NCBI GenBank assembly: GCA_029945665.1
Contig: JAQSCZ010000033.1
Span: 1-35,394, forward strand
Length of the DNA: 35,394 nt
From: a bacterium
Lineage (GTDB): Bacteria; Bacteroidota; Bacteroidia; NS11-12g; UBA955
Direction: 5' to 3'
Part shown: positions 1-35,394 of the stretch, piece after piece
Numbering within the stretch: the stretch's first letter is position 1
Layout of the letters: each line of letters starts with the position of its first letter
The notes under the pieces: model-generated
Told to the model about the DNA's origin: nothing
Database searches by the model: none
What the model saw: the letters and a program-made list of their open reading frames with translations, nothing else
Made by a program: the position numbers and the translations under genes

Positions 1-53
1 CCGCTAGTAAGCCGTGGTACCAGCCATATGTGCAACCTTCGTAACAGTCATAT

Positions 54-890
54 TTGAATAATATTGAGCCCTACAACAATAATGAAATAATAAAATTGAA
101 TGTGGTATATCCATACAGTAAATATAGCCTCGGTGAAAAGGTAAGGCACCATGTTCAACTTACTACAACCTTCGATGAAGATACAATGGATAATCGCGAT
201 AGCATCGTTCAATTATTGGTTTATAGCCGCGATCCAAACGCTAAGCGCAGTATACCTGAAGGGCGCGTGACTAAAAATTTAAAAAGTATACGTTACCGAA
301 TCGATTTCCAAAATGAAGGCACAGACGATGCAAGGACGGTTACTGTAGTAGATACGTTGAATTTGAAATTACCTGTATTTGAATTTCAAATGATAGGGTC
401 TAGTCATCCTTACACTTTATCGTTAAAGGGGAATGTTGTGACTTGGAAGTTTAATAATATTAACCTAAGCCCCAAAACAGTTAACGAGGCACTGAGCAAA
501 GGATTTGTAGTTTTTGAAGCTAAATTAAGAAGTACTTTGAGAAATGGTGATAGCATATTTAACAATGCAGCCATTTATTTTGATTATAACGCACCCATTT
601 TTACGGATAAAGCAACAGTAATAATGGAGGAAACTACCGATGAATTTAACGATGTTTCAATATTCAGTTCAGTAAAAGTTTATCCTAATCCTACGCAAAG
701 GAATTTGCATTTTCAAAACCAAAGCAATCGATTGCAATCACTTACAATTTATGATGCAAAGGGAGCTAAAATTAAGGAATTTGACTTGAACTTAGAGGAA
801 CTTATTACCCTGTCTACCGAAAGTTGGGCCAAGGGTATTTATATCATTGTAAATGCTCATGGTAAGGGGATGAAGATTATTGTGGAGTAG
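54..890 (+). CDS. C-terminal part of a T9SS-secreted protein, 5' end broken or outside the window
   Basis: The readable 278 residues contain a DUF11/DUF7619-like repeat domain often found in Bacteroidota cargo proteins (about residues 55-190: SRDPNAK, then a FQNEGTDDAR stretch, then AAIYFDYNAPI). A type A T9SS sorting domain follows (about 205-278, starting at VYPNPT and ending in a short beta-rich tail). The protein should be exported through the Sec and type IX systems and anchored or released at the cell surface. No signal peptide is present, and the first possible start is a weak TTG at 54 that falls inside a domain. The same frame is open from base 3 but interrupted by TAA at 42-44. The real gene therefore either begins left of the window and carries a nonsense mutation, or is a 5'-truncated remnant. 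The domain calls are firm; the specific role is unknown. Confidence 0.7.
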   Translation: MNNIEPYNNNEIIKLNVVYPYSKYSLGEKVRHHVQLTTTFDEDTMDNRDSIVQLLVYSRDPNAKRSIPEGRVTKNLKSIRYRIDFQNEGTDDARTVTVVDTLNLKLPVFEFQMIGSSHPYTLSLKGNVVTWKFNNINLSPKTVNEALSKGFVVFEAKLRSTLRNGDSIFNNAAIYFDYNAPIFTDKATVIMEETTDEFNDVSIFSSVKVYPNPTQRNLHFQNQSNRLQSLTIYDAKGAKIKEFDLNLEELITLSTESWAKGIYIIVNAHGKGMKIIVE

Positions 891-996
891 ATACACAAGC
901 TGTTTTGTAATATTTATGTAAAGATAGTTCACCTGAAACCTGAAATATGAATTAAGAATAAAAAGAATTCAAAGTTAAATGTAAATTCGTGTTGAT

Positions 997-2400
997 ATGA
1001 ATTCAAATGTAATAAAAACCCTTTTGATAGTGTGCTCACTCAACATTGGAGTAAATGGATTCTCGAAAGCATTAAATGCTAAATTTCGTTTTACTACCAA
1101 TTGCCGAACAGTTACCTTCATCGATTCATCTTACGGTGCGATTAGTATAGATAAATATTTATGGAGTTTTGGTGATGGTGCATACAGTTATACCTCCTCT
1201 TCTGCGCACACTTATAAAATGAATGGGACTTACAGTGTTTTATTAATCATTTCGTCAAAGGATAGTTCGATGGGCGATTATCAAGATAGCGCTGAATTGC
1301 AGATCACCATTAATTGTAACGATTGTGCTATTAATGCCAATTTCTATTACAACAAGGATTTGTTAATTGATAATAAAATTAATTTTACTAATACCTCCGA
1401 TTTTCAAGCTAATTTTAATTCAAACTGGGACTTTGGTTATTCAGGTAATGGCGGTAGTTTATTGAAAAACCCTACCCATGTTTACCCTACTTCTGGCTAT
1501 TACAATGTAAAATTAAAGGTTAGTTATTATGATTCACTGGCTTCGAAATATTGTTCAGATTCTATTATTATTAATGTACAATGTAAAAAGTTGATAGCTA
1601 GATTCAGCTATACCATTGATTCGGCTAATTGTAGGAAAATTAATTTCTATGATTCTACTACAAAAACAGTCGATTCGGTATTTTGGAACTTTGGTGATGG
1701 TCAGTTCTCATCTAAAAAAAATGTAACCCATCAATATGCTGGTAATAATTCATATTTCGTAATGCTTTGGGCCTACTACTATGATAGTGCATTGGGCAGG
1801 AATAACGTTGATACCCTCGATCATTGGCTTGTTTTAACTGGTTGTAATTCTTGTCTAGCAGTCGCATATATTGAACTTGATGGTGATTCCACTAAACCAT
1901 TTTCGGGCACATTGTATAATTATTCAAGTGGCAATATCAATAAACATTATTGGGACTTTGGTGATGGCGGCACATCCACTCAAATAGCGCCTTTGCATAG
2001 CTATGCAGGACCTGGTAGCTATACCATTACCTACATTGCGATGGATACCATAAAGAATTGTTCGGATACTTCGAGGGTTTCTTTTAAAATAGATTCACTG
2101 GGCTACCTTAAAAGACAGGCATTTGTTTTAACTGTTATAGATAGAACAACTTCAATTGAAAGTATACCGAATACAATTAATGATGCCATTCAAATTTACC
2201 CGAACCCAAGTCAGTCGCAGATTAATTTATTAAGTTCATTCAATCAACTAATCACTATCTATGATGTATTAGGAACTAAAATTGTAAGCCTTGAAATACA
2301 TGCAAATGTGGTCGAACAAATGGATGTGTCAAATTGGAGTCGAGGCCTTTATTTGATGGTTGGAAGTAAGGGTGAAACCCTTAAATTTATTTTGCAGTAA
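997..2400 (+). CDS. PKD-domain T9SS type A cargo protein
   Basis: This 467-residue protein has a Sec signal peptide (about 1-28). Four PKD-type beta-sandwich repeats follow, marked by the WxFGDG core near residues 56-61, 144-147 (degenerate, WDFG), 230-235 and 319-324. A type A T9SS sorting domain starts at IYPNPS (about 400-467). PKD domains commonly act as spacers or binding modules in surface and secreted proteins, and no catalytic domain is visible. Paired cysteines (NCNDC near 106-110, GCNSC near 282-286) sit between the PKD units and may form disulfides. It lies 106 bp after the preceding T9SS gene and 205 bp before the metalloprotease, all on the same strand, so this is a local group of exported proteins. 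The ATG at 997 gives a good signal peptide. The ligand or substrate is unknown. Confidence 0.88.
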   Translation: MNSNVIKTLLIVCSLNIGVNGFSKALNAKFRFTTNCRTVTFIDSSYGAISIDKYLWSFGDGAYSYTSSSAHTYKMNGTYSVLLIISSKDSSMGDYQDSAELQITINCNDCAINANFYYNKDLLIDNKINFTNTSDFQANFNSNWDFGYSGNGGSLLKNPTHVYPTSGYYNVKLKVSYYDSLASKYCSDSIIINVQCKKLIARFSYTIDSANCRKINFYDSTTKTVDSVFWNFGDGQFSSKKNVTHQYAGNNSYFVMLWAYYYDSALGRNNVDTLDHWLVLTGCNSCLAVAYIELDGDSTKPFSGTLYNYSSGNINKHYWDFGDGGTSTQIAPLHSYAGPGSYTITYIAMDTIKNCSDTSRVSFKIDSLGYLKRQAFVLTVIDRTTSIESIPNTINDAIQIYPNPSQSQINLLSSFNQLITIYDVLGTKIVSLEIHANVVEQMDVSNWSRGLYLMVGSKGETLKFILQ

Positions 2401-2605
2401 AATTCTGGTTTGAGCTTTTTTTGCACATTAATTGTCTATTTGCCAATGTATTATGTTAAATAAAATCGCTTATTTTCAATCTAATTAAATTCAAGTGATT
2501 TCCCTTCTAATCTTTTGATAAACAGTCTATAGTAATTCACTTTGTTTGCAGATATGCAAGAATACATTGAATTTCCCTAAATTGCGCCTGAAACATAACT
2601 AAACT

Positions 2606-5600
2606 ATGAAGAAATTTACTGATTTAAAAAATCTTTCTCTTTTCTTTCTCGCATTGCTCTTACATCCTTTCTCTTCCAAAGCTCAAATTTATGAGGGAGT
2701 AGAGGCTAGTAGACAATTGTGGGGAGCCGATTTGCTGAAAATAAATAGTGTAACGGGAAATATTCAGTACGCGCAATTCAAGAATCCAATGGCCTTAAGC
2801 ACTGAAAATGTTAAAATTTATTTAGAGAAAATATACAAGCTAAAAAGGCCTTATGCATTACAATTGATAAAGCAAGAATCCGATGAGTTAGGCTATATTC
2901 ATTTGCGATTCCAACAAATATTCAATGGCATTCCTGTTTTAGGTGGAACATTAATAGCCCACACCAAAAACAACCATTTAGTCTCGTTTAATGGTGAAAT
3001 TTTTGAAATAAATATCTCTGAGCTAAAGACATTAAATGCCCCAGAGTGTCTAAGTATTGCCTTGGATACCATTGCAGCCAAAGTTTATAAATGGCAAGTG
3101 GCCGAAGAAGAAGCCATGCTTAAAGAAATTAAGGAGGATCCTCAAGCTACTTGGTTGCCAAAAGGCAAATTGATGTATTGTCCTATCAATTTAGATTATA
3201 GTAATCCTACTTTTTATTTGGTGTATCAATTCTCTATTTATGCCAACGAACCTCTGATTGGCGAGAATATTTATATCAGTGCAATTAGCGGAAAAGTTAT
3301 AGCAAGGGAAAATAAATTACACAATACAAATGTCACCGGACAGGCTAGCACCAAATACAGCGGATCGCAAGCTATCAGCACAGATAGCACTGCTCCTGGT
3401 AATTATAGATTAAGAGAAACTGTGCGAGGAAATGGCATCATTACACTAAATCTCAAAAAATCTACAAATTATGGAACGGCTGTAGATTTTACCGATGCTG
3501 ATAACAATTGGAACAATGTAAATGCTGCAAAAGATGAGGTAGCAACAGATTGTCACTGGGGTGCTGGTAAAACCTATGATTATTATAAAGCCAAATTTAA
3601 TCGAAATAGTTACGATAATAACAACGCCAAAATTATAAGTTACGTTCATTATTCTAATAATTATGACAATGCTTTTTGGAATGGCGTATGCATGACGTAT
3701 GGCGATGGTAGTGCCTTTAAACCTTTAACATCAATCGATGTATGCGGTCATGAAATTACACATGCTGTAACATCTAACACAGCCAACTTGGTATATAGTT
3801 ACGAATCTGGCGCATTAAATGAATCCTTCAGCGACATTTTTGGAAATTCTATTGAACGCTATGCAAAGCCAACAGGTTACAGTTGGAAAATTGGCGAAGA
3901 AATAACCTTTAGTGGCAATGGATTGCGCAATATGCAAAATCCAAAGTTGTTTAATAATCCTCGCTGTTATAAAAGTACATACTGGTATGCTGGTTCTGCA
4001 GATAATGGGGGCGTTCATACCAATAGTGGCGTTCAGAATTGGTGGTATTATTTAATTTGCGAAGGTGGTTCAGGCACCAATGATCCTGGTAATGTATATA
4101 AGGTTGATAGTATCGGAATTACTAAAGGGGAACAAATTGCTTATCGCAATTTAACGTATTATTTAACGTCTTCATCGCAATATGCAGATGCTAGATTTTA
4201 TTCTATCCGAGCAGCTACCGATTTATATGGTGCTTGTAGTAAGGATGTCATATCCGTAACCAATGCTTGGTACGCTTGTAATGTTGGTCCGAAATACGAT
4301 AGCGGTTATGTGAAAGCGGCCTTTATAGCCGATACAGTAGTTTGTAGCGCAAGTAAAACAGTTAATTTCATTAATTTAAGTACAAATGCAGTAAGCAGTA
4401 AATGGTATTTTGGAGATGGTAGTACCTCGGCACTTTATAATGCAAATCATTCTTATGCTGGCTTTGGCTCTTATACTATTAAATTGGTTTCCACCAGTTG
4501 CTTTAAAAATATTAGAGACAGTGTGACCAAAACAGCTTATGTTAAAATTGATTCTACTTTTGATATTTGTAATGCAGTTTTAATGCCTGCTTCGGTTACA
4601 GACAGTACTCATAAATGCATGTCTTATGTCTATGATGATGGGGGAGAAGGGGATTATAAGGAACAGCGCATAACAACTTTTCGAATTAGCGCACCAGGGT
4701 CTGATTCGATTCGCATTAAGTTCTCCGATTTTGATTATGAATTGAATTATGACAGTCTTTATATCTATAAAGGGAAATATCCCGGAGGAACCAAATTAGG
4801 CGGATTTACCGGCAGTAGTTTGCCTTTTGGGGGTAAAAACTTTGCTGTTGCTGGCAGTATGATTACACTTAGGCATGTGTCCGATCAACTTGTAGTTGGC
4901 CGTGGTTTTAAAATGTTTTATACAGCCTTTAAAAAACCAGTAAGTATCAAAGCATACGCCGATACAACAATTTGCTTTGGCAATTCAACTTTGCTTTATG
5001 CATCTGGTAAGGGGGGGTATTACAACGACTATTTTTTCAATTGGAAAAACCAACTATACAATGATTCAATTGTCGTTAAACCTCTTTCTTTAACAACCTA
5101 TAAAGTATATCTTACAGATGTTTGCACCAAATCTAAAGACTCTGCACAAGTGAGTGTTGCCGTTCGCTCTCCTTTGAAAGTAAAAGTGACAAAGGATACG
5201 GCGATTTGTGCTGGTCAATCTGTTAATCTAAGAGCCATTGCATCAGGTGGAAAAAATGCCACTTATTTATATACTTGGAACAATGGTTTGAATAATGATA
5301 GTTCTCAAATGGTTGTACCTGTTGCTACAACAACCTACCGTGTAATTATTTCTGATGGATGCACACCAAAGCAAGACACAGCATTTGTAGAGATTAAAGT
5401 TAAGAACCCGCTGTCTGTTAAAATTAATACAACCGATACTGTAATTTGTTACAATAAAGCTGCAGCCTTATCGGCAAGCGGAGCTGGAGGCAATGGAAAT
5501 TATATGTATACTTGGAATAGTGGCTTGGGTTCAGGTAATGTAAAAGTTATAAATCTAGTCTCAAGTCAATGGGTGAAAGTGAGCTTGTCGGATGCATGCA

Positions 5601-7828
5601 CTGTGAAACCCGCTTTAGATTCAGTGTATATCAAGGTGAACGAAGCCTTAAAAGTTAGCCTGAATAATGATTCTACCATTTGTAAGGGCAGTAATATAAA
5701 ATTAGTTGCAACATGCACCGGTGGAGTAGTTGCCAAATATAGTTATCAGTGGACACAAGGTTTGCCATCAGTGTCTTCGAATACAGTTGCTCCGTTGTCA
5801 AAAATAAAATATACAGTTACCTTAATCGATAATTGTTCGGATGCGGCAATCGACTCTATAGTAGTAGACGTTTTACAAGCTTTAGATATCAAAGGAATTA
5901 AGGATTCAACAATATGTCGAGGTCAAATTGTGCCTATAACTACCGTCGTTTCTGGTGGCAGAGCGAGCACGTATTCCTACTTGTGGAGCAATGGGTTAAG
6001 CAATTCATCTAGTCAACTTGTAAGTCCGAAATATACAACCAAATATCAGGTTGTCTTATCCGATGCTTGCACCGCCATTAATGATACGGCCTTTATTACA
6101 ATAACCGTCAAGGATTCTTTGGCACTAAAATTACTAACGGCCGACACCATCATCTGTTATAATAAAACATCTGCATTGAGCACCATGGCAAGTGGTGGTA
6201 ATGGAAATTATACCATTATATGGAACAATGGTCTTGGTGTTGGTGCTAACAAATCAATTTTACTTACTAATAATACTTGGTTAAAGGCAACGCTTTCAGA
6301 TGCCTGCACAATAAATCCTGCATCCGATTCTGTTTATGTAAAAGTGAGAGCGCCTTTAAAATTAAGTTTGAATAATGATTCAACAATTTGTTATGGTTCG
6401 ACCCTCCAATTAGTGGCGAGTCCGCAAGGTGGCGACAGTTTGAATTACGTCTATGCATGGTCGCCAACTTTACCAGCAATTTCAACTAATAGTGTTAGTC
6501 CGACTTTCAAAACTAAATATTTAGTAACACTTAAAGATAATTGTTCAAACAATGCAATAGATTCGGTCACAGTTAATGTGCTCGCACCGCTAAAAATAAG
6601 TGGATTGAAAGATACCTCAATTTGTTACGGTGGCACGGTTAATTTGAATCCTAAAATAAGTGGAGGGATAGCTAGTCAATATGTCTATCAATGGGACAAT
6701 GGGTTAGGCAATGTTTTACAGCAAACAGTAAGCCCTAAAATAAAGGGTACTTATAAACTAAGTGTCAAAGATAATTGCTCCAAGCCTTATGACTCTCTTC
6801 AAATAAACGTAAATGTTAAAGGGGCCTTGAAAATTACAAAATCGGTATCTAAAAGTGTTTTGTGCAATGGAGATTCGGCACTTTTGACACTTGGTTTTAC
6901 CGGAGGTATTCCAACGCAATACACATGGAATGTCAATGGTGTTAATACACTGAAACAATCGATTTATTTAAAACCAAATGCGAATACGCGTTACGCATTG
7001 CAGCTTAGCGATAACTGTTCTGACATTGATACAACAAGCCTGGATATTGTCGTTAACCCTTTGCCAATAGTAGATTTTGCAGTTGATAAGCAAACATTCT
7101 GCGAAAACGAATCGGCGCAGTTTAATAACCTCACAACAGGCGCTGCAGTATATTTGTGGAAATTTGGAACTAACAATACCCGAAATATATCAGCTCCTTT
7201 GGTTAATTATGCAATTGCAGGGAGTTTCGATGTAAGTCTAACAGCTACATCAGCACTTGGATGTAAAGCATCGCTTACCAAATTTGGTTACATCAATGTC
7301 ATAAAATTGCCAGTTAGTAAATTTATATTTGGACCAGATGATGCTACCTATTTAAATCCAGACATTACATTTACCAATGCGTCTAATAATTATGCTGCCT
7401 TCCTATGGGATTTTGGCGATGGTAAAACGGATAATACCACCAATGACCCAATACATTCATACGGAGACACTGGTACTTACAAAGTAATGCTTACGGTTTT
7501 GAATAGTCCGGGTTGCCCTGATGTTACAAGCCAATATATCCATATTAAAGATGTTTTTTCTATGTACATTCCGACTGCTATATCTATTAATGGCGATGGC
7601 TTAAATGATGAATTAAAAATCATTTCGAGAGGAGTTAAAACGTTTGAATATGAGCTATACAATCGCTGGGGTGAAAAAGTGTATACTTCAAATCAGTTAG
7701 ACAATACGTTTAACGGAATCGACCACAATGGCAAGTTGGTAATGAATGGGACTTATTTACTAATGATGCGAGTAAAGGATTTTTCGGGGAAAGTTTATTA
7801 TATCAAACAAACCGTGGAAATTCTATAA
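2606..7828 (+). CDS. M4 (thermolysin-like) metalloprotease with CUB, nine Ig-like repeats and T9SS type B sorting domain
   Basis: This is a 1740-residue secreted zinc protease. In order: signal peptide (1-26); fungalysin/thermolysin propeptide region (about 60-230); M4 catalytic domain (about 245-570) with HEITH at 382-386, the third zinc ligand E406 (24 residues after H382, as in thermolysin) and the catalytic His H471 in GGVHTNSG; a PKD unit (W600 in WYFGDG); a CUB domain (about 650-775). A stalk of nine Ig-like units follows, with a conserved first Cys at 790, 868, 948, 1026, 1104, 1184, 1262, 1340 and 1420. Two PKD-like units come next (W1518, W1601), then a gliding-motility/type B T9SS C-terminal domain (about 1653-1740). 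All catalytic residues are present, so it is predicted active after propeptide removal. It probably degrades extracellular protein while held at the surface. The long stalk is inferred to position the enzyme away from the cell. Confidence 0.93.
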   Translation: MKKFTDLKNLSLFFLALLLHPFSSKAQIYEGVEASRQLWGADLLKINSVTGNIQYAQFKNPMALSTENVKIYLEKIYKLKRPYALQLIKQESDELGYIHLRFQQIFNGIPVLGGTLIAHTKNNHLVSFNGEIFEINISELKTLNAPECLSIALDTIAAKVYKWQVAEEEAMLKEIKEDPQATWLPKGKLMYCPINLDYSNPTFYLVYQFSIYANEPLIGENIYISAISGKVIARENKLHNTNVTGQASTKYSGSQAISTDSTAPGNYRLRETVRGNGIITLNLKKSTNYGTAVDFTDADNNWNNVNAAKDEVATDCHWGAGKTYDYYKAKFNRNSYDNNNAKIISYVHYSNNYDNAFWNGVCMTYGDGSAFKPLTSIDVCGHEITHAVTSNTANLVYSYESGALNESFSDIFGNSIERYAKPTGYSWKIGEEITFSGNGLRNMQNPKLFNNPRCYKSTYWYAGSADNGGVHTNSGVQNWWYYLICEGGSGTNDPGNVYKVDSIGITKGEQIAYRNLTYYLTSSSQYADARFYSIRAATDLYGACSKDVISVTNAWYACNVGPKYDSGYVKAAFIADTVVCSASKTVNFINLSTNAVSSKWYFGDGSTSALYNANHSYAGFGSYTIKLVSTSCFKNIRDSVTKTAYVKIDSTFDICNAVLMPASVTDSTHKCMSYVYDDGGEGDYKEQRITTFRISAPGSDSIRIKFSDFDYELNYDSLYIYKGKYPGGTKLGGFTGSSLPFGGKNFAVAGSMITLRHVSDQLVVGRGFKMFYTAFKKPVSIKAYADTTICFGNSTLLYASGKGGYYNDYFFNWKNQLYNDSIVVKPLSLTTYKVYLTDVCTKSKDSAQVSVAVRSPLKVKVTKDTAICAGQSVNLRAIASGGKNATYLYTWNNGLNNDSSQMVVPVATTTYRVIISDGCTPKQDTAFVEIKVKNPLSVKINTTDTVICYNKAAALSASGAGGNGNYMYTWNSGLGSGNVKVINLVSSQWVKVSLSDACTVKPALDSVYIKVNEALKVSLNNDSTICKGSNIKLVATCTGGVVAKYSYQWTQGLPSVSSNTVAPLSKIKYTVTLIDNCSDAAIDSIVVDVLQALDIKGIKDSTICRGQIVPITTVVSGGRASTYSYLWSNGLSNSSSQLVSPKYTTKYQVVLSDACTAINDTAFITITVKDSLALKLLTADTIICYNKTSALSTMASGGNGNYTIIWNNGLGVGANKSILLTNNTWLKATLSDACTINPASDSVYVKVRAPLKLSLNNDSTICYGSTLQLVASPQGGDSLNYVYAWSPTLPAISTNSVSPTFKTKYLVTLKDNCSNNAIDSVTVNVLAPLKISGLKDTSICYGGTVNLNPKISGGIASQYVYQWDNGLGNVLQQTVSPKIKGTYKLSVKDNCSKPYDSLQINVNVKGALKITKSVSKSVLCNGDSALLTLGFTGGIPTQYTWNVNGVNTLKQSIYLKPNANTRYALQLSDNCSDIDTTSLDIVVNPLPIVDFAVDKQTFCENESAQFNNLTTGAAVYLWKFGTNNTRNISAPLVNYAIAGSFDVSLTATSALGCKASLTKFGYINVIKLPVSKFIFGPDDATYLNPDITFTNASNNYAAFLWDFGDGKTDNTTNDPIHSYGDTGTYKVMLTVLNSPGCPDVTSQYIHIKDVFSMYIPTAISINGDGLNDELKIISRGVKTFEYELYNRWGEKVYTSNQLDNTFNGIDHNGKLVMNGTYLLMMRVKDFSGKVYYIKQTVEIL

Positions 7829-8036
7829 TTAAATCGGTCGATTAAGATCCTTTCTGCAATGCATCTTCTTTTAAAAATATTCAATTCGAATATTGATCGA
7901 ATTTTCAAAAATTTGACTGAGTATAAATACCCAATGGTTGTTTGTTAAACCCTTTAATAATCGTAATTGCAGTGTATTGTATGGTTTTTAGGTAAAAGCA
8001 CCTAAAATTAAGAATGCTCGAAAAAGTAGTTTTAAG

Positions 8037-8061
8037 ATATTTGTTTCGACAAATATTTTTT
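8037..8061 (+). terminator. Hairpin with TTCG loop and T tract
   Basis: A perfect 8-bp stem (atatttgt / acaaatat) closes on a TTCG tetraloop and is followed by six T (8056-8061). It lies about 210 bp after the metalloprotease stop and could end that transcript. The stem is AU-rich, so efficiency is uncertain. A second perfect hairpin sits 30 bp upstream at 7986-8007. Confidence 0.4.
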
Positions 8062-8261
8062 AAACCCATTGGTATTAAAAGGGTGTAGCGTTTTTTGAAT
8101 TAAAACTTTATTTTTATAATTCCACATACTGTTAAAACAATTTTAATGGTTTTATAATAATTTAATTGAAATTAATGTTTTGAAAATGAGCTAATTGTAT
8201 CCGAAATATTTTTTTAAGGTTAAATAATTTCAAATATAATATTTTATGTAAAAAACTTTGC

Positions 8262-8269
8262 TAATTTTG
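8262..8269 (+). promoter_or_regulatory. Lone Bacteroidota -7 box
   Basis: TAATTTTG matches TAnnTTTG exactly, but no TTG is found at the expected upstream distance. It points towards the hairpin at 8302-8330, only about 30 bp away, so any transcript would be very short. Weak on its own. Confidence 0.25.
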
Positions 8270-8301
8270 CCCTTGTGTTTTCATAGTTTTAGTTTTTGTC
8301 A

Positions 8302-8335
8302 AAAGCCGTATTCCAAAAGAGTACGGTTTTTGGCA
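8302..8335. terminator. Bidirectional terminator before the CoA-binding gene end
   Basis: The stem aaagccgta (8302-8310) pairs with tacggtttt (8322-8330) with one G-U pair and has flanking A and T runs on both sides. It is placed right after the stop of the minus-strand CoA-binding gene (8348) and can also stop plus-strand transcription. Confidence 0.6.
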
Positions 8336-8347
8336 TTTTAGACGGTT

Positions 8348-8722
8348 TTAGTATTGACCAGTGCCTAATAGAACGAGCGTGCAGGCTTCCTCAGTTTCAA
8401 TTCCTTGCGCATTTAGTAAACTTTCAAAAAATTCATTTTCAGTTCCTGGATTAAAAATAACCCGTTTAGGATTTAGCGCAATAAATTCATTGTAAAAGGG
8501 TACTTGTAGCTTAGGGTTGATATATAGTGTTATCGTGTCGATGGGCTCATTTTTAAAGTTGTTTAAGTTTGTGGCGATTTCAACACCATTAACGTTCCCA
8601 ATTCGCAGTCCAAGGGCCAAAACAGGGTGTTGGTGTTGAATTAAAGCCTTTATGGCTTTGTTCGAATAACGGTCAGGATTTTCAGATGCACCTATAACCA
8701 AGGTTGTTTTTTTAATAGACAT
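8348..8722 (-). CDS. CoA-binding protein (CoA_binding_2 family, YccU-like)
   Basis: At 124 residues this is the usual size for the stand-alone CoA_binding_2 family, a single Rossmann-like domain. The nucleotide-binding turn is visible near the N-terminus as VIGASENPDRYSNKA (about 9-23). Later conserved stretches include a PKRVIFNPGTEN segment (about 84-95) and an EACTLVLL end, typical of the family. The family is thought to bind coenzyme A or a similar nucleotide; its cellular role is not established. It is transcribed divergently from the redoxin gene across only 70 bp, and its 3' end abuts a terminator hairpin. The start at 8722 is the only ATG that gives the full domain. Confidence 0.85.
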   Translation of the reverse strand: MSIKKTTLVIGASENPDRYSNKAIKALIQHQHPVLALGLRIGNVNGVEIATNLNNFKNEPIDTITLYINPKLQVPFYNEFIALNPKRVIFNPGTENEFFESLLNAQGIETEEACTLVLLGTGQY

Positions 8723-8792
8723 ACTTTATTTTTAAAATTATTCTAACAAAATAAACATTTTTTAAGATATTCGCCTAATAATATTTAAACAA

Positions 8793-9323
8793 ATGAAGAT
8801 AGGGGATAAACTTTCAAATTTTAAGCTAAAAGCCACCAATGGCGAGTGGTTCAGTAATTTTGCCTTTGCCGATAGGCATGCACTTTGTATCGTAGTTACA
8901 AGTAATAGTTGTAAATATTCAGAAGCATATTGGAAAAGAATTTTGAAATTAAGTGATCGATACGAGGAAGATAATTTAGCCGTTATAGCCATTAATGCCA
9001 ATGATTCAAATTCAGAACCCTTGGATTCCGTAGACCAAATGAAGGCCGTGCTAAAAAGATACAACCACGAAAATTTTATTTATTTGCACGATACTGACCA
9101 ATCAGTTGTTAAAGCTTTAGGGGCTGAAAAAACACCAGAGGTGTTTTTGTTCAACGCCAAAAGAGAAATGGTTTACAAAGGAATTGTGGATGATAATTGG
9201 GAAAATGAAACCCAAGTGATGATGGCCTATTTGGAAGATGCAATTGAATACTGCTTAGATGGTGTTGATATTGACTATCCAGAAATGCCAGGTCCTGGTT
9301 GCGATATTATTTGGATCAAGTAA
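8793..9323 (+). CDS. Thioredoxin-fold (redoxin/AhpC-TSA-like) family protein
   Basis: This 176-residue protein has a peroxiredoxin/thioredoxin-like fold. The N-terminal segment (GDKLSNFKLKATNG, about 4-17) resembles the start of AhpC/TSA proteins. The active-site position reads CKYS (40-43), so the second cysteine of CxxC is replaced by Ser. The cis-proline loop is TPEVF (about 114-118). The C-terminus ends in PGPGCDIIWIK, a motif of this cytosolic redoxin subfamily, where the late Cys (169) may act as a partner. It has no signal peptide. It is the first gene of a two-gene unit, with only 3 bp to the SDR gene. A thiol-redox or peroxide-reducing role is likely by family; the substrate is unknown. 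Confidence 0.82.
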   Translation: MKIGDKLSNFKLKATNGEWFSNFAFADRHALCIVVTSNSCKYSEAYWKRILKLSDRYEEDNLAVIAINANDSNSEPLDSVDQMKAVLKRYNHENFIYLHDTDQSVVKALGAEKTPEVFLFNAKREMVYKGIVDDNWENETQVMMAYLEDAIEYCLDGVDIDYPEMPGPGCDIIWIK

Positions 9324-9326
9324 TAA

Positions 9327-10130
9327 ATGGCTAAAACAGTTCTGATAACAGGTGCCTCATCGGGTATTGGCGAAGCATTGGCCTATGAAGCAGCGTCTAG
9401 GCAATATAATATTGTCATTGCAGCACGTAATTTGGAAAAGCTTACTACTGTTAAATTAAAATGTGATACCATCGGAGGACGAACTGAGCTTGTTGTTTGC
9501 GACGTTAGTGACAAAGCAGATTGTCAACATTTAGTTGAAGAAACCATTGGGTATTTCGGACAGCTAGATGTGTTAATCAATAATGCTGGAATCAGTATGC
9601 GTGCCCTTTTTGCCGACTGTGATTTATCTGTAATAGAATCTGTGATGGCTATCAATTTTTGGGGTACTGTTTATTGTACAAGGTTTGCTATGCCTTATTT
9701 GCTCAAATCAAAAGGCGCTGTCGTGGGAGTTTCTTCAATCGCTGGCATTAAAGGACTGCCTGCACGCACCGGCTATTCGGCATCCAAATTTGCTATGCAT
9801 GGCTTCTTAGAATCCTTGCGCATTGAAAATAGAAAAACCGGTTTACATGTTTTAATAGCATGTCCTGGTTATACCGCCTCAAATATTAGAAATGCAGCAT
9901 TGGATAATCACGGCGGACATCAGAGCGAAAGTCCATTAGACGAAGGTAAATTGATGCCGGCAGATGAAGTTGCATTCGAGATTTTTAAAGCTTTGGATAA
10001 AAAGAAAACCTATTTGTTTTTAACATTCCAAGGAAAGATGACATTTTTTTTAAGTAAATTTTTTCCGCGCTTGCTAGATAAATTGGTATACAATACCGTT
10101 GCCAAAGAAAAAGGCAGTCCTTTTAAATAA
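9327..10130 (+). CDS. Short-chain dehydrogenase/reductase (SDR)
   Basis: A classical SDR of 267 residues. The Rossmann cofactor motif TGASSGIG lies at 8-15, the NNAG motif at 85-88, the catalytic Ser in the SS pair at 136-137, and YSASK at 150-154 gives the catalytic Tyr150 and Lys154. All tetrad elements are present, so it should be an active NAD(P)-dependent oxidoreductase. A hydrophobic stretch near the C-terminus (TYLFLTFQGKMTFFLSKFF, about 228-246) suggests membrane association, as in acyl/keto-lipid-type SDRs, but the substrate cannot be told. It starts 3 bp after the redoxin stop and is almost certainly co-transcribed with it. Confidence 0.93.
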   Translation: MAKTVLITGASSGIGEALAYEAASRQYNIVIAARNLEKLTTVKLKCDTIGGRTELVVCDVSDKADCQHLVEETIGYFGQLDVLINNAGISMRALFADCDLSVIESVMAINFWGTVYCTRFAMPYLLKSKGAVVGVSSIAGIKGLPARTGYSASKFAMHGFLESLRIENRKTGLHVLIACPGYTASNIRNAALDNHGGHQSESPLDEGKLMPADEVAFEIFKALDKKKTYLFLTFQGKMTFFLSKFFPRLLDKLVYNTVAKEKGSPFK

Positions 10131-10145
10131 TGTTTTATTGAATAC

Positions 10146-10295
10146 TTCTTTTGTTGGCTTGTATTCGTCTTTTGTCAATGCATGCTTTTAAATGATATGC
10201 CCATAATTAAAAAACCATTCGTCCTATTGTCAGATAATCAATTGGACAGAAAAATGCAAATAGGTATGCTATCACTAGTTTTTCCAACAAAAGAA
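10146..10295. repeat. Inverted-repeat-bounded element, unknown
   Basis: TTCTTTTGTTGG at 10146-10157 is the exact reverse complement of CCAACAAAAGAA at 10284-10295. The inside is non-coding. A small mobile element (MITE-like) or a folded RNA would both fit; no target-site duplication is evident. Confidence 0.35.
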
Positions 10296-10345
10296 ACACA
10301 AACCGAGAGCGAAATGTAAACTTCTGATGTTTTTAAGCTGTAATG

Positions 10346-10376
10346 TTGAATTTATTTTTTTCATAATGTAGTTTTG
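10346..10376 (+). promoter_or_regulatory. Bacteroidota promoter upstream of the FKBP gene
   Basis: TTG (10346-10348), 20 nt, then TAGTTTTG (10369-10376) fits TTG-N19/20-TAnnTTTG. Predicted start of transcription is near 10383, giving a leader of about 120 nt. Confidence 0.55.
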
Positions 10377-10478
10377 TTTATTCTTTGACTGATAACTAAA
10401 AATAGGTTGCATAATAAAATTCTATAAACATTGAAATTACTTGGTCAAAATCTCATAGTAATTCAAAATTATTATACC

Positions 10479-10486
10479 TACATTTG
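10479..10486 (+). promoter_or_regulatory. Second -7 box, close to the FKBP start
   Basis: TACATTTG matches TAnnTTTG and lies 16 bp before the ATG at 10503. No clear -33 TTG is spaced correctly. If used, it supports the downstream start, because the upstream TTG start at 10431 would not be transcribed. Confidence 0.35.
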
Positions 10487-10502
10487 CAGCAATTTTATAA
10501 AA

Positions 10503-11198
10503 ATGAAACAAATAATTTTAATCGTTTTAGCAGTGGTAACACTATCTGCTTGCAACAACAAGGAAAAATCAGGTAAGGTTAAATTAGCAAATCAAAAAGA
10601 TTCATTTGCTTACGCATTTGGAGCGAACACAGGCAGAATTCTAAAAACATACAATGTTAAAGAATTGAATTGGGAAGTATTCATAGCAGTTGTAGAACAA
10701 GTAATGAAAAATGGCGACAGCAATTTATTAATTGATAAAGAAATGGAACGCGAAGTGGCCATGGGTTACTTGACCGAATGTAAATATGGTGAAGAAAGAA
10801 AAAAGGGTGAAGAGTTTATTGCAAAAATGAAAAAAGAGGGCGGTTATACTGTAACACCTTCAGGTTTGTTATTTAAATCAATAAGTAAAGGTTCAGGTGT
10901 TAAACCATTAATGACTGACACTGTTTTTGTTCACTATACCGGTAAATTTATTGATGGCAAACCTTTTGATTCAAGCATTGGTAAAGAACCTTTAAAAACT
11001 GCGATGAATGGTGGCGCTGTTAAAGGTTTCCTTGAAGCTTTGGGTATGCTCGATGTAGGTGGTAAAGCGGAGATTGTAATTCCTTACGAATTAGCTTATG
11101 GTAAACAAGGTATGCAAAATCCGTATTCAGGTGAAATGATGATGGAGCCTTACAAGACTTTGATTTTTGAACTTGAATTAGTTAGCATCAAAAAATAA
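10503..11198 (+). CDS. FKBP-type peptidyl-prolyl isomerase lipoprotein
   Basis: A 231-residue envelope lipoprotein. The ATG at 10503 is preferred over a TTG at 10431 because it begins directly with a lipoprotein signal peptide ending in LSAC (Cys17). An FKBP_N-type helical region follows (about 30-115), then the FKBP domain (about 118-231) with VHYTGKFIDGKPFDSS and VIPYELAYG. The protein should help fold exported or outer-membrane proteins. One oddity is that the usual VIPGW core reads VKGF (in GGAVKGFLEAL), so both the Pro and the active-site-floor Trp are changed, which could lower isomerase activity. A strong terminator follows at once, so it is probably monocistronic. Confidence 0.9.
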   Translation: MKQIILIVLAVVTLSACNNKEKSGKVKLANQKDSFAYAFGANTGRILKTYNVKELNWEVFIAVVEQVMKNGDSNLLIDKEMEREVAMGYLTECKYGEERKKGEEFIAKMKKEGGYTVTPSGLLFKSISKGSGVKPLMTDTVFVHYTGKFIDGKPFDSSIGKEPLKTAMNGGAVKGFLEALGMLDVGGKAEIVIPYELAYGKQGMQNPYSGEMMMEPYKTLIFELELVSIKK

Positions 11199-11215
11199 TT
11201 TAGATATTCTAATTT

Positions 11216-11249
11216 AAAAAAGCCGAACCTATTGTGTTCGGCTTTTTTT
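11216..11249 (+). terminator. Intrinsic terminator of the FKBP gene
   Basis: Perfect stem AGCCGAAC (11221-11228) / GTTCGGCT (11236-11243), preceded by five A and followed by T through 11249. It begins 18 bp after the stop codon. Confidence 0.9.
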
Positions 11250-11471
11250 GTTTACAGGGCTTTTAGTTTCTGGTTTATTGGCTTTTAAATTGATATTAAT
11301 CAATAATATTTGTTCGATTTATTGTACATGGGCGATTAGATTAATTATCTGTGTTGATATCTTGATTATCCTTAACTTTAATATTTTTTCACAATTTTGC
11401 AATGTTAAATTAATTGTGTGCAATTTCTTTTTTTCACGGAAATACAATTGTTTAATTATACATACAGCAAA

Positions 11472-14400
11472 ATGAAATTATTTTACGAACAATCAGTTAA
11501 TACTGATTCAAGAAAATGGTTGGCCAAAGGCTTGCCATTTTTAAAGTCAAGTTACCTACTTGTAATCTTACTTTTTATGTCTTTTATTAATCTTTATTCT
11601 CAAACTTGTCCTTTTGGTACGGCCACAGCAAGCACTGGGTATGGCGTTACTGCAAGTGGTGGCGCTTCCGGAAGTGCTAATGCTGTTGGTTCAATCCTTG
11701 CAGCTGGTACAAGCCTTTCTGCAGCGAATTCTGCAACCTTAAGCACCACTATTCCGCTTGTTATTGATTTGCAAAGATGGATTGCTCAAGGTTCTACTTT
11801 TACGGTTGCTTGGCAGCGTATTTCTGGAACCCCAACAGCAAGTGTTGAAGTATCCATCGACAACATAACCTTTACGAGTCTTGGCACGCTTACTGGAACA
11901 TCAACCACCCCAGCTACCTCTGCATATGTTAACTTTACAGTTGCTGCCGGCGGGTTTAGGTATGTTCGAATTACGCGAACTGCTGGAGGCGCTTTTGTGG
12001 ATGGTGTTCGCTATACCCACACGTGCTTTTATCCGGTCAATGCATTCGAAGACACCAGAGTTTTTCTGAATCTGGGAACAGCAAAGGGATCCTTGTCTTA
12101 TAACGATATAAATTATGACGGTGATTCAGCTATTTATTCATTGGGATATGTGCAAGTTACAAACGGTACTTTAACATTAAGTTCTTCTGGAGCATTTACA
12201 TATAAGCCAAATGCATCATTCGAAGGAGTTGATTATTTTTCTTACAGGGTTTGTGATGCTGGTCCAGATAGAAAATACTACACTACTTCAGATAATACCT
12301 GTGATACTGCCATTGTTGCACTAAGGGCCTTGTTCAATTGCGATACCACACAGTTTTTTGTTCCCATTCCGGAAAATGAATCAATTGATTTTTTAAGAGA
12401 TATTAATACTGGGAACGGAGATTCAACTATATTTTATGCTGGAATTGCTGTTTCTAGCGATGCCATCGTAATTTATGATCAATGGGAAGATGGCTATGAA
12501 ACAAATATTAATGCTCCAACGCAAAGTACAACCCAAATTTGGGGCGATGGCGATTTGACAAACGGTGTGGCTCCGGGTTTTCCGACCGACTTATTGGATG
12601 CAGGTAAGGCAATTGTGCTTAATAATATTTTGTTTTCCGGACATAGCACTTCTACAACATATGACCCTAATGCTTCTGGTAATGATGCAACTCTTCAAGC
12701 TGTTATAGATTTTGATGGGAAGGATAAAATTTTCATAGGTGGAATTGGAGCATTTTCAAAATTCGCTTGGGGTAAGCCGAATGGCACCGTTAGTATGTCA
12801 GGAGCCACAGTCCCTTCAGAAAAAAAAATCGGCACCGATTATATTTTACCCGTTGGACAAAACACAACCGGCGGTGGGGCACAATTTGAGGTTACAAGTC
12901 TTTCGATTTTGGCCACTCAAAATTCTACCACTGTTAACATCGACCGCGATGCAAACGGCAGTATCGATATCACTGTATCCTTAAATCAGGGTGAAACATA
13001 CTATCTTGACAGTAGACAGGGCGCTACTGTTATCGCTGTTAATCAAGGGGCTACCATCTCTGCAAATAAACCTATTATGGTTCATCTGTTAACCGCAGAT
13101 TTTGGATCATCGTATCAAGGAAGGACATATGCTTTAATTCCAACCAATCAGTTTTCAACCTGTTATTATATGCCTGCAGTGCCACAAGAGACAATGCGTG
13201 TGTTCTTTTATAATCCTACTTCTTCTGCTATTACTATTACAAGAACAACTGCAGGTGGAGCTACAACTACTATTTCTGTCAATGCAAACTCAAGCAATTA
13301 TGAAGATGTAAATTCTTCTGGATTAGGCTATCGTTATTGTTCCTCTGTCGGATTTACAATGATAACTACTGTGGATTACAATTCTCCAACGTCAGATTGG
13401 GGTTTTACGCCAGTGCCGACCTCTAATTTAACTTCTAAAGTTTTAATGAGTATCGGCGCTGGTTGCGATCCTCTAAATGCTTTGTATGGAACTGAAAATG
13501 ATGAGATGGCTCTCATTACAGTTGACAGCACGACTTATCTATATGCAGATGTTAATGGCGATGGTGTTCCAGATAAAGTTTCTTTCAATAATGATGTTGA
13601 TGCAACAGATGCTGCTGTTACAATTGGTGGCGTGACCTATGATGAAACTACAAGCAATAATGGAATATTGTTAAATTCATATCAAACAATTTCCATTGGT
13701 TCAACTACTGGAAATTTGAATGGGGCCACTTTTTGGACTAAAACGGCTGCCAACAATTTGGGAAACACAGGTAAAAACATTGTTTTGGTATGGGGGCAAA
13801 ATGGAGGGCCAGGGGGTGCTCCAAATATTGATGCTGGTTATACTGTTCCAAATATTCAAACCGATATAAAAGATCGCGTTATTAAATCTTCAGATTCAAT
13901 ATGTGCTGGAAATAATACTGATAGTATTAAAGTTATTTACAAAGGAGGTATTGGGCCATACAAAGTGTTTTGGTTCAATGAATCAACCAATACTTTCAGT
14001 AAATTCACAACGAATAAAGATTCTTTTACAATTCTAAATTTAGAACCAGGTTCTTATCTTATAAAAGTGAAGGACGCTAATTGTAGAAGTTTAAGTGTTA
14101 GAACTGTTTTAGTTGCTAGAACATCGGGTTGTATTTTAGATGTTTCAGGTACTATTTATAACGATGCAAATGGTTTAGTGAATGGTGCAATTGATGGTAT
14201 TGCCAAAGGAGCTTATATTGGTACACAGGTATACACTTACCTGGTGAATAATTTGGGAGTAGTAATAGATAGTGCTCGCGTTAAACCCAATGGCACTTAT
14301 ACTTTAACAGGGGTGCGCAATTCTTCTTATACAGTTCGTTTATCTACCACATCTGTAGCAATTGGCGCAACTGCCCCTTCGGCAAGTTTACCAACTAATT

Positions 14401-15575
14401 ATGCCAATACTGGCGAACAATATGGTACAAGCAATGCCGCTGGTTCTGGCATCGAAGCTGGAACACCAAATGGTAATTTAACTGTAACGTTTACGACAGT
14501 TAATATTCCAAATGTGAATTTTGGAATTGAAAGAACCCCATTTGCTCATAATAAAACGTTCCAAGTCAATCCAGATTCTGTTATTTACAGAAGTTCTGGT
14601 AATTCAAGGTTTACCCAATTAATTACATTAAATGGTGCATCAGGTACTTCCGATACAACGGTTAGTTCAGTTTCTACGACCATTATGCCAGGTAAAATTT
14701 CTGGTTCAGATTATGAAGATGGTAGATTCAGAGGGAATTCTGGAATCAATGGAAAATTGGCATTAACAGCCTTACCTGATACCGCAACCAATGGTGTATT
14801 GGTGTACAATGGTCGTTTGCTATTTCCGAATCCTGCCGTTGGATCTCCTGCTTACATCTACTGGAATTCTACAACAAGTAGATATGAAATACCGAATTTT
14901 AAACCAGATAGTTTGGTTTTATATGTTAAAAAGGCCAATCAATCCACGACTTCTTTTAACTATGCTTATATCGATGCCGCGAATAAATTGGGGAGCATTG
15001 CCACCTATTTAATTAACTATTTATCGCCGTTGCCAATCGATATTCTTCTTAAAGGTAAGATGGTTGGAAGTCAAGCCCAGATAAATTGGATTTGCCTCAA
15101 TACAGATAATATTGCAAGTTATGAGTTAAGTAGAAGGTTTATTAAAGAATCAAATAAAGTCCCTGTGTGCGCAGTGAACGAAACCGGATTGCCGCAGTAT
15201 AATTATAACGATGATTTATCTGAAATGGAACCGGGTGTTTATTATTACGCCTTAAATTCAATAAATAGAAATGGTGTAAAAAGGACAGAAGGGTTAATTG
15301 CTTTGAATCATAAATCGGTGTCTCCGTCAGTAAAAAATATAGTATTAAGCCCGAATCCTTCAAATTCAAAAACATTTTTAAATTTAATTGGATATGATGA
15401 TGATGTTGAGGGTAATTTAGAAATTTTTACAACTACCGGTCAGAAAATCCAAACAATTCCTTTTGCGGGGTCTTCTGTAAGTATACAAACTGACAACCTT
15501 AGCGCTGGTCTCTATTCTGTTAACATAATAATTAATGGACAAGTTTCAACCCTATTACTCTCTGTTTATCATTAA
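11472..15575 (+). CDS. Large T9SS type A cargo protein with IgGFc-binding-like region, SprB-like repeat and SdrD-B-like domain
   Basis: The protein has 1367 residues counted from the ATG at 11472. That start gives a signal peptide with a long charged N-region (hydrophobic core about 27-40, cleavage near 44), whereas an upstream ATG at 11418 only adds 18 non-conserved residues. Order of parts: a low-complexity Ser/Thr/Ala beta-rich region (about 45-180); a cadherin/Big_9-like domain (about 200-280, GAFTYKPNASFEGVDYFSYR); an IgGFc-binding-like region (about 295-660, FFVPIPENE onward); a short VNGDGVPD calcium-type loop; a SprB-like repeat (about 805-875, GGIGPYKVFWFN); an SdrD-B/CNA-B-like domain (about 890-1010); and a type A sorting domain (LSPNPS, about 1290-1367). 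It is a surface adhesin-like or matrix protein by architecture; the ligand is unknown. Confidence 0.85.
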   Translation: MKLFYEQSVNTDSRKWLAKGLPFLKSSYLLVILLFMSFINLYSQTCPFGTATASTGYGVTASGGASGSANAVGSILAAGTSLSAANSATLSTTIPLVIDLQRWIAQGSTFTVAWQRISGTPTASVEVSIDNITFTSLGTLTGTSTTPATSAYVNFTVAAGGFRYVRITRTAGGAFVDGVRYTHTCFYPVNAFEDTRVFLNLGTAKGSLSYNDINYDGDSAIYSLGYVQVTNGTLTLSSSGAFTYKPNASFEGVDYFSYRVCDAGPDRKYYTTSDNTCDTAIVALRALFNCDTTQFFVPIPENESIDFLRDINTGNGDSTIFYAGIAVSSDAIVIYDQWEDGYETNINAPTQSTTQIWGDGDLTNGVAPGFPTDLLDAGKAIVLNNILFSGHSTSTTYDPNASGNDATLQAVIDFDGKDKIFIGGIGAFSKFAWGKPNGTVSMSGATVPSEKKIGTDYILPVGQNTTGGGAQFEVTSLSILATQNSTTVNIDRDANGSIDITVSLNQGETYYLDSRQGATVIAVNQGATISANKPIMVHLLTADFGSSYQGRTYALIPTNQFSTCYYMPAVPQETMRVFFYNPTSSAITITRTTAGGATTTISVNANSSNYEDVNSSGLGYRYCSSVGFTMITTVDYNSPTSDWGFTPVPTSNLTSKVLMSIGAGCDPLNALYGTENDEMALITVDSTTYLYADVNGDGVPDKVSFNNDVDATDAAVTIGGVTYDETTSNNGILLNSYQTISIGSTTGNLNGATFWTKTAANNLGNTGKNIVLVWGQNGGPGGAPNIDAGYTVPNIQTDIKDRVIKSSDSICAGNNTDSIKVIYKGGIGPYKVFWFNESTNTFSKFTTNKDSFTILNLEPGSYLIKVKDANCRSLSVRTVLVARTSGCILDVSGTIYNDANGLVNGAIDGIAKGAYIGTQVYTYLVNNLGVVIDSARVKPNGTYTLTGVRNSSYTVRLSTTSVAIGATAPSASLPTNYANTGEQYGTSNAAGSGIEAGTPNGNLTVTFTTVNIPNVNFGIERTPFAHNKTFQVNPDSVIYRSSGNSRFTQLITLNGASGTSDTTVSSVSTTIMPGKISGSDYEDGRFRGNSGINGKLALTALPDTATNGVLVYNGRLLFPNPAVGSPAYIYWNSTTSRYEIPNFKPDSLVLYVKKANQSTTSFNYAYIDAANKLGSIATYLINYLSPLPIDILLKGKMVGSQAQINWICLNTDNIASYELSRRFIKESNKVPVCAVNETGLPQYNYNDDLSEMEPGVYYYALNSINRNGVKRTEGLIALNHKSVSPSVKNIVLSPNPSNSKTFLNLIGYDDDVEGNLEIFTTTGQKIQTIPFAGSSVSIQTDNLSAGLYSVNIIINGQVSTLLLSVYH

Positions 15576-15598
15576 ATTTATGACTGACTAAGTAACAA

Positions 15599-15631
15599 TT
15601 TGAAATATTAGATTAAAATTAATTACTTTTG
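15599..15631 (+). promoter_or_regulatory. Promoter of the bTHX gene
   Basis: TTTG (15599-15602), 21 nt, then TACTTTTG (15624-15631): both boxes of the Bacteroidota consensus. Predicted transcription start is near 15638, about 30 nt before the ATG. It begins 24 bp after the preceding stop. Confidence 0.75.
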
Positions 15632-15666
15632 CGATTCAAAAAATAATTTCACTTAATATTAATAAT

Positions 15667-15885
15667 ATGGGAAGAGGAGATAAAAAAACCAAAAAAGGAA
15701 AAAGAACAGCAGCCAGTTATGGCGTTAGTCGTCCAAGAGCAAAAGCTAAAGCAAAGGCAAAAGCCTTACTAGCACCTGAAAAAGCAGAGAAAGTAGCAAA
15801 AGTAAAAAAAGTTGTTAAAGCCACTGAACCAAAGGCTGAAAAACCAGCAGTTAAGAAGGCCCCAGCCAAAAAGAAAGAAGCTTAA
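15667..15885 (+). CDS. 30S ribosomal protein bTHX
   Basis: A 72-residue, extremely basic protein. The N-terminus MGRGDKKTKKGKR followed by YGVSRPR (about 18-24) is the hallmark of the small-subunit protein Thx, which sits in the 30S head in Thermus and is widespread in Bacteroidota. The remaining two thirds is an Ala/Lys/Pro/Glu low-complexity tail (AKAKAKAKA, then KKAPAKKK), longer than the core needed for Thx and likely disordered. It is framed by a consensus promoter and a long perfect terminator, so it is a single-gene, highly expressed unit. Confidence 0.9.
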   Translation: MGRGDKKTKKGKRTAASYGVSRPRAKAKAKAKALLAPEKAEKVAKVKKVVKATEPKAEKPAVKKAPAKKKEA

Positions 15886-15902
15886 TTAACGCTTAAATAT
15901 TT

Positions 15903-15940
15903 AAAAATCCTGTACGTTCAATGAATGTACAGGATTTTTT
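15903..15940 (+). terminator. Strong intrinsic terminator of the bTHX gene
   Basis: A 13-bp perfect stem (15903-15915 with 15927-15939) that extends inward by about four more pairs, including a G-U, and ends in a run of T. It starts 18 bp after the stop codon. Confidence 0.93.
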
Positions 15941-16359
15941 TTATTAATTTAGCGTGAGTTCGGATTAAGGAAGTATATTTATTTAAATTTAGTATTGTAG
16001 TTATTTTGTTGCAATTTTTTGTAAATGATTTGAAAAGAGATAATCGAAGTAATGAACTTATCAATAAAATTAGCATTTTAGGACGACTCTGCGGGCTGGG
16101 CTTTTATATGCAAGCTCATGAGAACGCCTTCGGCTAAGGTGGTTACTTTTTTGTCCAAACAAACCACGAAGTCGCAGCGAAGCTAAGAGTAATAAAATTA
16201 CATTATGGAACCGAATGTGCAGGGGTTCCATCCCTATTGCTATGTAGAAATTTCAATTAGACCGGAATGGAAATTTGGTTAATATAAAAAACAATAACTA
16301 AAACCACTACCTACTAAAATTGCACTATTTTTATCGAAGGCAGGATCTGCGCGTTGGGT

Positions 16360-16442
16360 CCACGCATGCGTAAAAATTTTAATTGGTCAGGGATGAAGGG
16401 TGAGCCTGTGCGTGAAGACCAATTGAAATTTTCTATGCGTGG
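16360..16442. repeat. Palindromic repeat, copy A
   Basis: Outer arms ccacgcat / atgcgtgg (16360-16367, 16435-16442) and inner arms aaaattttaattggtc / gaccaattgaaatttt (16373-16388, 16417-16432; 15 of 16 paired) enclose 28 nt. The whole unit can fold as one long hairpin. Confidence 0.8.
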
Positions 16443-16520
16443 TGGTTTTTTTGCTACTTTTTTGTCCAAACAAAAAAGTAAGAAAAAATATATTTTAGAA
16501 CGATATGTTCTGTGGGTTCA

Positions 16521-16613
16521 TCCCGATTTCTATCGGGACGTAAAAATTTTAACTGGTCAGGGATGAAGTGTGAGCCTCCGCTTGAAGACCAATTGAAATT
16601 TTCTATTCGTGGT
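16521..16613. repeat. Palindromic repeat, copy B, with preceding hairpin
   Basis: Inner arms lie at 16543-16558 and 16587-16602. In place of copy A's outer left arm it carries a perfect hairpin tcccgat-ttct-atcggga (16521-16538). Spacing to copy A is exactly 170 bp for both inner arms. Confidence 0.75.
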
Positions 16614-16741
16614 AAGTTTTTTGGGTTACTTTTTTGCCCACACAAACCACGAAGTCACAGCGAAGCTAAAGGAGAAGAAAATAGATATGATTAAATATTT
16701 GAGACATCATATTTAATTGATAAACTTAACCTGAACTCACG

Positions 16742-17599
16742 TTAATTTACTACAATGATTTCGCTGATTCTAGTATTAATTCTAGAATATTTTATTCTCA
16801 CAGTCTTCTCGGAAATTTCTTTTTCGTCAAAATTGGGTTCAATGTTTCTAAGTATCTTCTCATCACCCACTGTATATTCATAGAAAATCATCTCTTGCTG
16901 AAATATAATCGACTCAGCGGTTGTATAATCAAAAAAATACGTCAGTTGAATTTTGGCAGATGTCATGACAATGCCATAAAAAATGAGCGGTAAGGTAAAG
17001 AATAGCGTTAAGAACAATCGAATCGCTCGCTTATCTGCGGCCTTACTTTTTAAGTGCATAGCATTATTATAATTATCTCTTCGATAAATATTATTTGCTA
17101 TTAGGTAAACGCCAAAATAGGTTATTAAAAAACCTACAAAATTATATATTATATCAACCCCATTGTAATTAATGAACCAATGGTTGTAGGTCATTAAAAA
17201 GCCTGATAGGCTCAATAATATGGCTGCGATTAATCGGTTTTTGTGAGAGAAAATCTGTTCAGCGTCTAAGTAATCTGTAATTATGTTTTGACGCTTTCGC
17301 TCAGAATTCTGAAAGATTCTCTCCGCAACATCAAAGGTTGTTTGATAGGCTTTAGCCGGTGAATCGTTTTTATATAAGTAGAAATTTCTTAAAAGTTGAT
17401 CATATTCCATTTTTTTGTAGGAATCACCCAATAAATTATAGCCTTGGGTTACTATTTTGAAATACTCTTCTGCATTCTTTTTAAGGGGTTGCCTGTCTGG
17501 ATGATAAAGCAAAGCCAGTTCGTAATATCGCTTCTTTACAACAGGGAAGTCGCTGTATGGCGGAATTTGCATCAGTTTGTAAAAGTCGTGTTCAACCAT
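16742..17599 (-). CDS. Membrane-anchored J-domain (DnaJ-like) protein
   Basis: A 285-residue protein with an N-terminal J domain (about 4-68). The invariant HPD tripeptide is at 33-35 (LYHPDRQ), and the EYFKIVTQGYNLLGD helix is typical. Three hydrophobic segments follow (about 122-140, 150-170 and 192-213), then a soluble C-terminal tail of about 70 residues rich in charged residues. There is no Gly/Phe region, zinc finger or substrate-binding domain, so it is not DnaJ itself. It most likely recruits DnaK to the inner membrane. It is divergent from the VWA gene across 180 bp that hold a 19-bp palindrome. The client is unknown. Confidence 0.87.
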   Translation of the reverse strand: MVEHDFYKLMQIPPYSDFPVVKKRYYELALLYHPDRQPLKKNAEEYFKIVTQGYNLLGDSYKKMEYDQLLRNFYLYKNDSPAKAYQTTFDVAERIFQNSERKRQNIITDYLDAEQIFSHKNRLIAAILLSLSGFLMTYNHWFINYNGVDIIYNFVGFLITYFGVYLIANNIYRRDNYNNAMHLKSKAADKRAIRLFLTLFFTLPLIFYGIVMTSAKIQLTYFFDYTTAESIIFQQEMIFYEYTVGDEKILRNIEPNFDEKEISEKTVRIKYSRINTRISEIIVVN

Positions 17600-17728
17600 G
17601 GCTAAGGTTTTCTAAGGCAATTTATAACAAATCGTTTTTTATCGCAACTTATTGCACAAGAATATGTAAAAAATAAGGATAATAAAAGTAGGCAACAAGC
17701 TTTTACCTTATTTAAGGAATAGTTTTTA

Positions 17729-17747
17729 AAATTGCGCAGCGCAATTT
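17729..17747. promoter_or_regulatory. 19-bp palindrome in the divergent promoter region (operator candidate)
   Basis: AAATTGCGC-A-GCGCAATTT: two perfect 9-bp arms around one base, with a GC-rich core in AT-rich surroundings. It lies 33 bp before the VWA start and 130 bp before the J-protein start on the other strand. The shape and size fit a dimeric repressor site. Confidence 0.45.
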
Positions 17748-17779
17748 ATTTGGTACAGTTTTCGTTCTAATGATTAACA

Positions 17780-19138
17780 ATGAAGCATGTTTTCCTTTTT
17801 CTATTGTTGTTTTACGCAAGTATTAACTACACAAAGGCGCAAATGGTAGGCGAAAGAATGGCTATAGATTTAGGAGCTGTTGAAAATTATAACAATGATA
17901 CGGTCTATTATTATTTTACCAATTCAGGTTCCAAAACAGTTTATTTTTTGCCAATACAGCCTGGAGAAAATTACCAAGTCTTATGCAGTAATAAAACAAT
18001 AATTCCAGGTGATGTTTTCACCATAGGACTTATTTATTATACTGAAAAAAAAGGTCGATTTAACATAGAAGTACCCATTAATTTTAGCAATAGTTTACAA
18101 CCAATTATACTTAAATTGTCGGGACAAATAAAATCAATCCATCCCAATGCACTAACTATCTGTCCTTCCATAGAAAATAGCAAACCGCTGAACAACAGAG
18201 TGCCGTTAAATATTGTGGTGCGAGATAAAGTTACCTATGAACAGATTAAAGATCCTAGCGTAAATGTAATCCAAAATCGCAGAACGATTACCTGTGTTCC
18301 TGGCTTTAGGAATATGGCATTTCAATGCAATTGTGAGTATGGTAGGATTAAAGTGAATGCAGAAAAGGAAGGTTATATGCCCGCTACAATGGTGTTCGAT
18401 TACAACCAAGAAAACAATACCTGTTTAATCTTAATCGAACGCTTGCCAGTTCCTTCGCCAGATACCATTCAGATAGTTTACAAACCTCAAGTAGTTGTTA
18501 AAAAGGATACCTTACGAGAGCCTCCAATTGTGTACATCCCAACTTCAGAATCCAATACAGGATTTAATGAAACTGCCTATAAGCCCAATCATTTAATATT
18601 TGTAATAGATGTGTCTGGAAGTATGAAGGATACCACTAAATTACCGTACTTGAAATCTTCATTGAAAGCCTTGATTGAGATTCTTCGGCCGCAAGATTTC
18701 GTGACACTAATAACTTATTCCAGTAAAACGAGGGTGGTTTTTGAAAACGTAAATGGTCAATCCAAAACAGCCTTGCTTTATGCCATCGATACTTTAACGG
18801 CCCGTGGTGCAAGTCTTGGTGCAGAAGGGCTCAATTTGGCTTACGAAATGGCACATCAACATTTTATAGTTGGAGGAAATAATCAGATTTTTCTAGCCAC
18901 TGATGGGCTTTTTAATGGAAATCATTTTAAGGAAGAAGACCTATTTAAAAAAGTAAAACAAGAGGCCACCAAAAGCCAAATTCGATTGACGACCATAGCA
19001 TTTGGTAAGACCAAAGGAGCATTAGAGTTTTTGTCAATATTAGCATTTAAGGGCAAAGGTAAAATGCTTAGAATACTCAATTTGAATACCGATAAAGATG
19101 TCCTAATTGAGGAGGTTAAATCTGGCTCTGTAAGGTAA
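17780..19138 (+). CDS. Exported VWA-domain protein with DUF1573-like N-terminus
   Basis: The protein has 452 residues with a signal peptide (1-20). An N-terminal beta-sandwich (about 25-120) resembles the DUF1573/ASPM-like modules that occur in Bacteroidota exported proteins. A middle domain (about 140-222) has several Cys (172, 183, 185, 215). The C-terminal von Willebrand A domain (about 268-445) carries an intact MIDAS motif DVSGS at 277-281 and an ATDGLFNG strand, so it should bind a divalent metal and a protein partner. There is no sorting domain or lipobox, so a periplasmic location is likely. Its neighbours are the J-protein (divergent) and the LysM gene (110 bp downstream, same strand). 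Its binding partner is unknown. Confidence 0.85.
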   Translation: MKHVFLFLLLFYASINYTKAQMVGERMAIDLGAVENYNNDTVYYYFTNSGSKTVYFLPIQPGENYQVLCSNKTIIPGDVFTIGLIYYTEKKGRFNIEVPINFSNSLQPIILKLSGQIKSIHPNALTICPSIENSKPLNNRVPLNIVVRDKVTYEQIKDPSVNVIQNRRTITCVPGFRNMAFQCNCEYGRIKVNAEKEGYMPATMVFDYNQENNTCLILIERLPVPSPDTIQIVYKPQVVVKKDTLREPPIVYIPTSESNTGFNETAYKPNHLIFVIDVSGSMKDTTKLPYLKSSLKALIEILRPQDFVTLITYSSKTRVVFENVNGQSKTALLYAIDTLTARGASLGAEGLNLAYEMAHQHFIVGGNNQIFLATDGLFNGNHFKEEDLFKKVKQEATKSQIRLTTIAFGKTKGALEFLSILAFKGKGKMLRILNLNTDKDVLIEEVKSGSVR

Positions 19139-19248
19139 AGTGTATGGTAAATAAATCACTTGTTGAAAATGAAGTGAGCTTAACTATGTCTTAACTCTAA
19201 ATTACTGTCGTAATTTGTAATATTAAAATCGCAAACTCACATACAACT

Positions 19249-20190
19249 ATGTTAAAAATATTCATTGGATTGTTCGCTTTTATAAGTGTTAACACCTTCG
19301 CCCTGCCTACAGATTCTATCGGAATGAAAACCGTTAATGGTAAAAAATATATCATGCACAAGGTTACCAGGGGTGAGGGTATTTATGGTATTAGTAAAAA
19401 ATACGGGGTGTCATCAGCCGATGTGTTTGCGGCCAACGAAGGTTCAAGCAATGGCATTAAGATAGATCAAGTGCTTTTAATTCCTTCCAATTCAACAAGT
19501 ACTACCTCTACAACTGCTTCAACAGCAACCGTTACAACTGTTAAAAAGGTTGAGAAAAAATACCATGTTGTAGAATCTGGTCAGACACTTTCGTTAATTG
19601 CCAGAAAGTATAATAAAACAGTTGATGAAATTCAAAAATTGAACAATTTAAAGTCTACAAATATTCAATTAGGTCAAAAGTTAATAGTTGGCGAAACCGT
19701 AACGAATGTGCAACAAACTGCTCAAGTAAAACCAACGCCAAAGGCCGTAGTTGTTGAAGATGAAACACCAGAAATAGCTGAAGATACCAAGAAAGAACCC
19801 AATACGACTCCAAAACCGATTCCCACAGCTCCTGAAAATGTTGTGGTGGTTACCGATAAAATGATTGCAGATAAAAACAATAACAAACCAGATCCAATGG
19901 TTACCAAAACGTATTCCGTTGAAGATGGCGATGAGGTTAGCGAAGATGGTATGGCTATAATTTCAACTGAAGGGGAATTAAATGCAGATCGCAGTTTTAT
20001 CTTGCACCCTACAGCAAAAATTGGAACCATTGTTATGATCACAAATCCAGTAAATAACAATGCAGTATTTGCAAGAGTAGTTGGTACCTGCAAACCAGGA
20101 AATGGTGTAATTTTAAAAATGAGCAAAACAGTGGCCGATAAACTGGGCATTTCTGAGGATACAAAGGTGAAAATTAATTACGCTCGATAA
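19249..20190 (+). CDS. LysM-repeat peptidoglycan-binding protein with RlpA/DPBB-like C-terminus
   Basis: This 313-residue exported protein has a signal peptide (1-18) and two LysM domains (about 34-79, VTRGEGIYGISKKYGV; and 104-147, YHVVESGQTLSLIARKYN) that bind peptidoglycan sugar strands. A Thr/Lys/Pro-rich linker (about 150-215) leads to a C-terminal domain (about 222-313) similar to the double-psi beta-barrel of RlpA-type proteins (HPTAKIGTIVMITNPVNN, then ARVVG). It is therefore a cell-wall-acting or cell-wall-binding protein. The stop TAA at 20188-20190 is immediately followed by the O-antigen ligase reading frame, implying one transcript and probably translational coupling. A long antisense frame inside the gene is a shadow. 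Confidence 0.88.
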   Translation: MLKIFIGLFAFISVNTFALPTDSIGMKTVNGKKYIMHKVTRGEGIYGISKKYGVSSADVFAANEGSSNGIKIDQVLLIPSNSTSTTSTTASTATVTTVKKVEKKYHVVESGQTLSLIARKYNKTVDEIQKLNNLKSTNIQLGQKLIVGETVTNVQQTAQVKPTPKAVVVEDETPEIAEDTKKEPNTTPKPIPTAPENVVVVTDKMIADKNNNKPDPMVTKTYSVEDGDEVSEDGMAIISTEGELNADRSFILHPTAKIGTIVMITNPVNNNAVFARVVGTCKPGNGVILKMSKTVADKLGISEDTKVKINYAR

Positions 20191-20197
20191 TTTTATT

Positions 20198-21442
20198 ATT
20201 GAAACTCTAAAAAAATACCACATTGTAATATTTTTAATATTAGTCGGTATTTTATTCTTTTCTTTTACGCTTTCCAAGGCGCTTATTTCAGTTTCCTTCG
20301 CCTTAATATGCGCGCTTGGTATTCGATACATTGACTTTAAACAAGAAAGTAGAACGAATCGTTCGATTTTAGTAGTTTTTGTTCTTTTTTATGTCCTTAT
20401 TGGGTTCTCCTTTTTTAATTCAATTAATCAACCAGAAGCTCTTCGAATTCTTGGGTTGAAAATACCATTGCTCCTTTTCCCCTTGGTTTATTTTGCCTTT
20501 AAGCCATTGCAAATGAAACAACATATTATTGCAGCTGTCATAATTAATTATGCGCTGTATTTACCTGCAGTTGTCAGTGTTTACAATTACTTAAGTAACA
20601 AGGAATTATTTGATGATTTAATCCTTCAATCTAAGCCATTACCCATTGAGTTTGGCTATGGTATACTGCATATTCAATTCTCTATTCTTTTGGCTTGTGG
20701 AATTCTTTACGGGTTGTTTGTCCTTATCAGATTGGATAAAAATAGTCAACAAGGTTTACTATTTTATGGATTGATTGGCTTAGTTTTTTGTAATTTTATT
20801 TTTATTCATATTTTAAGTGCGCGTACAGGTTTGTTGGGGCTATATGCTGGTATTGCCATTTTTTGTATTTCTCTCTTGGCAACAATGCCCTTTAAAACGA
20901 CGCGATGGTTACTGTTAGCCATTTTTGTTGTTCCTGTTTTAATGGTCTTATTTTCTAGTTCACTTAAAAATAGAATTGTTAATACATACGCCGATTTAAG
21001 GGTTGTTGTAGAAAATAAGGATGCCAACGATTATTCTTTTGCTATGCGTGTTAAGGCATGGCAAAATGCAGTAAGCGTCATTAAGGAGCATCCAATGTTG
21101 GGAGTTGGACTTGGCGATGCTGAATTGATTTTATTTAATAATTTTCAAAAAGTAGATCATAAGCTTGCCCCAGAAAATAGAAAAAATCCACACTTCCAAT
21201 TTTTAGAAACAGCAGTTCAAAGTGGTTTAATATGTGCCTTTTTGTTTTTGTTGATTGCTGTGCTAGGTTGCTTGAAAAGCAATGGTAGACGTAATTTTGT
21301 TCTGATAGGATTTATTGCACTTCTATATACTGCTTCTTGTTTTGAAAGTATTTTGGAAAGTCAATCCAACGTTATTCCATTTGTGTTTTTTATAGCCATT
21401 GGATTAGCCTTTCCTCCAAAAGGAATTGAAACGCATCATTAA
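20198..21442 (+). CDS. O-antigen ligase/polymerase (Wzy_C-type) membrane protein, non-canonical start
   Basis: A polytopic protein with the Wzy_C/O-antigen ligase signature: MRVKAWQNAVSVIKEHPMLG, GVGLGDA, then NPHFQFLETAVQSG with the conserved His. It probably joins or polymerises surface polysaccharide on the periplasmic face. The frame is open from 20171, and the residues before the first TTG (20456) form convincing membrane helices (YHIVIFLILVGILFFSF). The TTG start would therefore amputate about 86 residues and at least two helices. No ATG, GTG or TTG exists in frame between 20171 and 20455. ATT at 20195 or 20198, 5-8 nt after the LysM stop, is the best guess and gives about 414 residues, the normal family length. 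A sequence error remains possible. Confidence 0.78.
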   Translation: METLKKYHIVIFLILVGILFFSFTLSKALISVSFALICALGIRYIDFKQESRTNRSILVVFVLFYVLIGFSFFNSINQPEALRILGLKIPLLLFPLVYFAFKPLQMKQHIIAAVIINYALYLPAVVSVYNYLSNKELFDDLILQSKPLPIEFGYGILHIQFSILLACGILYGLFVLIRLDKNSQQGLLFYGLIGLVFCNFIFIHILSARTGLLGLYAGIAIFCISLLATMPFKTTRWLLLAIFVVPVLMVLFSSSLKNRIVNTYADLRVVVENKDANDYSFAMRVKAWQNAVSVIKEHPMLGVGLGDAELILFNNFQKVDHKLAPENRKNPHFQFLETAVQSGLICAFLFLLIAVLGCLKSNGRRNFVLIGFIALLYTASCFESILESQSNVIPFVFFIAIGLAFPPKGIETHH

Positions 21443-21487
21443 TACATGTTCTCCTTTATATTTGTTCCCTATAGTTTTAATTAAATA

Positions 21488-22702
21488 ATGCTATCATTAA
21501 AAAAGGGAGTTGTCAGTGTTTTTATAACAAAAGTATTGGTGGCTTTTATTGGTTTACTAACAGTTGTTGTTACCTCGCGTTATCTAGGTGCGCAGGGCAG
21601 AGGAACGATTAGTTTATTTACATCTTCCGTGGCTTTGGTGCAACTTTTTTGTGACTTTGGAAGTAGTTCAGCCATCATCAATTTGTCTTATAAAATCAAC
21701 CAATGGAAATTGTGGTTAAGTGCCGCAATATGGATTTTAATTATAGGCCTTTTTGCTTACTTAATAGCTTTTTTAGTACCTATTGAATATGTATTTTGGG
21801 TGCCGATAGTCGCCGTATTGTTTTCTGTTTTAAATTTAAATAATATGCTCTTAATGGGCAATAGAATGGTTGTTCAACGCAATGTTTTACTTGTTTTACA
21901 ACCCGTTTTGTTATTAATTATTTTTACAGGATTTGTATATTTTGAATATTTAATCAACATCGCTTATCCTATGGCTTTTCTTTTAGCTGTATCCTTAACA
22001 TTCTTGGTTTCCGCTTTTTTTATAGTTCCAAAATTGAAAGCAGCTGCTAGTCAAATGTTGTCATTTCGATTTGAAAAGCAAATCTTAACGAATGGACTTT
22101 GGGTACAAGGTGGCCATGCCATACAATTTTTAAACTACCGAATTAATTTTTTCATCATTGTTTTTTTTATTGGAAATGCGGCTTTAGGTATTTATAACAA
22201 CGCCTTAGTAATAGCAGAATCACTCTGGATACTTGGACATAGCATTGGGCAAATGATGCACATGAAAATATTGAATTCCGACAACCCGATAGAACATCGC
22301 AATTTAACCTTTCGAATGCTCTTGCTTAATTTTAGTGGCACTATGGTTATGCTTGTTGTTTTGCTCCTAATACCCGTTTCGTTTTGGGAATGGTTGTTTT
22401 CTAAAGAATTTGGCCGTATCAAAATATTGTTTTTTGCAATGTCACCTGGCATACTTTTCTTTAGTATTTCTAACATTCTCAATCATTTTTTTCATGCTAA
22501 AAATCAATTCAAATTTATTCTAGTTGTTAATTTAGTTGGTTTGTTTGTTGGCATAACTGGTAGTTTTATTTTTATACCCTTATATGGTTTAGTAGGAGCC
22601 TGTATTTCTTGGAGTTCGGCATTGACAGTTTCAATGCTTTTTTATCTGTACCGCTTTTTCAGACAGCCATTCTCAAATACACAAGGTATTTTTGGTGAGT
22701 AA
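21488..22702 (+). CDS. Wzx-type polysaccharide flippase (MOP superfamily)
   Basis: A 404-residue integral membrane protein whose sequence is almost continuous hydrophobic helices (about 10-12). The N-terminus FITKVLVAFIGLLTVVVTSRYLG, followed by GRGTISLFTS, is typical of oligosaccharide flippases in the MOP/MATE superfamily. Such proteins move lipid-linked glycans across the inner membrane. It lies 45 bp downstream of the O-antigen ligase/polymerase on the same strand, so the two likely act in one surface-glycan pathway. No glycosyltransferases are in the window. The downstream neighbour is convergent. Confidence 0.87.
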   Translation: MLSLKKGVVSVFITKVLVAFIGLLTVVVTSRYLGAQGRGTISLFTSSVALVQLFCDFGSSSAIINLSYKINQWKLWLSAAIWILIIGLFAYLIAFLVPIEYVFWVPIVAVLFSVLNLNNMLLMGNRMVVQRNVLLVLQPVLLLIIFTGFVYFEYLINIAYPMAFLLAVSLTFLVSAFFIVPKLKAAASQMLSFRFEKQILTNGLWVQGGHAIQFLNYRINFFIIVFFIGNAALGIYNNALVIAESLWILGHSIGQMMHMKILNSDNPIEHRNLTFRMLLLNFSGTMVMLVVLLLIPVSFWEWLFSKEFGRIKILFFAMSPGILFFSISNILNHFFHAKNQFKFILVVNLVGLFVGITGSFIFIPLYGLVGACISWSSALTVSMLFYLYRFFRQPFSNTQGIFGE

Positions 22703-22710
22703 TACGAAAT

Positions 22711-22737
22711 CAATTGAGACCTTATCAATTGGCTTTT
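22711..22737 (+). terminator. Probable terminator after the flippase gene
   Basis: caattga (22711-22717) pairs with tcaattg (22725-22731), followed by gc and five T. It starts 8 bp after the flippase stop, in a convergent gap. Confidence 0.55.
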
Positions 22738-22772
22738 TAGATGCTAAATCTGTATTAGTTTTTTATAAGTAA

Positions 22773-23870
22773 TTAAGACCAAAACCATTTGCGTTTTGTT
22801 AAAATGTTGATTGGTTTAGTGCTTACTACATTGCCAAGCAGAAATCCCCATGGTTTTAATCCATCAATGCGATCGAATATAACTTTTAATATGGCTACCA
22901 TAGGTATTGATAAAAACATACCAGGTATTCCCCATAATGCGCCACCTAATAACACGACAATAATTGAAACAAGCGCATTTAATTTGACTTTAGATGCAAC
23001 AACTTTTGGAATGATAAAATGGTTGTCAGTAAATTGAATAAGCAGATAAGCCTCTAATACAAAAAATGCATGTGAAGGTGATTTTGTAATGAGTGCAATA
23101 GCCATTGGCATAGCCACCGCAACGATACCGCCAATAAATGGAATTACATTGATGATGGCGCCTAATACCCCAAGAAGTATGGCGTAATTAATCCCTATAA
23201 TCAATAAACTGCATGAATTGAGGGTTGCAATTATCAATGCTTCCAACAATAGGCCAACTAAATAACTCTGTATTATTTTTTTTGAGGAGTTCAATACCTC
23301 ATTCAATGTATTTAATTTATTAGCTCTGAAAAGTTTATGAATAAATTCAAGAATATGTTCGCGGTAATATAAAATCATAAAGATATAAACAGGAATTAGA
23401 AAAAGAATAATTAAAATATTACCTAGGTTCATGAGCGTTATTCCAATCATAAAACTACTATTACTCAGTAGGTCATTATTAAGTTCTGTGGTCCATCCAT
23501 TTAATTTATCCTGACTTATGTTAAATGTATTCGAAATCCAATGCTCTGATTGAAGAAATAAGTCATCCCACTTACCCAATAGTTTTGGAAATGATTCACT
23601 AAATAAACTCGCTTGTGAAAGTAGTAATGTGATACATAACGTTGAAACAATAATTAGAATTAATAAAGTTATCGTTATTGCTAAAATTAGTTTTATTTTT
23701 TTGCGAACAAGGAAATCTACAACTGGACTAAGAACAATAGAAATAATGGTAGCATAAATTAATGGAACAATGATGCCTTTTGCAAGGTACATGGTACACA
23801 GGAATGCTAGAATTCCTATGGAAATTAGTGATGCTTTCGCATAGGCTGGAATATTACTCTGATTGCTCAT
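22773..23870 (-). CDS. AI-2E family transporter (PerM/UPF0118)
   Basis: Start chosen at 23870 (MSNQSNIPAYAK), giving 365 residues. The longer frame from 23927 would overlap the upstream gene by 74 bp and adds a non-conserved basic stretch. There are multiple TM helices. The family features are the N-terminal GIIVPLIYATIISIVLSPVVDFL helix pair and the late GALWGIPGMFLSIPM motif. Family members are exporters or channels of several solutes; the name AI-2E does not prove autoinducer transport. It is the last gene of a long minus-strand run and overlaps the preceding gene by 17 bp, so translation is likely coupled. Confidence 0.88.
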   Translation of the reverse strand: MSNQSNIPAYAKASLISIGILAFLCTMYLAKGIIVPLIYATIISIVLSPVVDFLVRKKIKLILAITITLLILIIVSTLCITLLLSQASLFSESFPKLLGKWDDLFLQSEHWISNTFNISQDKLNGWTTELNNDLLSNSSFMIGITLMNLGNILIILFLIPVYIFMILYYREHILEFIHKLFRANKLNTLNEVLNSSKKIIQSYLVGLLLEALIIATLNSCSLLIIGINYAILLGVLGAIINVIPFIGGIVAVAMPMAIALITKSPSHAFFVLEAYLLIQFTDNHFIIPKVVASKVKLNALVSIIVVLLGGALWGIPGMFLSIPMVAILKVIFDRIDGLKPWGFLLGNVVSTKPINILTKRKWFWS

Positions 23871-24291
23871 CTTTAGGATCAAGCAATGAATCCTTTTTGT
23901 CAAACCAATGTGATACCTTAGTCGCAATTCCTAATACTTTTTCTGGGTGTTTAGCAATGCTGTTCGAAATCAACATTTGAATTAAACTTCCAGCTATTTT
24001 GGTAATTGGGTTGTGTGAACTGCCTACCACTATTGCTTTTGATAGATAGCCTGTTGCCAATCCTGCAACATTTCCTATAATATTATCTTTTAAATCAGGG
24101 GCCGTTAATAATTCTTTAACATTTTCCTTAATTAGGTTAAATGGGTTTAAATTTTTATAAGTTTCAATTGCTTCTTTTTTCAATAATTCCAACTCAATTC
24201 CCTGCTTCCTTTCCAATTCTTGAATCAATATTTGTAGATCTTTTTTTGAAGTCCTAGTATTCCATATTTTTTTATCCATAGTATTTGACAT
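23854..24291 (-). CDS. Small protein of unknown function in the stress operon
   Basis: This 145-residue protein is not recognised. The N-terminal third is charged and helical (ELERKQGIELELLKKEAIET, about 26-45), like a coiled coil. The middle is Gly/Ala-rich and moderately hydrophobic (NIIGNVAGLATGYLSKAIVVG, about 71-91). The C-terminus is acidic. It has no signal peptide. It is placed 4 bp after the holin-like gene and overlaps the AI-2E permease gene, so it belongs to the same operon. By position it resembles the third partner of YqjD/YqjE/YqjK-type membrane gene sets, but no homology is claimed. An in-frame ATG four codons in is an alternative start. Confidence 0.72.
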   Translation of the reverse strand: MSNTMDKKIWNTRTSKKDLQILIQELERKQGIELELLKKEAIETYKNLNPFNLIKENVKELLTAPDLKDNIIGNVAGLATGYLSKAIVVGSSHNPITKIAGSLIQMLISNSIAKHPEKVLGIATKVSHWFDKKDSLLDPKDEQSE

Positions 24292-24295
24292 CTTA

Positions 24296-24634
24296 TTAAT
24301 TCATTATTTTAGATACAATGGCGTTATATATGTTCGATTTAATTGTAGGATGCAAGAAATAAATGATAATCGCACAAAGCGTATAAAATGCTGCGACGAT
24401 ACTAAATCCATAAAAGTTATGTCCAGTTATCATGCCAATCCACAGAGCAACAGCAATGTTAAATGAGAGTAAAGCAATAAGTGCAATTAAACTAAATATT
24501 AATCTTGAAATAAATGAAGAAGCTAATTCTGCTGTCTTATCAACAGATTGTAATTTAAGTAATTCTAGACTGGTTTTGGCGAAATCTTCTGCCTTGCTTA
24601 ATAGGGGGTCGATTATATTTATTCTATTTTCCAT
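24296..24634 (-). CDS. Phage-holin-III-like / YqjE-type inner-membrane protein
   Basis: The protein has 112 residues. An N-terminal amphipathic helix (about 10-35, KAEDFAKTSLELLKLQSVDK) is followed by two TM helices (about 42-68 and 73-95). This is the Phage_holin_3_6/YqjE arrangement. Despite the family name, the neighbourhood has no phage genes, and such proteins are common in bacterial stress and envelope operons. It sits between the YtxH gene (84 bp upstream, separated by a perfect hairpin) and the unknown 145-residue gene. Confidence 0.8.
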   Translation of the reverse strand: MENRINIIDPLLSKAEDFAKTSLELLKLQSVDKTAELASSFISRLIFSLIALIALLSFNIAVALWIGMITGHNFYGFSIVAAFYTLCAIIIYFLHPTIKSNIYNAIVSKIMN

Positions 24635-24648
24635 TTATATTATGAATT

Positions 24649-24681
24649 AATAAACCCGGAAAAATATTTTCCGGGTTTATT
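24649..24681 (-). terminator. Perfect 15-bp hairpin between ytxH-like and holin-like genes
   Basis: aataaacccggaaaa (24649-24663) and ttttccgggtttatt (24667-24681) pair without mismatch around a 3-nt loop. It lies inside the operon and could be a partial terminator or an RNA processing/stability site that lowers expression of the three distal genes. Confidence 0.7.
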
Positions 24682-24718
24682 ATTGGTTCGAATTTGTGTA
24701 ATCAATTTTGTAAGATTT

Positions 24719-24991
24719 TTATCTGTCTTTTGAAGATTCGACTTTAGCAGATCCCTTTTCAATTAGGTCTTTTGCATTGCTTTTTACAGTATCAATTTCT
24801 TTTTTAACATCCTCCATAAATCCATTGAGTTTCTCTTTTAGTGAATCTGTTAAATCATCACCTTTTGATAGAATTTTTTTTCTGGTATCGCTTCCTTTTT
24901 CTGGTGCAAATAACACACCAAGTGCTCCTCCAACAGCGGCTCCTAATAATAGTGCGCCAATAATTTTTGCGTAGTTAGTATTGTCTTTCAT
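24719..24991 (-). CDS. YtxH domain protein
   Basis: A 90-residue membrane-anchored protein. The N-terminal TM segment (about 8-28, IIGALLLGAAVGGALGVLFAP) ends in the hallmark LFAPEKGSDTRKKI of YtxH proteins. A charged helical tail follows (about 45-90). YtxH proteins are general-stress proteins in Firmicutes and are common in Bacteroidota; their biochemical role is unclear. Its start codon shares one base with the stop of the preceding gene (TAATG arrangement, at 24991), so translation is coupled. Confidence 0.9.
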   Translation of the reverse strand: MKDNTNYAKIIGALLLGAAVGGALGVLFAPEKGSDTRKKILSKGDDLTDSLKEKLNGFMEDVKKEIDTVKSNAKDLIEKGSAKVESSKDR

Positions 24992-25320
24992 TATAATAAA
25001 ATGATTAGTAAGATGATGATAATGATGACAGCTCCACCTGAAAGGTAAATGCCACCGTTTCCTGTTGCTTTAAGTTTGCTTTTAATTCCTCGGACTTCAG
25101 TGCGCAACGTTTTTTTCTCTGTTGTATTCAATCCCGATTTATCCATGCTGTTTATTTGATCAAGACGCAATAAAAGCGCTTTTACCTCAACTGGAACCTC
25201 ATTCGGTTTTTGAACACTAGAGATTGCTGTTTGGGTATTTTCGGCAGCAATTGAGTTTAAAGGAAGCAGAGACAATGATATTAGCAATGCTAATAGGTAG
25301 ATGTTTGTTTTTTTGAACAT
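24991..25320 (-). CDS. Small secreted/membrane protein with C-terminal TM helix
   Basis: This 109-residue protein is not assigned to a named family. It has a Sec signal peptide (about 1-25, ending NSIAAEN), then a short helical region with a basic stretch (KKTLRTEVRGIKSKLK, about 67-82). It ends in a single, strongly hydrophobic helix (about 90-109, Ile/Leu-rich). The likely topology is periplasmic with a C-terminal inner-membrane anchor. It overlaps the YtxH gene by one base and follows the 51-residue miniprotein by 24 bp, so it is an operon member. Confidence 0.78.
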   Translation of the reverse strand: MFKKTNIYLLALLISLSLLPLNSIAAENTQTAISSVQKPNEVPVEVKALLLRLDQINSMDKSGLNTTEKKTLRTEVRGIKSKLKATGNGGIYLSGGAVIIIIILLIILL

Positions 25321-25344
25321 GATATTTGTTTTTTTATGTTATTT

Positions 25345-25500
25345 TTAAAGTGGCTTTCTGCCTTGGATGACTCTAAGTAAAATTGCTATTACTGCAATTA
25401 CTAAGAGAATGTGAACGAGGCCACCAGCGTTGTAGCCTAAGAATCCGATTAGCCAAATAATGATTAAGATGACTGCTATTGCATATAATAAATTTCCCAT
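25345..25500 (-). CDS. 51-residue DUF5670/Lmo0937-type membrane miniprotein
   Basis: A short gene coding for 51 residues. It begins MGNLLYAIAVILIIIWLIGF and continues with GYNAGG, a second helix and a basic end (RVIQGRKPL). Two TM helices separated by a Gly-rich turn are the signature of the small Lmo0937/DUF5670 family, which is frequent in stress-related gene sets. It fits exactly between the barrel gene (20 bp) and the secreted-protein gene (24 bp), preserving operon spacing, which supports it as a real gene. Confidence 0.87.
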   Translation of the reverse strand: MGNLLYAIAVILIIIWLIGFLGYNAGGLVHILLVIAVIAILLRVIQGRKPL

Positions 25501-25520
25501 GATATTGTTAAATTAATAAA

Positions 25521-26087
25521 TTAAAAGTGTACTGCTAAACCTAATGTTGAAACCCCTGTAGAAAGGTCAAGGAATATACCAGCTTTGTTACTGATATGAT
25601 ATTCCGCACCAAGGTGCAAATCAAGGTAAAGTGGGGTAGTGCCACGATACGAATTTCTATAAAGGTTGCGATCACCGTAATAACCATCATCCCAATTCGA
25701 TTTTATGATTGCAACACCTACAGAACCTGCTACATAGATATCCCATTTTGAATTGAGCTTTAGCAAATTGTCCAAATAGTAAGTGCCTTTTAGTCCGATT
25801 GGAATTACTGTTTGGCGGTAAGCATAGTATCTATAAGGATAATTTTTATTGCCCCAATAATAGTTGCTGTGATAAGAGTAATAACTAATGGAAGGAGCCA
25901 AGGTGAAATTCTTTGCTACATCAAATTCGTAATCGGCATGCAATACTGGCATCGAGTAGCCAGCATAGCCATAATAGCCAAGGCCAATCCCTAAATTCAA
26001 GGTCTTTCCGTATTTTTCTTGTGCATTTAGTTTAATACTTATTAGCATTAAAAGTGCAAAACTTACAGTGATTATTTTTTTATTCAT
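25521..26087 (-). CDS. Outer-membrane beta-barrel protein (about 20 kDa)
   Basis: A 188-residue protein with a signal peptide (about 1-22, ending KLNA). Alternating aromatic/polar strands follow, rich in Tyr and Gly (GLGYYGYAGYSMPVLHADYE, WDDGYYGDRNLYRN). It ends in a beta strand with a terminal Phe (LAVHF), as expected for an outer-membrane barrel recognised by the BAM complex. It is probably an 8-stranded barrel of the OmpA-like/OMP_b-brl type. It follows a small lipoprotein gene by 22 bp. Ligand and pore activity are unknown. Confidence 0.82.
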   Translation of the reverse strand: MNKKIITVSFALLMLISIKLNAQEKYGKTLNLGIGLGYYGYAGYSMPVLHADYEFDVAKNFTLAPSISYYSYHSNYYWGNKNYPYRYYAYRQTVIPIGLKGTYYLDNLLKLNSKWDIYVAGSVGVAIIKSNWDDGYYGDRNLYRNSYRGTTPLYLDLHLGAEYHISNKAGIFLDLSTGVSTLGLAVHF

Positions 26088-26109
26088 ATTGATATGGATT
26101 TGTTATTAT

Positions 26110-26532
26110 TTAGTTGGCGATTAGGTGAAGGTCGTGGCGATCATTACCTTCCATGTAGTAATACCAGAATGTCTTTTCTTCTAATTTAAGAATAACCAGT
26201 GTTCTAGACGTTTGATCTTCACTGCCATTAAGTTTTATTTCGCTGTCTTTGTTTTGGAAATTCCAACCACCATCACCATTTTTGCTGCCCCATTTGTATG
26301 AGTATGTACCATTTTTGGTAAATGTTTCAGTATAATCTGTTACCAAAGAAGTAAAATCGGTTCCATTTATTTTGTAGTTTTCTATTTTCCAAGTATTCTC
26401 TACTCTTGCAGTTCTTGATCTTAAGCTAATGCCATTACCATCGGGATATTTTTTACAACTTTGTGTTGAAATTAATACGATTGCAATTGCTAAAAATGCA
26501 AAGGCTGTTTTATTTATTTTTGAAATATTCAT
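26110..26532 (-). CDS. Small lipoprotein, lipocalin-like
   Basis: The protein has 140 residues. The lipoprotein signal ends at STQSC (Cys26), followed by Lys-Lys. The mature part is beta-rich (about 45-140), with WKIENYKINGTDFT, then a YTETFTKNGTYSYKWG strand pair and a GGWNFQNKD turn. This matches the small lipocalin-like/DUF lipoproteins of Bacteroidota that measure about 120 residues. It could act as an envelope-stress lipoprotein or ligand binder. It lies between two beta-barrel genes with short gaps (22 and 14 bp). Confidence 0.77.
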   Translation of the reverse strand: MNISKINKTAFAFLAIAIVLISTQSCKKYPDGNGISLRSRTARVENTWKIENYKINGTDFTSLVTDYTETFTKNGTYSYKWGSKNGDGGWNFQNKDSEIKLNGSEDQTSRTLVILKLEEKTFWYYYMEGNDRHDLHLIAN

Positions 26533-26546
26533 TTATTTTTATTTTT

Positions 26547-27188
26547 TTAATTAATTCTGAAACCAATCGTGGCTTGATACCAAACATTTTTATAACGTGG
26601 TGTTGAAGAAGTACCATCTCCATGGTTACTTTGAACATCCCAACCAGCTCGCAAACCAAGTACACTATGTTCCATATTGATATCTACTCCGCCCACAAAA
26701 CAAAGTATGTTTTTGTGTATATTGTCGTTCTTGAATTCTTGCTCTTGCGCACTGCTAAAGGGTCCATTTACAATCACATCTCTTTGTTTTAGTAAATATG
26801 AATATTGAGGTCCAACTAATATAGTTAATGATTCAGTAGGTTTTAAGGCCAAAAACAAAGGAATATCAAGAAAGCTTGTTGTGCGTGTCATGCTGTAATT
26901 ATTCCCAAGTAAATTCCCTGTTGCTTTAAATCCTTTCTGAGAAAATAGCAGTTCTGGTTGAAAGCCAAGAAATTTATTAAATGGAAGTGATAAAAAGGCA
27001 CCACCGGCCCAACCAAATTTTGGATCCGCATTAAATTCATTGCCGCTTTCATCATATACATTTGAATAATTCGTACCTATTTTAAGGCCAAAATAAAGGG
27101 GTTCTTCATCATTGGTTAATTTCCCAATTGCATTTACATTTTGACTAATTAAGCAAGTTAATAGAAGCGGTAGAAGTAATTTTTTCAT
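26547..27188 (-). CDS. Porin-family/PorT-like outer-membrane barrel
   Basis: A 213-residue protein with a signal peptide (about 1-20) and an OMP_b-brl_2/PorT-like sequence. It starts with the strand PLYFGLKIGTNYSNVYDESG (about 30-49) and has repeated Gly-aromatic strand turns (GWAGGAFLSLPFNKFLGFQP). It ends in the barrel-closing strand WYQATIGFRIN. PorT-type proteins belong to a broad family; membership here does not imply a role in T9SS assembly. It follows the coiled-coil lipoprotein gene by 14 bp within the same operon. Confidence 0.83.
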   Translation of the reverse strand: MKKLLLPLLLTCLISQNVNAIGKLTNDEEPLYFGLKIGTNYSNVYDESGNEFNADPKFGWAGGAFLSLPFNKFLGFQPELLFSQKGFKATGNLLGNNYSMTRTTSFLDIPLFLALKPTESLTILVGPQYSYLLKQRDVIVNGPFSSAQEQEFKNDNIHKNILCFVGGVDINMEHSVLGLRAGWDVQSNHGDGTSSTPRYKNVWYQATIGFRIN

Positions 27189-27202
27189 TTGATTTATTTT
27201 AT

Positions 27203-27661
27203 TTACTTAGTATTTTTTACTGTTAAATTCTTGAAAGCTTGACCTAATTCGTCCATGTCATGGTTAAATTCTGTTTTGAATTTTTCCCAATTTTCTATGC
27301 CTTCTGAATTATAATCATCCATCTTTTTTTGCATGTCTGAATTCTTTTGTTCTAATTCTGCAATTTTCTGCTTGTAATCAGCTTTTGCATCTTTCTTTTC
27401 GTTTTCAATGCGCAAATTAAATTCAGCAATACTCTGTTTGTTTGCCGCAATTTTTTCAGCGGTTGTTTTTCTGTATTCCGCAATTTCTTGCTTGTATTCC
27501 AAATTGGCGTTTTCCAAATCTAAATTTGCCACTTCCACATTTTCTTTTGCGTTCTCTACTTTTTGAGCACTACTAGTACATCCGCTTAAAAAGGCGCCAG
27601 TAATAGAAGTAAGTAAAACAGCAGTTAATTTAAAATGCGTTCTAATTTTATTTTGTCTCAT
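27203..27661 (-). CDS. Coiled-coil lipoprotein
   Basis: A 152-residue lipoprotein with the lipobox LSGC (Cys28). A long charged coiled coil follows (about 35-125), with ENANLEYKQEIAEYRKT and then Glu/Lys/Asn-rich heptads. It ends in a short helical tail (WEKFKTEFNHDMDELGQAFKNL, 126-147). It has no enzymatic domain. The shape suggests a periplasm-facing tether or spacer, comparable in general design to Lpp-type proteins, though not homologous by any visible motif. It lies 45 bp after CsbD and 14 bp before the PorT-like gene. Confidence 0.82.
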   Translation of the reverse strand: MRQNKIRTHFKLTAVLLTSITGAFLSGCTSSAQKVENAKENVEVANLDLENANLEYKQEIAEYRKTTAEKIAANKQSIAEFNLRIENEKKDAKADYKQKIAELEQKNSDMQKKMDDYNSEGIENWEKFKTEFNHDMDELGQAFKNLTVKNTK

Positions 27662-27706
27662 TTTGTTGTAATCTATTTGATTTTGTTAATAGGTTAATTG
27701 GAAAGA

Positions 27707-27895
27707 TTATAATTCAGAAATAAGTTTGTGAATTTCTTCTTTAGTCTTGCCCAATTTAGCTTGAAGTCTTCCTAACATTTCATCTTGCTTGCCTTCTACT
27801 AACAATACATCATTATCGGTAAGTTCAGCAAATTTTTGTTTTAATTTGCCTTTTGTTTCATTCCAATTGCCTTTTAATTCAGTTAAGTTGGTCAT
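27707..27895 (-). CDS. CsbD family stress protein
   Basis: A 62-residue protein starting at 27895 (MTNLTELKGNWNETKGKLKQ). A longer frame from 27985 adds 30 residues with no family similarity. CsbD proteins are small, hydrophilic, general-stress proteins. The repeated GNWxExKGKLKQKF / LxxKxGKTKEEIHKLI pattern is characteristic. Sequences like this are often first in stress operons, and it is the first gene of the eleven-gene run here. A possible -7-like box (CATCTTTG on the minus strand, 27922-27929) lies 27 bp upstream, without a clear -33. Confidence 0.9.
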   Translation of the reverse strand: MTNLTELKGNWNETKGKLKQKFAELTDNDVLLVEGKQDEMLGRLQAKLGKTKEEIHKLISEL

Positions 27896-28296
27896 AATTA
27901 TATATTCTTTAATTGATGTTGCAAAGATGCTTGTAGTGGCTTTTAAACTTGTTGCACAATACTTTAAAGAATTTGCATGATTCACACTTTTTACGTTTTA
28001 AGAGATGTCGTAAATGTTTTGAAGAAGGTTATAACAACCTGGAATTTATTGATTTGTAGAGCTTGATATTTTCTTTGCAATGCAATAAAAATAAAACTTA
28101 GGTATGACATTCTATAGGTTGGTTATACCTTAAGTAAAAATCTTTAATGTTGATAAACTAAGGCATTAAAAAAGGTCAAAAAATATGGAATAATATTGCA
28201 TCAGTTTATTGTTGCAAAACTTGAACAATGTAAACACCTATTTCATTTGTATTATTTCAGAAATAGAAAAAAATGTAACAGGAATGGTATAGTTTG
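27896..28296. other. Gene-free spacer upstream of CsbD
   Basis: This 401-bp spacer separates the start of the CsbD operon from the end of the metallophosphoesterase gene; both are minus strand, so it should contain the operon promoter. Only a weak box was found at 27922-27929. No RNA gene or repeat was seen. Confidence 0.5.
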
Positions 28297-29250
28297 CTAA
28301 TTATTAGGCACTATCAATGTTTGTATCTCAAATAAGCCTGGATTGTTCGGATTGCAAACAATTTTAACAGCATGCATATCATATTCTCCAAAAACCTGAA
28401 CTCTTGTAAAGTTTTGAAGTACTTTTGTATGTGTGCTATCAGTATAAAAAGGTTTATCCATCACAAATTTGTGTGAATCGCCATGAACCAATAAGACGGG
28501 TTTGGAATATTCTATAGTCAAAGTTTTTAATGCTTTTAAAAACGCTTCAAAACCCGCGTTTGCTTGTATTTCAAACATGTCAGCATGAATGAATAGTATC
28601 AGTCCTAAACTGTTATTAATCGATGCATTTTTGAAAGCGGAATTCAACCAAAATAAATTGGCTTTCGATCTTTCTTTAAATTCGGTATTTGATTTCATGT
28701 ATCCCGTATCAAAATTATTATTGGAACCTACTACGTGAATTGTTGCAAAGGAAACGCCTTGGTAGTTCCATTGCTTGTTTTCTGTATAGGTTTTATAATT
28801 CAATCGATCAGATTGAGAAACCAATCTTATTTTATTCTGACCCAAACTTAATGAATTAGAATAAAACACTTTTCTCAAATAATCTAACCTTTGTAGCGGA
28901 AATAGTGTGTCTTTAGAAGCAGAAATACAATCAGTCCATTCATTATCCCCTGGCGTATAAATTAATGGTAATTTGAATGTTTCAAAGTAATGAAACATTG
29001 TGTCGTATATTTCATTTGTACAGTTTGTTCTGCTTGATTTGATATCACCTACAAAAACATTAAAGACTTGGTCTTGTTTGTTCAAATAGCTAATTAAATT
29101 TTCAAACCGTGTATAATCTTGTGGCAAAAAATAAGGCATATCGCCCATTGCTATAATTGTAAATGGTTTGTTTTTATTTGTAGATCCCAGAAAAAGAGTA
29201 CCCATAGCAACAATCCAAATTACAGCTATCCTAATAGTTTGTTTTTTCAT
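28297..29250 (-). CDS. Metallophosphoesterase-like exported protein
   Basis: A 317-residue protein with a hydrophobic N-terminal export signal (about 8-24). The pattern fits the calcineurin-like phosphoesterase fold: GD at 36-37 (MGDMPYF), GD at 68-69 (VGDIKSS), GDNEW at 101-105 in the place of the GNHE motif, His222 in FIHAD, and HGDSH at 256-260 replacing GHxH. The metal-binding residues are largely present but in variant form, so the exact chemistry is uncertain. It probably acts on phosphate esters in the periplasm or at the surface. It follows the beta-helix lipoprotein gene by 76 bp that contain a perfect hairpin. Confidence 0.75.
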   Translation of the reverse strand: MKKQTIRIAVIWIVAMGTLFLGSTNKNKPFTIIAMGDMPYFLPQDYTRFENLISYLNKQDQVFNVFVGDIKSSRTNCTNEIYDTMFHYFETFKLPLIYTPGDNEWTDCISASKDTLFPLQRLDYLRKVFYSNSLSLGQNKIRLVSQSDRLNYKTYTENKQWNYQGVSFATIHVVGSNNNFDTGYMKSNTEFKERSKANLFWLNSAFKNASINNSLGLILFIHADMFEIQANAGFEAFLKALKTLTIEYSKPVLLVHGDSHKFVMDKPFYTDSTHTKVLQNFTRVQVFGEYDMHAVKIVCNPNNPGLFEIQTLIVPNN

Positions 29251-29270
29251 CTAAGTCTTTGGTTATAAAT

Positions 29271-29310
29271 AAAAGAGGCAAAATCCGAAGTGGGATTTTG
29301 CCTCTTTTTT
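29271..29310 (-). terminator. Perfect 16-bp hairpin between the lipoprotein and phosphoesterase genes
   Basis: aaaagaggcaaaatcc (29271-29286) pairs with ggattttgcctctttt (29293-29308) around a 6-nt loop, with U-rich arms on both strands. It lies 18 bp after the lipoprotein stop. It acts as a terminator or an attenuator that reduces read-through into the phosphoesterase gene; only 20 bp remain for a separate promoter. Confidence 0.85.
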
Positions 29311-29326
29311 AATCAAACAATCTTTA

Positions 29327-30742
29327 TTAATGTTGGTTGCCATTTCCGTTTGTAGGAAATGCACCAAGGTCAATACTTGGAGGAGTTACTGTCGCTTTAA
29401 GATATTCATTCGTTACGGCAGCTGTGGCATTGATGGGTGTAAAGCCGGTATAGCCTGTGCCAATTGCTGGAGAACCAGAAGCTAAATGGAAATTATAATT
29501 ACCAATGAAGTTGTATAAACTTACAACACCTGTAATAGGCAATGGATAATTTACAAACTTTGGATTATTTTGACCAACTAATGCAGGGGCATTATAAATT
29601 TGACCTAAAGTATAGCTACCAGGAAATCCAGGATAAAATGTTGAAGGGTTTGGAATGTCATGAGAACTTGGACGTGCAATATGCGTTGGAGGATAGAAAT
29701 TATTAACGGTTCTTAATGAGTCACCATAGCTCAAATTATAACCATAACGACAATTCGCAGTATCAGCCAATGGATTTTCTAAAATTCTTAAGCCTGTTTT
29801 ACAATTTACAAAAATATTGTTAAATGCATATCCTTTGGCACCCTGCTCGTAATTAATATTTGCGCCTCTATCTGGATCAACGCTTCTGTATCCACCTGAA
29901 ATATAGGTATTGTTATACATATTAATTTGTGTTTGCACACTGCCATAAGTTCCTTTGTTAGAAGCCTTGGTGCCACCTTTGGCAGTTCCAGCAATTAAAT
30001 TAAAGGCCATATCGCCAATAGAGGAGTTTTTTACATTGAAACAATCGCCATCGTTATAAGATAATTTTTCAACGTTATTTCTCATTATGTGAACTTTACC
30101 ACCATTCGCTCTTATTACATCCGAAGAAGTTCCAAATACCCAATTGTCTTCGAATATCAAAAAGCCATCAGGATTTTGAAAAAAGATTACAAATAGTAAT
30201 GAACCTGACGTGTAACCAGATGGCGGATTCGAAGCACTTGCAGTACCTCCTGCAAAATCAAGGTGAGTAAATTTAATATCTAGTAAGGTAGTGGTTTTGT
30301 CGCATTGGATACCGCCCCATAACATACCTGAAGGTTTTAAACCTGGATCAGAATTTGGATCCTGTGGTGAGAATATTTTATACTTAGAAGGATTGTTGTA
30401 TGCATCAACACCTGTAATCCAATTCGGATTGTCTTTGGTGCCAAGTGAAACAAAAGAACCTTTTACAATTAATTGTGCATTTGGACTTAATGACAAGAGT
30501 TTTACACCACTTTGCATTACCAACGTGTCACCAGCATTAATTGTTACTTGGTCATAAAAATAATAGGTTTTGCCAGATTGCATAGTACCTTTAACACTTC
30601 CTTTAAGCGTGTCGTTAGTAATAGTTTGGCCTGCTTGAAACTGAGGACTCGAGATCTCAGCTGTTTTTTTGTCTTCTTTTTTACAAGAAGCAAATGCAAT
30701 GGCTACTATCGCAGCCATTACTAGAATTTGTAATTTTTTCAT
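29327..30742 (-). CDS. Parallel beta-helix lipoprotein
   Basis: A 471-residue protein with a lipobox FASC (Cys20), so it is anchored in the outer membrane. The body reads as a right-handed beta-helix: short repeated strands separated by Asn-rich turns (INAGDTLVMQSGVKLLSLSPNAQLIVKG early; later MYNNTY, GYAFNNIFVNCKTGL, NYNFHLASGSPAIGTG). Such folds are usual in polysaccharide lyases and binding proteins, but no lyase catalytic residues are identified. It follows the TonB receptor gene by 23 bp and is probably its surface partner, in the manner of SusD-like or surface-binding lipoproteins. The ligand is unknown. Confidence 0.83.
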   Translation of the reverse strand: MKKLQILVMAAIVAIAFASCKKEDKKTAEISSPQFQAGQTITNDTLKGSVKGTMQSGKTYYFYDQVTINAGDTLVMQSGVKLLSLSPNAQLIVKGSFVSLGTKDNPNWITGVDAYNNPSKYKIFSPQDPNSDPGLKPSGMLWGGIQCDKTTTLLDIKFTHLDFAGGTASASNPPSGYTSGSLLFVIFFQNPDGFLIFEDNWVFGTSSDVIRANGGKVHIMRNNVEKLSYNDGDCFNVKNSSIGDMAFNLIAGTAKGGTKASNKGTYGSVQTQINMYNNTYISGGYRSVDPDRGANINYEQGAKGYAFNNIFVNCKTGLRILENPLADTANCRYGYNLSYGDSLRTVNNFYPPTHIARPSSHDIPNPSTFYPGFPGSYTLGQIYNAPALVGQNNPKFVNYPLPITGVVSLYNFIGNYNFHLASGSPAIGTGYTGFTPINATAAVTNEYLKATVTPPSIDLGAFPTNGNGNQH

Positions 30743-30765
30743 TTGTTGATTTATATATGGTTAAT

Positions 30766-33564
30766 TTATATTTTGAATCTTATACCGAAAGTGAAACTCT
30801 GTCCATAGTAATCCTTTTGGACAGTAATTTTAGTATCACTCGTTTGGTCTGTTAAGGCAAACTTGCCGGTTCTGTATGTATTTGGTTGCAGTATTTGAAC
30901 GATTACTGGTGTATTCAATAAGTTATTTGCTTTGCAGTAAATTGTAAAATGTTTAAAGACCTTCTTTTCAATCGAAAAGTCAACAATAGTCATTGCCTTT
31001 TGCCAATAATCAAGATCTTTATAAGGTGATAGATAAGTAATTTTTTTACCCGTATATACAAGGGCAAACTGCATTTCTAATCCAAGTTTTGAATTTTTAT
31101 ACAACAATGAAAGATTGCCAATATGTGGCGATTGACCTTGTAATGGTCGCACTTGACTAGTTTGCTCCGCTATATATGATTTGTTGTAATATAATTTTGA
31201 AGTTGTAATGCGGGAATGTGTGTAAGTGTAATTTCCTGAAATCCCGAATTTCCCAAAGAATTTAATCACAGATAGTTCAATGCCATAATTTGTTGCGGTC
31301 CCGAAATTAAATGGCATTAAGGTAGCACTCGATGTGCCAGTAAAAGACACACCAGTTTCAATTGGATTGAATATTGTTTTGTAGAATCCGCCAATCAATA
31401 CTTGGTCTTGTCCTTTTGCAAAATATTCATATCTGATATCGTAATTGTTAGAGGTGGTGTGTTTTAATTTTGGATTGCCACTTAAGCTAAAATTGTCGTC
31501 ATTTACTTTGAACGGTACATATTCAAAAAATCCAGGTCTGTTTATCGCACTAAAATAAGAGGCTCTTAAATTTTTCTTTTTACTAAGTTTATATTTGAGT
31601 TGAAGACTTGGTAATAAATCTGAATAAGGAATAAAACCACGCACACCATACACCAATTTTGGATCCTGAACTGTTGTCCAAGTCTGTTCTGTCTTCTCTA
31701 CTCTAGCGCCACCTAATATATCTAATTTTTTTCTAACTTCAATTTTGAATTGTAAATAATAAGCTGTTACCTTCTCAGTGGCTTTGTATGTGAGCGGATT
31801 GACTTGGTTACCCTGAGCAGCGGAAGTGCCATTAAATTGAAATTTATCTGGTGTTAACTGTCCATCATAAATTTGAGGTTGACCAGTCGATGATGTTTTA
31901 GGAATAAGGTCCCACTCGTTATAATGATTATCTCTTGCTTTGTTTCTGTACAATCCACCAGCGCTAATTGTAAATTCTTGTCCAAATAACCGATGCTTAT
32001 AATTCAAATTTAAATAGGCGGCCAAATCTCTGTCAGAGTTCTTTGTCCAAATTCTATAAAATGGAATATTTAAAACAGGAGGTGTCGAAGTGTGTACGCC
32101 ATTGATGTCATATCCTACAACTTCAACAGTTTGATATTCCGACCAATCGGGCGTTACACTTTTGGCAATTGAATAAACACCCGACCAGTCCATTTTTAAA
32201 TGTTTTAATAAGGTATGATTGCCTTGCAAGGTGGAGTTAAAAATACTTTGATCTTGCATTCTCGAGCGATATAAAGTATAGGTGTTGCCGGTGCCAGTAC
32301 CTGACCGGCCAATAGATAAACTGGTATCAATGGTATGACGATACTGTGTCTCATTTAATTTCATATCCATCACAAATAGGCTTATTCCATGTTTCGGACT
32401 GAACTGATAATCAATTTTAGATTGAAGTCCTAAACGACTTTGATTAACATTGTATTGTCTAACAAAAATGTCATTGAAAGATGGCACATTGCCAGGCTGA
32501 GGTTGATTCTCTGGTTGAAACCATATTGAATTTGATCCCCTGTAAAGATTTTGATAACTTCCAGCGAAAATGATTCCTAGATTATGATTTTTAAAAAATC
32601 GATTTCCAATCGAAAATCCAAGGATGCCATTTAAAGGCAAGGTCCTAGTTTTATAATCAAAATTTTTATAAGTAAAATCATTCGGTGTTGCTATGTATGA
32701 TGGTCCATTAATATCTGATGGTGATTTATAATTGACAACACGCCTATCATAATTGGTGTATCCTCTACTGCTTAAAAGTTGACTAAATCCTGTTCCTATA
32801 TTTGATGTAATGGTCAATTGATTGGGTGCATTTTTCATAACCAAATTCATAGCTCCTCCAATGGCATCACCTTCCATACTTGGTGTTAAGGCTTTAATAA
32901 CTTCTAATCGCTCCAGTAAATCAGCTGGAAACATATCCATCGGCACATAGCGGTATTTATTATCTGGACTAGGAATTTTTATACCATTAATAAGGGTATA
33001 ATTGTAACGCTGATCCATACCTCTGATAATTGCATACCTAGCATCGCCCGTACTTGTTCTTTCTAATGATACGCCCGAGACTCTTTGAAGCACACTCGCG
33101 GTGGTAATATCGGGCAACAATTGAATGGTTTTTGCCGAAACAATGTTAAGAATATTGTTTGCATTTTTTTCAGACTTTCGCGCGCTCTCATCCGATTCTC
33201 TGTCAAGATGAACTTTAAATTTAAAGCCTTTTATTTGGTGTGTATTTTTTTGAGTTAAATAAAAATCTAATTTAATGATGGTATCAAATTTTGCAATTTG
33301 AAAGTTTAAATCGGACATGGTATATTCATAATTTCCGACACTGATTTGATAAGCTCCAATAGGGATATTCTTAATGATATAGGAGCCATCTAATCCTGAA
33401 ATACATTTGAATTTGGTACCATTAATGGAAATATTTATTTCGCTTAAAATATCTTTAGAAATGGAATCTCTAACCACGCCTTTAAGTGTTGCACTGTGAA
33501 GGTTAGTGAAAGCCAAAAAAGAAATTGTAACGAGCGCTTTTGTGAATATATTGAGAAGATTCAT
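30766..33564 (-). CDS. TonB-dependent outer-membrane receptor
   Basis: A 932-residue receptor. Order: signal peptide (about 1-24, ending LHSA); a carboxypeptidase-regulatory-like/CNA-B domain (about 26-105, LKGVVRDSISKDILSEINIS, then GLDGSYIIKNIPIGAY); a plug domain (about 140-255) with RGMDQRYNYTLINGIKIPSP and LERLEVIKALTPSMEGDAIGG; and a C-terminal beta-barrel ending in SFTFGIRFKI. No SusD-type gene is present; instead the downstream partner is a beta-helix lipoprotein. It takes up a substrate across the outer membrane using TonB energy; the substrate is not known. A good promoter lies 68-97 bp upstream. Confidence 0.93.
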   Translation of the reverse strand: MNLLNIFTKALVTISFLAFTNLHSATLKGVVRDSISKDILSEINISINGTKFKCISGLDGSYIIKNIPIGAYQISVGNYEYTMSDLNFQIAKFDTIIKLDFYLTQKNTHQIKGFKFKVHLDRESDESARKSEKNANNILNIVSAKTIQLLPDITTASVLQRVSGVSLERTSTGDARYAIIRGMDQRYNYTLINGIKIPSPDNKYRYVPMDMFPADLLERLEVIKALTPSMEGDAIGGAMNLVMKNAPNQLTITSNIGTGFSQLLSSRGYTNYDRRVVNYKSPSDINGPSYIATPNDFTYKNFDYKTRTLPLNGILGFSIGNRFFKNHNLGIIFAGSYQNLYRGSNSIWFQPENQPQPGNVPSFNDIFVRQYNVNQSRLGLQSKIDYQFSPKHGISLFVMDMKLNETQYRHTIDTSLSIGRSGTGTGNTYTLYRSRMQDQSIFNSTLQGNHTLLKHLKMDWSGVYSIAKSVTPDWSEYQTVEVVGYDINGVHTSTPPVLNIPFYRIWTKNSDRDLAAYLNLNYKHRLFGQEFTISAGGLYRNKARDNHYNEWDLIPKTSSTGQPQIYDGQLTPDKFQFNGTSAAQGNQVNPLTYKATEKVTAYYLQFKIEVRKKLDILGGARVEKTEQTWTTVQDPKLVYGVRGFIPYSDLLPSLQLKYKLSKKKNLRASYFSAINRPGFFEYVPFKVNDDNFSLSGNPKLKHTTSNNYDIRYEYFAKGQDQVLIGGFYKTIFNPIETGVSFTGTSSATLMPFNFGTATNYGIELSVIKFFGKFGISGNYTYTHSRITTSKLYYNKSYIAEQTSQVRPLQGQSPHIGNLSLLYKNSKLGLEMQFALVYTGKKITYLSPYKDLDYWQKAMTIVDFSIEKKVFKHFTIYCKANNLLNTPVIVQILQPNTYRTGKFALTDQTSDTKITVQKDYYGQSFTFGIRFKI

Positions 33565-33978
33565 TCCTAAAAATATCCGCGAAATTAGTGGTCAACCCAT
33601 CCATAAAATCACAACAAATAGAATCTTGATACAAACATAATAATGGATAGTTAAATTCAAAATTCAGTAATATTAAATTAGGATTACATTAATGGTAATT
33701 TAAGTATTTACTAAGATTTAAGTAGTAAAAACCAGTGATATCAAGCTGTTTATAAATAACTACTTTTAAAAAAAAAAGAAAATGAAAGTCGATTGTGATA
33801 TTAATTGATGTTAAATTATTGTTATTCCTTTTTGAATATTGCCTGTTTGTATTAATTACTAAGGCTTGTAACTATTATTAGACAATTAAAGTCTAATTCT
33901 ATGGTGTAAATTGATTTGAAATTTCAAATTTAAATTGACTATGCCTATTAGCTATTTTTTATCAAATAGTTATTAAGC
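33565..33978. other. Gene-free spacer with the receptor promoter
   Basis: This 414-bp spacer between the MscS gene end and the receptor start contains the promoter at 33632-33661. It also has a 7-bp hairpin (attagac / gtctaat, 33877-33883 with 33891-33897) that may end the MscS transcript. No other feature is clear. Confidence 0.55.
33632..33661 (-). promoter_or_regulatory. Promoter of the TonB receptor operon
   Basis: On the minus strand, TTTG (33661-33658), 18 nt, then TATGTTTG (33639-33632): both Bacteroidota boxes. Predicted transcription start is near 33625, giving a leader of about 60 nt before the ATG at 33564. Confidence 0.7.
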
Positions 33979-34812
33979 TTAGTTTTTTGATTTAATGTGC
34001 AAATCCATTTGAGGAAATGGTATGGTAACCCCGTGAGCAATGAATTTACTGTTAATAATTTTTCTTACATCGCTTTTTACGTTTTCAATTCTAAAAATAT
34101 TGTTGCTAAAAAATAGAAGTTCAAAATCCAATGAGGATTGACCGAAATCTAAGAAACGCGTATTAATTGCCGATTTGTCTATTATCTCAGGATGTTCCAT
34201 CGCACTTTCCTTAAGCAAATTCATTACTAGGTCAACATCGCTTCCATAGGCAACGCCTACTTGAATCCTAAATCTTGTTTTATTGTTCTGATGGCTCCAA
34301 TTTATTATTTTGTTACTTGTAATTAATGAGTTGGGGATAATGAAAGAGATATCATCCCTATTTAAACCAGATGAAGTTCTTAAACCTATTTCTTGTATGA
34401 TAATAATATCACCATCAATTTCTAAAATATCATCTATTTTTATGCTTCGCGAGGACAGTAGAATGATGCCCGATAGAATATCATTAAATGTCTGCTGCAG
34501 TCCAAGTCCAACACCTACAAGCAATGCCGCAGAACCTGCTAATAATAATGTTAGTTTAATGCCGATAGTTTCCAACATTAAGCTAATTGAAATTATCCAG
34601 ATAATGTATTTGATAATCTGAAACAGGGAATAGGTGTTTCCAGTATCAAATTTGTTTTGATTGCCTTTGCGCAAAAGGGCTTTTTTGATAAGCCATAAAA
34701 CTAAATAGGTGATTAAAAAAATAAAAAAAACAGTCGCTAATTCCAAAACACTAAGCGAATACTTTTTGAAATCAATAATCTCAAATTTTAAAATATCTTT
34801 AAGGGCTTTCAT
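33979..34812 (-). CDS. Small-conductance mechanosensitive channel (MscS family)
   Basis: A 277-residue protein, the size of minimal MscS channels. It has three TM regions (about 24-42, 62-80 and the pore helix at about 85-118). The pore helix is rich in small residues as required (AGSAALLVGVGLGLQQTFND), followed by GIILLSSRSIKIDDILEIDG, the start of the beta domain. The C-terminal alpha/beta vestibule (about 175-270) ends in FPQMDLHIKSKN. It should release solutes on hypo-osmotic shock. It lies upstream of the receptor operon with a 414-bp gap, so it is transcribed separately. A -7 box ends only 7 bp before its ATG. Confidence 0.92.
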   Translation of the reverse strand: MKALKDILKFEIIDFKKYSLSVLELATVFFIFLITYLVLWLIKKALLRKGNQNKFDTGNTYSLFQIIKYIIWIISISLMLETIGIKLTLLLAGSAALLVGVGLGLQQTFNDILSGIILLSSRSIKIDDILEIDGDIIIIQEIGLRTSSGLNRDDISFIIPNSLITSNKIINWSHQNNKTRFRIQVGVAYGSDVDLVMNLLKESAMEHPEIIDKSAINTRFLDFGQSSLDFELLFFSNNIFRIENVKSDVRKIINSKFIAHGVTIPFPQMDLHIKSKN

Positions 34813-34819
34813 TTAATTT

Positions 34820-34827
34820 CAAAAGTA
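34820..34827 (-). promoter_or_regulatory. -7 box almost touching the MscS start codon
   Basis: On the minus strand TACTTTTG (34827-34820) matches TAnnTTTG and is separated from the ATG by 7 nt, implying a leaderless or nearly leaderless transcript. No -33 TTG is found at the expected distance, so this is tentative. Confidence 0.4.
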
Positions 34828-35068
34828 AGCATTATAATCGAGTCATGGAAAAACCCCTTTGTTCTTCGTTAGAGTGGGAGCCTCAAGTATTAATTAAAAG
34901 TGGTCGCTTATTATAATAACGTATTTTCAAATGTTTTATATACCTTAACATAGCATTACGTACATAGGTTTAAAATTAAAAGGTTTCAATTGCTTTAATT
35001 GATAGATGTTTTTTGGTGAGTCAATTGTTGGAATTTCGAGCTTTAGGAACATATATTATTTGATTTCA

Positions 35069-35233
35069 CCCGTAGAGCCCAAGTTTATATTTACACTTTT
35101 TTTGTGTAAACCTATTTTAGGACAAGATAGATCCCTCGCAGAGCCTCGGGAAAATCACGGGTCACACCCCGTGACGTAAAAACCCTGCCGAGATTACATA
35201 AAAAAAACCCTGAAAATAATTTCAGGGTTTTTT
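35069..35233 (+). ncRNA. Candidate structured small RNA of about 165 nt
   Basis: Hairpins in order: tttacac / gtgtaaa (35090-35096, 35104-35110, T7 loop); ccta / tagg (35111-35121); tcacggg / cccgtga (35155-35161, 35168-35174); an outer ctcgg / ccgag pair (35145-35149, 35188-35192) enclosing the last one; and a terminator at 35201-35233. A promoter-like pair (TTG 35028-35030, TATTATTTG 35054-35062) would start it near 35069, but the -7 box has one extra base. No known RNA family was recognised, and the strand is inferred from the terminator and T tract. Confidence 0.4.
35201..35233 (+). terminator. Intrinsic terminator with no protein gene upstream
   Basis: A perfect 14-bp stem (35202-35215 with 35220-35233), loop ataa, with A and T tracts at the ends. 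The nearest upstream plus-strand protein gene is over 12 kb away, so it probably ends a non-coding transcript. Confidence 0.85.
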
Positions 35234-35394
35234 AAATAATATTTCATTTTTTTTGTAAAATTAATTATCCTTTATTTGCGTTAATAACCAGTAGCTTAGC
35301 AGATTAATTAAACGCTTTTTTTAATGAGGGTGTCTAGTAAATTAATATGACTGTCAGAAAGCTTGCACAAGTATACGTAATATTGTAAATTGCA

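Follow-up and report, generated by a model that had tools for sequence, protein, structure and literature searches.

In a stretch of bacterial DNA of the phylum Bacteroidota (contig JAQSCZ010000033.1, 35,394 nucleotides, here termed the window), a gene encoding an O-antigen ligase/polymerase-like protein is devoid of ATG, GTG and TTG at the place where its coding sequence begins. This absence is conserved in relatives, the frame is under selection from its beginning on, and an ATT at positions 20198–20200 is equivalent in position to the ATG of a homolog. A comparison of homologous sequences suggests that the ligase gene is intact and under purifying selection, and that its translation is probably started at this AUU by ribosomes that have just terminated on the preceding gene, lysM. 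The use of AUU would entail a ligase production that is coupled to the translation of lysM and presumably low. The features that are relevant for this assignment are compiled in Table 1.

Table 1. Coordinates of the genes and codons at the lysM-ligase junction of the window
Feature	Position	Strand	Remark
lysM, upstream gene (313 residues, two LysM domains)	19249–20190	+	ATG start; PF01476 E 6.8e-24, in two stretches
lysM stop TAA	20188–20190	+	7 nt before ATT 20198
Candidate ligase start ATT (AUU)	20198–20200	+	ATT in G000, G005, G006, G011 and G014; ATG equivalent in G004; ATT at distance 26 in G022
Alternative ATT, one codon 5' of ATT 20198	20195–20197	+	ATC in G014, GTT in G022
ACG within the Tyr-Ala codons of lysM, main rival start	20180–20182	+	many order-level relatives carry ATG or TTG here, in frame with the ligase
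Wzy_C O-antigen ligase/polymerase-like gene	20198–21442	+	414 residues counted from the candidate ATT start
First 18 ligase codons	20198–20251	+	synonymous identity 0.83 (gene mean 0.48) among close relatives
TTG, first canonical in-frame start of the ligase	20456–20458	+	rejected; would cut residues 1–86 of the model
Flippase-like gene (Polysacc_synt), 3' of the ligase	21488–22702	+	ordinary ATG; possible operon partner

The ligase frame extends over 423 residues (20171–21442, forward strand), is closed upstream by a TGA at 20168–20170 and stands in +1 relation to lysM. It contains ATT codons at 20195 and 20198 and encounters its first ATG, GTG or TTG at position 20456. Except for the TGA, these coordinates, as well as the overlap of the lysM stop with the beginning of the frame, had been reported in a preliminary description of the same DNA and are confirmed by our analysis. 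The description had considered initiation at ATT, a +1 frameshift and a base error as explanations. What it had missed is the overlap of the ligase start with the upstream gene, which adds the ACG at 20180 as a fourth candidate. Directly 5' of lysM, the window encodes a VWA-domain protein with a weak match to DUF1573 (17780–19138), and at 2606–7828 an M4 peptidase of 1740 residues that carries FTP, CUB, PKD and CHU_C type IX secretion signal domains; neither an Rfam family at gathering score nor a tRNA was found within the window.

The relationship of the gene product to O-antigen ligases is reflected in its match to the Wzy_C family (PF04932; E 3.9e-19, 69.3 bits compared to a curated cut-off of 31.7) and in an AlphaFold2 model of the product counted from the ATT (mean pLDDT 90.3), whose best Foldseek match in the PDB is the O-antigen ligase WaaL (7tpg_B; E 3.8e-6, TM-score 0.58, rmsd 6.5). 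WaaL is also the only PDB entry matched by sequence (E 0.005). Both proteins share a multi-helix membrane fold and a Wzy_C domain, whereas the identity of 13% and the TM-score set them apart, and activity of the protein described here as a ligase or as a polymerase is a prediction. Among the invariant columns of an alignment of 38 ligase homologs are H204, R209, R284 and H332, positions assigned in this alignment, which are candidates for arginines and histidines of the active site with a putative role in catalysis. When the window is compared pairwise with G005, G006, G011 and G014, the ligase is saturated or nearly saturated at its synonymous sites (pS 0.66–0.82). For the part that precedes the first canonical codon (20198–20455), pN amounts to 0.24–0.32 at a pS of 0.66–0.80, and beyond 20455 pN decreases to 0.15–0.22. 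Judged from these substitution rates, the stretch 20198–20455 is conserved and under selection and the gene is not dead.

To place the missing start into the context of the family, we searched three overlapping sets for the protein, with a match in 90 out of 97 relatives, 64 out of 70 members of the family and 99 out of 107 members of the order. The start regions of 77 order homologs were aligned with the serine of a conserved TLSxAL-type motif serving as yardstick, and a homolog was classified as lacking a start if it contains no ATG, GTG or TTG at least 15 residues before this serine. On this basis, no canonical start is found in nine of the 77 homologs, seven of which are from genomes of the window's genus (G000, which is the window itself, G005, G006, G011, G013, G014 and G016) and two from other genera (G022 and G028). 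Since the seven genus members may form one clade (support 82/51), with G005, G006 and G011 being near each other, the number of independent events in which the start was lost is small. The loss in G028 is, as its sequence suggests, apparently a separate one. At the respective locus (L028), TCG takes the place of the TTG that relatives carry five bases 3' of the position where the upstream stop begins, and no canonical start precedes the first helix. Homologs with partial or unaligned N-termini, such as those of genus g6, were excluded, and L010 and L085, whose contigs start within the gene or shortly 5' of it, were left out of the start count. G013 is represented by L037 in place of L010, and its start region, located on contig C304, differs slightly from the longer copy on C213. 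Duplicates, the window, order members already counted and partial matches (L031–L036, L086, L087, L128–L135, L137, L138, L142 and L156) were not counted.

As a control at the level of the class, where the search matched 263 of 296 genomes, we inspected 58 loci, 57 of them from 56 genomes outside the order together with G068 of the order. These are mostly better-scoring full-length matches, with weaker or partial matches and two containing an internal stop (G221, G249) left out. None of the 58 loci lacks a start and in all 58 a canonical codon is located 15–45 residues before the motif, a count to be read with the caveat that the motif alignment is doubtful for some of the weak homologs.

The position of the start in genes of the genus that do contain a canonical codon points towards the ATT at 20198. 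In G004, whose protein is 47% identical, the sequence ATG GAA ACC aligns with ATT GAA ACT of the window, and no gap interrupts the alignment up to the motif. In each of the eight in-genus canonical homologs, the first canonical start is found 24–28 residues before the serine of the motif. The corresponding distance of the ATT is 26 in G000, G005, G006, G011, G014 and G022, 27 and 28 in G016 and 24 in G013, the latter coinciding with the distance of the ATG in G007, G009, G010, G012 and G015. The candidate is less clear in G028, which contains ATT at 32 and 28, with its relatives carrying TTG at 34, 32 or 28. With a distance range and a motif that were picked after inspection of the data and with lineages that are not fully independent, an ATT inside the range of 24–28 residues is present in nine of nine homologs lacking a start compared to six of 68 canonical ones (Fisher test, 3e-8), in seven of seven compared to six of 68 if close species are counted once (p 9e-7), in seven of seven compared to four of 38 if only the family is considered (p 7e-6) and in none of the eight in-genus canonical homologs, and the joint chance calculated from each gene's own ATT frequency for seven lineages is about 1e-5.

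A second line of evidence concerns the conservation of synonymous sites, which is expected to be raised at the start of a gene. The segment comprising the 18 codons from ATT 20198 ranks second of 396 in synonymous identity, with the value dropping to 0.23 at 20261–20305; the overlap with lysM on the 5' side of 20198 is constrained too. The structural model is consistent with this assignment in that helix 1, encompassing residues 2–22, begins at the residue that follows the initiator.

Other properties of the region are less favorable. In a leader model trained on 69 genes of this genome with a clear ATG, the sequence preceding ATT 20198 obtains a score of -2.3, at the 1.4th percentile of real starts, which counts against AUU, and the one preceding ACG 20180 ranks above it with +0.7 (18.8th percentile). 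The ATG starts of homologs from the same genus range from -1.8 (G007) and -1.1 (G004) to +1.5 (G010) and +1.6 (G012), and scoring of the leader context, which by itself ranks against AUU, was not decisive for selecting the start. Log-odds of codons in the N-terminal part of the ligase frame were uninformative. No conserved extended Shine-Dalgarno motif was detected before ATT 20198, and the AGGTGA at 20165–20170, which ends 27 nt before this codon, is not kept in G005, G006, G011 and G014. In the minimum-energy fold, an AU-rich hairpin of 8 bp (20184–20202) covers the stop of lysM together with the ATT codons; the 101-nt region that contains it shows no stability above shuffled sequences (z 0.07), and its stem, as judged by eye, is not kept in G014. 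We have also considered infC as a sign of a general use of AUU and have discarded it, as the first available start of infC in this genome is TTG, and there is consequently no other AUU start documented in this genome.

The conserved junction with the upstream gene provides an alternative start. In 72 of 78 homolog rows, the upstream ORF, which was taken as a LysM gene from its C-terminus and not by domain search, ends in the same [YF]A motif, with four rows lacking the motif and two having no such ORF as the contig begins there. Read in the +1 frame, the codons for Tyr-Ala or Phe-Ala (TATGCN or TTTGCN) contain an ATG or TTG, where many homologs of the order start their ligase. Of the 72 rows containing the motif, 48 have an open, in-frame codon at this site (ATG in 28, TTG in 11, ACG in nine). 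In the window clade, the tyrosine is encoded by TAC and the overlap site thus reads ACG. It could be envisaged that this codon, originating from the old ATG of the order by a synonymous change of TAT to TAC, is still weakly used, which we regard as unlikely. Such use would be in line with the neighboring family f2, where 29 of 30 rows have ATG (18 cases) or TTG (11 cases) at this position of the ligase frame, with the in-frame and open ACG in six genomes of the window clade and in G013, with its better-scoring leader, and with the codons just 5' of the ATT, which in G000, G005, G006, G011, G014 and G016 encode Phe or Leu followed by Ile as if they were translated. ACG is also enriched at 23–34 residues (seven of nine homologs lacking a start compared to six of 68 others), which is a consequence of the TAC codon. 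However, neither G022 nor G028, which equally lack a start, contains an in-frame ACG at this site, and of the 15 genomes of the genus in which a match was obtained, eight have their start 3' of the lysM stop and not always in the same frame (ATG at +2 to +21, TTG at +7 or +20, with the first base of the stop as reference). Moreover, the 32–34 residues between the ACG and the motif are within the range of the whole order but outside the 24–28 found in the genus, and the other homologs with an in-frame open ACG, G064, G017 and G050 from outside the window clade, each contain a nearby TTG or GTG.

The remaining explanations are far less plausible. A programmed +1 frameshift at CGA-TAA, proposed in the preliminary description as a way to fuse LysM to the ligase, would agree with the +1 relation of both frames in the window clade and with a frame that is open across the stop. 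It is contradicted by the fact that this relation differs among homologs lacking a start, with the ligase sharing the frame of the upstream gene in G022 and residing in the third relation in G028, while many relatives with the same relation as in the window simply carry an overlapping ATG or TTG. The codon preceding the lysM stop varies within the clade (CGA, AGA, AAA), and since LysM begins with a signal peptide, as judged by eye, a fusion would presumably place the N-terminus of the ligase behind a secreted domain and invert its topology. We thus consider a frameshift highly improbable. A similarly slim chance is attributed to translation from the TTG at 20456 or to a gene that decays in the clade. 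TTG is a legal start that is used by homologs, and synonymous identity rises a second time inside the ligase gene, to 0.66–0.75 at 20351–20440, but the preceding 20198–20455 is conserved and selected, contains the first helices and can be aligned with N-termini of ATG-initiated homologs, and the first canonical codons of G005, G006, G011 and G014 are found at other places. The loss of N-terminal helices upon a start at this TTG, noted in the preliminary description, is borne out by the model, where helix 1 is part of the truncated region. Finally, a base or assembly error hiding an ATG, which the same description had left as an option, would not be out of place in a draft assembly of 126 contigs, where two other sampled genes look frame-broken, but it is excluded by the same absence in independent genomes, namely those of six further species within the genus and of two other genera. 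Four of the genus members appear as named MAGs that were deposited separately, and the window differs from G005, G006, G011 and G014 by the near-saturated synonymous sites described above, leaving the probability of an error close to nil. Initiation at ATT is in this way the best supported of the three options initially considered, based on homologous ATG positions, the enrichment of ATT and the constraint on synonymous sites. The description had named a sequence correction creating an ATG and homologs lacking the first two helices as outcomes that would speak against a gene with a missing start, neither of which came about.

The extent to which the gene is unusual within its own genome depends on the feature that is considered. 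A first sample of 348 kb contained 286 ORFs with 100 or more codons, among which a distance of at least 40 codons to the first canonical start was seen in the ligase alone. This uniqueness did not hold in a sample of 1.49 Mb of the 3.79 Mb, where 1167 ORFs reach the same length and 17 of them show such a gap, illustrating that a long gap by itself is not unique. With 95 codons, the gap of the ligase is exceeded by only one other, and by none if ORFs shorter than 130 codons are left aside. Upon inspection of six of the other 16 cases, three turned out to have an ordinary ATG behind apparently non-coding sequence, two have the appearance of frame-broken genes and one is ambiguous; among the ORFs inspected, only in the ligase is the gap part of an intact gene and made up of conserved coding sequence. 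The loci L230:5123–6292 and L245:7455–8276 of this genome look like pieces of frame-broken genes, which, by eye, we take to be related to a multicopper oxidase and a nucleotide-sugar epimerase, respectively.

In the mechanism that we propose for initiation at AUU, ribosomes would translate lysM up to its UAA stop, and the terminating ribosome or its 30S subunit would stay on the mRNA without the help of a Shine-Dalgarno sequence. The fMet-initiator tRNA would then pair with the AUU located 7 nt past the stop, giving rise to a product of 414 residues beginning with fMet-Glu-Thr-Leu-Lys-Lys. As AUU is a poor start, the output of ligase would be low and tied to the translation of lysM. The proximity of the start to the upstream stop in a conserved order of genes, amounting to 7 nt in the window, is a property found in pairs of genes related by termination and reinitiation. 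The mRNAs of Bacteroidetes are described to lack Shine-Dalgarno sequences, with AUG being under-represented near their start codons (PMC6847099).

The choice of the tyrosine codon at the end of lysM bears on the question whether this arrangement is maintained. In the first sample of the genome, Tyr preceding a GCN codon is encoded by TAT in 206 and by TAC in 50 cases. TAC is present in all seven genomes of the window clade, where TAT would create an in-frame AUG. It is also present in seven of the eight other members of the genus, where the AUG would lie outside the ligase frame or be cut off, and its prevalence may thus reflect a general avoidance of AUG or common descent. With considerable reservation, we suggest that the AUU might be a maintained device of expression instead of a relic: the ligase would be driven only by ribosomes finishing lysM, AUU would keep its output low, and AUG would be excluded from the junction even though a single synonymous change from TAC to TAT generates it, with the switch having arisen more than once, in the window clade, in G022 and in G028.

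AUU as start codon is found in infC, which encodes IF3, and in pcnB of Escherichia coli, where it limits the output of an intact gene, as we assume for the ligase. Unlike infC, the ligase does not encode IF3 and lacks its autoregulation, and the infC of the genome investigated here has a TTG as first available start. Non-canonical starts are also described in a study on Staphylococcus aureus, where cvfC1 begins with AUU and ccpN and infC with AUA, with expression in poor medium at about 10% of the level obtained with AUG (PMC13009471). As in the ligase, these conserved starts were recognized only upon re-annotation; in contrast, extended Shine-Dalgarno motifs are reported for the S. aureus genes (PMC13009471), whereas none is conserved in case of the ligase, whose candidate start follows 7 nt after an upstream stop. 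The AUU starts named in the papers considered here are few, and the ones of S. aureus are reported with strong Shine-Dalgarno motifs (PMC13009471). In pncA/BBE22 of Borrelia burgdorferi, which starts with AUU, annotation from a later codon truncates the protein in a similar manner, but it concerns a different gene in a different phylum and its AUU was demonstrated experimentally, whereas that of the ligase is deduced from sequence (PMC13398362). A downstream gene that is translated by ribosomes having terminated on the upstream one has been described for reinitiation in E. coli, where the main reporter, unlike the ligase, contains an AUG, and where an excess of IF3 is reported to inhibit reinitiation and, separately, non-canonical starts (PMC2268962).

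Among the titles and abstract openings listed in searches of the open-licence literature on AUU and other non-canonical starts, also in connection with Bacteroidetes, O-antigen ligase and LysM, none reports the present case. AUU starts as such are already known; what would be new is a clade-conserved one that is located just after a stop in a phylum without Shine-Dalgarno initiation. If correct, our assignment would imply that reinitiating ribosomes can relax the choice of the start codon without the requirement for a Shine-Dalgarno motif. The homologs would then constitute a natural series in which a start codon has moved and weakened, from an ATG or TTG overlapping with the upstream gene to an ATG after the stop and an AUU after the stop. 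In annotation, a gene finder that accepts ATG, GTG and TTG only would truncate the ligase. A further candidate for a non-canonical start was observed in a sister family, where the infC frame of L088 (G060) contains no ATG, GTG or TTG before codon 57 and where the infC of both L088 and L096 (G062) carries ATA GAA near the beginning of the frame, which might serve as AUA start of IF3.
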